Positions 1 through 64,000 of a DNA stretch of 64,000 nt are shown here, piece by piece (the first letter of the stretch is position 1; the number at the start of each line of letters is the position of its first letter). A program made the translations under genes and the position numbers. The notes below the pieces were generated by a model, which ran no database searches, had not been told where the DNA came from, and saw only the letters and a list, made by a program, of their open reading frames with translations. Source of the stretch: Umezawaea endophytica (GTDB lineage: Bacteria > Actinomycetota > Actinomycetes > Mycobacteriales > Pseudonocardiaceae); the NCBI RefSeq assembly GCF_025061645.1, contig NZ_JANYMP010000017.1, forward strand, positions 1 through 64,000. Reading direction: 5' to 3'.

Positions 1-60
1 GCGATGATCATCACGTCGAATCGGCCGTGCCGGGCGGGACAGGACGGAAGACTCTGGCGC

Positions 61-1245
61 ATGGCGGTCAAGAGGCGGAAGTCGTCGGGGGTCGACGTGG
101 CGGCGGTCGCCGCGCGGGCCAGCAGGGACGCGCGCGGGGTACCCGCCGAACTGCTCGACGGCTACCTCGACGTGCTGGCGTCGATCAGCGTGTCCGGGCA
201 GCGGATCGGCGAGGACCAGAAGCGCCTGCGGCACGACATCGGCGGCCGGGCGGCCGAACTGGGCGTGGCGCTGCGGGACCTGATCGACCTGTACCTGACC
301 GCCACGTGGCTCGCGTGGCCGTCGTTGCCGGGGGTGTGCGAGGCGACCGGGAGCGACGGGTTCAAGGCCGTCGGCGAGGCGGTGTTCCGGGCGGCGGACG
401 CGACCGTCGTGGAACTGGCCGAGGGGTACGAGCAGGCGCAGCGGTGGTCGGTCCGGCAGGAGGAGTCGTTCCGGCGCGAGTTCGTCGACGACCTGCTGGA
501 CGGCCGCAACCTGGGGCAACTGCCGGAACGGGCGGAGCGCTACGGGTTGCGGCTGGCCGCGAGCCACGTGGTGGCGGTGGTGAGTTCACCAGAGCCGTTC
601 ATCGACGGCGGCGGGGTCGCCCGGCAGGTCGAGACGGCGCTGCACCACCGGCTCGGGTCGCGGGACGTGCTGGTGACGACGAAGGACAGCCTGCTCGTCT
701 GCGTCGTGCCCGAGACCCTCGCAGGCGCGGCGGACGAGTTCGTGCGGCAGGTCGGGACGGCCGTGGCCGACGGGACGGGGTGGCGCGCGGGCATCGGCCG
801 GGCGCAGTCGGGACCCGGTGGCGCGGTGCGGTCGTTCGAGCAGGCGAAGAACGCGGTGGGGACGGCCGGGCTGCTCGGACTGCCGGGGCGGGTGCACCGG
901 GCGGCGGACCTGCTGGTGTACCAGGTGCTCCTGCGCGACTCGGCGGCGTTGGCGGAGCTGGTGTCCGTGGTGCTGGAGCCGCTGCGCGTCGCGCGGTCCG
1001 GCGCCCGGCCGCTGCTGGACACCCTGTCCGCGTACTTCGCCAGCGGGCGGGTCGCGACGGCGACCGCCAGGGAGCTGAACATCGGCGTGCGCACCGTGAC
1101 CTACCGGCTGCACCGGGTGAAAGCGCTTACCGGCTACTCGGCCGATGACCCGGAGCAGGGGTTCGCGCTCCACGTCGCCGTGCTGGGCGCGAAACTGCTG
1201 GGGTGGCCTTCCTTGCCGGGCACCGGCAAGGAAGGGGCTCCCTAA
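61..1245 (+). CDS. PucR/CdaR-family transcriptional regulator
   Basis: About 394 residues. The C-terminal part, from about residue 325, reads LLDTLSAYFASGRVATATA then ELNIGVRTVTYRLHRVK, the helix-turn-helix of the PucR C-terminal domain (HTH_30). The middle part fits the GGDEF-like CdaR region, and the N-terminus is helical. These proteins are usually one-component regulators of catabolic or nitrogen genes; the target here is unknown. An ATG at 4 is in frame, but ATG 61 is preferred because AGGACGGAAG lies about 10 bases upstream. No partner gene is visible because the window starts here. The last codons lie in a strong hairpin. Confidence 0.85.
   Translation: MAVKRRKSSGVDVAAVAARASRDARGVPAELLDGYLDVLASISVSGQRIGEDQKRLRHDIGGRAAELGVALRDLIDLYLTATWLAWPSLPGVCEATGSDGFKAVGEAVFRAADATVVELAEGYEQAQRWSVRQEESFRREFVDDLLDGRNLGQLPERAERYGLRLAASHVVAVVSSPEPFIDGGGVARQVETALHHRLGSRDVLVTTKDSLLVCVVPETLAGAADEFVRQVGTAVADGTGWRAGIGRAQSGPGGAVRSFEQAKNAVGTAGLLGLPGRVHRAADLLVYQVLLRDSAALAELVSVVLEPLRVARSGARPLLDTLSAYFASGRVATATARELNIGVRTVTYRLHRVKALTGYSADDPEQGFALHVAVLGAKLLGWPSLPGTGKEGAP
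1207..1235 (+). terminator. Terminator hairpin inside the 3' end of the PucR gene
   Basis: Arms of 13 bp at 1207-1219 and 1223-1235 (CCTTCCTTGCCGG and its exact complement) are separated by a 3-base loop. There is no T-tract, as is common in actinomycete terminators. The hairpin lies wholly inside the coding sequence and encodes part of the C-terminal tail. Confidence 0.75.
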
Positions 1246-1321
1246 CCGGCCTGTCCACTGCCTGCCCGCGCGCGCCCGTCCACGCCAGGATGGATCGACA
1301 ACCCGCCGCCTGGGAGGACCC

Positions 1322-1606
1322 GTGAGACACCTGCACTGGCATTGGCCGCCCGGTATGCCGCAGACGTCGTCCGTCGTGCCCGTCCTGATCGTCATCGCGC
1401 TGCTCGTGGTGACGTGGGCCGTGCGCCACCACGCGCTCCTGCGCCTGTTCCAGGACCCCGAATCCCGACGCCGTCAGCCCGCCGAGCGCGTCAAGGTCCC
1501 CTCACCGTCCTTTTCGGACGAATCCTTGCGACTCCTGCTCGACCACGACGCGACCACCACCACGACCAGGCAGAGCCAGGCGAACCAGTCGCCCCAACGG
1601 GCGTAG
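1322..1606 (+). CDS. Small single-pass membrane protein, hypothetical
   Basis: A 94-residue ORF starting at GTG 1322 behind a good Shine-Dalgarno sequence (GGGAGGA, about 1311-1317). Residues 17-35 or so (SVVPVLIVIALLVVTWAV) form one hydrophobic helix, followed by a basic, polar tail. I recognise no family. Its last 133 bases run antisense to the 3' end of the Lnt-like gene, so the tail sequence may be constrained by the other strand or the real protein may differ. The ribosome-binding site and the helix are the main support. Confidence 0.5.
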   Translation: MRHLHWHWPPGMPQTSSVVPVLIVIALLVVTWAVRHHALLRLFQDPESRRRQPAERVKVPSPSFSDESLRLLLDHDATTTTTRQSQANQSPQRA

Positions 1607-2898
1607 GGCGTTGGGCCGTCCGCCACCGGCAGGGTCCCGCTCACCGCGGTGAACGGCGTCGCGGAACCGGTCGCGGCCTGCGCCACCACGCGGCCGGTGT
1701 GGTCGCTGAGGGTCAGGTAGCCCAACCGCGCCGCGCGGGCCACGGAGAAGCCGCTCTCGACCCCGCGCAGCGCCTGCACCCTGCTCTGCGACCACGCGTC
1801 GACGGTGAAGTCCAGTGCGGGGACCAGGAGCAGCCCCGCCCCCGCCCGGCCGTAGGCCCGGCCGAACTCCGGGTGGCCGAGGTCGGCGCAGATCGCGATG
1901 CCGACGCGGCCGTCCGGCGCGAACGCCAGATCGGTGCCCGCCGTGAGCGCGTCCTCCAGGCCGGGCACCAGGTGGTGCTTGCGGTAGACCACCGTGCGCT
2001 TCGATAGGTGGTACGCGGCGTTGTGGGTCCGCTCCCCCGTCGTCACCGTCACACCGACCACCAGGTCGACCCCCCTGGTGCGAGCGGCCTCCACCAACGG
2101 GTCGATCAACGCGGGCAGGGTCGCCTCGTCGGCCCGGAACCCCTTCTCCGGCAGCACCACGATCCGCGTCCCGTCGTCCGGCGCCGTGCGCAGCCAGTCG
2201 ACGTACGCGGCCACCAGGTCACGACCCGCCCGCGTGTCGACGCGCACCTCGTCGCGGTCCGTGCGGGCCGAGAGCAGCGTGATCCTCGGCGACGACCGTT
2301 CGTCCACTGTGGCCAGTCGCAGCGCGCCGAGGCCGACCGCGAGCCCCACCACCAGGAATCCGGCGGCGGCGACGCGAGGACGGGCCACCGCGAGTGCCGC
2401 GGGCAGCGAGGAGACCAGGAAGCTGACACCCCAGCCACCGGTGACCGCGGCGACCTGGAGCACCGGCAGCAGGTCGGACTGCGTGGGCGCCAGGCTCCAG
2501 TTCGCCCCGGCCGGGGTGGCGAGGCAGACCAGGTACTCGGCGGCGGCGATGCCCGCCGGGAACGCCACCGCCGCGAGCAGCGCTTGGCCCCGCAGCAGGA
2601 CGGCACGGAAGAGCAGCACCACACCGGTGAGCAGCAGCGGGAACAGCAGGACCGGGATCGCCAGCAGAGGCACCGGCAGTTCGAGGTCGACGGCGTAGTA
2701 GCGCCACGTGTTCGCGCCGCCCAACGAGTACGCGGCGAACGCCGCCACCGCGGCCGAGCGGGCCGGTACCCGTGAGGCGAGCAGGAGGATCGGCAGCGGG
2801 GCCAGCCAGGTCAGCCACGGGACGGGCGTGAGGCCGGTGCCGAAGAAGTACAGCGCGGCGGTGGCCAGTACCGCGGAGGCGCTACGCGCGAACGCCAT
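1474..2898 (-). CDS. lnt: Apolipoprotein N-acyltransferase-like protein
   Basis: 474 residues. The first 195 or so are mostly hydrophobic membrane helices. Then comes a carbon-nitrogen hydrolase (nitrilase-fold) domain, and a final helix (about 435-455). The catalytic triad is intact: Glu251 (LPEKGF), Lys307 (YRKHH) and Cys337 (AICADLGHPE). The family transfers an acyl chain to the N-terminal cysteine of lipoproteins at the outer face of the membrane. The domain is more divergent than housekeeping Lnt, so another membrane amidase or acyltransferase role is possible. It overlaps the upstream TetR gene by 17 bases, so they are co-transcribed. It contains a one-mismatch copy of the GTCCACWGTGGAC palindrome. 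Confidence 0.8.
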   Translation of the reverse strand: MAFARSASAVLATAALYFFGTGLTPVPWLTWLAPLPILLLASRVPARSAAVAAFAAYSLGGANTWRYYAVDLELPVPLLAIPVLLFPLLLTGVVLLFRAVLLRGQALLAAVAFPAGIAAAEYLVCLATPAGANWSLAPTQSDLLPVLQVAAVTGGWGVSFLVSSLPAALAVARPRVAAAGFLVVGLAVGLGALRLATVDERSSPRITLLSARTDRDEVRVDTRAGRDLVAAYVDWLRTAPDDGTRIVVLPEKGFRADEATLPALIDPLVEAARTRGVDLVVGVTVTTGERTHNAAYHLSKRTVVYRKHHLVPGLEDALTAGTDLAFAPDGRVGIAICADLGHPEFGRAYGRAGAGLLLVPALDFTVDAWSQSRVQALRGVESGFSVARAARLGYLTLSDHTGRVVAQAATGSATPFTAVSGTLPVADGPTPYARWGDWFAWLCLVVVVVASWSSRSRKDSSEKDGEGTLTRSAG

Positions 2899-3454
2899 CG
2901 AGGACCCTCTCCAGCGCGGTCCGGCACAGCGCGCGGAACTCGGCCTCGGGCGCCGTCAACCGCCCGCCCGCGTGGAGCTGGACCAGGCCGTGCAGCGTGG
3001 CCGAGATGACCAGCGCCAACTCCCACACGTCGTCCTGGCGCAGGATCCCGACGCGCATCCCCGAGGTGAGGGCGTCGGCGAGCACGGACAACGTCGGCGA
3101 GGCGCTCGCGTCGTCCGGGAACCTCCGCGCCCCGGCGCGCTGCTCGGTGAACAGGAACGTGTACAGGTGCGGCTGCCCGAGGGCGAAGTCCAGGTACAGG
3201 TCCAGTGCCTCGTCGAGCTGCCGGTGGAAGTCGGCCGACCAGTCGCGCTCGCCCCAGGTGCGGGCCAGCGCGGCGAAGCTGGTCGCGGCCACCGAGTCGA
3301 GGAGGTCCTCCCGGCTGGGGAAGTGCCGGTAGATCGCCATCGGGGTGAGGCCCGCGAGGGTGGCGACCCGCCGCATGGTGACGGCGGCCGACCCCTCGGC
3401 GAGCAGGAGGTCGTGGGCTATCGCGGCGATGCGCTCGCCGGTGACTGATGCCAT
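2882..3454 (-). CDS. TetR-family repressor
   Basis: About 190 residues. The N-terminal helix-turn-helix (RIAAIAHDLLLAEGSAAVTM, then RRVATLAGLTPMAIYRHFPS) is typical of TetR proteins; the C-terminal part is a helical ligand and dimerisation domain (TetR_C-like). The start could be ATG 3454 or ATG 3472, and neither has a Shine-Dalgarno sequence. An inverted repeat at 3454-3491 covers both starts, so the gene is probably autorepressed. It sits 43 bases after the methyltransferase and overlaps the Lnt-like gene, so one transcript could carry all three. Confidence 0.85.
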   Translation of the reverse strand: MASVTGERIAAIAHDLLLAEGSAAVTMRRVATLAGLTPMAIYRHFPSREDLLDSVAATSFAALARTWGERDWSADFHRQLDEALDLYLDFALGQPHLYTFLFTEQRAGARRFPDDASASPTLSVLADALTSGMRVGILRQDDVWELALVISATLHGLVQLHAGGRLTAPEAEFRALCRTALERVLDGVRA

Positions 3455-3491
3455 GTATACACCGTAGACCACGTTGTGTACGGCGTATACA
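3454..3491. promoter_or_regulatory. Probable TetR operator (13-bp inverted repeat)
   Basis: TGTATACACCGTA at 3454-3466 and TACGGCGTATACA at 3479-3491 form 13-bp arms with one mismatch and a 12-base spacer. They lie between the methyltransferase stop and the TetR coding start and overlap both candidate TetR start codons. Placement and symmetry suggest an autoregulatory operator; binding is inferred. Confidence 0.6.
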
Positions 3492-3497
3492 ACGAAT

Positions 3498-4247
3498 TCA
3501 GCCGAGTTTCGTCGCGGTGAGTTGGAACTGCCTGGCGAGGTGCGGGTACGGCGGTCGGGCGGTAACCGCGAGTTCCAGCCGTTCCAGGTCGGCGAAGAAC
3601 GCCGGATCGGCCTTCGACTGGTCGTCCGCGATGTAGTCGCAGAACGCGCGGATGCCGTAGTGGCCGGTCACGGCGCAGCCGAGCGCGGCCAGCCGGTCGC
3701 CGACGTCCTCGGCGGTGTGCAGCGTCATCGTCGCGTCGAACGTGACCGAGCGCGCCTGGTCGGTCTCCAACGCCGTCAACGCCGCCACCGGATCGGTCTC
3801 CCGGATCGCGGCGAGCAGGGGCGCCGAGTGCTTGTTCACGGCCATGACCGACAGCAGCCCGCCGGTGCGCAGCGGCTCCAACGCGGAGGCGAGGCACGCG
3901 GTCGCGTCGCCCGCGTACTGGACCAGGTTGTGGCACAGCACCACGTCGAACCCGTCCAGGCCGTGGTCCGCGACGTCGGCCTCGACGAGCGCCACGGACA
4001 CGCCCGCGGCCTCGGCGTCCTCCTTCGCGGCGGCGAGCATCTCCGCGGACCGGTCGACGATCGTCACGTCGTGGCCCCGGCGGGCGAGCGGGACGGCGTC
4101 ACCACCGTCACCGCCAGCGAGGTCCAGCACCCGCAGCGGGTCCGGGCCGAGGTGGCGGGCGAGGTTGGCCTCGGCGAGCGTGTAGCGCAGGCGCCCCCAG
4201 GGGCTTTCGCGCCACTGCCGCCACGCGGTCATCGTGGAGTCCGACAT
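3498..4247 (-). CDS. Class I SAM-dependent methyltransferase
   Basis: About 249 residues. SAM-binding motif I is VLDLAGGDGGDAVPLA, followed by an acidic residue after the second strand (VTIVDRSAEML) and the post-motif VVLCHNLVQYA. The overall pattern fits Methyltransf_11/25 small-molecule methyltransferases of the Smt type. The substrate cannot be told. An in-frame ATG at 4373 gives a 42-residue low-complexity extension that looks like read-back into the upstream region, so ATG 4247 (MSDSTMTAWRQW) is chosen. It lies upstream of, and on the same strand as, the TetR and Lnt-like genes. Confidence 0.8.
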   Translation of the reverse strand: MSDSTMTAWRQWRESPWGRLRYTLAEANLARHLGPDPLRVLDLAGGDGGDAVPLARRGHDVTIVDRSAEMLAAAKEDAEAAGVSVALVEADVADHGLDGFDVVLCHNLVQYAGDATACLASALEPLRTGGLLSVMAVNKHSAPLLAAIRETDPVAALTALETDQARSVTFDATMTLHTAEDVGDRLAALGCAVTGHYGIRAFCDYIADDQSKADPAFFADLERLELAVTARPPYPHLARQFQLTATKLG

Positions 4248-4449
4248 GCCGCCGACGGTAGGCGAACGGCGTTCCCCGGTGCCGCGTGGAGCGCGCCACC
4301 GGCCGGTTCGAGGCGTCGTGGCTCGGGGCACGAAACCGGGTCGGCAGCGCACTTCACAGGCGCGTTCACGCACGTCAGAGGCGCTGTAACCCCCTGTCCG
4401 GCACGGGTGCGCAACCCGGTCGGGGCATGCGCCCGGCGATCTCGCTCGC

Positions 4450-4465
4450 TACCCTGGCCACTGTG
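4450..4465 (+). promoter_or_regulatory. -10 box of a leaderless STAS gene
   Basis: TACCCT at 4450-4455, then 7 bases, then the GTG start at 4463. The spacing puts the expected transcription start at or next to the start codon. Ten or more genes in this window have the same arrangement. Confidence 0.55.
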
Positions 4466-4807
4466 CAGAGTGCTACAGAAAGGGTTTTTTCCGTCCGCGT
4501 AGGGCAGGTCACCGGAGCCACGGTGGTGACCGTCGTCGGTGAGGTCGACCTCGACACCGCGCCTGAACTGGAGTTCCGCGTCACCCGCGCCGCCGCGGCG
4601 GCCGACCCGCTCGTCATCGACCTCAGCGGGGTCACGTTCTTCGCCTCGGCGGGCCTCGCGTGCCTGCTCACGGCGCACGGCCAGGGCCACCGGCCGCACC
4701 TCGTGCCGTCACCCGCGGTGGCGAAGGTGCTCGCCCTGTCCGACCTGGAGGACTTCCTCCCGCGCAGCGAGTCACTGGCGGACGCGCTGCGCCACCTCGC
4801 CCGCTAG
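4463..4807 (+). CDS. STAS-domain anti-sigma factor antagonist
   Basis: 114 residues forming a single STAS domain. VVGEVDLDTAPELE is the first conserved strand-helix, and LVIDLSGVTFFASAGLACLL holds the loop (FFASAG) with the serine that is phosphorylated in SpoIIAA/RsbV relatives. The family binds anti-sigma factors or kinases in a phosphorylation-dependent way. No partner anti-sigma gene is adjacent. The start is GTG 4463, which sits 7 bases after a TACCCT -10 box (4450-4455), so the transcript is probably leaderless; longer in-frame starts would run through this promoter. Confidence 0.8.
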   Translation: MQSATERVFSVRVGQVTGATVVTVVGEVDLDTAPELEFRVTRAAAAADPLVIDLSGVTFFASAGLACLLTAHGQGHRPHLVPSPAVAKVLALSDLEDFLPRSESLADALRHLAR

Positions 4808-4811
4808 CCCG

Positions 4812-5978
4812 TCACAGCGGGAGGGCCTGCGCGAAGTCCTCCCACACGTCCTCGGCGTCCTCGATGCCGACCGAGACCCGCACCGTGCCTTCGCCGATGC
4901 CCGCCGCGAGCAGGGCATCGGCGTCGAGCTGGCGGTGCGAGGAGCTCGCCGGGTGCACCAGGGTGGTCTCGACACCGCCGAGCGACACCGCGAGCTTCGC
5001 CAGCCTCACGCCCTTCGTGAACGCGTACCCGGCCTCCCGCCCTCCCGCGAGGTCGAAGACCAGCATGCCGCCGAAGTCCGACAGGTGACCGCGCGCCACC
5101 TCGTGGTCGGGGTGGCCCGGGTGGCCCGGCCAGCGCACCGACACGACCGAGGGGTGGGCGGCCAGGCGTTCGGCGAGGACGGCCGCGTTCGCGCAGTGCT
5201 GGCGCATCCGCAGCGGCAGCGTCTGGACGCCCCTGATCGTCAGCCAGGCGGCGAACGGGTCCGCCGCCGCCCCCAGTTCCATCGCGTGGTGCCACACCTC
5301 GCGGTAGCGCTGGTCCTCGGCGAACACCAGCGCGCCGCCCGTCACGTCGGAGTGCCCGCCGAGGTACTTCGTGGCCGAGTGCAGCACGACGTCCGCGCCG
5401 TGCTCGATCGGCCTGCACAGCAGCGGTGTCGCGAAGGTGTTGTCCACCACCGTCACCAGCCCCGCGGCGCGGCCCGCGGCGAGGAACGCGGGCAGGTCCA
5501 CGACCTTCGTCACCGGGTTCGCGATGGTCTCCAGGTACAACATCCTCGTGGACGGCCGGACCGCCGCCGCGACCTCGGCCGGGTCGTCGCCCGCGATGTA
5601 GGTGACGTCGACGCCGAAGCGGGCCGCGAGGTCGTTGAGCATCGCGTACGTGCCGCCGTACAGGCAGCTCTGGGCGATCACGTGGTCGCCCGAGCGCAGC
5701 GTGGACATCAGGACGGCGCTGATCGCGCCCATGCCGGACGCCGTGAACACCGCCGCCACCCCGCCTTCGAGGCGCGCCAGGTGGTCCTCCAGCGCGCGGA
5801 CCGTCGGGTTGGCGTAGCGGCTGTAGACGAACCCGCTGTCCGGTGATTCGAGGGCTTCCGCGAGCGCGTCCGGGTCGTCGAAGGCGAAGTTCGAGGCCTG
5901 GTAGATCGGGACGCTGATCGACCGGGAGTTCGGCAGCGTCGGCACTGGCACGTGGACGGCACGGGTGGAAGGGCGCAT
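4812..5978 (-). CDS. Cys/Met-metabolism PLP enzyme (gamma-lyase/synthase type)
   Basis: 388 residues covering the whole Cys/Met metabolism PLP-dependent family. Visible landmarks are the N-terminal YSRYANPTVRALE substrate and cofactor loop, TASGMGAISAVL, the aspartate in VVDNTFATPLL and the PLP-lysine in HSATKYLGGHSDVTGG. Close relatives include cystathionine gamma-synthase and gamma-lyase, methionine gamma-lyase and O-acylhomoserine sulfhydrylase; sequence alone does not decide between them. It is divergent from a MocR regulator 62 bases away, and that pairing usually means the regulator controls the enzyme. Confidence 0.85.
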   Translation of the reverse strand: MRPSTRAVHVPVPTLPNSRSISVPIYQASNFAFDDPDALAEALESPDSGFVYSRYANPTVRALEDHLARLEGGVAAVFTASGMGAISAVLMSTLRSGDHVIAQSCLYGGTYAMLNDLAARFGVDVTYIAGDDPAEVAAAVRPSTRMLYLETIANPVTKVVDLPAFLAAGRAAGLVTVVDNTFATPLLCRPIEHGADVVLHSATKYLGGHSDVTGGALVFAEDQRYREVWHHAMELGAAADPFAAWLTIRGVQTLPLRMRQHCANAAVLAERLAAHPSVVSVRWPGHPGHPDHEVARGHLSDFGGMLVFDLAGGREAGYAFTKGVRLAKLAVSLGGVETTLVHPASSSHRQLDADALLAAGIGEGTVRVSVGIEDAEDVWEDFAQALPL

Positions 5979-6017
5979 GACCGCCAGTTTTGGGTGTCAC
6001 GACGTCCTCCGACAGCG

Positions 6018-6036
6018 CCAATTCCGGCTAAATTGG
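6018..6036. promoter_or_regulatory. MocR promoter with overlapping inverted repeat
   Basis: CCAATT (6018-6023) and AATTGG (6031-6036) are perfect 6-bp arms with a 7-base spacer. They overlap TAAATT (6029-6034), a -10 box placed 6 bases before the MocR GTG start, so the gene looks leaderless. A MocR dimer bound here would affect both divergent promoters; this is inferred from position. Confidence 0.5.
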
Positions 6037-6040
6037 TCCG

Positions 6041-7492
6041 GTGACAGAGCCAATACCGTGGTCGGTCGACCGCCTGGTCGCCCAACTCGGCCGCTGGTCG
6101 GTCAGCCGCGGTCCGCTGTACCTGCTGCTCGCCGAACGCCTGCGCCAGCTCATCGACTCGGGCCAGCTACCGCCGCGGGCCGCGCTGCCGCCGGACCGCG
6201 TGCTCGCGGGCAGGCTCGCGGTCGGCCGCACGACGGTCGTCGCCGCGTACGACCGGCTGCGCCAGGAGCGCAAGCTGGAACGGCACCAGGGCCGCGGCAC
6301 GTGGGTCGCGCCCGCGGTGCTGGCCGGTCCGTGGCCGGGGGCGCTGCCGTTGGCGAACCCGCTGTTCGTCAACTACCTGGAACCGGTGGCGGGCGTGATC
6401 CCGTTGGCGTGCACCGCCCCGCACGGTCCGCCGCCGGAGCTGACCGAGGCGTTCGGGCGCGCGGTGGCGCGCCTGCCGGGCCAGGACGGCGGCGACATCG
6501 GCTACCACCCGACGGGCCACCCCGAACTCCGGTCCGCGCTGGCCGAGCGCTACACCTCGCGCGGGATCCCGACCGCGCCGGAGCAGATCCTGGTGACCAC
6601 GGGCGGCCAGCAGGCGCTCGCGCTGCTCACCCGGCTGTTCGTCGCCCCCGGCGACACCGTGCTGGTGCAGGGGCCGACCTACCCCGGCGCGCTGGAGCTG
6701 TTCCGGGACGCCGCCGCGGTGCTCACGGCACTGCCCGGCGACGACGTCGCGGCGTGGACGACCGCGCTGGCCGACCGGCCCCGGCTCGCCTACCTGAACC
6801 CGACGAACCACAACCCGACCGGCGCCACCACGTCCGCGCTGGTCCGGCGCAGGCTGGTGGAGGTCGCGGTGGCGCACGGGGTTCCGCTGGTCGACGACGA
6901 GGTGCTCGCCGGGCTGTCGTTCGACGGGTCGCTCCCGCCGGGGCTGGCGGCGTTCGGACCGGCGCTCACCGTCGGGTCGTTCAGCAAGTCGGTGTGGGGC
7001 GGGCTGCGCACCGGCTGGATCCGCGCGTCCGAGGGCGAGATCGCCCAACTCGCCAGGATCAAGGCGATCCAGGACCTGGGCAGCCCGGTCCTGGAGCAGC
7101 TCGCGGCCGTCGAACTGCTGCCGGTGCTGGACGACGTGACCCGGCGCCGGGGCGCGGAATTGGCGCGGCGGCACGAAGTCCTGTGCGCCGCGCTCGCGGA
7201 ATCGTTGCCCTCGTGGGACTTCCGCCGCGCCGACGGCGGTCAGTGCCTGTGGGTGCGGCTGCCCTCCGGTGACGCGTCGGCGTTCGCCCAGGTGGCGCTC
7301 CGGCACGGTGTGGCCGTGCTGCCGGGCGCCGCGCTGGACGCCGCGGGTGGCGGTACCGACCGGCTGCGAATCCCGTTCACCTCACCACAGGAGGAGGTCA
7401 CCGACGCCGTCGAGCGGCTCGCGCTGGCGTGGAACGCCTACCAGCGCGCGGACCGCCCCGCTCCGGCGTCGGTCCACGCGATCGTCGTGTGA
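6041..7492 (+). CDS. MocR/GntR-type regulator with aminotransferase domain
   Basis: 483 residues. The N-terminal winged helix (GPLYLLLAERLRQLIDSGQL, then LPPDRVLAGRLAVGRTTVVA) is GntR-like. From about residue 110 it has a class I aminotransferase fold, with the PLP-lysine in GSFSKSVWGGLRTGWIR. Such proteins sense PLP or amino compounds and rarely act as enzymes. The GTG start at 6041 follows a -10 box by 6 bases. It is divergent from the Cys/Met PLP enzyme, its most likely target. Confidence 0.88.
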   Translation: MTEPIPWSVDRLVAQLGRWSVSRGPLYLLLAERLRQLIDSGQLPPRAALPPDRVLAGRLAVGRTTVVAAYDRLRQERKLERHQGRGTWVAPAVLAGPWPGALPLANPLFVNYLEPVAGVIPLACTAPHGPPPELTEAFGRAVARLPGQDGGDIGYHPTGHPELRSALAERYTSRGIPTAPEQILVTTGGQQALALLTRLFVAPGDTVLVQGPTYPGALELFRDAAAVLTALPGDDVAAWTTALADRPRLAYLNPTNHNPTGATTSALVRRRLVEVAVAHGVPLVDDEVLAGLSFDGSLPPGLAAFGPALTVGSFSKSVWGGLRTGWIRASEGEIAQLARIKAIQDLGSPVLEQLAAVELLPVLDDVTRRRGAELARRHEVLCAALAESLPSWDFRRADGGQCLWVRLPSGDASAFAQVALRHGVAVLPGAALDAAGGGTDRLRIPFTSPQEEVTDAVERLALAWNAYQRADRPAPASVHAIVV

Positions 7493-7551
7493 CCGGCGAG
7501 CGCTGGTACCGTTCCACCGTCAGCAGCACCGACCTAGGAGGTGGGAACCCC

Positions 7552-7599
7552 ATGACCGCTCGTCCAGGTCGGGTGCTCGCCCACCGCGCGGTCCGCTAG
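7552..7599 (+). CDS. Possible 15-residue leader peptide
   Basis: MTARPGRVLAHRAVR, starting at ATG 7552 behind a textbook Shine-Dalgarno sequence (AGGAGGTG, 7536-7543) and ending at TAG 7599. Five of 15 residues are arginine or histidine. It lies 47 bases upstream of the PrmC-like methyltransferase. The ribosome-binding site is much better than that of the gene it precedes. Its stop codon sits in the loop of a hairpin, as expected of a translational attenuator. Confidence 0.5.
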   Translation: MTARPGRVLAHRAVR

Positions 7600-7632
7600 A
7601 CCGCGGGAGAGCGCCCGTTCGGCACCCCCGAA
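7587..7632 (+). promoter_or_regulatory. Hairpins between leader ORF and methyltransferase gene
   Basis: CGCGGTC (7587-7593) pairs with GACCGCG (7599-7605) around the leader ORF stop codon. TTCGG (7618-7622) pairs with CCGAA (7628-7632), and the second arm overlaps AAAGG (7631-7635), the only Shine-Dalgarno-like bases before ATG 7647. A ribosome stalled on the leader ORF could change this folding. Attenuation is an inference. Confidence 0.4.
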
Positions 7633-7646
7633 AGGCACGTCTCCCC

Positions 7647-8417
7647 ATGGTTCCACCGCTTTCCGCCATCATCGCCCGCCTGCGCGCCGTCGGCTGCGTG
7701 TTCGCCGAGGACGAGGCCCGCCTGCTCGTCGACGCGGCCGGGTCACCCGCCGAGCTCGACGCGATGGTCGCCCGCCGCGTCGAGGGCCTCCCGCTGGAGC
7801 ACGTGCTCGGCTGGGCGGAGTTCTGCGGCCTGCGCGTCCTGGTCGACCCCGGCGTCTTCGTCCCCCGGCGGCGCACCGAGTTCCTGGCGCGGCGGGCGGC
7901 GTCCCTCGCGCGGCCCGGCTCCGTTGTCGTGGACCTGTGCTGCGGATCGGGCGCGGTCGGCGCGGTGGTCGCCTCACTGGTCGAGGGCGTCGACCTGTTC
8001 GCCGCCGACATCGACCCCGCCGCCGTCCGGTGCGCTCGCCGCAACATCCCCGGCGACCAGGTGTACGAGGGTGACCTGTACGCGCCGCTGCCGCTGGGGC
8101 TGCGCGGCCGGATCGACGTGCTCGTGGCCAACACGCCGTACGTGCCGACCGGGGCCATCGGCACGATGCCGCCGGAGGCCCGTGACCACGAGCCGCTGGT
8201 GGCGCTGGACGGCGGCGGTGACGGCCTGGACGTCCAGCGGCGCGTGGCCGCGGACGCCCCGAAGTGGCTCGCGCCCGGCGGACACCTGCTCGTGGAGACC
8301 GGTGAACGGCAGGCGCCGCACGCCGCCGAAGTGTTCGCCAGGTCCGGTTTGGAACCGCGGGTGGTGTCGTCGGAGGAACTGGACGCGACCGTCGTGATCG
8401 GCGTCAGGCCCGTCTGA
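7647..8417 (+). CDS. PrmC/HemK-like protein N5-glutamine methyltransferase paralogue
   Basis: 256 residues with the two-part PrmC layout: an N-terminal helical domain with GLPLEHVLGWAEFCGLRVLV, then a SAM domain with VVDLCCGSGAVGAVVA. The catalytic NPPY motif of release-factor methyltransferases is NTPY here (LVANTPYVPTGAIG). This matches a known subgroup annotated as putative protein-(glutamine-N5) methyltransferase of unknown substrate. It is therefore probably not the housekeeping PrmC. A leader peptide and hairpins upstream suggest translational control. Confidence 0.82.
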   Translation: MVPPLSAIIARLRAVGCVFAEDEARLLVDAAGSPAELDAMVARRVEGLPLEHVLGWAEFCGLRVLVDPGVFVPRRRTEFLARRAASLARPGSVVVDLCCGSGAVGAVVASLVEGVDLFAADIDPAAVRCARRNIPGDQVYEGDLYAPLPLGLRGRIDVLVANTPYVPTGAIGTMPPEARDHEPLVALDGGGDGLDVQRRVAADAPKWLAPGGHLLVETGERQAPHAAEVFARSGLEPRVVSSEELDATVVIGVRPV

Positions 8418-8666
8418 TCTAATTGTGGCGAACGTCATTCCACCTATTGTTGCATCGGCAATTGCTCGGCCGTTCGATCCGAGCTGATGCACGCACCGAT
8501 GCACGTGCACTCTGCACGTGCGTAAGCCTTTGACCTGCAATGATGCCATTCCGCACTATTCGGTCTCAATAGCATTCGGCCGCTTGCCGAGATCCGCCAA
8601 CCGCTCGGCGACAGACCCCCATCCCCCGATGGATTTCCCCGGACGGAGTGCGGCACCATTGGCACC
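8418..8666. other. Intergenic region with tandem GCACGTGC palindromes
   Basis: No convincing gene. The region is less GC-rich than its surroundings. It holds two copies of the palindrome GCACGTGC at 8501-8508 and 8514-8521, 13 bases apart, preceded by GATGCAC repeats. It probably contains the promoter of the downstream small membrane protein; CACCAT lies 7 bases before its ATG. Confidence 0.4.
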
Positions 8667-8999
8667 ATGATCGATCGGGAACCGTTGTCGAGCGACCTCG
8701 GCGATTTGCGCAACGACCCCGTGCGGCCTGTGCGGAAGACCATCACCCTGCACGACCGCGGCGTGGCGGCGCCCAGGTCGGTCGCGCTGCTGCCCACCCC
8801 GGCGCCCGCGCCGGTCCGGCCGCCGGAGCCGGAGGTGCGGACCCGCTGGCGCGTCACCCCGCGGGTCGTCGGCGTGCTCGTCCTGTTCGGCGGCCTCGCC
8901 GCGGTGATCGTGACCGCTTTCGGCGTGAGCGGAGTGCTGATGCTCATCGGCCTCTGCGTCGCGCTTCGATTGATGTGGACCGACAGGGCAGGTCGGTAG
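8667..8999 (+). CDS. Small membrane protein, hypothetical
   Basis: 110 residues. A polar, proline-rich N-terminal half (APAPVRPPEPEVRTRW) is followed by two closely spaced hydrophobic segments (VVGVLVLFGGLAAVIVTAFG and VLMLIGLCVALRLMW). I recognise no family. A perfect terminator hairpin begins 10 bases after the stop, which supports a real transcription unit. There is no Shine-Dalgarno sequence, and the start may be leaderless. Confidence 0.6.
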   Translation: MIDREPLSSDLGDLRNDPVRPVRKTITLHDRGVAAPRSVALLPTPAPAPVRPPEPEVRTRWRVTPRVVGVLVLFGGLAAVIVTAFGVSGVLMLIGLCVALRLMWTDRAGR

Positions 9000-9008
9000 C
9001 ACGTCACC

Positions 9009-9045
9009 CGGAAGCCGCGTCCACGGTTCGTGGACGCGGCTTCCG
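9009..9045 (+). terminator. Strong terminator hairpin
   Basis: A 17-bp perfect stem (arms 9009-9025 and 9029-9045, core GGAAGCCGCGTCCACG) with a 3-base loop, directly after the small membrane protein gene and before the redox operon. Confidence 0.85.
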
Positions 9046-9131
9046 CTTGTACGCGGCTCACAAGGAACGCACAGCCCTCTCCCAGGAACCCCGTCGACCA
9101 TCGGGGTGGACCAGGAGAGGACACGCCAGCG

Positions 9132-9398
9132 ATGAACGACACCCAAGCCAGGATCGGCCGTCGTGCCGAGGGGAACCGCCGGGTCGGCCGGGCGACCGCG
9201 TGGACAGCCGCCGCCTGCACCGCGCTCGCGACCCTGTTCGGCGTCGTGTTCGCCACGGGCACGACGGACGCCCAGTCGGACACCGGGACGAGCACGTCGA
9301 CGGGATCGTCCACTGACGGCGGCGATTCCCTGCAAGCCCCCGATTCCGCCCCGGAGCAGGGGTCGGGCAGTGCGCACACCGGGTCCGGTGGGTCGTGA
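9132..9398 (+). CDS. Small membrane-anchored protein with Ser/Thr/Gly-rich tail
   Basis: 88 residues: a short basic cytoplasmic part, one membrane helix (about 22-42, TAWTAAACTALATLFGVVFA) and a low-complexity tail rich in Ser, Thr, Gly and Asp. ATG 9132 follows GGAGAGGA. Its stop overlaps the GTG of apbE by 4 bases, so translation is coupled. In similar actinomycete loci the first gene often encodes an FMN-binding protein flavinylated by ApbE, but this protein is too short for that domain and shows no [ST]GA[ST]xT motif. It may anchor or replace the acceptor; function unknown. Confidence 0.65.
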   Translation: MNDTQARIGRRAEGNRRVGRATAWTAAACTALATLFGVVFATGTTDAQSDTGTSTSTGSSTDGGDSLQAPDSAPEQGSGSAHTGSGGS

Positions 9399-10300
9399 CG
9401 CACGTCGTGGAGTTCCCCGTGTGGGGCACGACGGCCGTGCTCGCCGTCACCGACCACCCGGTCGAGGCCGAACGGCTGCTGCGGGCCGTGCTGGACGACG
9501 TCGACCAGGCGTGCAACCGCTTCCGGGCCGACTCGGAGCTGTCGAGGCTGCCGTCCGGACGCGCTGTGCCGATCGGGCCGGTGCTCGCCGAAGCCCTCAC
9601 CGTCGCGCTGCGCGCCGCGCGGCTCACCGACGGGCTCGTCGACCCGACGGTCGGCGGCGCGATCCGGGCGCTCGGCTACGACCGGGACTTCGCCGCGATC
9701 GTGGACGGACCCCTGGTCCCCCAACGGGTTCCGGGCTGGCACCGGGTCCTGCTCGACGCGGACCGCGGTGAAGTCCTGCTGCCCCATGGGATCGAGGTGG
9801 ACCTCGGCGCGACGGCCAAGGCGCTGGCCGCGGATCGGGCGGCCCGCGCCATCTCCGTGATGGTCGGCTGCGGGGTGCTGGTGTCGCTCGGCGGCGACGT
9901 CGCCGTGGCGGGCGAGACGCCCGCGGGCGGGTGGCGGGTCGCGATCGGCGACGACCACCGGACCGCCGTCGCCGATCCCCAGACCGTGGTCGCGGTCCGG
10001 CGCGGCGGACTGGCGACGTCGAGCACCACGCGGCGGACCTGGCTGCGTGACGGCGTTCCGCAGCACCACATCGTCGACCCGCGCACCGGACTGGCCGCCG
10101 ACGTCGTGTGGCGGACCGCCACCGTCGCCGCTGGCACGTGCGTGGACGCGAACACCGCCGCCACGGCCGCGATCGTCCTGGGCCACGACGCTCCCGAGTG
10201 GTTGGCCGCGCGCGGTCTGCCCGCCCGGCTGGTGTCGGCGGCGGGTGCCGTGCTCGCGGTCGGCGGCTGGCCCGCCGACCGGGAACGGCAGGCGGCGTGA
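9395..10300 (+). CDS. apbE: FAD:protein FMN transferase (ApbE)
   Basis: 301 residues. The family attaches FMN covalently to threonine in target proteins outside the cytoplasmic membrane, using FAD and Mg2+. Recognisable pieces are the Gly/Lys segment VDLGATAKALAADRA, the HHIVDPRTG motif and the metal-side segment VDANTAATAA. No signal peptide is visible, as in many actinomycete ApbE proteins. It starts at GTG 9395, coupled to the preceding gene, and its TGA overlaps the next ATG. Neighbours are a heme membrane protein, a NuoF-like protein and a ferredoxin, pointing to an electron-transfer chain across the membrane. Confidence 0.9.
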   Translation: MTHVVEFPVWGTTAVLAVTDHPVEAERLLRAVLDDVDQACNRFRADSELSRLPSGRAVPIGPVLAEALTVALRAARLTDGLVDPTVGGAIRALGYDRDFAAIVDGPLVPQRVPGWHRVLLDADRGEVLLPHGIEVDLGATAKALAADRAARAISVMVGCGVLVSLGGDVAVAGETPAGGWRVAIGDDHRTAVADPQTVVAVRRGGLATSSTTRRTWLRDGVPQHHIVDPRTGLAADVVWRTATVAAGTCVDANTAATAAIVLGHDAPEWLAARGLPARLVSAAGAVLAVGGWPADRERQAA

Positions 10301-10848
10301 TGGGCGAGGCGCTGTGGTTCGCCAGCCGCGCCTGCGGTCTGCTGGCGCTGGTGCTGCTCACCGGGACGTTCGTGCTCGGCCTGCTCACCAGCGGCAGGCA
10401 GGCCACGGTCGCGTGGCCGCGCTTCACGATCGCCGCGCTGCACCGGAACCTGTCGCTGCTGGCGCTGGTGTTCCTGGCCGTCCACATCACCACCGCGATC
10501 GTCGACGGGTACGTGGCGCTGGACTGGGTCGACGTGGTGGTGCCGTTCGTGTCGGACTACCAGCCGTTCTGGATCGGCCTCGGCGCGGTCGCGGTCGACG
10601 TGCTGCTGGCGGTCGTGGTCACGAGCCTGCTGCGCACCAGGGTGCCGCCGCGGGTGTGGCGGGCGCTGCACTGGACCGCGTACGCGTGCTGGCCGATCGC
10701 GGTCGCGCACGGCTTCGGCATGGGTGACGCGGATCTGTGGTGGGTGTGGGCGTTGAACGGCCTGTGCGTCGTGGCGGTGCTGGCCGGACTCGTCTGGCGT
10801 GCGCAGCGGACGCACCCGGACACGAGGGCGAGGGTGGAAGCGCGATGA
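10300..10848 (+). CDS. Ferric-reductase-like heme membrane protein
   Basis: 182 residues with about five or six membrane helices, resembling the ferric reductase-like transmembrane component. Candidate heme ligands are the histidines in ALHRNLSLLALVFLAVHI and ALHWTAYACWPIAVAHGFG, placed one helix turn pattern apart as in cytochrome b-type proteins. No FAD or NADPH domain is attached, so electrons must come from partner proteins, probably the NuoF-like protein and ferredoxin encoded next. The start overlaps the apbE stop (TGATG). Confidence 0.82.
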   Translation: MGEALWFASRACGLLALVLLTGTFVLGLLTSGRQATVAWPRFTIAALHRNLSLLALVFLAVHITTAIVDGYVALDWVDVVVPFVSDYQPFWIGLGAVAVDVLLAVVVTSLLRTRVPPRVWRALHWTAYACWPIAVAHGFGMGDADLWWVWALNGLCVVAVLAGLVWRAQRTHPDTRARVEAR

Positions 10849-11867
10849 GGTTGTTGACCAACGGTCCACTGACCCCGTTGGCGGTCCCCGATCGGGTGAC
10901 GCTGATCAACGAGGTACTCGCCTCAGGCCTGCGCGGCCGTGGCGGCGGGGGCTTCCCCACCGGCCGCAAGCTCCAGGCGGTCACCGGGCGCAAGCGGGTC
11001 GTCGTGGCGAACGGCTGCGAGGGCGAACCGGACAGCCTTAAGGACCGGGTGCTGCTCAGGCGGTCTCCGCACCTGGTGTTCGACGGGATCCAGGCCGCGC
11101 GCCACGCGATCGGCGCCACCGACGCCGTGCTGTGCGTGCACGAGGGCAGTCCGCTGGTAGCGGCTCTGCGCCCCACCGCGGCGGCTCGCGGTGTCCGCGT
11201 CGTCGAGGTGCCCCGGCGGTACGTCGCGAGCGAGGAGTCGGCGCTGGTGAACTTCCTCGCCGGTGGCGCGGCGAAGCCGACCGTGAGCCCGCCGCGCCCC
11301 ACCGAGCGTGGGGTGCTGGTGGACAACGTGGAGACGTTGGCGCACCTGGCGGTCGTGGCCAGGATCGGCGCGGAGGCGTTCCGCGCCAGGGAGACGACGC
11401 TGGTCACCACCCCCACCGGTGTGCACGAGGTGCCGGTGACGACCAGGCTCGCCGACCTGGTCACGGGCCCGGTGCTCGCGGGCGGGTACGGCGGGGTGTG
11501 GCTGGCGGACGCGGGTGGCCTCACCGTCGGCGAGGCGCCGGGCGTCGCCGTCTTCCGCTCGCCGCGCGAGTGCGGGGTCCGCGACACCGCGGCGATCCTG
11601 GCCTACCTCGCGGCCGAGTCGGCCCGCCAGTGCGGACCGTGCATGTTCGGCCTGCCCGCCATCGCCGCCGACTTCGCCGCGCTGGCCGACGGCGTGCCCG
11701 GAGCACTCGACCGCCTGCGCCGCAGGCTGCCGGTCGTGACGGGGCGCGGCGCGTGCGCCCACCCGGACGGCGCGGTCCGGATGGCCGCGAGCGCGCTGGC
11801 CGTGTTCGCCGACGACGTCACGGCCCACGCCACCGGCGCGGGCTGCACCACGAGGAGGACCGCGTGA
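10845..11867 (+). CDS. NuoF-like NADH/FMN iron-sulfur protein
   Basis: 340 residues resembling the NADH-binding 51-kDa subunit of complex I without other Nuo subunits nearby. Landmarks are the glycine loop GRGGGGFPTGRK (31-42), the FMN-side segment GCEGEPDSLKDR (57-68), an SLBB-like middle and a C-terminal iron-sulfur region. The usual ESCGxCxPC reads ESARQCGPC: the first cysteine is alanine (260), while Cys263, Cys266 and Cys304 remain. A 4Fe-4S cluster would need another ligand or would be lost. The protein probably feeds electrons from NADH to the ferredoxin or membrane heme. Confidence 0.85.
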   Translation: MRLLTNGPLTPLAVPDRVTLINEVLASGLRGRGGGGFPTGRKLQAVTGRKRVVVANGCEGEPDSLKDRVLLRRSPHLVFDGIQAARHAIGATDAVLCVHEGSPLVAALRPTAAARGVRVVEVPRRYVASEESALVNFLAGGAAKPTVSPPRPTERGVLVDNVETLAHLAVVARIGAEAFRARETTLVTTPTGVHEVPVTTRLADLVTGPVLAGGYGGVWLADAGGLTVGEAPGVAVFRSPRECGVRDTAAILAYLAAESARQCGPCMFGLPAIAADFAALADGVPGALDRLRRRLPVVTGRGACAHPDGAVRMAASALAVFADDVTAHATGAGCTTRRTA

Positions 11868-12079
11868 GCTCGCTCGACCTGGACCCCATCGCCTGCCGCG
11901 CCCACGGCCTGTGCGCCGACCTGCTCCCGGAGGTGGTCGACCTGGACGAGTGGGGCTACCCGCTGCTCCACGGCGACACCCTGCCCGCCCACCTCGTCCC
12001 CGCGGCCCGCCGAGCCGCGTCGGCCTGCCCGGCGCTGGCCCTCCGGGTCACCGAGCGGTCCCGTCAGCGGTCGGCTTGA
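11864..12079 (+). CDS. Ferredoxin of the 3Fe-4S type
   Basis: 71 residues. Cysteines are arranged as CRAHGLC (Cx5C) with a distant CP (SACPALAL), the pattern of [3Fe-4S] ferredoxins of actinomycetes that often serve cytochromes P450. No P450 is nearby, and the last-gene position in the redox operon suggests service to the NuoF-like protein. GTG 11864 follows GAGGAGGA and overlaps the preceding stop by 4 bases. Its 3' end overlaps the convergent EF-hand gene by 16 bases. Confidence 0.85.
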   Translation: MSSLDLDPIACRAHGLCADLLPEVVDLDEWGYPLLHGDTLPAHLVPAARRAASACPALALRVTERSRQRSA

Positions 12080-12627
12080 CTCAACTGCGGCAGGTCGAAG
12101 TCGCCGAACACCCAGGTGCCGGGGGCTTCCGGGTCGTCACCAGCCCAGAACTCGGCCCACAGCAGGGCGAACTCCTCCTGGGTGAGGCGGCCGTCGCCGT
12201 CCAGATCGAGCCGGGCGAACACCTCGTCGGTGTCGGTCCGGCGGCCGGTCCACGCCTCGATGAGCTGCCGGTACTCCCCGGCGGTGATCTCGTTGTCCGC
12301 GTTCTCGTCGATGGCCTCGAACATGACCCGCGCGGTGGCGGTGACCACGTCCAGCATGGCGGGCAGGCGGTCCACCACGAGGAGGACCTCGTCGGGGGTG
12401 ACCTTGTCGTCGCGGTTGGTGTCGGACGCGGCGAGCAGGGTCTCCCACCAGCCCATCATGATCGCCGACAGCCGTTGGTGGTCGCGGGTGCCCGGCGCCG
12501 CGCGGCGCAGCTCCGTCCACCTCATCGTCAACTCGGTGAAGTCGGACTCGGTCAGGAACCCGTCGCCGTCGGTGTCCATCGCCTCGAACACGACGGCGAC
12601 CTTGCGTCTCTGGAACTCACTCGCCAT
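12064..12627 (-). CDS. EF-hand calcium-binding protein, four hands
   Basis: 187 residues. Four EF-hand loops can be read: DTDGDGFLTESD, DTNRDDKVTPDE, DENADNEITAGE and DLDGDGRLTQEE. The first ends in Asp rather than Glu at position 12, and the third has Asn at position 6, so affinity may vary. The layout resembles calerythrin/CabD-type calcium buffers or sensors of actinomycetes. ATG 12627 is chosen because the in-frame extension to 12672 looks non-coding. It is convergent and overlapping with the ferredoxin gene. Confidence 0.88.
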   Translation of the reverse strand: MASEFQRRKVAVVFEAMDTDGDGFLTESDFTELTMRWTELRRAAPGTRDHQRLSAIMMGWWETLLAASDTNRDDKVTPDEVLLVVDRLPAMLDVVTATARVMFEAIDENADNEITAGEYRQLIEAWTGRRTDTDEVFARLDLDGDGRLTQEEFALLWAEFWAGDDPEAPGTWVFGDFDLPQLSQADR

Positions 12628-12711
12628 GCCACACAAGGTGACCCCTGAGGCCCCACTACGACAATTGGCCACTCGGGTTCCACCGACTACACGACCAGGT
12701 GACGCAGACCG

Positions 12712-14400
12712 TTACTCCGAGTGCCCGAGCGCCAGCCAGGCCTCCCGGCGTTCCCGCTGCCGGACGGGGTCCGCGACCGGCGCCGCGGCCAGCAGCCGTC
12801 GCGTGTACGGGTGCAGCGGCTCGGTCAGCACGTCGCCCGCGGGCCCGGTCTCCACGACCCGACCCCGGTAGAGGACGGCGACCCGATCGGCCAGCCGTTC
12901 GACCACGGCGAGGTCGTGGCTGATGAACAGGCAGGCGAACCGTAGTTCGGCCTGCAACGACCGGAACAGGTCGAGCACGCGGGCCTGGACGGACACGTCG
13001 AGCGCACTGGTCGGCTCGTCGGCGATCAGCAGTTCCGGGTCCAGCGCGATGGCCCGTGCGATGCCGACGCGCTGCCGCTGCCCGCCGGACAACTCGTGCG
13101 GGTAGCGCTCGCGCAACGACGGCGAGAGCTGCACGGCGTCCAGCAGCTCGTCGACCCGGCGAGCGAGCGCGGCGCCGCGCAGGGAGCCGTGCAGCAGCAA
13201 CGGGGACGCGACGCTGCGGGCGATGGTGGCCCGCGGGTTCAACGACGACGCCGGGTCCTGGAACACCATCCCGATCCGCCCGCGCGCCCGCTTCAGCGCC
13301 CGTCCGCGCAACCGGGAGAGGTCCTGCCCCGTCAGGCCGACCAGGCCCGCGCTCGGCGCGACGAGACCCGTGACCGCGCCCGCGATGCTGCTCTTGCCCG
13401 ACCCCGACTCCCCCACCAGGCCGAGCACCTCGCCCCGACCGACGTGCAGCCCGACGCCGTCGACCGCGCGGAACCGCCCGTAGGAGACGGAAAGCCCGGT
13501 CAGCACGAGCACCGGGTCGTCGCCGGGTTCGTCCGGTGTGGACAGATCCGGCTCGGTCACGGCGACGTGCGCACCCCGTGCCACGACACCGGGCGAGACC
13601 TCGACGGCGGCGGGCAGGTCGACGGGCGGCGGGGTGCTCAGGGACACCACAGCGGCCAGCAGCGACCGCGTGTACTCGTGCTCGGGGGCGCCGAAGACGT
13701 CCGCCACCGGCCCCTGCTCGACCACCCGGCCGTCGTGCATCACGACGACCCGGTCGGCCAGGTCCGCGACCACGCCCATGTCGTGCGTGATCAGCAGGAT
13801 CGCCGCGTCGAGCCTGCCCCGCAGGTCCCGCAGCAGCTCCAGGATCTCCGCCTGCACGGTCACGTCCAGCGCGGTGGTCGGCTCGTCGGCGATCAGCAAC
13901 GACGGCTCGTTCGCCACGGCCATCGCGATCACCACCCGCTGCAACTGCCCGCCGGACAGCTCGTGCGGGTACTTCCGCCGGGCCGTGGAAGGCAGTCCCA
14001 CCAACGACAGCAGCTCGACCGTGCGCTGCTTCGCCTGCGCCGTCGTGCGTTCGCCGTGGGCGCGAACCACCTCGGCGAGCTGGTCGCCGATCCGGAACAC
14101 CGGATTGAGCGCGGTCATGGGTTCCTGGAACACCATGCCGATCTCGCCGCCGCGCACGGCCCGCAACTCGCCCGCGGACAACGTGAACAGGTCGCGCCCG
14201 GCGAGCAGGGCCCGGCCGGTGACCGTCGCGGTGCCGGGCAGCAGGCCCAGCAGCGACATCGCGGTCACCGTCTTGCCGGAGCCCGACTCGCCGACGACGG
14301 CGAGCACCTCCCCCGCCGCCAGCGAGTAGCTGACCTCGCTGGCGGCGGGGGCGTCGAACGCCACGGAAACGTCCTCCAGGCGCAGGAGTGGCGACGTCAC
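12712..14400 (-). CDS. Fused double ATPase of peptide/nickel ABC importer
   Basis: 562 residues with two complete ABC domains in one chain (DppD-DppF type). First half: Walker A GESGSGKT, signature LSGGQLQRV, Walker B LLIADEPTTALDVT. Second half: GESGSGKS, LSGGQRQRVGIARAIA, LLIADEPTSALDVS. The second has the HPYTRRLL tail typical of oligopeptide importers. The start is GTG 14400, whose first bases overlap the stop of the solute-binding protein gene. It energises the two permeases encoded upstream. Confidence 0.92.
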   Translation of the reverse strand: MTSPLLRLEDVSVAFDAPAASEVSYSLAAGEVLAVVGESGSGKTVTAMSLLGLLPGTATVTGRALLAGRDLFTLSAGELRAVRGGEIGMVFQEPMTALNPVFRIGDQLAEVVRAHGERTTAQAKQRTVELLSLVGLPSTARRKYPHELSGGQLQRVVIAMAVANEPSLLIADEPTTALDVTVQAEILELLRDLRGRLDAAILLITHDMGVVADLADRVVVMHDGRVVEQGPVADVFGAPEHEYTRSLLAAVVSLSTPPPVDLPAAVEVSPGVVARGAHVAVTEPDLSTPDEPGDDPVLVLTGLSVSYGRFRAVDGVGLHVGRGEVLGLVGESGSGKSSIAGAVTGLVAPSAGLVGLTGQDLSRLRGRALKRARGRIGMVFQDPASSLNPRATIARSVASPLLLHGSLRGAALARRVDELLDAVQLSPSLRERYPHELSGGQRQRVGIARAIALDPELLIADEPTSALDVSVQARVLDLFRSLQAELRFACLFISHDLAVVERLADRVAVLYRGRVVETGPAGDVLTEPLHPYTRRLLAAAPVADPVRQRERREAWLALGHSE

Positions 14401-16067
14401 TTGGAGATACCGGCCTGGAGGTAGTTCGGGTAGGACGGGAAGTCGGCGATGAAGAAGTTCGCGACCTTGGAACCGTGCAGGAACGAGTTGCGCGTGTAGA
14501 TCAGCGGCACGACCGGCGAGTCGCCGAGGATCTTCTTGTCCAGCTCGACCCACTTCTTGCCCGCGGCGGCCGGGTCGACCTCGCTCTGCGCGGCCTCGAT
14601 CAGCTTGTCCACGTCGGGGTTGCTGTAGCGGGAGATGTTGTACCCGCCGCCACCGATCTCCGACGACGCGAACAGCGGCTGGATGTTGGCGTTGGCGCTG
14701 GGGAAGTCCGGTTGCCACGAGCTGAGCGTGAGGTCGTAGACGGCGTCCTTCGCCTGGTTCGTCTCGGCCTCGTAGGCGTCGCTGTCCAGCACCCGGATGT
14801 TCACCTTGATGTTCGCCTTGGCGAGCGCGGCCTGGATCGCCTGGGCCTTGTTGGGCCCGTCGTTGCTCTTGGAGACCACGAAGTCCAGGTTCTCCAGCCC
14901 GTTGGGGAACCCGCCCTCGGTGAGGAGCTGCTTGGCCTTCTCCGGGTCGCCGGTGGGCTGCGTCTGGTAGAGGTCGAACTGCTCGCGGCCCGCGATGCCC
15001 TGCGTGATCAGCGTGGTGGCGGTGTCACCCGCGAGCTGGGCGCTGCCCGCCGACGCGATCTGGTACGAGGTCTTGTCCACCGCGTACTGGAAGGCCTGGC
15101 GCACCTTGGGGTTCGTCAGCTTCTGCGTGTTGAGCGCGAGGTAGGCGAGCGCGCCGGACTTCGACGTGACGAGCCGCTGCTTCGCGGAGGCGTTGCCCTG
15201 CAACTGGGCGAGCTGGGCGGGCGAGGCGAACGAGGAGCCGAACGCCTCCTTGTCGTCGCCGCTGTCCGCGACGAGCCGCTGCGACACGACCGACGCGTCC
15301 TGGCCGAGCTGGAACAGGACCTCGTCCGGCAGACCGCCGCGGATCTGGTCGGAACCCTTGTCCCAGTTGGTGTTGCGGGTCAGGCGGACCTTCACGCCGC
15401 GCTGGTACTCGGCGATCTGGTAGGGGCCGGACGCGACCGGGTGCTCGCCGTAGTCGGGCTCGGCGCCCTTGCCCTCGGGGACCGGCGCGAACGCCGGGGT
15501 GCTGGCGATCCACGGCCAGTCGCCGTACGGGCGGGTCAGGCGGAAGACGATGGTCTTGTCGTCCGGGGTCTCGATGGAGTCGAGGCCCTTGCCCTCGAAC
15601 GGCCCGCGGTAGTCGGCACCGCCGACGAGGAGCTGCTTGTGGTAGCCGAGACCGCCGGAGAACGCGGGCGCGTAGGTGCGCTCGACGCCCCACTTGACGT
15701 CCTTGGAGCGGATCGGCGTGCCGTCGCTGAACTTCAGCCCGTCCTTGAGGGTGAACGTCCAGGTCTTGCCGCCGTCGGACGCCTTGCCGGTGTCACCGAG
15801 GTCCGGCACGACCTCCGCCTGCTTGCCCTCGGCGTTCTGCCAGCCGGTGAGCCTGCGGTGCACGTAGCCCAGCGAGGTGATCGGCAGGCTGCTGCTCTTG
15901 GCCGGGTCGTAGTTGACCGTCTGCCCCTCGTTGAGGATGCGCAGCGTGCCGCCCTGTTCGGCCTTGGCGGTGTCCGCGCCTGTCGTCTTGGGGTCGTTGG
16001 CGCCGCACGCGGCGAGCAGGGCGACCGCCGCCACGACCGGGACCAGTCTGTGCGCTTGCTTCGACAT
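14397..16067 (-). CDS. Extracellular solute-binding lipoprotein, family 5
   Basis: 556 residues. The signal peptide ends in a lipobox (LLAACG), so the protein is probably lipid-anchored at the outer face of the membrane. The mature part fits SBP_bac_5 (peptide, nickel or opine binding), with segments such as WTFTLKDGLKFSDGTPI and PDVDKLIEAAQSEVDP. The ligand cannot be predicted. It is the third gene of a four-gene importer operon and overlaps the ATPase gene by 4 bases. Confidence 0.92.
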   Translation of the reverse strand: MSKQAHRLVPVVAAVALLAACGANDPKTTGADTAKAEQGGTLRILNEGQTVNYDPAKSSSLPITSLGYVHRRLTGWQNAEGKQAEVVPDLGDTGKASDGGKTWTFTLKDGLKFSDGTPIRSKDVKWGVERTYAPAFSGGLGYHKQLLVGGADYRGPFEGKGLDSIETPDDKTIVFRLTRPYGDWPWIASTPAFAPVPEGKGAEPDYGEHPVASGPYQIAEYQRGVKVRLTRNTNWDKGSDQIRGGLPDEVLFQLGQDASVVSQRLVADSGDDKEAFGSSFASPAQLAQLQGNASAKQRLVTSKSGALAYLALNTQKLTNPKVRQAFQYAVDKTSYQIASAGSAQLAGDTATTLITQGIAGREQFDLYQTQPTGDPEKAKQLLTEGGFPNGLENLDFVVSKSNDGPNKAQAIQAALAKANIKVNIRVLDSDAYEAETNQAKDAVYDLTLSSWQPDFPSANANIQPLFASSEIGGGGYNISRYSNPDVDKLIEAAQSEVDPAAAGKKWVELDKKILGDSPVVPLIYTRNSFLHGSKVANFFIADFPSYPNYLQAGISK

Positions 16068-16088
16068 TCTCTTCTCCCGCAGGGGTTT

Positions 16089-17084
16089 TCAGGTGAGACG
16101 GGCTCGTGGGTCGAGCGCGCCGTAGCAGAGGTCGACCAGGACGTTCGCCAGGACGATGAGGAAGGCGGAGAACAACGTGCAGCCGAGCAGCAGCGGCAGG
16201 TCCCGCTGGTTCACCGCGTCGGTCAGCAGGCTGCCGAGGCCGGGCAGGCTGAACACCCGTTCGGTGATCACCGCGCCGCCGAGCAGCGAGCCGAGGTCGA
16301 TGCCGAACACCGTGACGACCGGCAGCAGGACGTTGCGCAGCGCGTGCCTGCCGACGACCTTGGACTCGCGCAGCCCGTTGGCGCGGGCCGTGCGGATGTA
16401 GTCCTCCCCCAGCGTTTCCAGCATCTGCGAGCGAGTCAGCCGGATGTAGACCGCCGCGTGCGAGAACGCCAGCACGCTCCAGGGCAGCACGAGGTGCCAC
16501 GCCCAGTCGACCGGGCTCTCGGCGAACGGCACGTACCCGCCGACCGGGACCACGTCGAGGGTGAACCCGAGGACGAGGATCCCCAGCAGCCCCACCAGGT
16601 ACACCGGCGCGGACACCCCGGCGACCGAGCCCGCGAGGGTGATCCGGTCCCACACCGTGCCGCGGCGCAGCGCGGAGAACACGCCCGCGCCGACCCCCGT
16701 GACGAGCCACAGCAGCGCCGCGCCGACGGCGAGCGAGACCGTGACCGGCAGGCGTTCGGTGATGAGCACGACCACGTCGGCGTTCTGCTGGAACGAGTAG
16801 CCGAAGCACGGTGCGGCGCAGTGGATCGAGGTCGCGCCGACGCCGAACGTCCGGCCCGTCACGATGCCGCCGAGGAAGTCCAGGAACTGCCGCCAGGCGG
16901 GGTCGTCCAGCCCCATGAACTCCCGTGCCAGTGCCAGGTTCTGCTCGGTGCACGGACGGCCGCACGAAAGCTGCGCCGGGTCGGACGGCACGAGGTAGAA
17001 GACCACGTAGGTGACGAACACGACGACGAGCAGCACCAGCAGGGTCCCCGCGAGGCGGGCGGCGACGAACTTGAGGGTGCGCAT
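16089..17084 (-). CDS. Peptide ABC importer permease, DppB type
   Basis: 331 residues with six membrane helices. The N-terminal helix (AARLAGTLLVLLVVVFVTYV) and the permease EAA loop (EDYIRTARANGLRESKVVGR) match DppB/OppB. A four-cysteine outer segment around residues 41-93 (CGRPC, then IHCAAPCFG) is a common feature of actinomycete members. It overlaps the upstream permease by one base and is followed 21 bases later by the solute-binding lipoprotein. Confidence 0.92.
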   Translation of the reverse strand: MRTLKFVAARLAGTLLVLLVVVFVTYVVFYLVPSDPAQLSCGRPCTEQNLALAREFMGLDDPAWRQFLDFLGGIVTGRTFGVGATSIHCAAPCFGYSFQQNADVVVLITERLPVTVSLAVGAALLWLVTGVGAGVFSALRRGTVWDRITLAGSVAGVSAPVYLVGLLGILVLGFTLDVVPVGGYVPFAESPVDWAWHLVLPWSVLAFSHAAVYIRLTRSQMLETLGEDYIRTARANGLRESKVVGRHALRNVLLPVVTVFGIDLGSLLGGAVITERVFSLPGLGSLLTDAVNQRDLPLLLGCTLFSAFLIVLANVLVDLCYGALDPRARLT

Positions 17085-18007
17085 CAGCGTCGCACTTCCG
17101 TCTTGGGGTCGAGCGCGTCGCGCAGGCCGTCACCGAACACCGTGAACCCCCAGGTGGCCAGGAACAGCGCGCCACCGGGGAAGAACAGGAACATCGGGTC
17201 GGTCACCACCCACTCGACGGCCGTGCTGATCGCGCGGCCCCAGCTCGGCGTGGGTTGCGGGATGCCGACGCCGAGGAACGACAGCGCCGCCTCCAGACCG
17301 ATCTTGCCGGGGATCGACAGCGTCGCCACGACGATGATCGGCGCCCACAGGTTCGGCAGCAACTCGGCCCGGAACACCTGCCGCGGACTGGCGCCGAGGA
17401 TGCGCGCGGCGGACACGAAGTTCCGCTTCTTCAACGTCAGCACCTGCGCCCGCACGATCCGGGCGATGGACGGCCAGCCGAAGAAGCCGATCACCACGAT
17501 CAGCAGCAGCGGCCGAGACACGGAGCTGGGCACCACCGCGCCCAGCGCGATCATGAACACCAGGTACGGGAAGCCGAGGAACACGTCGGCGATCCACGTG
17601 ACGACCCGATCGACCCAGCCACCGAGATACCCGGCCCCAGCTCCGATCAGAACGCCCAGCACCACCGACACCGCCGTCGCGGCCAACCCGATCAGGAACG
17701 ACGTGCGAGCACCGTGAACCACGATCGCGAACAGATCACGCCCGCTCAACGGCTCAACCCCGAACCAGTGCTCCCCGCTCACACCACCAAGAGCACCGGC
17801 CGGACCACCGGTCTGCGGGTCGAGCACCTCGGACCGGTAGGTGTACGGGTCCTGCCCCTCGATCGCGGTGAGCAGATCCGCGGCCACGGCAGCAACACCG
17901 AGCACCGCGACCGTGATCGCGCCCGCGAGCGCCCACCGATCCCGACGCAACATGGCCCTGATGGCCGCGCCAACCGACCGGGCCGGAACCCCGACGTGTT
18001 CTGACAA
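17084..18007 (-). CDS. Peptide ABC importer permease, DppC type
   Basis: 307 residues. An N-terminal helix (WALAGAITVAVLGVAAVAA) is followed by five more, and the EAA loop reads KKRNFVSAARILGASPRQVF. LSFLGVGIPQPTPSWG is the conserved DppC segment. It is the first gene of the importer operon. The upstream side is the long C/A-rich spacer at 18008-18737, where I see no clear promoter. Confidence 0.92.
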   Translation of the reverse strand: MSEHVGVPARSVGAAIRAMLRRDRWALAGAITVAVLGVAAVAADLLTAIEGQDPYTYRSEVLDPQTGGPAGALGGVSGEHWFGVEPLSGRDLFAIVVHGARTSFLIGLAATAVSVVLGVLIGAGAGYLGGWVDRVVTWIADVFLGFPYLVFMIALGAVVPSSVSRPLLLIVVIGFFGWPSIARIVRAQVLTLKKRNFVSAARILGASPRQVFRAELLPNLWAPIIVVATLSIPGKIGLEAALSFLGVGIPQPTPSWGRAISTAVEWVVTDPMFLFFPGGALFLATWGFTVFGDGLRDALDPKTEVRR

Positions 18008-18737
18008 CGTTGACCTGCCTGTAGGTGAGCCGGACGATCGGTCACGATAGGCAAGTTCGCAGCGCTAAGGACCACCTCCCACAATGTGAGACAACCACCG
18101 GCTCCGCAGAGCCGCGGCATGGCAGACCTACGCCACTTCACAGCCGCACAGCAGCCTCGACAACGTCGTGAGCAGCACCAACACCCCACCCATCAGGCCG
18201 GTTACCAACACCGAACCCACCGGCAGAGTTGCCCAACCCGAGCACCAAAACGTTCACCCAGCCGGACGAACACCACCAGGGAGACCGAGAACACCACCCC
18301 CTAACCCACCCGCCGCACAACACCACCCACCATTCAGCTCCGCACGCCGTGCACCTCCTCTCGCCCTCAAGTTCGGCCCGCCGTTCCACTCGGCCCGTCG
18401 CTTAACTCCGCTCGCCGGTTAACTCGGCCCGCCGCACAGCCCGGTACCAAGCGACCCGTCCGGCACCTCCGGACTCCCTGGTAACCCCGTGCACCACGGA
18501 CTCGTACAACAACCGTGCCCACAACGGGCCTCCTGCACCCAATGCCCCACAGAAGCCCGGCCTCTGCCACCCACTCCCCACAGAACGCCGAGTCCCCTTC
18601 CCTCCTCCCTCCTCCAACCATCCGACCCCACCAACCTGCCCACCAACGTCACACCGATCCCGCACCACCACCGGCAGACCTCCACCTCACGCCGTCCCAC
18701 AACCACTCCCAGGCGCGGAGTCGTCGATACTGATGCG
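18008..18737. other. C/A-rich non-coding spacer
   Basis: About 730 bases with many short ORFs but no convincing gene. From about 18060 the + strand is dominated by C and A (runs such as ACCACCCACCATTC) and poor in G, unlike other spacers in the window. It includes four tandem ~17-bp units (18370-18438). Near its end, GATACT at 18726-18731 is a -10 box 6 bases before the YigZ gene. Confidence 0.5.
18370..18438. repeat. Tandem ~17-bp repeat, four units
   Basis: Units start at 18370 (18 bases), 18388, 18405 and 18422 (17 bases each). The third unit reads ACTCCGCTCGCCGGTTA and the second ACTCGGCCCGTCGCTTA. The shared core is CTCGGCCCGCCG with substitutions. It lies inside non-coding DNA; function unknown. 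Confidence 0.6.
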
Positions 18738-19346
18738 ATGCGGGTGATCGCACGCGATGGCGTCCACGAGATCGAGATCCAACGATCTCGTTTCCTGTGC
18801 AGCGTCGGCCGAGTAAACGACGAGACCGAAGCCACGGCCTTCATCGCCGCTGTGCGCAAGGAACACTGGTCCGCCAACCACAACTGCTCTGCGTTCCGGG
18901 TGGACGGCACGCAGCGCTCCAGCGACGACGGCGAACCCGCGGGCACAGCCGGAGTCCCGATGCTGGAAATCCTCATCCGACGCGACCTGACCAACACGGT
19001 AGCCGTGGTCACCCGCTACTTCGGCGGCATCAAACTAGGCGCAGGCGGCCTAGTACGCGCCTACGGCCGCGCCGTCTCCGAAGCGGTCGACGCGATCGGC
19101 ACCCTCGAACGAGCCAGGTTCGCCACGTTCGCGATCACGGTCGACCACGCCGACGCAGGCAGACTGGAGAACGCCCTGCACGCCGCAGGCCACCGAGTAG
19201 CAGGCGTCGCCTACGACCGACGCGCCACGATCACCGTGCACGTCCCCGAAGCGAACACCACCCCGTTCCACGACTGGCTGGCATCCCAGACCGCAGGCAC
19301 GGCCACAGCCGAACCCGGCCCACCGATCGACCTGGACGTCCACTAA
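18738..19346 (+). CDS. YigZ/IMPACT family protein
   Basis: 202 residues. The family signature YFGGIKLGAGGLVRAY is intact, preceded by HNCSAFRVDG and a SSDDGEPAGTAG segment. This is the conserved N-terminal IMPACT domain, plus a C-terminal DUF1949-like ferredoxin-fold domain. Biochemical role in bacteria is poorly defined; links to translation control are known for the eukaryotic IMPACT protein. ATG 18738 is 6 bases after GATACT, so a leaderless message is likely. It stands alone between two long non-coding spacers. Confidence 0.9.
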   Translation: MRVIARDGVHEIEIQRSRFLCSVGRVNDETEATAFIAAVRKEHWSANHNCSAFRVDGTQRSSDDGEPAGTAGVPMLEILIRRDLTNTVAVVTRYFGGIKLGAGGLVRAYGRAVSEAVDAIGTLERARFATFAITVDHADAGRLENALHAAGHRVAGVAYDRRATITVHVPEANTTPFHDWLASQTAGTATAEPGPPIDLDVH

Positions 19347-19824
19347 GGCGTCCGCCCACCCCCTCTCCATCTCAACCAGACAGCCAAGACCTCAACCAAA
19401 GCCGAGGTTCACCCTCGACAAACCCACCGATCACCAACGCTCGCCCTCACACCGCCCAGCACACGACCACCCAGCCGGGATCACACCCAACGACGAAGCC
19501 GTCGCCACACCCGACCACTCGCGCCGGACACGCGCGCCGAACACCCCGGCGGACGGCTCCATCCCGGCAACTCTCCGGTGCACCAGGAGCTACCAATCTC
19601 GGACAGCGTCCATAACCAAGCGGTTCGCGGACAGCCTCCAGGACCAAGCCGATCGCACACGTTCCGCGGCCCACAACCCAGTCAGGTGAACCACCAGTCC
19701 CGCACACGAATCGCCATCTGCACCCGAACGCCCGCCCACACGGCACACTCACCGCACAGCGCTCACCCACCACCCCCGAGGGATCTCGATCGCGAGTCGA
19801 ACTCCCGCCGAAGGCGACGTTCTG
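19347..19824. other. C/A-rich non-coding spacer
   Basis: 478 bases of the same C/A-rich, G-poor + strand composition as 18060-18737, between the convergent YigZ and siderophore-interacting protein genes. Short ORFs exist but none has family features or a ribosome-binding site. No terminator hairpin stands out. Confidence 0.5.
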
Positions 19825-20682
19825 CTACTGAGCAGCGGCTAGTCGTTCATTGGCCTCCTCGATGTCGTCCTGGGTCGGCGCGTCGTCCTGGGACAGGGAC
19901 AAACGCCAGTGGCCGGTGAAGTCGATCGACGACGTCGGCAGACCTCGATCGTCGATCAGGTGACGCCGGAGCGTACGCACCGCCCCGGCTTCGCCCGCCA
20001 ACCAGGCGAAAGGAACACCCGCAGGCAAGGTGGCTGCCGCAAGCGCGTCCACCAGCAAAGCGCCCGGAGGTGCCGTGCTGTCGTCCCGGTCCAGCCAGTG
20101 CACGGCGGCGTTGCCCGGCAGGACCTGGTGTTCGGCCTCGTCCGCCACCTCGACGTACGCCACCGCTGACGTGCCGTCGGAAACCCCTTCGAGGATCGAG
20201 GTGATCGCTGGCAGAGCGGTGGCGTCGCCCACCAGCAGGAGCCAGTCGGCCTGATCGATGGACGTCGTGAGCGAAGTGGGTCTCGCGAACGTGGCGGACG
20301 GACCGAACATGCTGAGAACAGCCCCTGGGCGAGCTGTTTCAGCCCACCGGGTCGCGGGACCCGCGTGGTCGTCGAGGACGAAGTCGATGTCGACCGTGGC
20401 GCTGTCCGGGTGGTGGGCGCGGATCGTGTAGCTGCGCATCCACGGTCTCTCCGGTTCGGGAATCGCGCTGTACGCCTGGTACCAACTCATGAAGTCGGTG
20501 TCCGGCGACGGCAGAACAGGACGCGACTGACCAGGTCTGGGGAAGTAGAGCTTGACCTGTTGATCGAGTTCCACCGACGCGTAGTCGGCCAGGTCGGCAC
20601 CGCCGAAGGTGACGCGCGCCATGCGCGGGGTGATTCGACGGACGGCGACGACTTCGAGTTGACGGATCGGTAACTGCTGCAC
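19825..20682 (-). CDS. Siderophore-interacting protein, FAD-binding reductase
   Basis: 285 residues. The FAD-binding beta-barrel holds RSYTIRAHHPDSATVDIDFVL, the flavin motif of the ViuB/SIP family, with GPATRWAETARPG after it. The C-terminal SIP domain includes LLLVGDATALPAI and AWLAGEAGAVRTLRRHLI. Members reduce ferric siderophores with NADPH or ferredoxin in the cytoplasm. GTG 20682 is chosen because AGGAAGGA lies just upstream; the longer ORF runs back into the ATPase gene. Codon 4 is TTA (20671-20673). It lies 16 bases after the UvrA-like gene, probably in the same transcript. Confidence 0.87.
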   Translation of the reverse strand: MQQLPIRQLEVVAVRRITPRMARVTFGGADLADYASVELDQQVKLYFPRPGQSRPVLPSPDTDFMSWYQAYSAIPEPERPWMRSYTIRAHHPDSATVDIDFVLDDHAGPATRWAETARPGAVLSMFGPSATFARPTSLTTSIDQADWLLLVGDATALPAITSILEGVSDGTSAVAYVEVADEAEHQVLPGNAAVHWLDRDDSTAPPGALLVDALAAATLPAGVPFAWLAGEAGAVRTLRRHLIDDRGLPTSSIDFTGHWRLSLSQDDAPTQDDIEEANERLAAAQ

Positions 20683-20698
20683 GGGGGTCCTTCCTGGG

Positions 20699-22972
20699 TC
20701 AGGCACCAACGTAGGTGCGGAGGTGGTGGGCGGTGAGAGAGTCGCCGGACTCCACCAGTTCAGCGGGTGTGCCGGTGAAGACGATCTGGCCACCGTCCTG
20801 GCCCGCGCCGGGACCGAGGTCGATGATCCAGTCGGCGTGGGCCATCACGGCCTGGTGGTGTTCGATGCAGATCACGGTGTTGCCGTCGTCCACCAAGCGG
20901 TCCAGAAGTGCCAGGAGCTGGTCGACGTCGGCCAGGTGCAGGCCGGTCGTCGGCTCGTCCAGCACGTACACCGTCGCCTTCTCGGCCATCTGGATGGCGA
21001 GTTTGACGCGCTGCCGTTCGCCACCGGACAGGGTGGTGAGCGGTTGGCCGAGCCCCAGGTAGCCGAGGCCCACGTCCGCCAGTCTGTCGAGGACCACTCT
21101 GGCCTGACCGGTGGTGAAGAAGTCGCGGGCCTCGGTGACCGGCATGGCAAGGACTTCACTGATGTTCTTGCCGCGCAACGTGTACGTGAGGACTTCCGGG
21201 GTGAAGCGCTTGCCCTCGCACTGCTCGCAGACCGAGGCGACACCCGCCATCATCGCCAGGTCGGTGTACACGAGACCGATGCCCTTGCAGTTGGGGCAGG
21301 CACCCTCGGAGTTCGCGCTGAACAGGGCGGCCTTCACGCCGTTGGCCTTGGCGAAGGCGGCCCGGATCGGGTCGAGCAGACCGGTGTAGGTCGCCGGGTT
21401 GCTGCGGCGGGAACCGCGGATCGGCGACTGGTCCACCACGGCCACACCATCCCGGCGCGGCAGCGAGCCGTGGATCAGCGAACTCTTGCCGGAGCCCGCC
21501 ACACCGGTGACGACGGTCAGGACGCCGAGCGGGATGTCGACGTCGACGTTCTTCAGGTTGTGCGTGGCGGCGCCTCTGATCTCCAGGTGACCGCGGGGTT
21601 CCCGCGCCTTCTCCCGGAGCTGCGCCCGGTGGTCCAGGTGTCTGCCGGTCAAGGTGTCGGACGCGCGCAGCGACGCCACGTCACCCGCGAAGCAGATCCG
21701 ACCGCCGGACGGACCGGCACCGGGGCCGAGGTCCACGACGTGGTCGGCGATGTCGATGACCTCGGGCTTGTGCTCGACCACGAGCACGGTGTTCCCCTTG
21801 TCGCGCAGGAGGATCAGCAGGTTGTTCATCCGCTGGATGTCGTGCGGGTGCAACCCGACCGTCGGCTCGTCGAAGACGTACGTGACGTCGGTGAGGCTGG
21901 ACCCCAGGTGCCGCACCATCTTCACCCGCTGGGCCTCGCCGCCGGACAGCGTCGCCGACTCCCGGTCGAGGCTCAGGTAGCCGAGGCCGATCTCGACCAA
22001 CGAGTCGAGCGTCTCCCGCAACGTCACCAGCAACGGGCCCACGGACGGGTCGTCGATCTTCTTGACGAACTCGGCCAGGTCGCTGATCTGCATGGACGCG
22101 CACTCGGCGATGTTGCGGCCGTCGATCTTCGACGACAGCGCGGCCGGGTTCAGCCTCGTGCCCTGGCAGGCCGAGCAGCGCGCGAAGGTCACGGCCCGGT
22201 CGACGAACGCCCGGATGTGCGGCTGCATCGACTCCCGGTCCTTGGCGAGGTACAGCCGCTGCACCTTCACCACGAGACCTTCGTAGGTGACGTTCGTCGT
22301 GCCGATCTTCACCTTGGTGGACGCCTTGTGCAGGAAGGCCTCCCACTCTTCGGGGGTGAAGTCCTTCAGCTTGGTGTCGGGGTCGAAGAAACCGGACTGG
22401 ATGTAGGTCTGCACGTACCAGGCGTCCGTGGTGAAGCCGGGAACGGTGACGGCGCCCTCGTTGAGCGACAGCTCGCGGTTCACGAGCTGGTCGACGTCGA
22501 TCGCCGAGACCCGCCCGAGCCCTTCGCAGACCGGGCACATGCCTTCCGGGCTGTTGAAGCCGAACGCCGACGACGTGCCGACGTGCGGTTCTCCGACGCG
22601 GCTGAAGACGATCCGCAGCATCGTCTGGGCGTCGGTCGCCGTGCCGACCGTGGACCGGGAATTCGCGCCCATCCGCTCCTGGTCGACGATGATCGCCGCG
22701 CTCAGGTTGCGCAGCGCGTCGACGTCCGGTCTGCCCTGGCTGGGCATGAACGACTGGATGAACGCCGTGTAGGTCTCGTTGATGAGGCGCTGGGACTCGG
22801 CGGCGATCGTGCCGAAGACGAGCGAGGACTTGCCCGACCCGGACACGCCGGTGAACACCGTCAGACGGCGCTTGGGGATGTCGAGTGAGATGTCGGCCAG
22901 ATTGTTCTCCCTGGCGCCGCGGACCTCGATCACGTCGTGGCTGTCCGCGGCGGACCGCTGCCCGGCGGTCAT
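20699..22972 (-). CDS. UvrA-like ATPase, drug-resistance (DrrC-type) paralogue
   Basis: 757 residues, shorter than the ~950 of housekeeping UvrA. Two ABC ATPase modules are present: GVSGSGKSSLVFGTIAAES and GVAGSGKSSLIHGSLPRRD, with signatures LSGGEAQRVK and LSGGERQRVK. Zinc-finger CxxC pairs (CPVCEGLG, CPNCKGIG, CEQCEGKRF) are retained. The reduced form matches UvrA paralogues such as DrrC, which protect against DNA-binding antibiotics. It is divergent from a TetR regulator with two operator-like sites between them, so drug induction is likely. An 11-residue ORF ends on its start codon. Confidence 0.88.
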   Translation of the reverse strand: MTAGQRSAADSHDVIEVRGARENNLADISLDIPKRRLTVFTGVSGSGKSSLVFGTIAAESQRLINETYTAFIQSFMPSQGRPDVDALRNLSAAIIVDQERMGANSRSTVGTATDAQTMLRIVFSRVGEPHVGTSSAFGFNSPEGMCPVCEGLGRVSAIDVDQLVNRELSLNEGAVTVPGFTTDAWYVQTYIQSGFFDPDTKLKDFTPEEWEAFLHKASTKVKIGTTNVTYEGLVVKVQRLYLAKDRESMQPHIRAFVDRAVTFARCSACQGTRLNPAALSSKIDGRNIAECASMQISDLAEFVKKIDDPSVGPLLVTLRETLDSLVEIGLGYLSLDRESATLSGGEAQRVKMVRHLGSSLTDVTYVFDEPTVGLHPHDIQRMNNLLILLRDKGNTVLVVEHKPEVIDIADHVVDLGPGAGPSGGRICFAGDVASLRASDTLTGRHLDHRAQLREKAREPRGHLEIRGAATHNLKNVDVDIPLGVLTVVTGVAGSGKSSLIHGSLPRRDGVAVVDQSPIRGSRRSNPATYTGLLDPIRAAFAKANGVKAALFSANSEGACPNCKGIGLVYTDLAMMAGVASVCEQCEGKRFTPEVLTYTLRGKNISEVLAMPVTEARDFFTTGQARVVLDRLADVGLGYLGLGQPLTTLSGGERQRVKLAIQMAEKATVYVLDEPTTGLHLADVDQLLALLDRLVDDGNTVICIEHHQAVMAHADWIIDLGPGAGQDGGQIVFTGTPAELVESGDSLTAHHLRTYVGA

Positions 22973-23004
22973 CGGTCGTTCACCGACTTCTTGGTGGCGT
23001 CCAT
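22969..23004 (-). CDS. Possible 11-residue leader peptide of the UvrA-like gene
   Basis: MDATKKSVNDR, from ATG 23004, ends in a TGA that overlaps the ATG of the UvrA-like gene (ATGA). The UvrA-like gene has no clear Shine-Dalgarno sequence of its own, so coupling is plausible. The leader ORF also lacks a strong ribosome-binding site, so it may be chance. Confidence 0.3.
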   Translation of the reverse strand: MDATKKSVNDR

Positions 23005-23084
23005 GCGGCAGAGGATGCCCCCTGACCTGCCACAGTGCCCGATTGCGCCTATCAGGTGACGCTCCATCCGCTCCCCCAGGGTCT

Positions 23085-23128
23085 CTTTATGCTGTAAGGT
23101 GATCGCAACGTTACTTTATGGCGTAAGG
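23085..23128. promoter_or_regulatory. Two probable TetR operators
   Basis: CTTTATGCTGTAAGG (23085-23099) and CTTTATGGCGTAAGG (23114-23128) are near-palindromes of the form CTTTA-N5-TAAGG, 29 bases apart. They lie between the divergent UvrA-like and TetR genes; the second touches the TetR Shine-Dalgarno sequence. Half-sites of this kind are typical of TetR proteins. Binding is inferred. Confidence 0.6.
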
Positions 23129-23136
23129 AGATGCAA

Positions 23137-23928
23137 ATGGTCATCTACGCCGGGCAGGGCGATCCCCGCTGGTCCATGGATGTCATGTGGGGCAACAGGG
23201 TGTCGAACCTGCGACCCGGACCGAAGCCTGGCCTGAGCGTCGAGCTGATCATCGACGCGGCCGTCGGTGTCGCGGACATCGACGGCATGGCCGGGCTGTC
23301 GATGCGCGCGGTGGGCGAGAAGCTCGGGCGGACGGCCATGTCCTTATATACCTACGTCCCTACGAAGGGCGATCTGGTCGACCTGATGTACGACCGGGTG
23401 CTGGGCGAGTTGCCCACGCACTACGAGCCGAGACTCGGGTGGCGCGGGTCTGTCACGTCCTGGGCCGAGGACCACCTGGAGTTCCACCTGAGACATCCGT
23501 GGACGCTCCAGGTCTCCCAGGCGAGACCGGTGCTGGGGCCGAACGAGTTCGCGGCGCTCGACACGGCGTCGGGGATCTTGCACGAGACGGGCCTCAGACC
23601 TCCGGTGCTGCGGGGGATCTTGGGAGTCGTGCTGCACTACGTCCGCGGAGCGGCGCGAACGGAGGCGGAGGCGCGGGCAGCGGCAGAGGAAACGGGGGTG
23701 TCCGACGAGGACTGGTGGCACTCGCGGTCGCCGCTGCTGGTGGAGGTGGCGCCGGACTTCGCGGACCGGTTCCCGATGGCGATCCGGATGGAGCAGGACA
23801 AACCCGCGCCGCCTGAGGACCCGAAGAAGCCGTACCTGGAGTCGGCGATGGCCGAGTCCTTCGCGATGGGATTGGAGGTGATCTTGGACGGGATCGAGGC
23901 GACGATGGAGAAGGCCAAGGCTGGGTGA
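23137..23928 (+). CDS. TetR-family regulator of the UvrA-like gene
   Basis: About 263 residues. An N-terminal tag (YAGQGDPRWSMDVMWG) precedes the helix-turn-helix, which includes VADIDGMAGLSMRAVGEKLG and RTAMSLYTYVPTKGDLV. The C-terminal domain fits TetR_C_1. ATG 23137 is preferred over ATG 23131 because AAGGAG (23125-23130) would touch the latter. Codon 70 is TTA (23344-23346), rare in this genome type. It probably represses itself and the divergent UvrA-like/SIP pair through the sites at 23085-23128. Confidence 0.87.
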   Translation: MVIYAGQGDPRWSMDVMWGNRVSNLRPGPKPGLSVELIIDAAVGVADIDGMAGLSMRAVGEKLGRTAMSLYTYVPTKGDLVDLMYDRVLGELPTHYEPRLGWRGSVTSWAEDHLEFHLRHPWTLQVSQARPVLGPNEFAALDTASGILHETGLRPPVLRGILGVVLHYVRGAARTEAEARAAAEETGVSDEDWWHSRSPLLVEVAPDFADRFPMAIRMEQDKPAPPEDPKKPYLESAMAESFAMGLEVILDGIEATMEKAKAG

Positions 23929-24403
23929 GTCGCTTCCTCACGGCTGGCGCGACTGTCTGACGGACAGGCGTTCGTATGGACTGGCCGGGCGAGGCGAGTA
24001 CTGGCGGACCAACTCGATTCGGCCGGATCGGGTGAAGTCAGGTCGGGCGCGCCACGTCGAACTGGACAGCCCCTGCCAGGCCTGGGCTGCACAACTCACA
24101 CGGACTTGCGTCGACTCGCTGGCGAGGCTGGCCCGAACAAGGCCACTTCGCACCGGGATTGTGCGCACTTTCTCGGAGGCTGCGCGGTGACACGCGGTCA
24201 CGTTCCCCTGGCGCGGCTGTCGCAAGGTCGCGAACGGCTAGGCGTGATCACGAGCGGTGCGGCGTGGTCGAACGGCATGGCGTGGTCGAACGCCGGGTCA
24301 TTCGGGCTCGCGGTTTGGGCGGTCGCAGTGTGGCCGGTCGCCGTGCTCGGTGGACAGGATTGGGCAACCATGACGTGATCATCGGGCTCGGAGAGGACTC
24401 GCG
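23929..24403. other. Non-coding spacer with a duplicated 18-bp unit
   Basis: 475 bases without a convincing gene. GGCGTGGTCGAACG occurs at 24261-24274 and again at 24279-24292, giving an 18-bp period. A 90-codon ORF at 24106-24378 spans it but has no family features. The last bases hold GGAGAGGA, the ribosome-binding site of the asparaginase gene. Confidence 0.45.
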
Positions 24404-25384
24404 GTGGCGGTTGGCAAGCGTGTAGCGGTGTTCGGGTTGGGCGGCACGATCGCCATGGGGGCGTCTCATGGTGGTGGGGTGGTGCCCGCGTTGACACCCG
24501 AGCAACTGTTGGCGGCGGTGCCGGGGCTGGGTGATGTCGGTGTTTCGTTGGAGGTGGTGGATTTTCGGCAGGTGCCGGGGGCGTCGGTGACGTTCGAGGA
24601 CGTCGCGGCGCTGTTCGAGGCGATTCGTGGTGTGGACGTCGACGGTGTCGTGGTGACGCAGGGGACGGACACGATCGAGGAAACGTCGTACCTGCTCGAT
24701 CTCGCCTACGGCGGGGACATGCCGGTCGTGGTGACCGGGGCGATGCGCAACCCGACGTTGGCCGGGGCGGATGGGCCGGCCAACCTGTTGGCGGCCATTC
24801 AGGTGGCGGCCAGTCCGGAGGCCCGCGGGCAGGGGTGTCTGGTGGTGTTCGCCGACGAGATCCACGCCGCGCGGCGGGTGCGGAAGACGCACAGTTCCAG
24901 TCCGGGCACCTTCCGGTCGCCGAATGGAGGGCCGCTGGGGTACGTCGTCGAAGGTGTCGCGCGGATGGTGCAGCGGGTCGAGCGGCGGGCGGTTGTGCCG
25001 TTCGGTGACGGTGGATCGGCGACGGTGGCGGTGGTGACGGCGATGCTCGGTGATGAGGGGGTGCTGTTGGAAGGGTTGGACGGGCGGGTGGACGGGGTCG
25101 TGGTGGCGGCGTTCGGTGCCGGGCACGTGCCGGTGAGTTGGGTGGAACCGTTGGTGCGGCTGGTGGCGCGGATGCCGGTGGTGCTCGCCTCGCGCACGGG
25201 TGCGGGTTCGGTGTTGGAGCACACCTACGGGTTCGCAGGCTCGGAGAAGGATCTGCGGGAGCGTGGGTTGGTTTCGGCTGGGTTCCTGGATCCGTTGAAG
25301 GCGCGGTTGCTGTTGCGCCAACTCCTCGGGGTGGGCGCTGATGCCGCCGCGATTCGGGCCGCGTTCCAGGAAGCGGGTCGCTAG
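24404..25384 (+). CDS. L-asparaginase
   Basis: 326 residues. Both catalytic threonine regions are intact: GGTIAM (Thr15) and VVTQGTDTIEET, with the partner lysine in RRVRKTHSSSPGTFRSPNGG and the ADGPANLLAA segment. The enzyme hydrolyses asparagine to aspartate and ammonia. No signal peptide is visible, so it resembles cytoplasmic type I enzymes. GTG 24404 follows GGAGAGGA. The gene is richer in G and T at third positions than its neighbours. It is convergent with the phosphodiesterase gene; the stop codons are adjacent. Confidence 0.9.
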   Translation: MAVGKRVAVFGLGGTIAMGASHGGGVVPALTPEQLLAAVPGLGDVGVSLEVVDFRQVPGASVTFEDVAALFEAIRGVDVDGVVVTQGTDTIEETSYLLDLAYGGDMPVVVTGAMRNPTLAGADGPANLLAAIQVAASPEARGQGCLVVFADEIHAARRVRKTHSSSPGTFRSPNGGPLGYVVEGVARMVQRVERRAVVPFGDGGSATVAVVTAMLGDEGVLLEGLDGRVDGVVVAAFGAGHVPVSWVEPLVRLVARMPVVLASRTGAGSVLEHTYGFAGSEKDLRERGLVSAGFLDPLKARLLLRQLLGVGADAAAIRAAFQEAGR

Positions 25385-26518
25385 TCAGGAGGTGAGGAGG
25401 AGGGGTACCAGTTGCTCGGCTGAGGTGAGTGAGCCGTGCTGGCCGATGAAGCCGCTGAGCCTGGCTTCGACGGTGGTGCGGACGACTGCGGCCGTGCCGC
25501 GGGCGGCCACAACCAGGTTGCCGATTCGGGGGTAGACGTGAGTCGCCACCGAAGGGCCGAACAAGCCCAGGGCGATGGCTTCGTCGCGGCGCAGCAGCCA
25601 GGCGCGATCGCCGAGGACCTGTTGCCACGCGGCCAGGACGTCGTCGGTGGCGCCAGGCTCGGTGTAGACGTGGCGGACTCGTGGTTCGCCGCCCAGCAGT
25701 CGGACGCCCGCTTGGAGGAGTGGTTCGGTGTCGTAGTCGACGGTGTCTTCTTCCGTCAGGGTGACCATGCCGTGGTCGGCCACGACGGCCAGCAAGGCGT
25801 CGGTGGGCAGGCGGGCGGCGATCGAGGCGGCGACGTGGTCGATGAACGACAGTTGGAGCAGCCACGGTTCGGTGCCCGGTCCGTAGAAGTGGCCCAGCGC
25901 GTCGAGGTCGGCGTGGTAGGCGTAGCAAAAGACGCGGTCGGCGGAGCGGAGCGCGTCCAAGGTGGCGCTCACCAGGTCGCCCATCGCGAAGACGCCCTGG
26001 AACGGCGCACCGCGCAGCGCCGCACGGGACAGGCCGCTGCCTTCCTGCTGGTAGGGCGCCACAACCCGCACGGCCACGCCTGCCGCGGTCGCCCGGTCGA
26101 AGATGGTCGGCCTCGGTTGCACCTCTTCGGGAACCGCGGTGGGCCGGAGGTCCGTGTGGTGAGGGGCGCCGTGGTGGTTCCAGCCCAACGCGTTGAGCAG
26201 TAAGGAATTCGTCTCGAAGGTGTAGCCGACGACGCCGTGCTCGCCGGTGGGAAGTCCGGTGCCCAGCGCGGCGATGCTGGTCGCGGTGCTGGAGGGGAAT
26301 CCGGCCGTGATCGGTTTTCCGGACAGTGACGCCAGAAACGGTGCCGTGTCGGCGTGGGCGCGGAGCAACTCCCAGCCGAGTCCGTCGATGAGCAGCAGGC
26401 ACACGCGGCGAGCGGCGGGCACGCCGATCACGTCGGTCATGCCCGGCACGTCCAGGCTCGCCAAGAGCGAAGGCACAACGTCCGCGAGCGCGCCCGACCC
26501 ATACCTGGGGATCTCCAT
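25385..26518 (-). CDS. Type I phosphodiesterase/nucleotide pyrophosphatase-like protein
   Basis: About 377 residues of the alkaline phosphatase superfamily. Metal and nucleophile motifs include LLLIDGLGWELL, the nucleophile region GFPSSTATSIAALGTG (Thr), HADLDALGHFYGPGTEPW and VVADHGMV. The likely reaction is hydrolysis of a phosphodiester or pyrophosphate; there is no signal peptide. ATG 26518 is preferred over ATG 26542 because a -10 box TAGGGT (26527-26532) lies between them, 8 bases before ATG 26518. It has a TTA codon at 26201-26203. Confidence 0.87.
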   Translation of the reverse strand: MEIPRYGSGALADVVPSLLASLDVPGMTDVIGVPAARRVCLLLIDGLGWELLRAHADTAPFLASLSGKPITAGFPSSTATSIAALGTGLPTGEHGVVGYTFETNSLLLNALGWNHHGAPHHTDLRPTAVPEEVQPRPTIFDRATAAGVAVRVVAPYQQEGSGLSRAALRGAPFQGVFAMGDLVSATLDALRSADRVFCYAYHADLDALGHFYGPGTEPWLLQLSFIDHVAASIAARLPTDALLAVVADHGMVTLTEEDTVDYDTEPLLQAGVRLLGGEPRVRHVYTEPGATDDVLAAWQQVLGDRAWLLRRDEAIALGLFGPSVATHVYPRIGNLVVAARGTAAVVRTTVEARLSGFIGQHGSLTSAEQLVPLLLTS

Positions 26519-27071
26519 AGTCGGCGACCCTAGACGCGCCATCGACCGGTCACCAGCAGCAGGGAGACGACAACCGCGAGAGAAGAGGGGTGGCAGCGAC
26601 AGAGGGGGGTGGAACTGACAAAAGAGGGCGGCACCGGCGAGAGAGCCGTGGCGTCGGTCGCGAGTCGCGTCTGCCGAGCCGTTGTTGGCGAGGTCGCGGG
26701 TCGGCCGGGTCGGCGATGGACAAGAGGTGATGTGTCGTCAGCGCCATGGGGCGCGTCAACAGGACAGAGGTGGAGGAGAGCAGCGGAGGGCAGAGGGCCG
26801 AAGTGGTTCGCCGTCAAGGGTTCACGGGTCGCGGGGGGGTGTCCGCGGGGGCGCTGGTCAGCAGGATGGTGGTGGGCTGCTGGGGGCGGTGACTGTTGGA
26901 GGTTCGGCGGGGTTGTGGGTGGGTTGTGGCTTGGGGTGGGCGGTTTGAGTGGGAGTTTGTGTGGGTGGAAGGCGTGCATGGGTGGTCGGGAGGTGGGGTG
27001 CTGTGGTCTGGGTGTGGTGATTAGGGGGTGCCCTGGCGGGGGTGGGGCCGCCAGGGCGGGTGGGGGTAGTG
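26519..27071. other. G/T-rich non-coding spacer with G-runs
   Basis: About 550 bases, strongly G- and T-rich on the + strand, especially from 26860 to 27070. Runs GGGG/GGG/GGG/GGGG/GGG occur at 26909-26940 with short loops and could form a quadruplex. Several ORFs cross it but none has a ribosome-binding site or recognisable domain. It ends in the terminator of the SnoaL-like gene. Confidence 0.5.
27030..27057 (-). terminator. Terminator of the SnoaL-like gene
   Basis: GCCCTGGCGG (27030-27039) and its exact complement (27048-27057) enclose an 8-base loop, 14 bases beyond the stop codon of the minus-strand gene. Confidence 0.75.
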
Positions 27072-27620
27072 TTAGGCGATGCCCAATTGGGTGTTGTAGT
27101 GCTGGCTGTCCCAGAACAGCCATTCCTCGGTCATGACGCCCTTGCGCCAGTGGCCGACCGTGGCCATGTCTAGGGTGAAGGTTTTGCCGGTGGGTTGGAT
27201 TGTGTTGCCGTTTGGCAGTGGCATCGGGCGGGTGAAGGTGCCCTTCATGACGCCGGTTACCGAGGTCAGGTCGCCTGAGGCCATTTTGATGGGGTGTACG
27301 CGGATGTTGGTGTCGGGGGCGAAGATGAACAGGAACTTCAGGTCTTCGATGTGCTTGTTGATGCCGTCCGTGTAGTGGCCGTCCGGCCAGTGGACGCGGA
27401 TGTCCCTGGTGTGGCTCTCGCCCAGTCTTGCCCACTTCTGGTTGGTGAAGACGTCGAAGTCGAGTTCGTCGAACGTCTTCAGGTTCCTCCGCTCCTGCTC
27501 GCTGCCGTGCCAGAAACCGTCGCCGGTGGCCGCGCTGGAGGTCGCGCTGCCCGCTACCGCGCTGATGGCCAGCGCGCCGAGGGTGGTGCCGCCTGCCGTC
27601 AGGAGACTGCGCCTGTCCAT
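27072..27620 (-). CDS. Secreted SnoaL-like/ester cyclase-type protein
   Basis: 182 residues. The N-terminus MDRRSLLTAGGTTLGALAIS has a twin-arginine look and ends near SSAA, so Tat export is probable. The mature part has the NTF2/SnoaL polyketide cyclase layout, with HWPDGHYTDGINKHIEDL, KMASGDLTSVTGVMKGTF and MTEEWLFWDSQHYNTQLGI. Members include ester cyclases and proteins of unknown function. GGAGCAGGGAC precedes ATG 27620. It stands alone, closed by a terminator hairpin. Confidence 0.8.
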   Translation of the reverse strand: MDRRSLLTAGGTTLGALAISAVAGSATSSAATGDGFWHGSEQERRNLKTFDELDFDVFTNQKWARLGESHTRDIRVHWPDGHYTDGINKHIEDLKFLFIFAPDTNIRVHPIKMASGDLTSVTGVMKGTFTRPMPLPNGNTIQPTGKTFTLDMATVGHWRKGVMTEEWLFWDSQHYNTQLGIA

Positions 27621-27730
27621 GTCCCTGCTCCAATCATTGAGAAGTCAGATATCAACTTCGATGACTAAAACAGTGCCGCGCGACGACCCGGTTGTCAACT
27701 AGTTCAAATCTGTACCACTTCACGTGGTGG

Positions 27731-28177
27731 TCAGCTAGCAGCCCTCAGCTTGATCAGCAGGCGGTCGAACGTGGCGAGTTCCTTGGTCGTGAACACGCCG
27801 AACGTCTGGTGCAGCCCCTCGACGTGCACCCCCGCGGCCTCGTGGAGCCTGGCGGACCCGGCGTCGGTGATGCCCGCGTACAGCACCCGGCGGTCGTTGG
27901 GGCACGGGCGACGCTCGACGTAGCCCGCCTTCTCCATGCGGTCGATCAACCGGGTCACGCCACCGGTCGTCAGGACGATCTGCTCGGCCAGCACGCCCAT
28001 CGCGAGTTGGCCGTCGTCGGAGCGGGACAGGCGGAGCAGTACCTCCAGCCAGCCGATCGGCAACGACATCCGCTCGTCGAGCACCTGCCCGAGTGAGCGC
28101 TGGAGCCTGCCCGACACCTCGATCAGGTAGCCGAAGGTCGTGAGCAGGGGGTCGTCCAGCGGGTCGTCGTTCACCAC
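27731..28177 (-). CDS. MarR-family regulator
   Basis: About 148 residues. The winged helix is seen in LAMGVLAEQIVLTTGGVTRL, then IDRMEKAGYVERRPCPNDRR, with the DxR wing. The GTG start at 28177 lies 6 bases after TATGGT, a leaderless -10 box. It is divergent from an MFS transporter 225 bases away, a classic MarR-efflux pairing. A 7-bp inverted repeat in the spacer could be its operator. Confidence 0.85.
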   Translation of the reverse strand: MVNDDPLDDPLLTTFGYLIEVSGRLQRSLGQVLDERMSLPIGWLEVLLRLSRSDDGQLAMGVLAEQIVLTTGGVTRLIDRMEKAGYVERRPCPNDRRVLYAGITDAGSARLHEAAGVHVEGLHQTFGVFTTKELATFDRLLIKLRAAS

Positions 28178-28280
28178 CGATCAACCATATCCCAGCGCTC
28201 TGATCAGTCAGTTTGTTTCCGACGTCCGTTAATCAGGCATCAGGAGCTGTGATCGCCCCCATACGTCAACCCTTGTCAAC

Positions 28281-28304
28281 GTGGTGACCAGCCGTTATCA
28301 CCAC
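28281..28304. promoter_or_regulatory. Candidate MarR operator
   Basis: GTGGTGA (28281-28287) and TCACCAC (28298-28304) are perfect 7-bp arms with a 10-base spacer in the MarR-MFS intergenic region. GTTGACAAGGGTTGAC-type repeats lie just upstream (28265-28280, complementary strand). Assignment is by position only. Confidence 0.35.
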
Positions 28305-28402
28305 CGCGCATCAATAGCAGCACCAAGTGTCATTGGACGTGATGGACGGCCGGGCGCACGCTCGAGCGAGACCGTTCCACGGCTCCACAGGAGGCTCCAG
28401 TC

Positions 28403-29623
28403 ATGTCCGACCCGGCCACGGTGCTCACCCGGCGCGAGTTGTCGACCCGACCGCTGCTCGGCGCGGGCCGCGGGTTCTGGGTCGTCGCGGCGGCGTTCGT
28501 CGTCGCGATGGCGTTCTCCACCGTGCCGACGCCGCTGTACGTGCTCTACCAGCAGCGCGACCACTTCTCGTCGTTCGTCGTGACGATCCTCTTCGCCGCG
28601 TACGCGATCGGCGTGGTGTTCAGCCTGTTCCTCGCGGGCCACGTCAGCGACTGGGTCGGCAGGCGGAGGGTGCTCGTGCCCGCGCTGCTGGTGGAAGCCG
28701 CGGCGGCCGTGCTGTTCCTGGTCGCCACGACGGTGCCGGAGCTGTTCGTCGCCCGGCTGCTGACCGGGGTCGGGGTCGGCATGGTCACCGCGACCGCCAC
28801 CGCCTACCTGTCCGAACTGCACACGGCCCACCGGCCGCGGAACGGGCTGGGACGGGCCGAGCTCGTGGCCACGGCGGCGAACCTCGGTGGGCTCGGGCTC
28901 GGCACGCTGGTCTCCGGCTTCCTCGCCCAGTACGTGACGGGTCCGCTGACCACGTCCTACGCGGTGTTCCTGGTGCTGCTGCTGGTGAGCACCGCCCTCG
29001 TCGCGTTCGTGCCCGAGACGGTCGCCGTCGAGTCCCGGACGTACCACCCGCAGCGTGTGTCGGTGCCGGAACTGGCCAGGGCGCACTACTTCGCCGCGGG
29101 GGCGGCCGCGTTCGCCTCGTTCGCCACCCTGGGCCTGTTCACGTCGCTGGCCCCGGCGTTCGTGGCGAACACGCTGCACCTGCCGTCACGGGCGCTCGCG
29201 GGCACGGTGGCGTTCCTGGTGTTCGGCTCCGCCGCGTCGACGCAGATCCTGTTCCGCCGCAAGCAGACCCGCCACCAGTTGGCCATCGGCATCGGGTTGA
29301 TGAGCGTCGGTCTCGCGGTCGTGACCGCGGCGCTGTTCGTGGCGAGCCTGCCGCTGTTCCTGGTCGGTGGGGTGGCCGCGGGCGCGGGCATGGGCGTGCT
29401 GTTCAAGGGGTCGATCTCGACGGTCGCCGCGCTCTCCTCGCCGACGTCGCGCGGTGAGGCCCTGGCGGGTCTGTTCCTCGCGGGCTACCTCGGGTTGGTC
29501 GTTCCGGTGCTGCTGCTCGGGATCGCCACGCAGTACGTCGCCGCGCCGTTCGCGCTGCTCGGGTTCTCCGCAGTGGTGCTGGTGGTCTCGGCGGCCGCGG
29601 GGCGCAGGCTGCTCAAGGACTAG
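28403..29623 (+). CDS. MFS efflux transporter
   Basis: 406 residues with twelve predicted membrane helices. The loop between helices 2 and 3 is GHVSDWVGRRRVLV, the MFS signature; LLTGVGVGMVTATATAYLSE matches helix 4-5 of drug:H+ antiporters. The substrate is unknown. ATG 28403 follows CAGGAGG. The divergent MarR gene suggests induction by the exported compound. Its stop overlaps the convergent LysR gene by 11 bases. Confidence 0.88.
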   Translation: MSDPATVLTRRELSTRPLLGAGRGFWVVAAAFVVAMAFSTVPTPLYVLYQQRDHFSSFVVTILFAAYAIGVVFSLFLAGHVSDWVGRRRVLVPALLVEAAAAVLFLVATTVPELFVARLLTGVGVGMVTATATAYLSELHTAHRPRNGLGRAELVATAANLGGLGLGTLVSGFLAQYVTGPLTTSYAVFLVLLLVSTALVAFVPETVAVESRTYHPQRVSVPELARAHYFAAGAAAFASFATLGLFTSLAPAFVANTLHLPSRALAGTVAFLVFGSAASTQILFRRKQTRHQLAIGIGLMSVGLAVVTAALFVASLPLFLVGGVAAGAGMGVLFKGSISTVAALSSPTSRGEALAGLFLAGYLGLVVPVLLLGIATQYVAAPFALLGFSAVVLVVSAAAGRRLLKD

Positions 29624-30506
29624 GCCGCACGTACTGGTCCACCATGGCCAGCAGCGCGCGCAGCGCGGCGCTCGGTCGCCGGGTCGCGGAGGTGGCGAGG
29701 GACAGCGTCCAGCGCAGGTCCACTCCGGACACGGCGATCGGGTGCACGTCGTCCGCCAGCACCAGGTCGAAGTCCGGCACGAGCGCGACGCCCAGTCCGT
29801 GGTGGACGTAGTCCGGCACCACGCCCAGGTGCGCCACCTCCACCGTCACCCGCCGCTCGATCCCCGCGGTGGCGAACGCCCGGTCGACCAGCACGCGGTT
29901 GCCCCACCCCGGAGGCGTGTCGACGAACTCCAGGTGCGCGAGGTCGGTCAGCCGCACGTTCCGACGCCCCGCCAGCGGGTGGTCGTCGCGCACGACCAGC
30001 ACCATCGGCGCGACGAACAGCTCGCGCGCGGTCACGCCGGCGGGCGGGAAGTCGTTGAGGGCGAGGAAGGCCACGTCCAGCTCACCGTCCACAAGGGACT
30101 TGGCCAGGCCGCTCGTCCCGCTCGTCGCGGCGCGCAGCCGGATCGTCACCTCGGGGTGCTCCGCGTGGTAGCGGCCGAGCAGTCCGGGCAGGTCCACCAG
30201 CGTCAGACCGGTCATGGTGCCGAGGTTGATCGTGCCCCGGACCCCCGCCACCACCTCCCGCACCGCGTCGCGGGCGGCCTGGGCGGCGTCCAGCGTGGTG
30301 CGGGCCTCCCGCAGCAGGGCCCGGCCCGCGTCGGTCAGCGCCACGTCCCTGGTGGTCCGGTCGAACAGCGGCGCGCCCAGCTCCCGCTCCAGCGAGCGGA
30401 TCACCGTCGACACCCCGGACTGCACGACCCGCAGCCGGTGCGACGCGCGGGTGAAGCTCAGCTCCTCGGCGACCGCGACGAAGTACTCGAGGTGGCGCAG
30501 CTCCAT
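29613..30506 (-). CDS. LysR-family regulator
   Basis: About 297 residues. The N-terminal helix-turn-helix (MELRHLEYFVAVAEELSFTR, then ASHRLRVVQSGVSTVIRSLE) is canonical, followed by a periplasmic-binding-like effector domain. ATG 30506 is chosen over the upstream ATG 30575: GATACT lies 6 bases before it, fitting a leaderless message. It is divergent from the PRPP synthetase paralogue and convergent with the MFS gene, so its target is unclear. Confidence 0.87.
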   Translation of the reverse strand: MELRHLEYFVAVAEELSFTRASHRLRVVQSGVSTVIRSLERELGAPLFDRTTRDVALTDAGRALLREARTTLDAAQAARDAVREVVAGVRGTINLGTMTGLTLVDLPGLLGRYHAEHPEVTIRLRAATSGTSGLAKSLVDGELDVAFLALNDFPPAGVTARELFVAPMVLVVRDDHPLAGRRNVRLTDLAHLEFVDTPPGWGNRVLVDRAFATAGIERRVTVEVAHLGVVPDYVHHGLGVALVPDFDLVLADDVHPIAVSGVDLRWTLSLATSATRRPSAALRALLAMVDQYVRPSP

Positions 30507-30610
30507 CGGCGGAGTATCACACGGCCCGCGCCCCGCACCACCGAAGATCACCCACCGAAGTGACGTGGGAGTCACCGGTGTGGACGGTCGGTCCCGATTA
30601 CGCTGAAAGG

Positions 30611-31555
30611 GTGCGTGACATCGCGGTTTTCACCGGCACTGCCCACCCCGAGCTCGCGGCCGAGATCTGCACCCACCTCGGTACGCCCCTGCTGCCCACC
30701 CGCGTCCAGCGGTTCGCGAACGACTGCATCGAGGTCCAGCTCCAGGCGAACTGCCGGGAACGGGACGTGTTCCTCATCCAGCCGCTCGTTCCCCCCGTCC
30801 AGGAGAACCTCGTCGAGCTGCTGCTGATGCTCGACGCCGCCCGCGGCGCGTCCGCGGCCCGCACCACCGTCGTCATGCCCCACTACGCCTACGCCCGATC
30901 GGACAAGAAGGACGCGCCGCGCATCTCCATCGGCGCGCGCCTGGTCGCGGACCTGCTGGTCACGGCGGGCGCGAACCGCGTGCTCGCGATGACCCTGCAC
31001 TCGCCGCAGGTGCACGGCTTCTTCAGCATCCCCGTCGACCACCTGCACGCGCTGCGCGAACTGGCCGCGCACTTCAAGCAGTACGACCTCAGCAACACCG
31101 TCGTGGTCTCCCCCGACCTCGGCAACGCCAAGGAGGCCGCGCACTTCGCGCGCATCCTCGGCGTGCCCGTCGCGGCGGGCGCGAAGCAGCGGTTCGCCGA
31201 CGACAAGGTGCACATCAGCGCGGTGATCGGCCAGGTGCGCGGCAAGGACGTGATCGTCCTGGACGACGAGATCGCCAAGGGCAGCACCGTCGTGGAACTG
31301 CTCGACCGGTTGCGGGAACGGGAGAGCGGCACCATGCGGATCGCGTGCACGCACGGGCTGTTCTCCGACGGCGCGCTGGAGCGGCTCGGCGCGGCGCCGG
31401 ACGTGCTGGAGATCGTGTGCACGAACACCGTGCCCATCGCGAAGGAGAAGCACGTGCCGAAGTTGAAGGTGCTGTCCGTCGCCCGTCCGCTCGCCGAGGC
31501 GATGCGCCGGATCCACAACGGGGAATCGGTGAGCACCCTGTTCGAGGCCCCCTAA
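30611..31555 (+). CDS. Ribose-phosphate pyrophosphokinase paralogue
   Basis: 314 residues, the usual length of PRPP synthetase. The N-terminal ATP-side loop is conserved in outline (MPHYAYARSDKKDAPRISIG). The PRPP-binding loop, normally DDMIDTGGT, is DDEIAKGST (VIVLDDEIAKGSTVVELL), and VVVSPDLGNAKEAAHFAR replaces the usual VSPDAGGVKRA. Activity may be altered, or a different sugar phosphate may be used. GTG 30611 follows TACGCT (30599-30604) by 6 bases, so the message is probably leaderless. A housekeeping copy is expected elsewhere. Confidence 0.82.
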   Translation: MRDIAVFTGTAHPELAAEICTHLGTPLLPTRVQRFANDCIEVQLQANCRERDVFLIQPLVPPVQENLVELLLMLDAARGASAARTTVVMPHYAYARSDKKDAPRISIGARLVADLLVTAGANRVLAMTLHSPQVHGFFSIPVDHLHALRELAAHFKQYDLSNTVVVSPDLGNAKEAAHFARILGVPVAAGAKQRFADDKVHISAVIGQVRGKDVIVLDDEIAKGSTVVELLDRLRERESGTMRIACTHGLFSDGALERLGAAPDVLEIVCTNTVPIAKEKHVPKLKVLSVARPLAEAMRRIHNGESVSTLFEAP

Positions 31556-31658
31556 TCTTCGGCTAGGCCACCCCTGCTTTCCCGTTCACCGGACGACAAC
31601 GCGGAGGACCCGGCACTACTTTCGGCTTCCCAACTCCGCTACTCCCCGGAGGCTAGAA

Positions 31659-32408
31659 ATGGTCACTCGCGACACGGCATGGCCCGCAGGCACGCCCGCC
31701 TGGGCCGACCTCGGCGCCGACGTCGACAAGGCCAAAGAGTTCTACTCGGGTCTGTTCGGCTGGGAGGTCGAACAGCTCGAACCCGCCGAGATGGGTTACT
31801 GGTCCGCCAAGCTCGGTGGCCGCAAGGTCGTCGGTCTCGGCGTCCAGCAGGACACGTCGCAGCCGCCGTCGTGGACCACCTACCTGGCGACCGACGACGT
31901 CGACGCCACCGCCGCCAAGGTCAGGACGGCGGGTGGGCAGGTCCTCGTAGAGCCCTCGGACGTCCTCGGCCAGGGCCGCATGGCCATCGCGCTCGACCCG
32001 GCGGGCGCCGTTTTCGGTCTGTGGCAGTCGGGTGAGCACACCGGCGCGCAGATCGCGAACGAGCCCGGCGCGGTCGCGTGGAGCGAGCACATGAGCCACG
32101 ACTTCGAGGGCAGCAAGAAGTTCTACGCCGAGGTGTTCGGCTTCGCCTACGACGACCTCAGCTCCGGCGACTTCCAGTACTCGGCCGCCTCGCTCGGCGA
32201 CCAGGCCGTCGCCGGGATCGGCGGGGCCTTCGCCGAGGCGCCTTCCTCGTGGGTGACCTACTTCTCGGTCGCCGACACGGACGCCGCCGTGGCGAGGATC
32301 TCGGAGCTCGGCGGCCACGTGATCCTGCCGCCGTCCGACAGCCCCTACGGGCGGTCCGCGCTGGTCAGCGACGACCAGGGCACGGTCTTCGCGGTGATCG
32401 CGAACTGA
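31659..32408 (+). CDS. Two-domain VOC (glyoxalase-fold) protein
   Basis: 249 residues made of two VOC domains. The first starts PAWADLGADVDKAKEFYSGLFGWEV and the second VAWSEHMSHDFEGSKKFYAEVFGF; each ends in an AVFGLW or TVFAVI strand. Such tandem VOC proteins in actinomycetes are mostly uncharacterised; some resemble hydroxylases or bleomycin-resistance-like binders. ATG 31659 follows CCGGAGG. A hairpin closes the gene. Confidence 0.85.
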   Translation: MVTRDTAWPAGTPAWADLGADVDKAKEFYSGLFGWEVEQLEPAEMGYWSAKLGGRKVVGLGVQQDTSQPPSWTTYLATDDVDATAAKVRTAGGQVLVEPSDVLGQGRMAIALDPAGAVFGLWQSGEHTGAQIANEPGAVAWSEHMSHDFEGSKKFYAEVFGFAYDDLSSGDFQYSAASLGDQAVAGIGGAFAEAPSSWVTYFSVADTDAAVARISELGGHVILPPSDSPYGRSALVSDDQGTVFAVIAN

Positions 32409-32421
32409 TGTCCCCCGACGG

Positions 32422-32452
32422 AGCCGCGTCCACCTCACCGGTGGGCGCGGCT
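32422..32452. terminator. Bidirectional terminator hairpin
   Basis: AGCCGCG (32422-32428) pairs with CGCGGCT (32446-32452), and CCACC with GGTGG inside, joined by one G-T pair: 13 continuous pairs around a 5-base loop. It lies between the convergent VOC and MarR genes. Confidence 0.75.
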
Positions 32453-32463
32453 TTCGCGTTCGG

Positions 32464-32925
32464 CTACTCCTCCACGCGGCGGCGCTGGTGTTCGACGACC
32501 TCGTTGAACATGGTCTTGAACTGCGCGTAGGCCTCGGTTCCCATGCGGCGGGCGTGGCGGCGTTCCAGCGTGGCGACGAACGTGTCGGCCACGCGCATCT
32601 GGTCGAGGCCGCGTTCGGTGGGGCAGATGAGCTTCGCTCGGCGGTCGGCGGGGTCGGGGTGGCGTTCGACGTAGCCGAGGCGTTCCAGTTCGTCGACGAC
32701 GGTGCCGATCACCTGCTTGTGCACGCCGGAGAGCTTGGACAGGTCGGTGGCGCGGACGCCGTCCTTGTCCAGGTAGGCGAGCACCGCGCCGTGGCGGGGG
32801 TGCAGGTCGGGGAAGCCCTTCTCCGCGAACGTCGTGAACATCTCCCGCTGGACCGCGAACAGCAGCCTCCCGGCCAGGACGCCGAGATCGGGTTCGGCGG
32901 TCGTCCGGTCGGTGCGCGTGCCCAT
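32464..32925 (-). CDS. MarR-family regulator
   Basis: 153 residues. The winged helix is GVRATDLSKLSGVHKQVIGTVV then DELERLGYVERHPDPADRRAK with the conserved DRRAK wing. GAGGGGACC precedes ATG 32925. It is divergent from the DinB-family gene 155 bases away, which may be its target. The spacer contains CCGGT (32973-32977) and ACCGG (32988-32992) as a weak inverted repeat. Confidence 0.85.
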   Translation of the reverse strand: MGTRTDRTTAEPDLGVLAGRLLFAVQREMFTTFAEKGFPDLHPRHGAVLAYLDKDGVRATDLSKLSGVHKQVIGTVVDELERLGYVERHPDPADRRAKLICPTERGLDQMRVADTFVATLERRHARRMGTEAYAQFKTMFNEVVEHQRRRVEE

Positions 32926-33080
32926 GCGTGGTCCCCTCGGTGTTCCCGGTTCGTGACTGTCGAGTCTAGTTTCCGGTCCGTCCCGTTACCGGTGGAACAC
33001 GCGACCGAACGAGGACAGGAGGTGTCCGCGATGACTTCTAGGCTGGTCCTCAACAGCTCAGAGGAAAGAAGGCGGACACG

Positions 33081-33584
33081 ATGACCGGCACCCTCACCAC
33101 CGGCGAACGAGCGGACCTGTTGGAGACGCTGGCCAAGCACCGGTTCTTCCTGCGCAACACGACGCGGGGGCTGACCGACGAGCAGGCGGGTTCGCACCCG
33201 ACCGTGAGCGCGCTGTCCCTCGGCGGACTGATCAAGCACGTCGCCGCCACGGAGGCCTCCTGGGCGCGGTTCATCGTCGGCGGCGCGGACCTGATGGAGA
33301 AGGACGCGGCGCCGTGGGACGAGCAGCACCGGATGATGCCGGGCGAGACCCTGGCCGGGCTGCTGGAGGCGTACGAGGAGGTCGCGCGCGAGACCAACGA
33401 GCTGGTCGCGACGCTGCCCGACCTCGACGTGGCGCACCCGCTGCCCACGGCGCCGTGGTTCGAGGCCGGCAAGTCCTGGTCGGCCCGCCGCGTGCTGCTT
33501 CACCTGATCGCGGAGACCTCGCAGCACGCCGGTCACGCCGACATCCTGCGCGAGTCGATCGACGGCTCGAAGTCGATGGGCTAG
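33081..33584 (+). CDS. DinB-family protein
   Basis: 167 residues with the four-helix DinB/DUF664 fold. Putative metal histidines are in LIKHVAATEASW and in LLHLIAETSQHAGHADILRE. In actinomycetes these relate to mycothiol- or bacillithiol-dependent S-transferases, but the thiol and substrate here are unknown. ATG 33081 follows GAGGAAAGAAGG. Its TAG stop shares the palindrome CTAG with the stop of the convergent phosphotransferase gene. Confidence 0.85.
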   Translation: MTGTLTTGERADLLETLAKHRFFLRNTTRGLTDEQAGSHPTVSALSLGGLIKHVAATEASWARFIVGGADLMEKDAAPWDEQHRMMPGETLAGLLEAYEEVARETNELVATLPDLDVAHPLPTAPWFEAGKSWSARRVLLHLIAETSQHAGHADILRESIDGSKSMG

Positions 33585-34531
33585 GCCACGGGCGTGGTGC
33601 TCCGCCAGGCCTCCAGCGCGGGCTTGAGGCCTTCGGCGAGCAGCGGGAGCTGCGGCACCAGCGCGAGGCAGGCGACCACCTGGATGAACCCGGCGGCGCT
33701 CACGAGGGCGAGCACCTCGCGGTTCAGGGTCGGCAGGCCCTGGGCCGCGGCGGCCTCGTCGTAGGCGGCCTCACCGTCCGGGCCGATCATGACGAGGTCG
33801 CGTTCGACCGGGCCGCTGGTCACCAGCTCGAAGTCGGCGTGCAGGTCGCCGTGGACGGTCGTGACCAGGTTGGCGGGCGGCGAATCGCCGTGCACGGTCT
33901 GGACCACGACGTCGGGGAACGCCTTCGCGAAGCCCTCGCGGGAGCCGACGACCGGCTCCAGGAAGGCCCACTCGCGGCGGGCGCGCTCCAGGTCCGCGGC
34001 CTCGACGAGGTCGGGGCGCGACTCCAGGAAGTCGAGGCTCTCGGTCACCGTGCGGTCGAACGACGACAGGAACGGCAGCTCGCCGGGGTAGTCGCGGAGC
34101 GCCGCGTGCAGCTCGGCCGTCGCGGCGGCGTTGTGCGCGTAGTCCGGCTCGACGTCCTGCCTGATCTCGACGAACTGCCAGAACGTCATGGAGAAGCCGT
34201 CCCGCTGGACCGGTTCGCGCGGCACGAGCGGGCTCGGCGGGATGACGGGGAAACCGCGGTCGGCCAGCCAGCCGACGACGGCCAGCTCGTCGCGCTGGCG
34301 GCGGTGCTGGGCGGCGAGGTCGGCCTGGAACGACGGCGGCAGGACCGTGGGGACGCGGACGACCACCGGCGAGGGCGCGAGGTGCACGACGACGGAGAAC
34401 ACGTCGTGCAGGACCTTCGGGTCCGTCACCTCGAGGCCGAGGTCACGGCCTGCCCCGGTCGCCGCCGCGAGGGCGCGGGCGGTGCGGGCGGTGCGGGCGG
34501 CGAGCTGGTCGGGCGTCGAGATTTCCGGCAT
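33581..34531 (-). CDS. Phosphotransferase (APH/ChoK-like) family protein
   Basis: About 316 residues with the aminoglycoside phosphotransferase layout: a nucleotide-binding N-lobe, then VHGDSPPANLV, which matches the catalytic HGDxxxxN, followed by a metal-binding DFE in HADFELVTSGPVERDL. Odd is a second HGD (TVHGDLHADFEL) only eight residues on. Substrate is unknown; antibiotic, choline or sugar kinases share the fold. ATG 34531 is chosen over a longer start at 34573, which would begin in the upstream terminator region. Confidence 0.8.
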   Translation of the reverse strand: MPEISTPDQLAARTARTARALAAATGAGRDLGLEVTDPKVLHDVFSVVVHLAPSPVVVRVPTVLPPSFQADLAAQHRRQRDELAVVGWLADRGFPVIPPSPLVPREPVQRDGFSMTFWQFVEIRQDVEPDYAHNAAATAELHAALRDYPGELPFLSSFDRTVTESLDFLESRPDLVEAADLERARREWAFLEPVVGSREGFAKAFPDVVVQTVHGDSPPANLVTTVHGDLHADFELVTSGPVERDLVMIGPDGEAAYDEAAAAQGLPTLNREVLALVSAAGFIQVVACLALVPQLPLLAEGLKPALEAWRSTTPVA

Positions 34532-34579
34532 AACGCCCATCCTGCCATCGGGCGGGTGCCCGACGCCCCCCATTAAGCG

Positions 34580-34613
34580 GGCGGGGCCGTCCGCTTCCTC
34601 GGACGGCCCCGCC
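34580..34613 (-). terminator. Terminator of the carbonic anhydrase gene
   Basis: GGCGGGGCCGTCCG (34580-34593) and its exact complement (34600-34613) around a 6-base loop, a 14-bp stem lying 6 bases beyond the carbonic anhydrase stop. Confidence 0.85.
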
Positions 34614-34619
34614 GACCAC

Positions 34620-35351
34620 CTAGATCTGCGGGACCTCGGTCACGGTCCGGCCGTTGAGCGGCTGGGTCGCGCGGGCGTTGCCACTCGTGAACAGACCCTG
34701 GAAGCGGTTGATGGTCGCCTGCGACACGGTCTGCTCGCCGGTCAGGAACCACTGCACGCCCTCGGTGAACGGCGCGGTGGTCAGCGAACCGTTGTAGCGG
34801 AACGTGGTGTGGTTGCGCGGCAGCAGCGAGTTCAGGTTGACGTCGTCGATCGCGACGTCCTCCCCGCACTCGGGCGCGAGCCTGGCCAACACCTTGTCCA
34901 CAGTGGACGGAGCGCCCGCGCGCAGCGGAACGCCGATCACCAGGAGCTTGCCCGCGGCGCTGCGGTGCACGAAGTGCATCTCCATCGGGTCGGAACGGCC
35001 CTGGAAGCGGTGCTCGGACGGCGTGTGGAAGTGGAACTGCTCCAGCTCGTACCGCACCCCGGCCACCGTGACGTGGGCGGCGCCGGGCACGACGTTGGCC
35101 TCCTCCGTCTCCTCGTGGTGGCGGGCCGTGCACCCGGTCGCGCTGGCCGCGTCCTTGCGGACGTACTCCAGGTCCAGGTCGGAGAGCCCGTAGGAGATGT
35201 TCAGCCGCGGCTGGGAGGGATCGATCCTGATCGAGCCGATCGTGACGTCGACCGGGCTCTGGGTCGGCACCTGGGACTGGGCGGTGCCGCCACCGGCGGT
35301 CACGAAGGTGACGGCGAGTGCGAGGGGGGCGATGAGGCCTCTGCGTGCCAC
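34620..35351 (-). CDS. Secreted alpha-type carbonic anhydrase
   Basis: 243 residues with a signal peptide (APLALAVTFVTAGGGTAQS). The three zinc histidines are present: QFHFHTPSEH gives His107 and His109, and MEMHFVH gives His126. The N-terminal QSPIN-like segment is TQSPVDV. The enzyme interconverts CO2 and bicarbonate outside the cell. It is slightly short, lacking much of the usual N-terminal loop. GTG 35351 follows GGAAAGG. It carries one exact copy of the palindrome GTCCACWGTGGAC (34896-34908). Confidence 0.9.
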   Translation of the reverse strand: MARRGLIAPLALAVTFVTAGGGTAQSQVPTQSPVDVTIGSIRIDPSQPRLNISYGLSDLDLEYVRKDAASATGCTARHHEETEEANVVPGAAHVTVAGVRYELEQFHFHTPSEHRFQGRSDPMEMHFVHRSAAGKLLVIGVPLRAGAPSTVDKVLARLAPECGEDVAIDDVNLNSLLPRNHTTFRYNGSLTTAPFTEGVQWFLTGEQTVSQATINRFQGLFTSGNARATQPLNGRTVTEVPQI

Positions 35352-35615
35352 GCGAACGAACCTTTCCGCTGCCGAGAGGGCCTGGTCGGTCCTCTTCGGA
35401 CAATCGGCTTGATCACCTGTACGGGTGACGCCTGATTGAGTTCACCCATCCTGGAACCGCGATGATCGCCCGGACAAGACCCCACAATTGGACATAAGAC
35501 CCAAACATTGGTGAAACACACCGGTTTCGGGCCGTTCACCCAGTGATCTGCGCTACTCCCCACGCCGGTCGCCTTCGCGCGGCAAGTCCGTCCCACCGGC
35601 CGTAGGGTCCGACCG

Positions 35616-36146
35616 GTGTTCCCGCTTCCCGCTCTCCGCCACCTCGTCGCGCTGTCCGTGCTCTTCACCACCGCACCCGCGGTGGAGTCCTGGACGGCGG
35701 GCGCGTGCCCGTCCTCCGCCGGGGTGACGGTCGCGGTCGACCTCACGGGCGCGGGCGGGCCGGGAACCGTGGTCCGGTGCGCCCCCGGCGATCCGGGGAC
35801 CGCGCGCGCCGCGCTCGAACGAGCGGGTTTCGCCGTCCACGCGGGCACGGGGACCGGGTTCTACGGCGACACGGGGTACGTCTGCCGCGTCGAACGCCTG
35901 CCTGCGGCCGACGCGTGCGACGGGCACTCGGGCGGCGAGCCGTACTGGAAGGTGTGGCGGGTCGGCCTCGACCCGCTCGCCTGGCGGGGCAGCGGGACCG
36001 GCGGCGGGCCGGGCGCGCTGCGGGTGTGCCCAGACGGGCTGGTCGGGTTCAGCTTCGGCGTCGGCACCCCGGAGCGGCCGAACACCATGACGGTCTCCCC
36101 CGAGCACGTCGTCACCCGGCCGGGCTGGCTGCCGCCCACCTGCTGA
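35616..36146 (+). CDS. Secreted protein, hypothetical
   Basis: 176 residues with an N-terminal signal peptide (LVALSVLFTTAPAVES) and a Cys-containing mature part. The segments VTVAVDLTGAGG, then a helix, then EPYWKVWRVG with a Trp/Gly-rich tail are reminiscent of DUF4430/transcobalamin-like extracellular domains, but the match is weak. GTG 35616 lies 7 bases after TAGGGT (35603-35608), so the gene is probably leaderless. A terminator follows. Confidence 0.65.
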   Translation: MFPLPALRHLVALSVLFTTAPAVESWTAGACPSSAGVTVAVDLTGAGGPGTVVRCAPGDPGTARAALERAGFAVHAGTGTGFYGDTGYVCRVERLPAADACDGHSGGEPYWKVWRVGLDPLAWRGSGTGGGPGALRVCPDGLVGFSFGVGTPERPNTMTVSPEHVVTRPGWLPPTC

Positions 36147-36158
36147 CCGCGAACGCGG

Positions 36159-36192
36159 CGCGGGGCCTCCCGGATCACCGGAAGGCCCCGCG
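36159..36192. terminator. Bidirectional terminator hairpin
   Basis: CGCGGGGCCT (36159-36168) pairs with AGGCCCCGCG (36183-36192); after one mismatch, CCGG pairs with CCGG inside. It separates the convergent secreted-protein and carboxypeptidase genes. Confidence 0.8.
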
Positions 36193-36206
36193 TTCCTGAC
36201 GTTCGG

Positions 36207-38705
36207 CTAGCGCTTGCGCTGCTTGGTGGCGCGGGCCGAGTCGGTGCACACGGCGCCGACGTCGACGGTCTGGCCGCGGTCCACGAACACGTCGGTCAGG
36301 CCGACGAGACGACCCCGGCGGTCCTTGCACGTGAGCGTGTACGACTCCTTCGGGCCGTACGTGGCGGGGACCGGCCCGGCGAACTCGACCCGGCCGCCCG
36401 ACCAGTCGTCCGGCGTCGCGGGGTTCGCCTGGCTGTAGTTGACGACCACGGCCGTGTACTCACCGGCGGGCGGGTCGTAGAGGACGGCGGTCTCGCTGTT
36501 CGTGTCACCCGAGGCGGACGAGGTGACGACCTGGCCGTCGGCGTCGACGACGAAGAGGTCCCAGTCGGTGGCCGGGGTCCCCCAGTTGATCGTGACGGCG
36601 ACCTTGCCGTTGTCGACCTCGGGCATGCCCTTGATCGTGAAGGGGATGCGGTCCCCGGTCGGGTCGGACGGGAACCGGCGGTTCTCGGCGGGCACGCCCT
36701 CCGGGTTGGCGAGCTGGACGCTCTGCTGCACCGGGCCCTGCGGGTCGCGGCCGTAGCGGCCCGCGACGTACGGGCGGGTCGACGGGTTGACGGCCCAGGT
36801 GAACCGGCCGCCCGTCGCTTCCAGCTTGGAGTTCAGCGTGTCCTGCACGTAGATCGCGGGCTTCGTCGTGCCGTCCGGCTGGCGGACGGGCGACGTGGGC
36901 GTCTGGAACGACTTGCGCAGCGCCAGCTCGTAGCCGCGCGGCGCGGTGCCGACCAGCGTCGAGTGCGCCTCGGGGGTGGCCGCGTTCTTCAGCATGTCCA
37001 GGAACGCGGCGCGGTTGCCGCCCTTGCCCGCGCCCTGCGCCGGGGCCTGGCCGAGGTACTCGGCGACGACACCCGTGGAGTACTGCGGGTGGAAGCCGTC
37101 GAGGCCGATCTCCATCGTGTAGCCGTAACCGCCGGTCGCCCAGTACGACCAGTCCTCGGTGGTGCCGGACGTGTCGTACAGCGCCCACGACGGCTGGCTG
37201 GTGTAGCCGTTGCGGGACGCCATCAGGTCGCCGAGCGCCTTGTTCAGCGGCTCGTCCAGCGGCGGCCGGGTGCCGAAGACGCCGGGGACGCGAAGCACCA
37301 GGTTCGAGTAGGTGTGCAGGGTCATCAGGTTCGTGACCTGGCGGTTCGAGACCAGTTCGCGGATGTTGCGCGTCTCCGGCTCGGAGAACGGGGTGGAGCC
37401 GCGGAAGGTCTCGCCGGACCAGGAGGTCGACGCGCCCTCGCCGCCCCAGAAGCCCGCGTAGTTGCGGTTCGGGTCGGTGCCGCGCTGGGCACCAGCCGGG
37501 TTCGCCTTGCAGACGCCCGTGCGGAACTGCTCCGGCGAGTCGCCTGCCTGGCAGTTCTTCCGCTTCATCTCGTAGTCGAACCGGCTGAAGTCGCCCTTCG
37601 GCTCGGCCTCGCGGGAGATGTTGAAGCCGTCCGCGTTGACCACCGGGATGATGATGTTGCGGGTGCGCTCCAGGAGACCGCGGATCTCCCGGTCGTGGGA
37701 GTAGCCGTCGACCAGCTCGTAGATCCACTCCATCGCGTGCTCGGCCGACGGCCACTCGCGGGCGTGGTGCAGCGCCATCAGCAGGTTGACCGGCTTGCCG
37801 TCGGCGGTGTTGGCGACGTTGGTCGCCACCTCGACGCCGACGACGTCCAGGCCCTCGACCGTGGGGTTCGGGAGGGTGAAGGCGCGCACCAGCTTCGGGT
37901 TCTTGCGCGCCAGCTCCTTCATCTCGTAGTTGTACTCCCACAGGTGCCGGTAGCTCGTGCGGCCGGAGGGCAGCTCCGTGCGCTCGGTCCTCGAGGCGAA
38001 CTCGACGTCCTTGCGGGCGTTCTCGCGGGAGGTCGCGGACAGGTCGGGGTTCAGCACCTCGAAGCGGAACCCGCTCTCGCGCAGCACCTTCCGGTCGGCC
38101 TCGCCCGCGATGACGACGTCGACGCCGGTGGCGTCGGCCTTCTCCGTCACGTCGAGGCCGAGGCCGAGCAGCTTGTTCTTGTCCTGCTGGTCGGCCGTGG
38201 TCACGCGGACCAGCTCGGCGCGCTCCGGGGCCGTCTCGGCGGTCACGCCGGGGGTGGGCGTGCCCTGCGGGGTGAGCGCGAGGAAGTCGACGCCCAGCAC
38301 GACCGAGCGGGCGTCACCGGCGTACCGGCAGCCCTGGACGACGAGCTGCTGGCCCTTGGTCACGAAGCTCTCGGCGAGTTCGCGGGAGCCCAGCGCGGTC
38401 GACGCCGCCACCAGCTTGCCGGTGGTCTTGTCGAACACGGCCACGTCCCAGTCGCCGGAGCCGCCGTCCTTGGCGGCCAGCCTCGCCTGCACGAGTCCGT
38501 CCACTGTGGACGCGACCTCACGGCGGTCCACTCCGGCCGTGCGGGCGGGGAGAACGCCCGCGAAGCAGGAACGGGCGACCGCGCGGTCGGCGCGGAGGAC
38601 GTTCTCCGCGGCCGTGGAGACCGGCGTGTTGAGCCCGAGGACCACGGCGGAGCTGACGCCCACCGCCATCACCGCTCTGACCACTTGCTTCCGTCTGGAC
38701 CTCAT
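36207..38705 (-). CDS. Secreted zinc carboxypeptidase, M14 family
   Basis: About 832 residues with a signal peptide. The M14 catalytic domain is in the middle: the zinc motif HxxE is in LMALHHAREWPSAEHAMEW, the third zinc histidine in LMTLHTYSNLVLRV, and the catalytic Glu in YTMEIGLDGF. The N-terminal third resembles an inhibitor-like propeptide. The C-terminus has a PPC-like beta domain (DWDLFVVDADGQVVTS, PPAGEYTAVVVNY). GTG 38714 is an alternative start. One exact GTCCACWGTGGAC palindrome lies at 38496-38508. Confidence 0.92.
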   Translation of the reverse strand: MRSRRKQVVRAVMAVGVSSAVVLGLNTPVSTAAENVLRADRAVARSCFAGVLPARTAGVDRREVASTVDGLVQARLAAKDGGSGDWDVAVFDKTTGKLVAASTALGSRELAESFVTKGQQLVVQGCRYAGDARSVVLGVDFLALTPQGTPTPGVTAETAPERAELVRVTTADQQDKNKLLGLGLDVTEKADATGVDVVIAGEADRKVLRESGFRFEVLNPDLSATSRENARKDVEFASRTERTELPSGRTSYRHLWEYNYEMKELARKNPKLVRAFTLPNPTVEGLDVVGVEVATNVANTADGKPVNLLMALHHAREWPSAEHAMEWIYELVDGYSHDREIRGLLERTRNIIIPVVNADGFNISREAEPKGDFSRFDYEMKRKNCQAGDSPEQFRTGVCKANPAGAQRGTDPNRNYAGFWGGEGASTSWSGETFRGSTPFSEPETRNIRELVSNRQVTNLMTLHTYSNLVLRVPGVFGTRPPLDEPLNKALGDLMASRNGYTSQPSWALYDTSGTTEDWSYWATGGYGYTMEIGLDGFHPQYSTGVVAEYLGQAPAQGAGKGGNRAAFLDMLKNAATPEAHSTLVGTAPRGYELALRKSFQTPTSPVRQPDGTTKPAIYVQDTLNSKLEATGGRFTWAVNPSTRPYVAGRYGRDPQGPVQQSVQLANPEGVPAENRRFPSDPTGDRIPFTIKGMPEVDNGKVAVTINWGTPATDWDLFVVDADGQVVTSSASGDTNSETAVLYDPPAGEYTAVVVNYSQANPATPDDWSGGRVEFAGPVPATYGPKESYTLTCKDRRGRLVGLTDVFVDRGQTVDVGAVCTDSARATKQRKR

Positions 38706-38882
38706 CTGCTCCACCCCTCAGTCGGACGGCGGCGTGCCGTGCGAGCGACACCGTATCGACCGGCCACTGCCGCAGAAACCCCTGTAAGTAGGAGGTTTCT
38801 CAGCGTCTTGACAGGTGGTTCTGGCCTGTTTCTTCGGTTCGTCGGGCTTCCTGGAGGCAGAGCGAACGACGAGGAGGACGCC

Positions 38883-39599
38883 ATGCTGGTGGAACAGGTG
38901 CCGCGGCCGGTCCGGTTGACCAGCGGGACGTGCAGCGAGCGGGGACGGCGCGGCCACAACGCGGACGCCTCCGCGGCCTACCGCGACCCCGCGTCGGGAG
39001 GGCTGGCCTTCGCCGTCGCGGACGGCATCGGCGACTCGGAGGGCGCGGGCAGGGCGGCCAGGCTGGCGGCGGAGGCCCCGGCGCGGGAGGCGGCGCGGCT
39101 CGGCGCGGGCAGGGCCGTGGCGGCGGCGCGCGCGGCGCTGGAGGCGTGGCTGCCCGACGACGAGCACCACCTGGCGGGTGACGCGGTGCTGGTGACCGCG
39201 GCTCCCCGGCTCGGCGGCGGCTTCACGGTGGCATGGGCGGGCGACGCGCGGGCGTACTTCTGGGACGGGACGGCGCTGACCCGGCTGACGACGGACCAGA
39301 CGGTGGCCGAGTACTTCCGCAGCCGCGGGCAGGCGCCGACGCCGCGGATGGAGCACGTGGTGACCAACTCGGTGCGGATGAGCAAGCCCGCGTCGATCGG
39401 GCTGGCGCACGCCCCGCGCGGCGCGGGCAGGCTGGTCCTCACCACGGACGGCGTCCACGGGCGCCTCACGCCGGAGGGCTTCCGGCTCATCGTGGCCGGA
39501 GCGGGCGATCCCGGCACGACCTCGGCGCTGCTCGTGGCGACCGCGCTGCGGGCGGGCGGCACCGACAACGCGACCGCGCTGGTGGTCGACGTGGCGTGA
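38883..39599 (+). CDS. PP2C-type protein phosphatase
   Basis: 238 residues. PP2C metal motifs are visible: HNADASAAY, FAVADGIGDSEGAG, WAGDARAYFWDG, LTTDGVHG and GGTDNATALVVDV. It is a minimal catalytic domain without membrane or sensor parts. The likely role is dephosphorylating targets of Ser/Thr kinases; the kinase at 61121 is too far to count as a partner. GAGGAGG precedes ATG 38883. Confidence 0.88.
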   Translation: MLVEQVPRPVRLTSGTCSERGRRGHNADASAAYRDPASGGLAFAVADGIGDSEGAGRAARLAAEAPAREAARLGAGRAVAAARAALEAWLPDDEHHLAGDAVLVTAAPRLGGGFTVAWAGDARAYFWDGTALTRLTTDQTVAEYFRSRGQAPTPRMEHVVTNSVRMSKPASIGLAHAPRGAGRLVLTTDGVHGRLTPEGFRLIVAGAGDPGTTSALLVATALRAGGTDNATALVVDVA

Positions 39600-39922
39600 A
39601 GCGTGAATTTTCGACTATTTTTCCTGACGAAACTAGAAAATATGTGATTCACATCACATGAGCCCTCCGAACTTTCCCCGCGGTCACTTCAGGCGCCCGG
39701 TTCACTCGAACAGGTGGCTGAGCCTCGAAAATGAGCCCTGAACAGCGGGAAAATCGCTCGTGCCGCACCCAAAAATATGGCCCTGACCAGGCCGAACAAC
39801 GTGATTTAGCCCGCTTCTTCGAGTATGGCAGCGCAAAACCGGCCGGGACGTGGCAAGATACCGGGAGAGATCAGGGTTCCTCGTCGTGAGGACCTGACTC
39901 AGGCTTACAAGGAGTTAGTCGC
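39600..39922. other. Intergenic region with long cold-shock leader
   Basis: No gene seen. The left half is AT-rich for this genome and carries a perfect CRP-type site (39643-39658). The right half holds the long untranslated leader of the cold-shock gene, with a small hairpin (TCCTC/GAGGA, about 39873-39888) and the Shine-Dalgarno sequence AAGGAG at 39910-39915. A 126-codon ORF at 39825 crosses the leader and gene but is out of frame and unsupported. Confidence 0.5.
39643..39658. promoter_or_regulatory. CRP/GlxR-type binding site
   Basis: TGTGATTCACATCACA matches TGTGA-N6-TCACA exactly on both arms. It lies 44 bases after the PP2C stop and 265 bases before the cold-shock gene. Crp/GlxR proteins of actinomycetes bind this motif; the controlled gene is probably the cold-shock gene or an unseen RNA. 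Confidence 0.65.
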
Positions 39923-40126
39923 ATGGCGCAGGGCACTGTTAAGTGGTTCAACGGCGAAAAGGGCTTCGGCTTCATCGAGCAGGACGGTGGCGGTCCTGAC
40001 GTCTTCGTCCACTACTCGGAGATCACGGGCAGCGGTTTCAAGTCCCTCGACGAGGGTCAGCGCGTGGAGTTCGAGATCGGCCAGGGCCAGAAGGGCCCGC
40101 AGGCCCAGCAGGTCCGCACCGTCTGA
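39923..40126 (+). CDS. Cold-shock protein, CspA family
   Basis: 67 residues, a single cold-shock domain. RNP1 is KGFGFI and RNP2 is VFVHYS. The protein binds single-stranded nucleic acid and acts as an RNA chaperone. AAGGAG precedes ATG 39923. A long leader and a CRP-type site upstream suggest regulated expression. A strong terminator follows 14 bases after the stop. Confidence 0.95.
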
Positions 40127-40140
40127 TCTGTTCGTGAAGT

Positions 40141-40176
40141 TGTGGGCTCGTACTCCAAGGGGAGTGCGGGCCCACA
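40141..40176 (+). terminator. Terminator of the cold-shock gene
   Basis: TGTGGGCTCGTACTCC (40141-40156) pairs over 16 positions, two of them G-T, with 40161-40176 around a 4-base loop. Confidence 0.85.
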
Positions 40177-40198
40177 CCGCGTTGTGGGGCTATTTCGG

Positions 40199-40229
40199 TT
40201 GACCTCAACCTAACCCGAGGTCCTACCGT
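40199..40229 (+). promoter_or_regulatory. SoxR/MerR-type promoter
   Basis: -35 TTGACC (40199-40204), a 19-base spacer, and -10 TACCGT (40224-40229), 7 bases before the exporter ATG. The spacer holds CCTCAACCTAACCCGAGG (40203-40220), which matches the classic SoxR box CCTCAAGTTAACTTGAGG at 14 of 18 positions. The outer arms GACCTC/GAGGTC are perfect. Over-long 19-bp spacers are the mark of MerR-family activators. Confidence 0.7.
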
Positions 40230-40236
40230 CGGCCGC

Positions 40237-42105
40237 ATGAGCATGGATGTCACCGCGTGGATGTCGCTGCACCACGTCATGAACGCCCAGGACAAACGCC
40301 CTTTCTCCAAGGCGACCATGAGGCGCGTAGCCCGGTTCGCCGCACCCCACCGCTCCCGGCTGATCCAGTTCCTGGTGCTGAGCGTCGTCGGCGCGGTCCT
40401 CACCGTCGCCACCCCCGTGATCGCGGGTCGCATCGTCACCGCCATCAACGACGGCGGCCCCCTGAACCTCGTGCTCGCGCTGGCCGGGCTGATCGCCGTG
40501 ATCGCCGTGGTGGAAGCCGGGATCGGACTGCTGTCCCGGTGGATGTCGGCGGGCATCGGTGAGGGCCTGATCCTCGACCTGCGGACCGCCGTGTTCGACC
40601 ACGTGCAGCGCATGCCGATCGCGTTCTTCACCCGCACCCGCACCGGCGCGCTGGTGAGCAGGCTGAACAACGACGTGATCGGGGCCCAGCGGGCGTTCAG
40701 CGACACGCTGTCCGGTGTGGTCGGCAACCTCGTGACGCTGCTGCTGACGCTCGTCGTGATGGTCGGGATCTCCTGGCAGATCACGGTACTGGCGCTGGTG
40801 CTGCTGCCGGTGTTCGTCGTTCCCGCCCGGCGGATGGGCGGCAGGCTCGCGGCGCTGGAGCGGGAGGCCGCCAACCACGACGCCGCCATGAGCACGCAGA
40901 TGACCGAGAGGTTCTCGGCTCCCGGCGCGACGCTGGTCAAGCTGTTCGGCAACCCGGCGGGCGAGTCGGCCGAGTTCGCGACCAGGGCGCGGCGGGTGCG
41001 GGACATCGGCGTGCGGTCGGCGATGGTGCAGACGGTGTTCCTGACCGCGTTGACGATCGTGTCGTCGCTGGCGCTCGCCCTGGTCTACGGGCTGGGCGGG
41101 TTCTTCGCCCTGCGGGGAGCGCTGGAGCCGGGCGCGGTGGTGGCGCTGGCGCTGCTGATCACCCGGCTGTACTCGCCGTTGACGGCGCTGGCCAGCGCGC
41201 GGGTCGAGGTGATGAGCGCGCTGGTGTCGTTCGAGCGGGTCTTCGAGGTGCTGGACCTGGAGCCGCTGATCTCGGAGAAGCCCGACGCCGTCGCCGTGCC
41301 GGAGGGTCCGGTCGGCCTGGAGTTCTCGTCGGTGACCTTCGGGTACCCCTCGGCGGACAAGGTGTCGCTGGCCTCGCTGGAGGAGGTCGCCTCGCTGGAC
41401 GCGCGCGGCGGGGTGGACGTGCTGCACGACGTGTCGTTCCGGGTCGAGCCGGGGCAGATGGTGGCGCTGGTGGGGTCTTCCGGGGCCGGGAAGTCGACCA
41501 TCGCGCAGCTCGCGGCCCGGCTGTACGACGCGGACTCGGGCAGCGTCCGGCTGGGGGACGTGGACGTCCGGGACCTGACCGCCGCGTCCGTGCGGGCCAC
41601 GCTGGGGATGGTCACGCAGGACGGGCACCTGTTCCACGAGTCGATCCGGTCGAACCTGTTGCTGGCCAGGGAATCCGCCACCGAAGCGGAGCTGTGGGAC
41701 GTCCTGGAGCGGGCCCGGCTGTCGTCGTTGATCTCGTCGCTGCCGGACGGGCTGGACACCGTGGTCGGGGAGCGCGGGTACCGGCTGTCCGGCGGGGAGC
41801 GGCAGAGGCTGACGATCGCGCGGCTCCTGCTGGCCCGTCCGCAGGTGGTCGTCCTCGACGAGGCCACCGCGCACCTGGACTCCACGTCGGAGGCCGCCGT
41901 GCAGGAGGCGCTCGGGGAAGCGTTGGTAGGCCGCACTTCCGTGGTGATCGCGCACCGGTTGTCGACGGTGCGGGCGGCCGACCTGATCCTCGTGGTCGAG
42001 GACGGGCGGGTCGTGGAGAGGGGGACGCACGCGTCGTTGATGGCCGCCGGGGGCAGGTACGAGGAGTTGCACCGGACGCAGTTCAGCCAGGACGTCGCCG
42101 CCTGA
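40237..42105 (+). CDS. ABC exporter, fused membrane and ATPase domains
   Basis: 622 residues: six membrane helices (about 45-330), then an ATPase domain with Walker A GSSGAGKST, signature LSGGERQRL and Walker B VVVLDEATAHLDS, and a switch histidine in VVIAHRLSTV. It is a half-transporter that should work as a dimer. ATG 40237 is 7 bases after the -10 box, so the message is leaderless. The SoxR/MerR-type promoter suggests induction by redox-active compounds or antibiotics and export of them. Confidence 0.9.
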   Translation: MSMDVTAWMSLHHVMNAQDKRPFSKATMRRVARFAAPHRSRLIQFLVLSVVGAVLTVATPVIAGRIVTAINDGGPLNLVLALAGLIAVIAVVEAGIGLLSRWMSAGIGEGLILDLRTAVFDHVQRMPIAFFTRTRTGALVSRLNNDVIGAQRAFSDTLSGVVGNLVTLLLTLVVMVGISWQITVLALVLLPVFVVPARRMGGRLAALEREAANHDAAMSTQMTERFSAPGATLVKLFGNPAGESAEFATRARRVRDIGVRSAMVQTVFLTALTIVSSLALALVYGLGGFFALRGALEPGAVVALALLITRLYSPLTALASARVEVMSALVSFERVFEVLDLEPLISEKPDAVAVPEGPVGLEFSSVTFGYPSADKVSLASLEEVASLDARGGVDVLHDVSFRVEPGQMVALVGSSGAGKSTIAQLAARLYDADSGSVRLGDVDVRDLTAASVRATLGMVTQDGHLFHESIRSNLLLARESATEAELWDVLERARLSSLISSLPDGLDTVVGERGYRLSGGERQRLTIARLLLARPQVVVLDEATAHLDSTSEAAVQEALGEALVGRTSVVIAHRLSTVRAADLILVVEDGRVVERGTHASLMAAGGRYEELHRTQFSQDVAA

Positions 42106-42108
42106 CCC

Positions 42109-42146
42109 GACGACGGCCCGGCTCCCGAGGGGGCCGGGCCGTCGTC
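42109..42146. terminator. Bidirectional terminator hairpin
   Basis: GACGACGGCCCGGC (42109-42122) and its exact complement (42133-42146), a 14-bp stem with a 10-base loop that can extend by CCC/GGG. It separates the convergent exporter and SGNH hydrolase genes. Confidence 0.85.
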
Positions 42147-42155
42147 CTCGAAGGA

Positions 42156-43175
42156 CTACTGGACCGCGTGCAGGGACCCGTCCGTGCCCACCAGGCAACG
42201 CGCCGACTGGGTGTTGGACTGGACGAACTCCGTCACGCAGCGGCCGAGCTGGGCGTGGCCCGCCGCGTTCGGGTGGAAGGACTGCTGGGCCAGGTGGATG
42301 CCGATCGCGTCCAGTCCGCCGTGGACCAGGGCGTCCGGGTCGACGGTGATGCGGCGCTGCCACTCGCCGGTCGTGCTGCCGCTCTTGTTGCTGCACGCTT
42401 CGCGGTTCTCCGTGGCGCGGGAGAAGTCCAGGAACTTGGTGCCGGTCCGGGTCGCCACGCCGCGCAGCGCGTCGGAGAACTGGGGCACCGCGACGGTGCG
42501 GCCGTACTCGGCGTCCGCCAGGCGGATGGGGCAGCCGTGCGGGCCGTGCAGGACCTTGTCCATCTTCTCCGTGAGCGGGGAGGCGTAGGACGTGAGGATG
42601 AAGCTGTACGAGCCCGCCGCGTAACCCGCCTGCGTCATGGCCGAGCGGACGTCCGCGATGGCGTTCTCCACCTTCGGCGCCATGGCCGCGAGCCTCGCGG
42701 GCCACTGGGTTTGCAGCGTGGAGCGGCAGGAGCTGCCGAACGGGTTGAGCCACGCGGCGATGCAGCTCACGATGGTGTCCGCGAACTGCGGGTCGTCGTT
42801 GGCGCCGATCTGGAGGATCACCGTGGTGACGCGGTTCTGCGTGGCGATGTCGATCAGGCGCCTGGCCTGGCTGCCCTCGGTGTAGTGGACGGTGTCGGCC
42901 AGCGAGACGTTGGCCGAGTCGGCGCCGGAGCACGCCAGGTTGAAGGTCCGCTCGGCCACCGCCGTCTGGTGGACCAGCGCCCTGGTGGAGCGGTGGCACC
43001 AGTTGCCGTTCTCGCCCTCCGTGCCGGGCTCGTAGGAGCCCGCGCCCTCACCGGAGATGGCGCTGTCGCCCAACGAGACGATGGCTGTCGGCCGGGTGTC
43101 GGCCGGGGCGGCGGACACCGGTTGGGCTGCTGCCCCGAGTAGGAGCAGAGCGGTGATGAGCGCACCGACGCGCAT
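42156..43175 (-). CDS. Secreted SGNH/GDSL hydrolase
   Basis: 339 residues with a signal peptide (VGALITALLLLGAAAQPVSA). SGNH blocks: block I SLGDSAISGEGAGSY with the nucleophile Ser, block III IGANDDPQFADTI with Asn, and block V SFHPNAAGHAQLG with Asp-type/His positions. Likely an extracellular lipase or esterase of the actinomycete secreted GDSL group. ATG 43175 follows CCAGGAG; the longer start at 43253 would overlap the promoter. Confidence 0.9.
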   Translation of the reverse strand: MRVGALITALLLLGAAAQPVSAAPADTRPTAIVSLGDSAISGEGAGSYEPGTEGENGNWCHRSTRALVHQTAVAERTFNLACSGADSANVSLADTVHYTEGSQARRLIDIATQNRVTTVILQIGANDDPQFADTIVSCIAAWLNPFGSSCRSTLQTQWPARLAAMAPKVENAIADVRSAMTQAGYAAGSYSFILTSYASPLTEKMDKVLHGPHGCPIRLADAEYGRTVAVPQFSDALRGVATRTGTKFLDFSRATENREACSNKSGSTTGEWQRRITVDPDALVHGGLDAIGIHLAQQSFHPNAAGHAQLGRCVTEFVQSNTQSARCLVGTDGSLHAVQ

Positions 43176-43224
43176 GGCAACTCCTGGTGGATCACGGCCA
43201 TTTCGCGCCGGTCGACGCAAAATC

Positions 43225-43253
43225 ACCGTAAACTCGGGGTTACACCGCGACAA
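43225..43253 (-). promoter_or_regulatory. Promoter of the SGNH hydrolase gene
   Basis: On the minus strand, TTGTCG (43253-43248), a 17-base spacer and TACGGT (43230-43225), about 50 bases before the ATG. Good match to an actinomycete vegetative promoter. Confidence 0.5.
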
Positions 43254-43289
43254 TGCGCCAGACGGTCCGAAAACGTTGTCGGTTCGGTT

Positions 43290-45212
43290 TCACGAACCGG
43301 CCGTCCGGGCCAGGCGGAACGTGAAGTCGAGGTGGCGCCACTCCCCCTCGACGGTCCTGCCGTCCGGGGTCGCGCCCGTGGCGGGGCGGAAGTCGACGAC
43401 CAGCTCCTCCTTGACGCCGAAGACGGTGTCGGAGTCGAGGTAGTCGCCGCCCGCCACGAAGAGCTGGGTGATCAGGCGCTCGTGGCCGGGGGCGGTGATC
43501 ATGAAGTGCACGTGCGGCGCGCGGTACTGGTGGCGGCCGGTCGCGGCGAGCAGCTCGCCGACCGGGCCGTCGTCCGGGATCGGGTACGCCGACGGCAGGA
43601 TCGACCAGAACGTGAAGCGCCCGTTGGCGTCCGTGGTGAACCGGGCGCGCAGCACCGGGCCGTCCAGGTCGGGTAGCTGGATGTCGTAGAAGCCGTTGTC
43701 GTCGGCCTGCCACACGTCGACGACCGCGCCCTCCAGCGGCAGCCCGTCCGGGTCGGTCACGTGGACGTCCGCCCACAGCGGGACACCGGTGAGCCCGGCG
43801 GCGAGGTCGGTGCCGGACGGCACGGCGGGCGGACCGTCCACGTAGAACGGACCCAGCACGGCCGACGGGGTCGAGTCCGGGGTGCGCGAGTTGGTCAGGG
43901 CGTCGACGACGCTGGAGAGGCCGAGCGTGTCGGACAGCAGCACGAACTCCTGGCGCACGGCGCTGCTGATCTGCCCGGTGCGGGTGAGGAAGTCGACGGC
44001 GCGCTGCCACTCCGGCTGCGTCAGGTCGTTCTCGGTGGCGTAGGAGTGCAGGCGCCGCACCAGGTCCTCCAGCAGCAGGCGCGTCCGCCTGCTCGGCGCG
44101 CGGTCGAAGCTCGCCACGACGTCGGCGGTCAACCAGGACAGGTCCGGGACGCGGCTCGCGGGGCGCTTGCCGTGCCACGCGTTCGCCAGCAGTCCGGCGA
44201 CGCCCTCGGACGTCACCTCGCGCGGGTTCGGGTACGAGCGCGAGGTGGCCAGCTCGACGGCGAGCGGCACGTCCTCCAGCGGGAAGTCCAGTGACCGCAA
44301 CGAGGTGGGGCCGCCTGCCTCGACGATCAGGTCGTACACGCCCGCGGGGGCTTCCGGCACCCCCATGGCCCTCGCGATCCTCTCCATCACCTCGGGTGCC
44401 GCCGGGGCGTTGTACGCCATGGCGTGCGGGAGGACGACGGTGTGCGTCTCGGCGTGCGGCAGGCCGAACGAGCCGCCGAGGGTGTGGCACAGCTTGTGGT
44501 GCAGGCTCATGCCGACCGAGCCGAGGCAGGTGCCCGCGAGCCACGCGCCGGTCAGCAGGTCCGCGCGGGTGTCCACATCGGACGGGTTGGCGGACAGCGC
44601 CCTGAGGCCGCGGGAGATGCGGGTGATCGCGTCCAGCGCGATGGCGTCGGTGACGGGCTCGGCCTGCGGCGAGTACAGCGCCTCGACGGCGTGCGCGAGC
44701 GCGTTGACCCCGCTGGTGACCGACAGCGCCACCGGCAGGCCCAGGGTGAGGTCGACGTCGTAGACGACGGTCTCCGGGCGGATCTCCGGGGCGGCCCTCG
44801 TGGTCTTGCGCCCGTCCTGGGTCTCGCCGAGGACGGCCGTCACCTCGGAGCCCGAGTACGTCGTCGGCACGATCACCTGCGGCACGTTCGTCCGCGCGGC
44901 CAGCGCCTTGGACAGGCCCGTGGTGGAGCCGCCGCCGATGGCGACCACGCAGTCGGCGCTGTTCGAGCGCAGCACCTCCAGCGCGCGCTCAGTCACCTCC
45001 ACCGGCGTGTGCATCACGGCGCCGTCGAACCGCGCCGCGAGCGACGGGCCGAGTGAGTCCCCGACCCGCCGCGCGACGTCGTCCAGCCGCTTGCTCGCCA
45101 GCAGGAGCACGCGGTTGCCGCCGACCCGTTCCACCTCGGCCCGCACCTGCGAGATGGTGCCGGAGCCGAAGACGATCCTGGTCGAGCGGACTTCGTGGAC
45201 GAAAGGCTTCAT
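43290..45212 (-). CDS. Maleylacetate reductase-hydroxyquinol 1,2-dioxygenase fusion
   Basis: 640 residues holding two enzymes. Residues 1-365 or so are an iron-alcohol-dehydrogenase-like maleylacetate reductase, with the NAD motif AIGGGSTTGLSKALA and LHHKLCHTLGGSFGLPHAETH. Residues 366-640 are an intradiol dioxygenase: an N-terminal dimer domain, then GPFYVDGPP and the Fe(III) ligands Tyr509 (GFYD), Tyr563, His567 and His569 (HQYRAPHVHF). The dioxygenase opens hydroxyquinol to maleylacetate, which the reductase converts to 3-oxoadipate, so the product of one is the substrate of the other. The start overlaps the upstream reductase stop (ATGA). Confidence 0.9.
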   Translation of the reverse strand: MKPFVHEVRSTRIVFGSGTISQVRAEVERVGGNRVLLLASKRLDDVARRVGDSLGPSLAARFDGAVMHTPVEVTERALEVLRSNSADCVVAIGGGSTTGLSKALAARTNVPQVIVPTTYSGSEVTAVLGETQDGRKTTRAAPEIRPETVVYDVDLTLGLPVALSVTSGVNALAHAVEALYSPQAEPVTDAIALDAITRISRGLRALSANPSDVDTRADLLTGAWLAGTCLGSVGMSLHHKLCHTLGGSFGLPHAETHTVVLPHAMAYNAPAAPEVMERIARAMGVPEAPAGVYDLIVEAGGPTSLRSLDFPLEDVPLAVELATSRSYPNPREVTSEGVAGLLANAWHGKRPASRVPDLSWLTADVVASFDRAPSRRTRLLLEDLVRRLHSYATENDLTQPEWQRAVDFLTRTGQISSAVRQEFVLLSDTLGLSSVVDALTNSRTPDSTPSAVLGPFYVDGPPAVPSGTDLAAGLTGVPLWADVHVTDPDGLPLEGAVVDVWQADDNGFYDIQLPDLDGPVLRARFTTDANGRFTFWSILPSAYPIPDDGPVGELLAATGRHQYRAPHVHFMITAPGHERLITQLFVAGGDYLDSDTVFGVKEELVVDFRPATGATPDGRTVEGEWRHLDFTFRLARTAGS

Positions 45213-45871
45213 CAGGCGGTGAACTCCGGCGTTCGGACGGGGCTCGCCTTCGCGAGCAGCTCGGGCAGCGTCTCCAGTGACGCGTCCGCACCGTAGCTGG
45301 GGGTGGCGGGCTGCTGCCGCCAGGACTCGTCGATCGAGCCCGCGTCGTAGGCGTCGAAGCCCAGCTCCTCCACCAACCGGAGCACCTTGGCCTTGGCGGC
45401 CTCGTCGTCACCGGCGACCGGCAGCGCGATGCGGCCTTCGGTGCCCTTCGGGACGCCCTTGTCCTGGAGGTGCTGCGAGTAGATGCCGTTGAAGACCTTG
45501 ACGACCGGGTGGCCGAGCTGGTCGGAGACCCAGCGGCTCTCGGTCACGCCGTTCTCGATCTCGTCGATGCGGCCGTCACGCCCGCGCGGGTAGTAGTTGC
45601 CGGTGTCGATCACGGCGACGCCCTCGGCGGCGTCGTCGAGCAGGCCCTTCGGCAGGGACGCGACCTTGCCCTGCGGGATGGTCACGACGACCACCTCGGC
45701 CCCTCGCGCGGCCTCGGTGAACAGCACCGGCGTGGCGCCGGTCTCGGCGGCCAGGTCCGCCAGCGTCTCCGGCCCCCGCGAGTTGGCCACCGACACGTCG
45801 TGGCCGAGAGCGGTCAACCGGCGCGTGAGCGCTCCACCGATGTTGCCCGCTCCGATGATGCCGATCTTCAC
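45212..45871 (-). CDS. NADP-binding F420-dependent-reductase-like protein
   Basis: 219 residues. The N-terminal Rossmann motif is IGIIGAGNIGGALTRRL, followed by VSVANSRGPETL and the helix VKVFNGIYSQHL, as in NADPH-dependent F420 reductase and related NADP oxidoreductases. It sits directly upstream of, and translationally coupled to, the hydroxyquinol fusion gene, so it may supply reduced cofactor to an upstream ring hydroxylation. No flavin monooxygenase gene is adjacent. GTG 45871 follows GAGGAGC. Confidence 0.82.
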   Translation of the reverse strand: MKIGIIGAGNIGGALTRRLTALGHDVSVANSRGPETLADLAAETGATPVLFTEAARGAEVVVVTIPQGKVASLPKGLLDDAAEGVAVIDTGNYYPRGRDGRIDEIENGVTESRWVSDQLGHPVVKVFNGIYSQHLQDKGVPKGTEGRIALPVAGDDEAAKAKVLRLVEELGFDAYDAGSIDESWRQQPATPSYGADASLETLPELLAKASPVRTPEFTA

Positions 45872-46021
45872 GTGTGCTCCTCGGTGTGGAATCCGTGGTG
45901 TTCAGCTTGCCTTCGTACGGGTCAACGCGCGCGGCCACATGGATCATCCCGGCGGATCCGCAAGACTGCGGCGGCACCTTCCGGCAGGCGGGGGAAGATC
46001 CTCAGCGAATCCAGGAACGGG

Positions 46022-46618
46022 GTGGTCCGGACGGTGGCGCACTTACCCGAGCCCTGCGACCCCGGCCTCGACCCGGAGGTCGTGCGGCGGGCGGTCCGCG
46101 GTGACACCGTGGCAACGCGACTCCTGTTGGAATCGGTCCGGCCCGTCGTGATCCGCTACTGCCGGGCGAGGGTCGGGCGCCACGAGCGCACGTTCGGGTC
46201 GGCGGACGACGTGGCCCAGGACGTCTGCCTCGCCGTGCTGACCGCGCTGCCGACGTTCCGGGACCAGGGCAGGCCGTTCCTGGCGTTCGTGTTCGGCATC
46301 GCCGCGCACAAGGTCGCCGACGCCCACCGCGCGTCGGCGAAGAACCGCGCCGAGCCGATGTCCGAACTGCCCGAGGTCCAGGAGACGGCCGCGGGGCCGG
46401 AGGAGCGGGCGGTGCTCGACGACCTGTCCACTCGAATGGGTGGATTGCTGCGGACGCTCCCGGACCGCCAGAGGGAGATACTGGTACTCCGCGTAGTACT
46501 CGGTCTGTCGGCCGACGAGGCGGCAGAGGCGATCGGGTCCACCGCCGGTGCCATTCGGGTGGCGCAGCACCGTGCCCTGACCCACCTGCGCAAGGCCGTG
46601 GGTGCTTCGGGCCGTTAG
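46022..46618 (+). CDS. ECF-type sigma factor (SigD/ShbA-like)
   Basis: About 198 residues. Region 2 is RYCRARVGRHERTFGSADDV followed by AQDVCLAVLTALPTFRDQGR and PFLAFVFGIAAHKVADAHR; region 4 is LPDRQREILVLRVVLGLSAD and IGSTAGAIRVAQHRALTHLR. This resembles SigD/ShbA-type ECF factors of actinomycetes. GTG 46022 follows AGGA by 5 bases; GTG 46034 is an alternative. A TTA codon lies near the start (46043-46045), hinting at bldA-type control. No anti-sigma gene is adjacent. Confidence 0.85.
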   Translation: MVRTVAHLPEPCDPGLDPEVVRRAVRGDTVATRLLLESVRPVVIRYCRARVGRHERTFGSADDVAQDVCLAVLTALPTFRDQGRPFLAFVFGIAAHKVADAHRASAKNRAEPMSELPEVQETAAGPEERAVLDDLSTRMGGLLRTLPDRQREILVLRVVLGLSADEAAEAIGSTAGAIRVAQHRALTHLRKAVGASGR

Positions 46619-46652
46619 GCCGTGACCTGCGATTCCCCTACATTCACCTGTT

Positions 46653-46988
46653 GTGAGCGACGAGAGCCCCGCGGGGGTGTTGCGCTCCGCGGTCGAATCC
46701 GCGCTGCGCCAGGTGCTGGACGCCAGTGGCGCGCCGGATCCGGGCGCGCTGATCGACCAGGCGATGCTGGACTTCACCGTCCGGGTCACCACCGTCCGGC
46801 GCGAGCTGGCCGAACTGGCCGAGCGGGAACCGCTGGGCGAGGTCGCCGCGGCCCGCACCCACCTCGGCGTCGCGTTCGGCCACTTCGGCAACGGGTCGAC
46901 CGCCGAGGGCCGGGCCGAACTCATCACCGCCCGTGCCCTGCTGACCGGGTCGGACGACGCCGACCTCGCCCACCAGTGGAGCCTCTGA
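46653..46988 (+). CDS. Hypothetical cytoplasmic protein
   Basis: 111 residues, acidic and mostly helical, without membrane segments or motifs I recognise. GTG 46653 lies 8 bases after TACATT (46639-46644), so it may be leaderless. It sits between the sigma factor and the aminotransferase operon, each with its own promoter, so no functional link is implied. Confidence 0.65.
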   Translation: MSDESPAGVLRSAVESALRQVLDASGAPDPGALIDQAMLDFTVRVTTVRRELAELAEREPLGEVAAARTHLGVAFGHFGNGSTAEGRAELITARALLTGSDDADLAHQWSL

Positions 46989-47021
46989 ATTCGGAAAGGC
47001 GGCGGAGGTAGGCTTCCCGCC

Positions 47022-48113
47022 ATGGCTTCCCAGGCAGCGATCGGCTTCACGCGCGGCGCCCCCTCGTTGGACATCATCGACACCGAAGGTCTGGTCGAGG
47101 CGACCCAGCTCGCCTTCGCCGACGACGCCGCGGGCACGACCGCGTACGGCACCGCCGTGGGTTACGTGCCGCTGCGGAAGTGGATCGCCGAGCAGCACGG
47201 CGTCCCCGTCGAGCAGGTGCTGGTCACCAACGGCTCGATGCAGGCGGACGCGTTCCTGTTCGAGCAGCTCGTCTCCCCCGGTGACGCCGTCATCGTCGAG
47301 GCGCCGACCTACGACCGCACCCTCCTGAACCTCCGCCAGCGCGGCGCCGAGGTTCACCCGATCGCGCTGCACGAGGACGGCATCGACGTCGACGCGGTCG
47401 AGGCCCTGCTGGAGAGCGGCGTGCGGCCGAAGCTCGCGCACATCATCCCCAACTTCCAGAACCCGGCCGGGTACACGCTGAGCGCGCCCAAGCGGGCCCG
47501 CCTGCTGGAGCTGGCCGCGAAGTACGACTTCGTCCTGTTCGAGGACGACCCGTACTACTCGATCCGCTTCGAGGGCGAGCAGATGCCCACGATGCTGTCG
47601 CAGGACAAGGCGGACAAGGTCGTCTACGCGTCCTCGTTCTCCAAGACCGTGTGCCCCGGCATCCGGGTCGGCTACCTCGTCGGACCGGTGTCGGTCATCG
47701 AGGGCATCACCAAGATCGCGACCACGACCTACATCTCCCCCAACATGGTCGCGCAGTCGATCGTGAACCAGTTCTGCCGGTCCGGTCGCCTCGACAAGTC
47801 GATCGACACGGTCCGCGCGGCGCTGCGGGAGCGCAAGGACGCGCTCGTCACGGCCCTCGCCCGCGAGCTGCCGGAGGCCGAGTACACCGCCCCGCAGGGC
47901 GGCTACTTCATGTGGGTCCGGCTGCCCGGCGTGTCCATCGACGCGCTCGCGGTCAAGGCCGCCGAGCACGGCGTCGCGTTCGTCAAGGGCGCGGACTTCC
48001 TGCTCGACGGCGGCGAGGACTCGGTGCGCCTGGCGTTCTCGGGTCTGTCCGCGAGCGAGATCGACGAGGGCGTCGTCCGCCTCGCGGCGGCTGTGCGCGC
48101 GCTCGACGCGTGA
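47022..48113 (+). CDS. PLP-dependent aminotransferase, class I/II
   Basis: 363 residues with an aminotransferase fold and no DNA-binding domain. The PLP-lysine is in ASSFSKTVCPGIRVGYLVG; NFQNPAGYTLS and the aspartate in VLFEDDPYYSIRFEGEQ are cofactor contacts. It is closest in style to 2-aminoadipate or MocR-related aminotransferases. ATG 47022 is 7 bases after TAGGCT (47009-47014), a leaderless start. It heads an overlapping operon with FchA and a FolD-like protein, suggesting a one-carbon or amino-acid link. Confidence 0.87.
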   Translation: MASQAAIGFTRGAPSLDIIDTEGLVEATQLAFADDAAGTTAYGTAVGYVPLRKWIAEQHGVPVEQVLVTNGSMQADAFLFEQLVSPGDAVIVEAPTYDRTLLNLRQRGAEVHPIALHEDGIDVDAVEALLESGVRPKLAHIIPNFQNPAGYTLSAPKRARLLELAAKYDFVLFEDDPYYSIRFEGEQMPTMLSQDKADKVVYASSFSKTVCPGIRVGYLVGPVSVIEGITKIATTTYISPNMVAQSIVNQFCRSGRLDKSIDTVRAALRERKDALVTALARELPEAEYTAPQGGYFMWVRLPGVSIDALAVKAAEHGVAFVKGADFLLDGGEDSVRLAFSGLSASEIDEGVVRLAAAVRALDA

Positions 48114-48682
48114 TGCGTGACCAGCCCGTAGGGGAGTTCCTGGAGCAGTTGGCGGCGCGGGTGTCCGCGCCGGGTGGCGGGGCGACCGCCGCCCTGCACG
48201 CCGCGCAGTCCGCGGCGCTGCTGGGCATGGTCGCCCGCTACAGCGACGGGCCGAAGTACGCCGAGCACTCCGTGACCATCTCGTCCGTGCTGGCCGAGGT
48301 GGACGTCCTGCGGGTCGAGGCGCTCCAGTTGGCGGACGACGACGCGCGGGCGTTCACCGCGGTGACGGACGCGTACCGGCTGCCGAAGGGCCCGGAGCGG
48401 TCCGCGGCCATCGCGGAAGCGCTTGCGGGGGCGGCGGTCCCGCCCTCGCGGACCATCGCCGTCGCCGAGCGGCTGGTCGCGCTGGCCGAGGCGCTGCTGC
48501 CCGTCGGCAACCGCAACGTGATCACCGACGTGGCCGCGGCGGCGGACGCCGCCCGTGCCGCGGCGACCACGGCGCGGGTCAACGTGGAGATCAACGGCGC
48601 CGCCGTGGTGTCCGATGTAGACGCACTGGTCGCACGAGCGGACCAGGTGACCGCAAGCGTTCGCGAGGAGATCAGCAAGTGA
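48113..48682 (+). CDS. FchA-type methenyl-THF cyclohydrolase
   Basis: 189 residues matching the formiminotransferase-cyclodeaminase C-terminal family (FTCD_C). Landmarks are the N-terminal LAARVSAPGGGATAALHAAQ, the middle DDARAFTAVTDAYRLP and the C-terminal VEINGAAVVSD. Stand-alone members such as FchA hydrolyse 5,10-methenyl-THF to 10-formyl-THF. Its ATG overlaps the aminotransferase stop by one base and its stop overlaps the FolD-like start by four. Confidence 0.85.
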   Translation: MRDQPVGEFLEQLAARVSAPGGGATAALHAAQSAALLGMVARYSDGPKYAEHSVTISSVLAEVDVLRVEALQLADDDARAFTAVTDAYRLPKGPERSAAIAEALAGAAVPPSRTIAVAERLVALAEALLPVGNRNVITDVAAAADAARAAATTARVNVEINGAAVVSDVDALVARADQVTASVREEISK

Positions 48683-49557
48683 TCACGCTGTCCGGCAAGG
48701 AATTCGCCGCGACGATTCGCGAGGACGTGACCGAGCGGGCGGCCAAGCTGGCCGTCGACGGCACTCCCCCACGACTGGCCGTCGTGACGGCGACCGACGA
48801 CGAGGCCAGCGCCTGGTACGTCCGGTCGATCGCCAAGGCCGCCGACAAGGTCGGCATCGCCTGCGACGTCGTCGACCTCGGGTCCACCGCCACCGGACCC
48901 GACGTCGTCGAGGCGTTGACGTCCCTGAGCGCGGACGGCGCCGTGCACGGCGTCATCCTCCAGACACCGCTGCCCGACGGGTTGTCGGTCGCGGAGCTGG
49001 CCGGGAACATCGCCGTCCGCAAGGACGTGGACGGCTCGAACCCGACGTCGCTCGGCAGGCTCGCCGCCGGGCTGCCCGCGTTCGCGCCCGCGACCGCGGC
49101 GGCCGTCGTGGCGCTGCTGGAGCACCACGAGGTGCCCCTGGAGGGCAAGCACGTGGTCGTGGTCGGCCGGTCGGTCGTCGTCGGCAAGCCCGTCGCGCAC
49201 CTGCTGCTCGACCGGAACGCCACCGTGACGGTCTGCCACTCGCGGACCGCCGACCTGGCCGCCGTCACGACCACCGGTGACGTGCTGGTCGCGGCCGTCG
49301 GCAAGGCGGGCCTGATCAAGGCCGAGCACGTCGCCGAGGGCGCGGTCGTGGTCGACGTGGGCACGAACGCCACCGCCGACGGCGGGCTGGTCGGGGACGT
49401 GGACCCCGAGGTCGCCGAGAAGGCGGGCTCGTTGACCCCCGTGCCCGGTGGTGTCGGCCCGGTGACCACCGCGCTGCTGCTGCGGCACACCGTCGAGGCC
49501 GCCGAGACGGCGCACACCGTGCCCGGTCGACGTCGGCAGCCGAGCTGGCGCCGCTGA
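48679..49557 (+). CDS. FolD-like methylene-THF dehydrogenase, cyclohydrolase Lys lost
   Basis: 292 residues with the two FolD domains. Conserved parts are Tyr47 (ASAWYVRS), Gln95 (LQTPLP), KDVDG (115-119), GRSVVVGKP and the NADP-side PVPGGVGPVT. The lysine that follows Tyr by four residues in FolD (YVASK in E. coli), needed for cyclohydrolase activity, is Ile51 here, and the HPYN segment after KDVDG is altered to NPTS. The protein may keep only dehydrogenase activity, with the adjacent FchA supplying the second step. GTG 48679 is coupled to the FchA stop. Confidence 0.88.
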   Translation: MITLSGKEFAATIREDVTERAAKLAVDGTPPRLAVVTATDDEASAWYVRSIAKAADKVGIACDVVDLGSTATGPDVVEALTSLSADGAVHGVILQTPLPDGLSVAELAGNIAVRKDVDGSNPTSLGRLAAGLPAFAPATAAAVVALLEHHEVPLEGKHVVVVGRSVVVGKPVAHLLLDRNATVTVCHSRTADLAAVTTTGDVLVAAVGKAGLIKAEHVAEGAVVVDVGTNATADGGLVGDVDPEVAEKAGSLTPVPGGVGPVTTALLLRHTVEAAETAHTVPGRRRQPSWRR

Positions 49558-49567
49558 GACAACGCGT

Positions 49568-49601
49568 GAAGGCCCCCGGACGTGAGCGTCCGGGGGCCTT
49601 C
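49568..49601. terminator. Bidirectional terminator hairpin
   Basis: GAAGGCCCCCGGACG (49568-49582) and its exact complement (49587-49601) around the tetraloop TGAG: a 15-bp perfect stem between convergent FolD-like and aldo/keto reductase genes. Confidence 0.9.
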
Positions 49602-49607
49602 CGCGTG

Positions 49608-50441
49608 TCAGGCCTGGTTGTTGGTGTCGGGGTCGGGACCGACGCGGGAGTCGACGTTGAGCGCCGACAGCGCGGCGACGTCGGCGTCCTCCAGGCTGAA
49701 GTCGAAGACGTCCAGGTTCTCCGCGATGCGCGACGGGGTCACCGACTTGGGGATGACCACGTTCCCGAGCTGGAGGTGCCAGCGCAGCACGACCTGGGCG
49801 GGCGAGCGGTCGTACTTCGCGGCGACCGCGCCGATGGCCGGGTCGTCCAGCAGGCCCTTGCCCTGGCCGAGCGGGGACCACGCCTCGGTGACGATGCCGT
49901 GCTCGGCGTGGTAGGCCCGCAGCGGCTCCTGCGTCAGGCGCGGGTGCAGCTCGACCTGGTTCACGGCGGGCACGAGGCCGGTGGCGTCGACGATCTCCGC
50001 CAGGTGGTTCGGCTGGAAGTTGGACACGCCCGCCGAGCGCACACGGCCGTCGGCGGCCAGCTTCGCGAACGCCTTCCACGTCTCGGTGTACAGCCCGCGG
50101 GCCGGGGTGGGCCAGTGGATCAGGTACAGGTCGAGGTAGTCGAGCTTCAGCTTCGCCAGGCTCTCGTCGAACGCGCGCAGCGTGGAGTCGTAGCCCTGCG
50201 CGGAGTTCCACAGCTTGGTGGTGATGAACAGGTCCTCGCGCGGGACGCCCGCCTCGCCGATCGCCCGGCCGACGCCCTCCTCGTTGCCGTAGACGGTGGC
50301 GGTGTCGATGCTGCGGTAGCCGGCCCGCAGCGCCTCCGCCACGGCGGCGGTGGTCTCGGCGTTGGGCACCTGGAAGACGCCGAACCCGATCTGCGGCATG
50401 GTGGCGCCGTTGTTCAGGGTGACGGTGGGTACCGAGGTCAT
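49608..50441 (-). CDS. Aldo/keto reductase
   Basis: 277 residues. The catalytic tetrad is visible: Asp in RSIDTATVYGNE with the Tyr, Lys in FITTKLW and His in YLIHWPTP. NADPH contacts lie in VIPKSVTPSRIAENLDVFDF. Closest in style to 2,5-diketo-D-gluconate reductase-type AKR5 enzymes; substrate unknown. AAAGGA precedes ATG 50441. It follows the SDR gene by 14 bases, in one operon. Confidence 0.9.
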   Translation of the reverse strand: MTSVPTVTLNNGATMPQIGFGVFQVPNAETTAAVAEALRAGYRSIDTATVYGNEEGVGRAIGEAGVPREDLFITTKLWNSAQGYDSTLRAFDESLAKLKLDYLDLYLIHWPTPARGLYTETWKAFAKLAADGRVRSAGVSNFQPNHLAEIVDATGLVPAVNQVELHPRLTQEPLRAYHAEHGIVTEAWSPLGQGKGLLDDPAIGAVAAKYDRSPAQVVLRWHLQLGNVVIPKSVTPSRIAENLDVFDFSLEDADVAALSALNVDSRVGPDPDTNNQA

Positions 50442-50455
50442 GGGGTGGGGTCCTT

Positions 50456-51250
50456 TCACGGGATGAGGGTGCTGGCGACGCCGCCGTCGACGCGCAGCGC
50501 GGCTCCGGTCGTCGCGGAGGACAGGTCGGAGGAGACGTAGGTGATGAGGTGCCCGATCTCCTCGGGGCGGATCAGGCGCTTGAGCAGCGAGGTGGGGCGC
50601 TCGACCTCCATGAAGCGGCGCTCGGCCTCCTCGAAGGGGACGTCGCCGCCGACGCGGTCGGCGATGAAGTCGCGCACGCCCTCGGTCAGCGTCGGGCCGG
50701 GGAGCACGGTGTTGACCGTGACGCCGGTGCCCGCGAGCTCCTGGGCCATGCCGCGCGAGACCGCGATCTGCGCGGTCTTGGTCATGCCGTAGTGGACCAT
50801 CTCGGTCGGGATCTGGACGGCGGACTCGCTGCTGACGAAGATCACCCGACCCCAGCCGCGCTGGGCCATCCTGGGCGCGTAGTGCCTGGCCAGGCGCACG
50901 CCGGACAGGACGTTGACCTCGAAGAAGCGGGTCCACTCGTGGTCCGGGATCTCGAACACGGGGACGGCCTGGAAGATGCCGAGGTTGTTGACCAGCACGT
51001 CCACGTCCGCCAGTCCGGCGACGAGGTCGGCGGCGCCCCCGGCCGTCGCGAGGTCGAGCGCGACACCCGTGGTGGTCGTGGAGCCCGTCTCCTCGCGGAT
51101 CTTGTCGACGGCGTCGTCCACGCGCCGCTTGTCCCGGCCGTTGACGACGACCGCCGCCCCCGCGGCGGCGAGGGACTTGGCCGTCGCGTACCCGATCCCG
51201 GACGTGGAGCCGGTGACCAGCGCGGTGCGGCCGGTGAGGTCGATGTTCAC
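50456..51250 (-). CDS. Short-chain dehydrogenase/reductase
   Basis: 264 residues. TGSTSGIG is the cofactor loop, VLVNNLGI replaces the usual NNAG, and the catalytic Ser and YxxxK are in FVSSESA and VHYGMTKTA. GTG 51250 follows GAGGGGACACC; the longer ORF to 51355 would cover the promoter region. It is divergent from a MarR regulator and heads an operon with the aldo/keto reductase, so both probably respond to the same carbonyl-type signal. Confidence 0.88.
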   Translation of the reverse strand: MNIDLTGRTALVTGSTSGIGYATAKSLAAAGAAVVVNGRDKRRVDDAVDKIREETGSTTTTGVALDLATAGGAADLVAGLADVDVLVNNLGIFQAVPVFEIPDHEWTRFFEVNVLSGVRLARHYAPRMAQRGWGRVIFVSSESAVQIPTEMVHYGMTKTAQIAVSRGMAQELAGTGVTVNTVLPGPTLTEGVRDFIADRVGGDVPFEEAERRFMEVERPTSLLKRLIRPEEIGHLITYVSSDLSSATTGAALRVDGGVASTLIP

Positions 51251-51290
51251 GGTGTCCCCTCTGGTAGGCGGTAAGCTGTAGTCAGCGTGA

Positions 51291-51317
51291 GCAATACTTG
51301 CAGACGCCGATTGTTGC
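51291..51317. promoter_or_regulatory. Candidate MarR operator
   Basis: GCAATACTTGC ... GATTGTTGC (51291-51317) is an imperfect inverted repeat in the 123-base SDR-MarR spacer, with TTGCA/TGCA repeats inside. Assignment rests on position and partial symmetry only. Confidence 0.25.
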
Positions 51318-51373
51318 ACACGCTTGATGATGTCCGCTGCGCGAGCGTGGCGCAAACCGCAGAGGGGTGAACC

Positions 51374-51832
51374 GTGTCACTGGCCGAGGACGCCACCGAG
51401 GCGCGCGCGCAGGGCTGGCGAACGCTCGCCGCACTGCACGCCCGGATCGAGGACAGGCTCGAACGCGCGCTGCAACGCGCGCACCAGCTCTCCGTCAGCG
51501 AGTACACCGTGTTGGACGTCCTCGCGCGACAGGACGACTTCCACCTGCGGATGTCGCAGGTCTCCCAGGCGGTCGTGCTCAGCCAGTCCGCCACCACCCG
51601 ACTCGTCACCCGGTTGGAGGACCGCGGCCTGCTCTCCCGGTACCTGTGCCCGACCGACCGGCGCGGCATCTACACCGAGCTGACCGACGCGGGTGTGGCC
51701 CTGCTCGACGCCGCGCGGCCGACGCACGACACCGCGCTCGGCGAGGCGCTGGCGGAAGCCGAACAGCGACCGGAGCTGTCACCGCTCGTGTCGGCGTTGG
51801 CGAAGCTCACCCCGTCAAGCGCTTCCAGCTAG
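51374..51832 (+). CDS. MarR-family regulator
   Basis: 152 residues. The winged helix is HLRMSQVSQAVVLSQSATTR then LVTRLEDRGLLSRYLCPTDR with the wing DRRG. GTG 51374 follows AGAGGGG. It is divergent from the SDR-AKR operon, which it probably controls. Confidence 0.87.
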   Translation: MSLAEDATEARAQGWRTLAALHARIEDRLERALQRAHQLSVSEYTVLDVLARQDDFHLRMSQVSQAVVLSQSATTRLVTRLEDRGLLSRYLCPTDRRGIYTELTDAGVALLDAARPTHDTALGEALAEAEQRPELSPLVSALAKLTPSSASS

Positions 51833-51877
51833 TGGACGGCGTTGACGCGCCGTGGCGGAACGGGTCGGATCACCACC

Positions 51878-52336
51878 GTGAGAGACCAGCTCGAAGCGGC
51901 CGACGTCACGATCGTCATCCGCGTCACCGCCGCGCAGGCCTCGACGGTCGCGCACCGGGTGGCCGACGCGCTCAAGACCGCGCTCGACCAGGTCTCCGTC
52001 GACGTCGACGTGCCGCCGCTGCCCACCGGGCCCGCGCTGCGCATCCTCCCCGGTTCCCGCCGGGTGCTGCACCGGGGAGTCCCGGTGCCGTTGACCCGGC
52101 TGGAGTTCGACCTGCTCCTGCACCTGTGCAGGCAGCCCGAACGGGTGCACCGCAGGGCCGCGCTGATGCACCAGGTGTGGGGCGCGCCGACCGCGGTCGA
52201 CACCAGGACCGTCGACGTGCACGTCCGCCGGATCCGCCGCAAGCTCGGCGACGCGTCGGCGATCATCGGCACGGTCCGCGGCGTGGGCTACCGGGTCGAC
52301 CAGGAGCACCAGGTGCGGATCGAGCAGGAGCCCTGA
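51878..52336 (+). CDS. Stand-alone OmpR/PhoB-type winged-helix protein
   Basis: About 152 residues. The C-terminal part is a transcriptional regulatory protein C-terminal domain: LTRLEFDLLLHLCRQPERVH, RRAALMHQVWG and TRTVDVHVRRIRRKLG, then IIGTVRGVGYRV. The N-terminal 70 residues do not form a receiver domain with a phospho-acceptor Asp; they are short and alpha/beta. So it is probably an orphan DNA-binding regulator without a kinase. GTG 51878 is preferred; the only earlier start is TTG 51842. Confidence 0.82.
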   Translation: MRDQLEAADVTIVIRVTAAQASTVAHRVADALKTALDQVSVDVDVPPLPTGPALRILPGSRRVLHRGVPVPLTRLEFDLLLHLCRQPERVHRRAALMHQVWGAPTAVDTRTVDVHVRRIRRKLGDASAIIGTVRGVGYRVDQEHQVRIEQEP

Positions 52337-52339
52337 CGC

Positions 52340-52693
52340 CTACTCCGACTGCGCCAGCGCCGCCGCCCGCGAGTCGAACACCGTGAACTCGTCGAGCACA
52401 CCGACCTCGTCGAGCACCGAGGCCACCGGGTCCGGGCAGACGAGGCGGAAGTCGATCCGGAACGCCCGAGCCCGACGCGCGGTCTCCAGCAGGGCGGCCA
52501 CCCCGACCGAGCCGAAGCAGGCGACGCCGGACAGGTCGAGGACCAGCGGACCCGAGCCTGGCGCGACGCTGTCGACGCTCCAGCGGAGCCTGCGCACCGA
52601 CCCGAGGTCGAGGTCTCCTCGCGCGGCGACGACGGTCGCTCCCGCCAGCCGCCACCGTTCCACTGTCAGCACGCCTCGCACGTCCGTGGGCAC
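52340..52693 (-). CDS. STAS-domain protein (anti-sigma antagonist type)
   Basis: 117 residues, a single STAS domain: VVAARGDLDLGSVRRLR and LVLDLSGVACFGSVGVAALL, where the conserved Ser sits in FGSVG. GTG 52693 follows GAGGAGC. It is convergent with the winged-helix gene, their stops 3 bases apart. No cognate anti-sigma factor is adjacent. Confidence 0.8.
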   Translation of the reverse strand: MPTDVRGVLTVERWRLAGATVVAARGDLDLGSVRRLRWSVDSVAPGSGPLVLDLSGVACFGSVGVAALLETARRARAFRIDFRLVCPDPVASVLDEVGVLDEFTVFDSRAAALAQSE

Positions 52694-52824
52694 CGGATGC
52701 TCCTCAGAGTCGACGATCCGGTCCCCGACCTGGATCGGATCTCCTCCTCCAAGGTAGCCCAGTTTCCAGGCGCAGCAAGCCTTTCACCTGATCGAGGCAG
52801 TGCCGGGACGCTATTCCAGAAGAC

Positions 52825-53331
52825 CTAGGACACGGCCGGTTCGGGGGCGTCCGGGTGGTTGGGCGCGTCGATGCGGTCGCGGTGCCGTTCGCGCCACGGC
52901 AGGAAGAACCACAGCGAGGAGAACCCGATCGCCGCCCCCACGCCGAAGACGATCGCGACCCAGCCGCCGATGATGACCTCGCCCAGCAGCAGGATGGTGG
53001 CGGTCATCGCGGCGGCGAGGGTCCCGAGGCCGACCATGATGAAGCGGTGGGCTATCTCGATGATGTCCTCGCGCCTGCCGCGGCGGAACAGCGCGCGGTG
53101 CCAGGCTGCGGGAGCGGTGAGCAGCGCGACCGAGGCCGCGGCGAACAGGATCGCGACCAGGTGGGTGATCCGGATGTACTGGTCCACCTCGCGGTAGCGG
53201 TCGGTGAACACGATGGACAGCAGGAAGCCGAAGAGGATCTGCACCCCAGCCTGCACGACGCGCAGCTCCTGGAGCAGTTCGTTGAGGTTGCGCCTCAACT
53301 GCTCCTGTTCGGACTCCTCGGCCTCGCTCAT
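52825..53331 (-). CDS. DUF6328-type membrane protein
   Basis: 168 residues. The N-terminus has an acidic, helical part (SEAEESEQEQLRRNLNELLQ) leading into ELRVVQAGVQILFGFLLSIVF, the family hallmark. Four membrane helices follow, with APAAWHRALFRRGRR between the second and third. Function is unknown. It is the last gene of a minus-strand run that starts at 55531. Confidence 0.82.
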   Translation of the reverse strand: MSEAEESEQEQLRRNLNELLQELRVVQAGVQILFGFLLSIVFTDRYREVDQYIRITHLVAILFAAASVALLTAPAAWHRALFRRGRREDIIEIAHRFIMVGLGTLAAAMTATILLLGEVIIGGWVAIVFGVGAAIGFSSLWFFLPWRERHRDRIDAPNHPDAPEPAVS

Positions 53332-53388
53332 ACCTGCTGAGCTACCCGTGCGGGTGAACGGGCAAACGGGCCGAACGGCCCAACCCGG

Positions 53389-53961
53389 TCAGGCCCGGCG
53401 GACCCGGTCCAGCAGACCCGCCACCGACTCCCGCAGCGCGGTCGCGGCGTCACCGAGCAGGGAGGACGTGGTCGGGATCCGGGGAGCGGTGTGCTCGCGG
53501 GCGTCCAACTCCAGCAGCACCCGCACGACCTCCACGACGACGTCGGGGTGGTCGAGGGGCAGCGGGCAGCGGGCGATGACCCGGACGTCGGCCGCCTGCC
53601 CGGTCGTGCGGTCCGGCCCGTCCTCCGGGTCCACCAGCAGCACCGAGCGCACGAGGTCGCGGTAGCGGTCCGCCAGGTACAGCGCGCTGGCTGCGGCCGG
53701 GCCGCCGGTCAGCACGTGCACGGGAACACCACGACCCTCGAACTCGGCCAGCAGGTCCGACACCTCGCGCCACGGGCCGTCCGCCGCGGGGAGCCTGCAC
53801 CACAGCACCTGGAGGTGCTCGGTCAACGGCCTCCACGTGCCGGGCAGGTCGCCGTCCCTGCCGATCCCGGCGGGGTCCAGCACGACGACGACGGGCGCGT
53901 CCTGCGGGCCCGCCCACACCGCGGAGGGGCCCGCGGACCGCGTCACGTCGACATCGCTCAT
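53389..53961 (-). CDS. Alpha/beta-hydrolase-like protein, probably inactive
   Basis: 190 residues. The strand-turn-helix that normally carries the nucleophile GxSxG reads VHVLTGGPAAASALYLADRY, with no serine in the elbow position. An acidic strand (SVLLVDPEDGPD) follows. It looks like a degenerate alpha/beta hydrolase with a binding or structural role. It lies 9 bases after the metallophosphoesterase gene, probably in one operon. Confidence 0.6.
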   Translation of the reverse strand: MSDVDVTRSAGPSAVWAGPQDAPVVVVLDPAGIGRDGDLPGTWRPLTEHLQVLWCRLPAADGPWREVSDLLAEFEGRGVPVHVLTGGPAAASALYLADRYRDLVRSVLLVDPEDGPDRTTGQAADVRVIARCPLPLDHPDVVVEVVRVLLELDAREHTAPRIPTTSSLLGDAATALRESVAGLLDRVRRA

Positions 53962-53970
53962 GCCCTGTTG

Positions 53971-54708
53971 TTACCCAGCCACGGCCGCCCTAACCATCGG
54001 TTCGACGTGGTAGACCGTGTAGGCCGACCTGATGATCGGCTGGGCGACGTTGCGGACCCGTACACCGCCGGGCGTCATGCCCTGCTCGGTGCCGAAGTGC
54101 GCGTGCCCGTGGATCGCCAGGTCCGTGCCGGTGGCGTCGATCGCCTCGCCGAGCAGGTACGACCCGAGGAACGGGTAGATCTCCGGCGGCTCGCCGCGCA
54201 GCGTGTCCGGCACGGGCGAGTAGTGCGTGAGCGCCACCCGGACGTCCGCCTCGATCGAGGCCAGCACCGCCCGCAGGGTTTCCGCGATCTCGATGGTGTG
54301 CCCGACGAACGCCTTCATCTCGCGCTCGCCGAAGTTGCTGCCGCACTTGCCCGCGAACCCGCCACCGAAGCCCTTCACGCCCGCGACGCCGATCCGCTCG
54401 CCACCGACCTCGAACACCACGGCGTCTCCTTCGAGGACGTGGAGCCCGCTGTCGGACAACAGCCGCGCCACCTCGACCGGCTTGTCGTCGTGGTGGTCGT
54501 GGTTGCCGAGCACGGCGACGACGGGCACCGGCAGGTCGGCGAACTCCTCGGCCACCACCTGCGCCTCGTCGAGCGTGCCGTGCCGGGTCAGGTCACCGGC
54601 CAGCAGCAGCACGTCGGCGTGCTCCCCCACGTTCTCCAGTGCCGGACGCATCCGCCCTCGCGCGTCCGCCCCCAGGTGGACGTCGCCGACCGCGGCGATC
54701 CGGATCAT
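53971..54708 (-). CDS. Metallophosphoesterase
   Basis: 245 residues of the calcineurin-like family. Metal motifs are complete: AVGDVHLG (DxH), LLLAGDLT (GD), VLGNHDHH (GNHD), ALTHYSP (H) and AIHGHAHFG (GHxH). Substrate unknown. GAGGAG precedes ATG 54708, which overlaps the BON gene stop (ATGA). No signal peptide is present. Confidence 0.88.
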   Translation of the reverse strand: MIRIAAVGDVHLGADARGRMRPALENVGEHADVLLLAGDLTRHGTLDEAQVVAEEFADLPVPVVAVLGNHDHHDDKPVEVARLLSDSGLHVLEGDAVVFEVGGERIGVAGVKGFGGGFAGKCGSNFGEREMKAFVGHTIEIAETLRAVLASIEADVRVALTHYSPVPDTLRGEPPEIYPFLGSYLLGEAIDATGTDLAIHGHAHFGTEQGMTPGGVRVRNVAQPIIRSAYTVYHVEPMVRAAVAG

Positions 54709-54953
54709 CGCAACTCCTCGCTTCCCTCGGGTTCGGCGACGCTGACGACGCGCACGTCGTCCACCACGTGCAGGTCCGGCGCGACCTCGTGCACCACGGC
54801 CTCCAGGTCGGCGCGACGCTGCTCGCAGGCCACGTCACCGGACAGCAGGACGTGGTCACCGCGCACGGTCGCCCGCACACCGGCCTCGGCGGTGCGCGGG
54901 TCCTCGGCTATCGCCCGGTGCAAATGCGCGGACAGGTAGGGCTCTGAAGTCAT
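54705..54953 (-). CDS. BON-domain protein
   Basis: 82 residues forming one BON domain: an N-terminal helix (LSAHLHRAIAEDPRTAE), then VRATVRGDHVLLSGDVACEQ and VVHEVAPDLHVVDDVRVV. BON domains bind membranes or peptidoglycan-associated partners, but this one has no signal peptide, so it is likely cytoplasmic. It overlaps genes on both sides by 4 bases. Confidence 0.78.
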   Translation of the reverse strand: MTSEPYLSAHLHRAIAEDPRTAEAGVRATVRGDHVLLSGDVACEQRRADLEAVVHEVAPDLHVVDDVRVVSVAEPEGSEELR

Positions 54954-55531
54954 GACGCACTCCTCTGCACGCTGGTGAGCTGCGGGGCCACCAGTTCGAG
55001 TCGTTCGACCAGGACCAGGAAGGCCTCGGCGTAGGGGGAGTCCTCAGTGGACTTCCGCACCTTCGGCCAGTCGATCTGCTCGCGCAACGCGCGGGCGAAC
55101 GGCAGCAACTCGCTGAAGTCGCAACGATGTCCGTCCAGCACGAGCAGCTTGCTGATCATCACCTCGGTCGCGGGCATCACCGGCAACGACACGGAGCTGA
55201 CCGCCAGTTCCTCGGCGTGGTCCAGCAACTCGTCGGTGACCGGGATCTCGTTGGGACGGTGCAACAGGTCCACGAGCGAATCCCCGTCGTAGACCTTCAA
55301 CAACCAGTTCTCCGGCGCGTCGGCCGCCCGACACCCGGCGGCGACGAGCGCCGACCGCGCCTTCGAGGCGTCCTCCTCCTTCACCAGGAGGTCGACGTCG
55401 TGCTCGGTGGCCGGACCGCCGCGCGCGTACACGGCGCAACCGCCGGTCAGCGCGAAGCGGATGTCGGCGGCGCGCAACGCGTTCGCCACCTTGACAAGGG
55501 TGCGCAGCAGTTCGTCCTGGACTCCGCTCAT
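54950..55531 (-). CDS. Nucleotidyltransferase-fold protein
   Basis: 193 residues. The nucleotidyltransferase signature is ALTGGCAVYARGGPATEHDV followed by DLLV, that is GG-x-A then the DxD metal pair. The C-terminal helices (LLPFARALREQIDWPKVRKS) resemble the MNT/AbiEii-like group, whose members include antitoxin partners and RNA-modifying enzymes. No toxin gene of a HEPN type is adjacent. It heads the operon with the BON and metallophosphoesterase genes. Confidence 0.75.
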   Translation of the reverse strand: MSGVQDELLRTLVKVANALRAADIRFALTGGCAVYARGGPATEHDVDLLVKEEDASKARSALVAAGCRAADAPENWLLKVYDGDSLVDLLHRPNEIPVTDELLDHAEELAVSSVSLPVMPATEVMISKLLVLDGHRCDFSELLPFARALREQIDWPKVRKSTEDSPYAEAFLVLVERLELVAPQLTSVQRSAS

Positions 55532-55617
55532 GTCCTGTGACTACCCGACCACGCGGAGGCCCTAAACGCCGCCGACGCCCGGTTGGTCCGTTTCCCCGAG
55601 CGTCGGCGGGAGCGCGC

Positions 55618-55797
55618 TCAGTCCACGCTCCGCACGACGACCGGGTCCAGACCGTCGTCGTCGGGGTCGCCGACCCAGGCCACCCACTCCTCGGGCTGCC
55701 TGCTGATCGGGATCATCGGCGCCCACATGCCGTGCCCGCCGAAACGCGCCTCCTGCGTGCGTGTCTGGTCTCTCCGCTCGGTCTCCACGATTCCCAT
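55618..55797 (-). CDS. Small hypothetical protein
   Basis: About 59 residues (MGIVETERRDQTRTQEARFG ... WVGDPDDDGLDPVVVRSVD). It has a Trp/acidic C-terminal half and no membrane helix. The in-frame extension to 55863 would start inside a 19-bp terminator stem, so ATG 55797 is chosen. GGAG abuts the start codon, so the ribosome-binding site is poor. I recognise no family. Confidence 0.4.
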   Translation of the reverse strand: MGIVETERRDQTRTQEARFGGHGMWAPMIPISRQPEEWVAWVGDPDDDGLDPVVVRSVD

Positions 55798-55814
55798 CTC
55801 CGTTCGTTCCCACG

Positions 55815-55857
55815 CGAACGCCCCCGTGTCGACAGGACGTCGGCACGGGGGCGTTCG
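55815..55857 (-). terminator. Terminator of the xylose operon
   Basis: CGAACGCCCCCGTG (55815-55828) pairs exactly with 55844-55857, and TCGAC/GTCGG extends the stem to 19 pairs around a 5-base loop. It lies 34 bases beyond the xylulokinase stop. Confidence 0.88.
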
Positions 55858-55890
55858 GCGCACGAGGTCATACGGGGTGGGTACCCACCG

Positions 55891-57288
55891 TCAGCCGCGC
55901 GACACCGTCAGATCCCGAGCGGCGGCGTACGCGGCCCGGACGTCGGGCGTGGCGGGGGCCTCGAAACCGGTCACGCTCAGCGCCTCGCCCCAGTGCGGGG
56001 GTGAGGCCGAACCGGCCACCGCCCACGCCGCCTGACGTGCGGCGCCGTCGGCCACGTACTCGCCGGGAGCGGGGACGAGCACCGGGCAGCCGAACACGGC
56101 GGGCGCGATCTCCCGCACGGCCGGTGACTGCGCGCCGCCGCCGATCAACAGCACGCGGCTCATCGGCGTCCCCACCGCGGCCAGCGCGTCGATGGCGTCG
56201 GCGAGGCTGCACAACATCCCCTCCACCGCCGCCCGCGCCAGGTGGGCGGGGGTGGCCGTGTCCAGCCGGAGGCCGTGCAGGGCGCCGGTCGAGTCGGGCT
56301 TGTTCGGCGTCCGCTCGCCCTCCAGGTACGGGACCAGGACCAGGCCCTCGGCCGACGGCACGGACAACGCCAGGCGCGACAGCTCCGCCAGGTCGACGCC
56401 GAGCATCCGCGCGGTGGCGTCCAGCACCCTGGACGCGTTCAGCGTGCACACCAGCGGGAGGAACGTGCCCTCCGCGTCGGCGAACCCGTTGACCAGGCCG
56501 GACCCGTCCGAGGCCGGGTGCGGGGACCGGGCGAACGCGGTGCCGGACGTGCCGATGGAGACGATGACGTCCCCCGGCTCGACCTGGACCCCGAGCGCCG
56601 CGCCCGCGTTGTCGCCCGCGCCCGCGCCGAGGACCGCTCCCGCCTTCGTGACGCCCGCGTGGTCGGCGGGGCCGATCACGCGGGGCAGCACCGGCCGCCG
56701 ACCGAGCGCGAGGTCGAGCAGGTCCAGCCGGTACTCCCCGGCCGACGGCGACCAGTACCCGGTGCCGCTGGCGTCGCTCCGGTCCGTCACCAGCGCGTCC
56801 AGGCCGGGCGCCCCGGCGAGCTTCCACGTCAGCCAGTCGTGCGGCAGGCACACCGCCGCGACCCGAGCCGCGTTCTCCGGCTCGTGCTCGGCCAGCCAGC
56901 GCAGCTTCGTCACGGTCAACGACGCGACCGGCACGCTGCCGACCGCCTGCGCCCACTTCTCCGGACCGCCCAGCTCCTCGGTCAACGCCGTCGCGGCGGC
57001 GGCGGAGCGGGTGTCGTTCCACAGCAGCGCCGGACGGACGACGGTCCCATCGGCGTCCAGGCACACCATGCCGTGCTGCTGGGCCGCCACCGACACGCCC
57101 GCGACGTCGTCCAGACCGCCCGCCGCCTCGACGGCCTGGCCCAGCGCGGCCCACCAGGCCGCCGGGTCGACCTCGGTACCCGAAGGGTGCGACGCCCGGC
57201 CTTCGCGGACGAGCGCACCCGACTCCGCGTCGCGGACGACGACCTTGCAGGACTGGGTGGACGAGTCGATCCCGGCGACCAGAACCAT
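55891..57288 (-). CDS. xylB: Xylulokinase
   Basis: 465 residues of the FGGY kinase family. Features are the N-terminal phosphate loop [29 protein letters not shown], the second domain's [23 protein letters not shown] and [13 protein letters not shown]. It phosphorylates D-xylulose to xylulose 5-phosphate with ATP. ATG 57288 overlaps the xylA stop (ATGA), so the two are translated together. Close GxDNxA-type Asp in AGDNAGAA is the likely catalytic base. Confidence 0.93.
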
Positions 57289-58457
57289 CAGCGAGCTCCA
57301 AGGACGTGTTCGAGCGCCAACTGCGACAGGTGCACGAAACCGTAACCCTGCGAACCAGCCGCGTCCACGTCGTAGTCCTCGAACGCGGACTTGTCGGCCA
57401 GGAAGGCCTCCGTCGTCTCGCCCGCGGCCAGCGTCGACTCGCCCAGCTCGGCCACCTTCGCGGCGAGCAGCGCCTCCTGCACCTCGGGGTCGGCGCGGTA
57501 GGCCGCGGCCCGCTCCTTCAGCAGCAGGTAGGTGCTCATGTTCGCGGCGGCGCTGGACCACACGCCCGCGCCGTCCTCGGTGCGCAGCGGCTTGTAGTCG
57601 AAGTGCCGCGGGCCGTCGTAGCCGCCGTTCTCCAGCAGGTCGACGAGGAAGAACGCGGACAGCAGGTCGCCGTGGCCGAAGATCAGGTCCTGGTCGAAGC
57701 GCGTCCCGTGCTGGCCGTTGAGGTCGATGTGGAACAGCTTCTTCTGCCACAGCGCCTGCGAGATGCCGTGGACGAAGTTCAGGCCCGCCATCTGCTCGTG
57801 GCCGACCTCGGGGTTCACGCCGACCAGCTCGTGGTGCTCCAGCGTGGAGATGAACGCCAGCGCGTGGCCGATCGTGGGCAGCAGGATGTCGCCGCGGGGC
57901 TCGTTCGGCTTGGGCTCCAGCGCGAAGCGGATGCCGTAGCCCTTGTCCTCGGAGTACTGCGCGACGGTGTCGATCGCCTCGCGGTAGCGGTCGAGCGCGA
58001 ACCGCACGTCCTTCGCGGCGTCGGTCTCGGAGCCCTCGCGACCGCCCCACATGACGAACGTCTTGGCGCCGAACTCGGCGGCCAGGTCCAGGTTGCGCAG
58101 CACCTTGCGCAGCGCGTACCGGCGGACGCCGCGGTCGTTGCTGGTGAAGCCGCCGTCCTTGAACACCGGGTGGGTGAACAGGTTCGTGGTGACCATGGGC
58201 ACGGTCAGACCGGTCTGGTCGATCGCCTCGCGGAACAGCGAGATGCGCTTGTCGCGCTCGCCGCCCTCGGTGCCGAACGGGATCAGGTCGTCGTCGTGCA
58301 GCGTGATGCCCCAGGCGCCGAGCTCGGACAGCTTGTGCACGGCCTCGGCCGGGTCGAGGACCGGGCGGGTCGCGTCGCCGAACGGGTCCTGCGCGCGCCA
58401 GCCGACCGTCCACAGGCCGAAGCTGAACCGGTCCTCGCGAGTGGGCTGCGTTGCCAC
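57288..58457 (-). CDS. xylA: Xylose isomerase
   Basis: 389 residues, the usual size for actinomycete xylose isomerase. Landmarks are the catalytic-His segment [14 protein letters not shown], metal-ligand Glu in [30 protein letters not shown], and [16 protein letters not shown]. It isomerises D-xylose to D-xylulose with two divalent metals. GTG 58457 follows AGGAGGA. A perfect 9-bp inverted repeat sits just upstream and a ROK repressor gene is divergent. Confidence 0.95.
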
Positions 58458-58469
58458 GGGTCCTCCTCC

Positions 58470-58494
58470 TATAAGTTTGATGCCTAAACTTATA
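58470..58494. promoter_or_regulatory. ROK (XylR-type) operator
   Basis: TATAAGTTT (58470-58478) and AAACTTATA (58486-58494) are perfect 9-bp arms with a 7-base spacer. The site lies 13 bases before the xylA start and overlaps its probable -10 region. AT-rich palindromes of this form are typical ROK/XylR operators. Confidence 0.8.
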
Positions 58495-58553
58495 GCGCCT
58501 TCGTCGGCCGGTCAACGCCTTCACCCGACCGCGCGACCAGCTACCATCCCCCG

Positions 58554-59762
58554 GTGTCCTCACCGCAGCCGGCCGGGCAGCACACCGTTCGCAGGCACAA
58601 CAGCGCCCTGGTCCTCAACGCCATCGCGGATCCGTCCGGCCATTCGCGCGCCGAGATCGCGGCGCGGACGGGTCTCACCAAGGCGACCGTCTCCAGCCTG
58701 GTGGACCGGATGATCGGCGCGAACCTCGTCGTGGAGGGCGCCGCCGCCGTCCGGCCCGGCCCCGGCAGGCGGGGCACCGCCCTGTACCTGGCGCCGGACG
58801 GACCGCACGGTCTCGGCGTGGAGATCGGCGTCGACTACCTCGCCACGTGCCTGATCGACCTGACCGGCGAGGTCCGCGCCCGCTGGCTCCAGCCGGTGGA
58901 CAACCGCTCCCTCTCCCCCGCCCGCGTGCTGTCGCGCGTCGCCAAGGCGGTCAAGACCGCGCTGGCCGAGGCCGAGCGGATGGGCGTCCGGGTCGGCGGC
59001 ATGGGCGTCGCCGTGCCCGGACTGGTGGAGTCCGCGACCGGCATCCTGCGCGTCGCGCCGAACCTGGGCTGGCGCGAGGTCGACGTGCGCGGCGAGCTGC
59101 GCAGGCGGGCCGGGCTCGACGACATCCCGGTGCTCGTCGGCAACGAGGCGAACTTCGCCGCGCTCGCCGAGCTGTGGCAGGGCACGGGCCCGCGCGACTT
59201 CGTGCACGTGTCCGGTGAGATCGGCATCGGCGCGGGCATCGTGGTCGACGGCGGCCTGTTCGAGGGCGTGTACGGGTTCGGCGGCGAGATCGGCCACATG
59301 ATGGTCGACCCGCGCGGCCCCGAGTGCGCGTGCGGCTCGCGCGGCTGCCTGGAACGCGTGGCGGGCCAGGAGGAGATCCTGCGCCAAGCGGGTGTGCTGG
59401 ACGACCGGGTGCCGGAGGAGCTGGTCGCCGACCTGCTGGACCGCTTGGCCAAGCGCGACCGGAAGGCGCTGGCAGCCACCCGGTCCGCGGCGAAGTCGCT
59501 CGGCGTCGCGCTGTCCGGCGTGGTCAACCTGCTGGACCTGCCGACCGTCGTGCTGGGCGGCACGTACGCCCGCCTCGCGCCGTGGCTGTGGGAGCCGCTG
59601 CGCGCGGAGCTGACGCAGCGGGTGGTCAGCTCGGAGTGGTCGCCGGTCGAGGTGATCGCGTCGACGCTGGGCGCGGAGGCTGCGGTGCACGGCGCGGCGG
59701 GCTCGGCCGTGCGAGCGATCCTGGCGGACCCCGATCCCTACGTGACGGCCGTGCTGGCCTAG
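58554..59762 (+). CDS. xylR: ROK-family repressor of xylose genes
   Basis: 402 residues. An N-terminal winged helix ([20 protein letters not shown]) is followed by a sugar-kinase-like ROK domain. The ROK zinc motif is intact: [20 protein letters not shown] and GCLE. The protein probably represses xylAB until xylose is present. GTG 58554 is 6 bases after TACCAT (58542-58547), a leaderless start. Its stop shares CTAG with the convergent sigma factor gene. Confidence 0.9.
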
Positions 59763-60289
59763 CGGGCCTCCAGCTCGGTGCGCATGGTGCGGCGCGCGTC
59801 GTGGATGCGGGACTTCACCGTGCTCAGCGGGACTCCCAGCACGTCGGCGATCTCGTCGTAGCCGAGCTTGCAGACGTCGCGGTACACCAGCGCCTCGGCC
59901 AGCAGCGGCTGCCGGGTGTGCAGCCGGTCCAGCGCGCTGAGCAGGTCGAGGCGGGACCCGGCGACCACGCTCGTGCGGCGCGGGTCGGCCAGGTCGCCGG
60001 GCAGCGGCTGGGCGGTCTCGGCGCGGTGCACCAGGCGGAACCGCTGCCGGGCGACGTTGACGACCAGCGCGTACATCCAGCCCCGGAACGACTCGTCCGG
60101 CGGCCGGGTGGGCAGTTCCCCGGCGAGGCGCAGCAGCGCTTCCTGCGCCGCGTCCTCCACGTCCTCCGGCACGTCCAGGAACCGCGCGCACGTCCGCAGC
60201 ACCACCGGCCGCACCCGCTCCAGCAGCGCGTTCACCGCCGCGGCGTCCCCGCTCGCGGCGGACGACACCAGCGCGTCCAGCTCGGTCAC
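59759..60289 (-). CDS. ECF-type sigma factor
   Basis: 176 residues. Region 2 covers DVPEDVEDAAQEALLRLAGE and FRGWMYALVVNVARQRFR; region 4 is LAEALVYRDVCKLGYDEIAD followed by VPLSTVKSRIHDARRTMR. GTG 60289 follows GAGGAGG. It lies 12 bases after the DUF4232 membrane protein gene, so they share a transcript. The DUF4232 protein might therefore be its surface-facing partner, but no zinc-type anti-sigma motif is present. Confidence 0.87.
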   Translation of the reverse strand: MTELDALVSSAASGDAAAVNALLERVRPVVLRTCARFLDVPEDVEDAAQEALLRLAGELPTRPPDESFRGWMYALVVNVARQRFRLVHRAETAQPLPGDLADPRRTSVVAGSRLDLLSALDRLHTRQPLLAEALVYRDVCKLGYDEIADVLGVPLSTVKSRIHDARRTMRTELEAR

Positions 60290-60301
60290 GCGCGCACCTC
60301 C

Positions 60302-61018
60302 TCAGAACACATCGGCCGCGGCGAACTCCGTGACCTCCAGCCGCCCGTGGTCGCACACGCTCACCTTCAGCGGCAGGTCGAGCCCGCCCGCGTCACCCGG
60401 CGGCACCACCCGCAGCGCTCCGGTCGGCGGCTGGCACGGCCCCGTCTCGGGTTCGTCACCGGTCGCCACGACCGTGTAGGAAACCCGCGCGTAGGCCGGA
60501 GAACCCGGCGCGAGCACGACCGTGTCCACAGTGGACCACACCGTGTTGTGCTGGACGCTGCGCATCGGGCTCGACGTGGCGTCGAGCAGCGCGTAGGTCC
60601 CGAAGCCCAGCACCGAGCACGGCGTGCCGCCCGCGTTCACGAGCACGACGAGGAAAACCCGGTGACCCGCCGCGTTGAAGCGGGCCGCGGGCGTCTCGAT
60701 CCGCCCGGTCAGGTCACGCGCGCGGCAGGGCTGGACCACGGCGGGCGCGGCCGGAGCGGTGGTCGTGCTCGCCGGAGGCTCGACCGTCGTCGGGCCGGTC
60801 GAGGACGGGGCGGACGACGTGGACGTCGGTGTCGAGGACGACGGGGGCGGTGTGCTCGACACCGAGGTGACGATGTCGCGCGGCAGTGGCGAGGGGTCGC
60901 CCGCGAGGACCGTCGAGGTGCTGGCGGCGGGGGTCGTGAATACCGCGACCACCGCGATCAGCACGACGGGAACGACACCGGAAAGGACCAGCGCCGTTCG
61001 TCGTCGAATTCCGGACAT
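60302..61018 (-). CDS. Membrane-anchored DUF4232 protein
   Basis: 238 residues: a basic N-terminus, one membrane helix (TALVLSGVVPVVLIAVVAVF), a Ser/Thr/Pro-rich linker, then an outer domain with four cysteines and the DUF4232 pattern CRARDLTGRI, GHRVFLVVLVNAGGTPCSVL. GGGAGGGCGGAAC precedes ATG 61018. It heads the two-gene operon with an ECF sigma factor. One exact GTCCACWGTGGAC palindrome lies at 60524-60536. Confidence 0.78.
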   Translation of the reverse strand: MSGIRRRTALVLSGVVPVVLIAVVAVFTTPAASTSTVLAGDPSPLPRDIVTSVSSTPPPSSSTPTSTSSAPSSTGPTTVEPPASTTTAPAAPAVVQPCRARDLTGRIETPAARFNAAGHRVFLVVLVNAGGTPCSVLGFGTYALLDATSSPMRSVQHNTVWSTVDTVVLAPGSPAYARVSYTVVATGDEPETGPCQPPTGALRVVPPGDAGGLDLPLKVSVCDHGRLEVTEFAAADVF

Positions 61019-61120
61019 CGTGTTCCGCCCTCCCGTTCTCCCCGACACTAGTGCCATTTCGGCATTCGGGTGAAACAGCGGGAATTCACCGGTCGTGCCC
61101 GGTGCTGCGATGCTGACGGC

Positions 61121-62449
61121 ATGAGCACCGCGCAGCCGATCGTGAGCGACCGCTTCCACCTGGAGGGTCTGCTGGGCGTCGGCGGGTTCGCCTCGGTGTG
61201 GTCGGCGCGCGACACGGTGCTCGACACCCGGGTCGCCGTGAAGGTGCTCGCCGACAACTGGACCGCCGTGCCGGACGTCCGCGAACGGTTCCTCGACGAG
61301 GTCCGGGTGCTGCGGCGGGTGTCGTCGCCGCACGTAGTGCGCGTCTTCGACCTGTCCCTCACGGCGAGCGGCAGGCCGTACTTCGCGATGGAGCTGGCCG
61401 ACCGGGGAACGCTCGAGGAACGCACCGCGGGCACCCCGCTGCCCCCGGTCGAGGCGCTGGACCTGCTGCGGCAGGTCTGCGCCGGGGTCACCGCGCTGCA
61501 CGGGGCGGGCGTCGTGCACCGCGACCTCAAGCCGTCGAACGTCCTGCTGCGCTGGGACGCCGACGCGGGGCGCGAGTCGGCCGTCGTCGCCGACCTCGGG
61601 CTGTCGAAGTCGCTCGCCGACGGCTCCGGGTTCACCGTCGCCGTCGGCTCGTCCGGCTACACGGCTCCCGAGCAGCGCGGACCGGGCTCGATCGTCGAGC
61701 GCAGGACCGACGTGTACGCGCTCGGCGCCCTGGCCTACCGGCTGCTGACCGGCGTGAACCCGCCCGAGGCCGGTCCGTCGGCGCGGAGCCTGCGCGCACT
61801 GCCCGGCGGCGCGGGCGCGGTCGTCGGCCGGGCGATGGCGCCGCTGCCCGCCGACCGGTGGGGCACGGCGGACGCGTTCTGCGCGGCGCTTCGGCACGCG
61901 GTGGGTGACCGCCGGGCGGCACGGCGGGTTCGGGCCGCGGCGGCGGTGGCCGTCCCCATCGCGCTCGTGTTCGCCGCGGCGGGCGCGGACGGTCCTCCCG
62001 GCAGCGCGGAGACCACCGTGGCCGCCCCGGACGGGCTCGCGGTCACGGTGCCCACGACGTGGGCGAGGCAGGTCAGGGCGGGTGGCTGGACGCCGGGCGC
62101 GGACGACGGCAGGCAGCCCGCGCTGGAGGCGGCCCCGGACCTCGGGCGCTTCCACGACCTCGCGGCGGACGCTCCGGGGGTGTTCATCGGGCGCGTCGGT
62201 CCGCAGGACGCGTCGACGTGGTCCGGGGAGCGGGCGCACGCCGGGTGCGGCGCGGTGGTGGAGTCCCGGTTCGAGTCGCCGCGCTGGTCGGGTGTGGTGC
62301 GCCGGTGGGAGCGGTGCCCCGGCCGCAGCGTCGACGAGGTCGTGCTGACGGACGTGGCGGACGAACGGCTGGTGCTCGTCGTGCAGGTCCGCGGCGGCGG
62401 CAGCGGTGTGGCCGTGCGGCGGCTGCTCGACACCGTCCGGGCGCGCTGA
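61121..62449 (+). CDS. Membrane-anchored Ser/Thr protein kinase
   Basis: 442 residues. The kinase domain has LLGVGGFASVWSA, Lys41 (VAVKVL), HRDLKPSNVLL, DLG in place of DFG (VVADLGLSKSL) and the APEQ motif. After residue 265 a membrane helix (AVAVPIALVFAAAGA) leads to an extracellular domain of about 150 residues with two cysteines (HAGCGAVVES, WERCPGR), resembling no PASTA repeat. ATG 61121 lies 6 bases after GATGCT, so it may be leaderless. DUF4232 genes flank it on both sides. Confidence 0.88.
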   Translation: MSTAQPIVSDRFHLEGLLGVGGFASVWSARDTVLDTRVAVKVLADNWTAVPDVRERFLDEVRVLRRVSSPHVVRVFDLSLTASGRPYFAMELADRGTLEERTAGTPLPPVEALDLLRQVCAGVTALHGAGVVHRDLKPSNVLLRWDADAGRESAVVADLGLSKSLADGSGFTVAVGSSGYTAPEQRGPGSIVERRTDVYALGALAYRLLTGVNPPEAGPSARSLRALPGGAGAVVGRAMAPLPADRWGTADAFCAALRHAVGDRRAARRVRAAAAVAVPIALVFAAAGADGPPGSAETTVAAPDGLAVTVPTTWARQVRAGGWTPGADDGRQPALEAAPDLGRFHDLAADAPGVFIGRVGPQDASTWSGERAHAGCGAVVESRFESPRWSGVVRRWERCPGRSVDEVVLTDVADERLVLVVQVRGGGSGVAVRRLLDTVRAR

Positions 62450-62603
62450 GCGGTTCCGACCGCTTTTCCGGCCCGGAGTTGGTCGGTTGTGACGAGGTTC
62501 AAGAAAGGTGTGCTGACGAGGGCGCGAGGGCATATCCCTGGAGAACGCGTTGCCCGGCGAAAAGGGGATCGGGGAACGCGAACAAAGCGAGAGGGGAAAT
62601 GTC

Positions 62604-63101
62604 ATGCGCAGGTCCATCAGCACGGGTGTCGTCCTCGCCGCCGCGTCCACCGCGGTGCTCGCCGGGGTCGCGAGCGCCGGGCCCGGCGCCGTCCCGGCGT
62701 GCGGCGCGAACGACGTCGACGTGGCGATCAGCAGGAGCCCCGAGCACGCGGCAGGGCACTCCGCCTTCCTCGTCCGCTACACGGCCGCCGCGGACACGAC
62801 GAACTGCGCGCTCGCGGGCGTGCCGTCGAACGTCGTGTTCTACGGTCCGGACGGCGACACCGCGCCGGGCATCTCCGCCACGCCCCAGCCGGGCTCCGTC
62901 GCGACGCCGGTGACCATCACCCCTGGCCACGCGGGCATCTCCTACCTGGTCGAGCGCACCGGGGAGCAGCCGAACCCGGTGTCCGCCGTCACGTTCTCGC
63001 TGCCGTCGACCGCCGGGGACACCTCGGTCCGGGCGCCGTGGCCGTCGGTGCCCGTCAGCGGCGCGGACGTCCAACTGAGCGCTGTCGTCGCCGAGAGCTG
63101 A
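62604..63101 (+). CDS. Secreted DUF4232 protein
   Basis: 165 residues with a signal peptide (GVVLAAASTAVLAGVASAG). The mature domain has the DUF4232 pattern CGANDVDVAISRSP, GHSAFLVRYTAAADTTNCAL and a C-terminal VERTG segment; two cysteines probably form a disulfide. GAGGGGAAA precedes ATG 62604. It lies 155 bases after the kinase gene and 21 before the next DUF4232 gene. Confidence 0.8.
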   Translation: MRRSISTGVVLAAASTAVLAGVASAGPGAVPACGANDVDVAISRSPEHAAGHSAFLVRYTAAADTTNCALAGVPSNVVFYGPDGDTAPGISATPQPGSVATPVTITPGHAGISYLVERTGEQPNPVSAVTFSLPSTAGDTSVRAPWPSVPVSGADVQLSAVVAES

Positions 63102-63122
63102 TCCACCACCAGGAGGTTCGCC

Positions 63123-63725
63123 GTGAGCACCACCAGCAAGATCACCTTCGCCGCCGTGGCGGTCGCCCTGCTCAGCGCCTGCACGAGCCAGGGCCAGGGC
63201 GGTGGCACGCCGTCCGGTTCGGCGCCGTCCGTTCCCGCCCGCTCGCAGACCCCGTCACCGGTCGCGTCCGCCGCGCCGGAGTCCCCCGCCGCCGCCTCCG
63301 GGCCCGCGGCCTGCGCGTCCGCCGACCTGGCGGTGGCGCTCACCCCCGACCAGGGCGGGGGCGGCATGAACCAGACCCGGCTGGTGCTGGCGTTCACGAA
63401 CCGGGGCGCGGTCGAGTGCGCGCTCCAGGGCTCGCCGGGCGTGTCCTTCGTGACCGGCGACGGCGGCACGCAGGTCGGCGCGCCCGCGACCAGGGAGGCC
63501 GACGGCGGACCGGCGGTGACCCTGCTCCCCGGCGCGTCGGCGACGAGCACCCTGGCGATCACCAACGCCGACGTGTTCGACCCGGCGGAGTGCGCTCCCG
63601 CCGACGTCCGGGGCCTGCGCGTCTACCCGCCGGGCGAGACCGCGGCGGTGTTCGTCGAGCAGCAGCGGAAGGCGTGCTCCGCGCCGGAGAAGTCCACGAT
63701 GGTCGTCGGTCCGGTACAGGGCTGA
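63123..63725 (+). CDS. DUF4232 lipoprotein
   Basis: 200 residues. A lipobox (ALLSACTS) ends the signal peptide, then comes a Ser/Pro/Ala-rich linker, then DUF4232: ACASADLAVALTPD, NQTRLVLAFTNRGAVECALQG and CAPADVRGLRVYPP. It should be lipid-anchored on the outer membrane face. GTG 63123 follows AGGAGG. It ends in a strong terminator, closing this group. Confidence 0.83.
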   Translation: MSTTSKITFAAVAVALLSACTSQGQGGGTPSGSAPSVPARSQTPSPVASAAPESPAAASGPAACASADLAVALTPDQGGGGMNQTRLVLAFTNRGAVECALQGSPGVSFVTGDGGTQVGAPATREADGGPAVTLLPGASATSTLAITNADVFDPAECAPADVRGLRVYPPGETAAVFVEQQRKACSAPEKSTMVVGPVQG

Positions 63726-63731
63726 GCCTGC

Positions 63732-63769
63732 CGGGAAGCGCCTTTCCCTTGCGGGAGAAGCGCTTCCCG
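63732..63769. terminator. Bidirectional terminator hairpin
   Basis: CGGGAAGCGC (63732-63741) pairs with 63760-63769; after one mismatch a further six pairs (five Watson-Crick, one G-T) close a TTGC loop. It lies between the convergent DUF4232 lipoprotein and phytase-like genes. Confidence 0.85.
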
Positions 63770-63774
63770 CTCCC

Positions 63775-64000
63775 TCAGCGCAGCACCCGCGGGTCTGCGT
63801 GCAGCCGCTCGGCGAGCTTGATGGTGATGAACTCGTTGTTGTCCGCCTTGCCGGGCGTGCGGCCGGACGAGAACGGGAAGTTGTTGTCGTTCAACACTCC
63901 CAGCGTCGAGTCGTCCAGGATCACCACGTCCTCGATCGTGGTGAACGGGAACCGGAACGTCCCCTCGAACCCGCCGACCCGACGCGGGTTGGCGATGTCC
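63775..64000 (-). CDS. Esterase-like/phytase-like protein, C-terminal part
   Basis: Partial: the gene runs off the right end and only its last 74 or so codons are present, ending at TGA 63775. The visible protein reads DIANPRRVGG, FPFTTIEDVVILDDSTLGVL, NDNNFPFSSGR and DNNEFITIKLAERL. This matches the C-terminal blade of the 'esterase-like activity of phytase' family (beta-propeller, secreted in actinomycetes). The full domain and signal peptide are outside the window. Confidence 0.75.
   Translation of the reverse strand, partial: DIANPRRVGGFEGTFRFPFTTIEDVVILDDSTLGVLNDNNFPFSSGRTPGKADNNEFITIKLAERLHADPRVLR

Follow-up and report, generated by a model that had tools for sequence, protein, structure and literature searches.

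Does the FolD-family protein encoded in this region of the Umezawaea endophytica genome still catalyze both reactions of a bifunctional FolD, or has the second been left to the protein encoded immediately upstream? The window analyzed here, a stretch of 64,000 nucleotides (NZ_JANYMP010000017.1, positions 1 to 64,000), carries a probable three-gene operon on the plus strand, the first gene of which encodes a class I/II aminotransferase (47022..48113; PF00155). It is followed by a predicted FchA-type methenyl-THF cyclohydrolase of the FTCD_C family (48113..48682; 189 amino acid residues; PF04961), and by a 292-residue FolD-family protein with a GTG start, hereafter FolD2 (48679..49557; PF00763 and PF02882). 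The aminotransferase and FchA genes overlap by one base, and the FchA and FolD2 genes by four (GTGA), the latter exactly as given in the preliminary description. Codon 51 of FolD2 (48829..48831, plus strand) is ATC; sequence and alignments place this isoleucine at the site of Lys54 in E. coli FolD and Lys56 in the human enzyme.

The motif around the site reads A-W-Y47-V-R-S-I51-A-K53, with isoleucine where the YxxxK signature of a bifunctional FolD has its catalytic lysine, while Q95, K115-D-V-D-G119, and GRSVVVGKP are intact. The preliminary description, which had a lysine-to-isoleucine change in YVRSI51 with the glutamine, KDVDG, and NADP motifs retained, was therefore accurate. In each of the three alignments shown, I51 is aligned with the catalytic lysine of solved FolDs and K53 falls two residues beyond; at the latter column the Campylobacter FolD (3p2o) has a lysine in addition to the catalytic one. 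Both Pfam families are matched above their curated cut-offs (PF00763, 95.6 bits; PF02882, 195.4 bits), and the AlphaFold model (pLDDT 92.7) is predicted to have a normal FolD fold, the 50 best PDB matches listed all being FolD or MTHFD structures (best TM 0.92). FolD2 lies below the cut-off of the NCBIfam FolD models (best score 277.6 versus 421; none passes among the 25 of 30 that are listed). MtdA, the separate methylene-THF dehydrogenase of Methylobacterium, belongs to a different family than FolD and has its own Pfam domain; the MtdA-type N-terminal domain is not matched by FolD2, for which Pfam gives solely the two FolD families.

Two structure papers assign the lysine the acid/base role in the cyclohydrolase step (PMC3368264, PMC3338484), and one of them names Tyr52, Lys56, Gln100, Leu101, Asp125, Gly273, and Gly276 as key residues of the human enzyme. 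FolD2 differs at Lys56 and, going by motif, at Leu101, which is threonine in 115 of 118 distinct FolD2 sequences. The E. coli FolD variant K54N is reported to retain approximately 19% of its dehydrogenase activity with undetectable cyclohydrolase activity, and the mutant strain survives with very slow growth (PMC5688156). This drop in dehydrogenase activity implies that the lysine also aids that step, for which FolD2 must then compensate. Since methenyl-THF can hydrolyze spontaneously (PMC5688156), FchA need not be essential.

With its substrate and cofactor motifs intact, FolD2 is predicted to be a monofunctional NADP-dependent methylene-THF dehydrogenase, which would convert 5,10-methylene-THF to 5,10-methenyl-THF with NADP+. 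Going by the published E. coli mutants, it would be unable to perform the cyclohydrolase step because the acid/base lysine is replaced by isoleucine or leucine; FchA, to judge from its family and fold, would convert methenyl-THF to 10-formyl-THF. FolD2 and FchA together very probably represent a split version of the bifunctional FolD.

The label FolD2 is used for proteins with at least 52% identity to the window protein, irrespective of the residue at the lysine site. Searching 249 Pseudonocardiaceae genomes with FolD2 gave two classes separated by a gap: a FolD2 class found in 63 genomes, U. endophytica included (at least 286.7 bits and at least 59% identity), and the ordinary FolDs, which scored at most 220.6 bits. 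A scan of the genomes of 84,980 species yielded 80 named loci, the best 80 of 567 relatives, whose hosts include Streptomyces, Nonomuraea, Nocardia, Glycomyces, Arthrobacter, Geodermatophilus, Amycolatopsis, Frankia, and others; among these best 80 the site is isoleucine in 56 and leucine in 24. The Pseudonocardiaceae and named sets overlap, with identical coordinates in at least three cases (G045 and G304, G178 and G294, G019 and G315). When identical sequences were dropped and the window's own kept, position 51 was isoleucine in 92 and leucine in 26 of 118 FolD2 sequences, the window included, and lysine in all 59 ordinary FolDs. The alignment was entered by 193 loci, two of which have no row, their aligned span being short (L010, a FolD2 split in frame, and L142, an ordinary lysine-bearing FolD). 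Tyr47, Gln95, Asp116, Asp118, and Gly258 are invariant across its 130 FolD2 rows, a set that includes repeats of the same genome.

Since every one of the 80 named loci (best 80 of 567) and every one of 118 distinct sequences carries the change, neither chance nor sequencing error can account for it. In three genomes of the window's genus the dN/dS ratio is 0.17–0.20 for both FolD2 and FchA; the two genes are thus under purifying selection in these three, and these ratios, together with the uniform isoleucine or leucine, rule out chance or decay as the cause of lysine loss. In a tree of 60 FolD2 and 59 ordinary rows a single branch parts the two groups with an SH-aLRT of 100, or 99 when column 51 is left out, both trees having been built by a quick method with long-branch warnings for some rows.

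For 62 of the 63 Pseudonocardiaceae genomes, a match to FchA directly precedes FolD2 on the same strand, the two being separated by –1 to 275 bases and FchA matches being counted down to an E value of 1e-23; the remaining genome is a draft, with FchA on a different contig. Among the best 80 of 567 named loci, 60 have FchA no more than 1.2 kb upstream, 15 have it in another part of the locus, and five do not contain it. The 20 without a close upstream FchA are all from Nocardia, and for each of the five loci that lack it the genome carries an FTCD_C gene at another site. Of the 249 Pseudonocardiaceae genomes, 119 have an FchA-like match at E ≤ 0.001, 56 of them without FolD2; at E < 1e-30 only eight genomes have such a match without FolD2, and these include G081, the FolD2 of which is split in frame. 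The genome comparison shows that the tie is one-way: FolD2 needs FchA, and FchA-like proteins need not have FolD2. It also lends support to the earlier suggestion of a division of labor, in which one protein would perform the dehydrogenase step and the other the hydrolysis.

An alternative is that FolD2 has stayed bifunctional, with some other residue or a network of water molecules in place of the lysine and FchA merely boosting flux. Methenyl-THF may hydrolyze spontaneously and a weak residual activity may persist, and the slow survival of the E. coli K54N strains (PMC5688156) would agree with this. Lys53 had been named beforehand as a residue that might fill the site; by sequence it does not, and the lysine-loss reading survives. 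Position 53 is variable in the 130 FolD2 rows, repeats included (lysine in 59, arginine in 58, another residue in 13), and ordinary FolDs, which mostly have Arg, Asn, Lys, or Ala there, often possess a lysine or arginine at this position besides the catalytic lysine. Nor has the lysine been relocated: only columns 115 and 170 have lysine in more than 60% of FolD2 sequences, and both are Lys or Arg in ordinary FolDs too, leaving no newly conserved lysine. A fully bifunctional FolD2 would, moreover, leave its near-constant FchA neighbor unexplained, and we consider this alternative very unlikely.

The 11.0-Mb U. endophytica genome contains two PF00763 genes, namely FolD2 and an ordinary FolD with the motif SYVKGK, and a single PF04961 (FTCD_C) gene. 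The ordinary FolD gene adjoins a DUF3017 gene, and its product passes the NCBIfam bifunctional FolD model NF010789 (467.6 versus 401). The prediction that a second, lysine-bearing FolD would be found in this genome was thus borne out by the PF00763 search; as a general rule the expectation of a normal FolD elsewhere failed, other genomes having the lysine-less FolD alone.

Searches for PF00763 and Fhs covered 17 Pseudonocardiaceae genomes picked for a single FolD-type match at 1e-40, with ten more added for comparison. FolD2 is the only PF00763 member in 16 of the 63 FolD2 genomes; the seventeenth candidate (G157) has an ordinary FolD too. Fifteen of these 16 gave no Fhs match, and G103 has one. 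Three (G085, G182, G230) are single-contig assemblies that are 99–100% complete, and the drafts G137 and G201 reach only 87% completeness. Of the 49 named FolD2 genomes that were searched, drawn from the best 80 of 567 loci, 19 contain no other FolD, and all of these possess an FTCD_C gene. Given a sole FolD2, no Fhs, and an FTCD_C gene, the pair is probably the source of 10-formyl-THF, and should provide it unless spontaneous hydrolysis suffices. In the several lineages with no other FolD system found in the genome, the pair most likely makes 10-formyl-THF for purines and fMet, and some species seem to have no other route to this building block needed for purines. It is these genomes that argue most strongly for the pair as a functional replacement of the bifunctional FolD.

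One Amycolatopsis-like genus accounts for nine of the 16; in it, FolD2 is 96–99% identical to that of Amycolatopsis orientalis. Seven genomes of this genus are without FolD2; the six examined all have an ordinary lysine-bearing FolD, and three of them (G170, G193, G222) keep a weaker FchA-like match. The genus is a natural experiment, with an ordinary FolD in some genomes and FolD2 plus FchA in others. As the type of FolD varies within it, closely related strains should differ both in how far they need FchA and in how useful FolD would be as a drug target.

The neighborhood of the pair suggests a further role. A dimethylglycine-oxidase-type gene (in the representative, DAO + FAO_M + GCV_T) lies near the pair in 14 of the best 80 of 567 named loci, and PurU is present as well in 13 of these 14, each neighbor cluster having been named from one representative. 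Serine dehydratase or molybdopterin oxidoreductase genes also occur in some loci of this type. Such an arrangement fits a methyl-oxidation setting, in which a methyl group would pass to methylene-THF, then to methenyl-THF (FolD2), formyl-THF (FchA), formate (PurU), and finally CO2. Beside many other pairs, for example in Nonomuraea, Glycomyces, and Nocardia, no C1 gene was found among the annotated neighbor clusters (20 representatives).

In U. endophytica, another contig carries genes for a GMC oxidoreductase, an aldehyde dehydrogenase, a ferredoxin-reductase-like protein, and dimethylglycine-oxidase-type and DAO proteins together, and one PurU in the genome scores over the cut-off. Here the accessory pair, standing beside an ordinary FolD, probably serves methyl oxidation; to go by this unlinked choline/dimethylglycine-type locus and PurU, it would oxidize the methylene-THF arising from methyl-group breakdown. 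Formate assimilation via Fhs can be set aside for this species, the genome containing no PF01268 match.

The assignment of the upstream protein requires separate consideration. It matches PF04961 with 140.8 bits against a cut-off of 24.5, and it falls below the NCBIfam FchA equivalog cut-off (104.6 versus 275 bits). Its length in the window's genus, 189 residues versus 206 in most relatives, reflects gaps in the middle of the protein and near the C-terminus. FTCD_C also takes in cyclodeaminases, which, like the shortfall against the NCBIfam cut-off, would suit a formimino-THF cyclodeaminase feeding methenyl-THF to a FolD2 working reductively, the loss of cyclohydrolase activity protecting the intermediate. 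Against this, a profile of 29 FchA relatives scored 196 bits with the Methylobacterium cyclohydrolase 7vg4 and 131 bits each with the cyclodeaminases 1o5h and FTCD, and Foldseek with the FchA model ranked 7vg4 first. The presence of PurU in 13 of the 80 loci (best 80 of 567) means that formyl-THF is made there, and genomes with FolD2 alone and no Fhs must have some source of 10-formyl-THF. By sequence alone some cyclodeaminase activity is conceivable, but a cyclodeaminase feeding a reductive FolD2 is most improbable; from family and fold we infer a methenyl-THF cyclohydrolase.

The aminotransferase adjoins FchA-FolD2, in the same gene order, in all three genomes examined from the window's genus. 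It is not the neighbor of the pair in any of 27 other Pseudonocardiaceae loci (L007-L033, 1.5-kb flanks), nor was it found at >50% identity in any of the best 80 of 567 named loci. Orthologues with 60–76% identity occur in six of 60 genomes searched, in six other genera, and have neither FchA nor FolD2 within 1.5 kb; the Pfam matches of six genes flanking these orthologues reveal no common theme. The preliminary description suggests that this enzyme may define a special one-carbon route. An amino-acid-linked route of this kind, with FchA-FolD2 as its second half, would suit the overlaps of one and four bases and the order kept within the genus, but is scarcely credible for a gene that adjoins the pair in this genus only and whose orthologues elsewhere stand without it. 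The aminotransferase, which may be co-transcribed with the pair, is a genus-specific neighbor and probably not part of the folate function.

A split between dehydrogenase and cyclohydrolase is already known from Clostridium perfringens, from Methylobacterium, and from one Arthrobacter cluster. The FolD of C. perfringens, annotated as bifunctional, is said to be a dehydrogenase only, with FchA giving the cyclohydrolase activity, in work attributed to Aluri, Sah, Miryala, and Varshney in 2016. That organism is a Firmicute with Fhs as well, whereas the FolD2 group is actinobacterial, includes genomes without Fhs and without another FolD, and has marks of its own in the diagnostic Lys to Ile/Leu change and the gene coupling with FchA. 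Methylobacterium likewise pairs a separate dehydrogenase, MtdA, with an FTCD_C cyclohydrolase, Fch, and 7vg4 is the closest match of the window's FchA; the dehydrogenases differ, since the window protein matches just the two FolD families. The FolD2-Mch-PurU cluster of Arthrobacter sp. 31Y, with a second FolD, a separate methenyl-THF cyclohydrolase, and PurU, is discussed as dissimilatory (PMC5023230) and resembles the Arthrobacter loci found here. That paper deals with one strain, and its available sections contain nothing on the catalytic lysine, the spread of the cluster, or the replacement of a normal FolD. In a literature search that took in few subscription papers, no title or abstract was found on a lysine-less actinobacterial FolD clade, its near-constant FchA partner, or its replacing FolD.

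Judged from their sequences, many soil actinobacteria have a FolD copy without the residue for the second reaction, and encode next to it another enzyme that would take over this step. The myxobacterium Sorangium cellulosum is the source of carolacton, which forms a hydrogen bond with Lys54 of E. coli FolD; what activity K54N retains is described as insensitive to this compound (PMC5688156). FolD2 might have spread by escaping natural antibiotics that grip the catalytic lysine. FolD2 plus FchA would then amount to a FolD with natural insensitivity, initially an extra copy and later the sole one in certain species of Amycolatopsis, Nocardia, Glycomyces, and Frankia; we regard this as unlikely.

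The FolD2 group offers a sequence test for a monofunctional FolD, namely isoleucine or leucine at the lysine site together with a nearby FchA. The nicotine plasmid pAO1, considered here from its description, carries a mabO-folD-purU operon, similar in placing folD with an N-demethylating oxidase and purU, and its FolD is called bifunctional (PMC6214936). On pYJN5-2, another Paenarthrobacter plasmid, the FolD is lysine-less like FolD2, but FchA was not found on the plasmid, which counts against a fixed pairing of the two. Lysine-less FolDs are likely annotated as bifunctional, as was seen for the pYJN5-2 protein.

Within the window's genus, the predicted methenyl-THF cyclohydrolase FchA (window 48113-48682, + strand) comprises 189 amino acid residues, whereas in most relatives it has 206; the 17 missing residues correspond to gaps in the middle of the protein and close to its C-terminus. 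Among the 249 family genomes searched, an FchA-like gene (E<1e-30) is found without FolD2, the FolD-like protein with Ile or Leu in place of the catalytic lysine, in G016, G043, G086, G097, G124, G202 and G220. A FolD lacking this lysine (motif YVRSIER) is also encoded on plasmid pYJN5-2 of Paenarthrobacter sp. YJN-5 (L119, 5989-6870), where no FchA was detected; it is annotated as bifunctional.

Two genes upstream of the aminotransferase that heads the probable FchA-FolD2 operon lies a sigma factor matching NCBIfam ShbA (46034-46618, + strand), whose position is conserved in both other genomes of the genus. On the opposite strand (43290-45212), a single open frame of 640 residues joins, by Pfam, an iron-containing alcohol dehydrogenase, presumably of the maleylacetate reductase type, to a catechol-type intradiol dioxygenase, such that one predicted protein may catalyze two steps of aromatic ring breakdown.

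Elsewhere in the same organism's genome, contig 26 carries a probable choline/betaine breakdown locus (L121, 518-9656), judging by its grouped genes for GMC oxidoreductase, aldehyde dehydrogenase, ferredoxin-reductase-like, IclR regulator, dimethylglycine-oxidase-type and DAO proteins.
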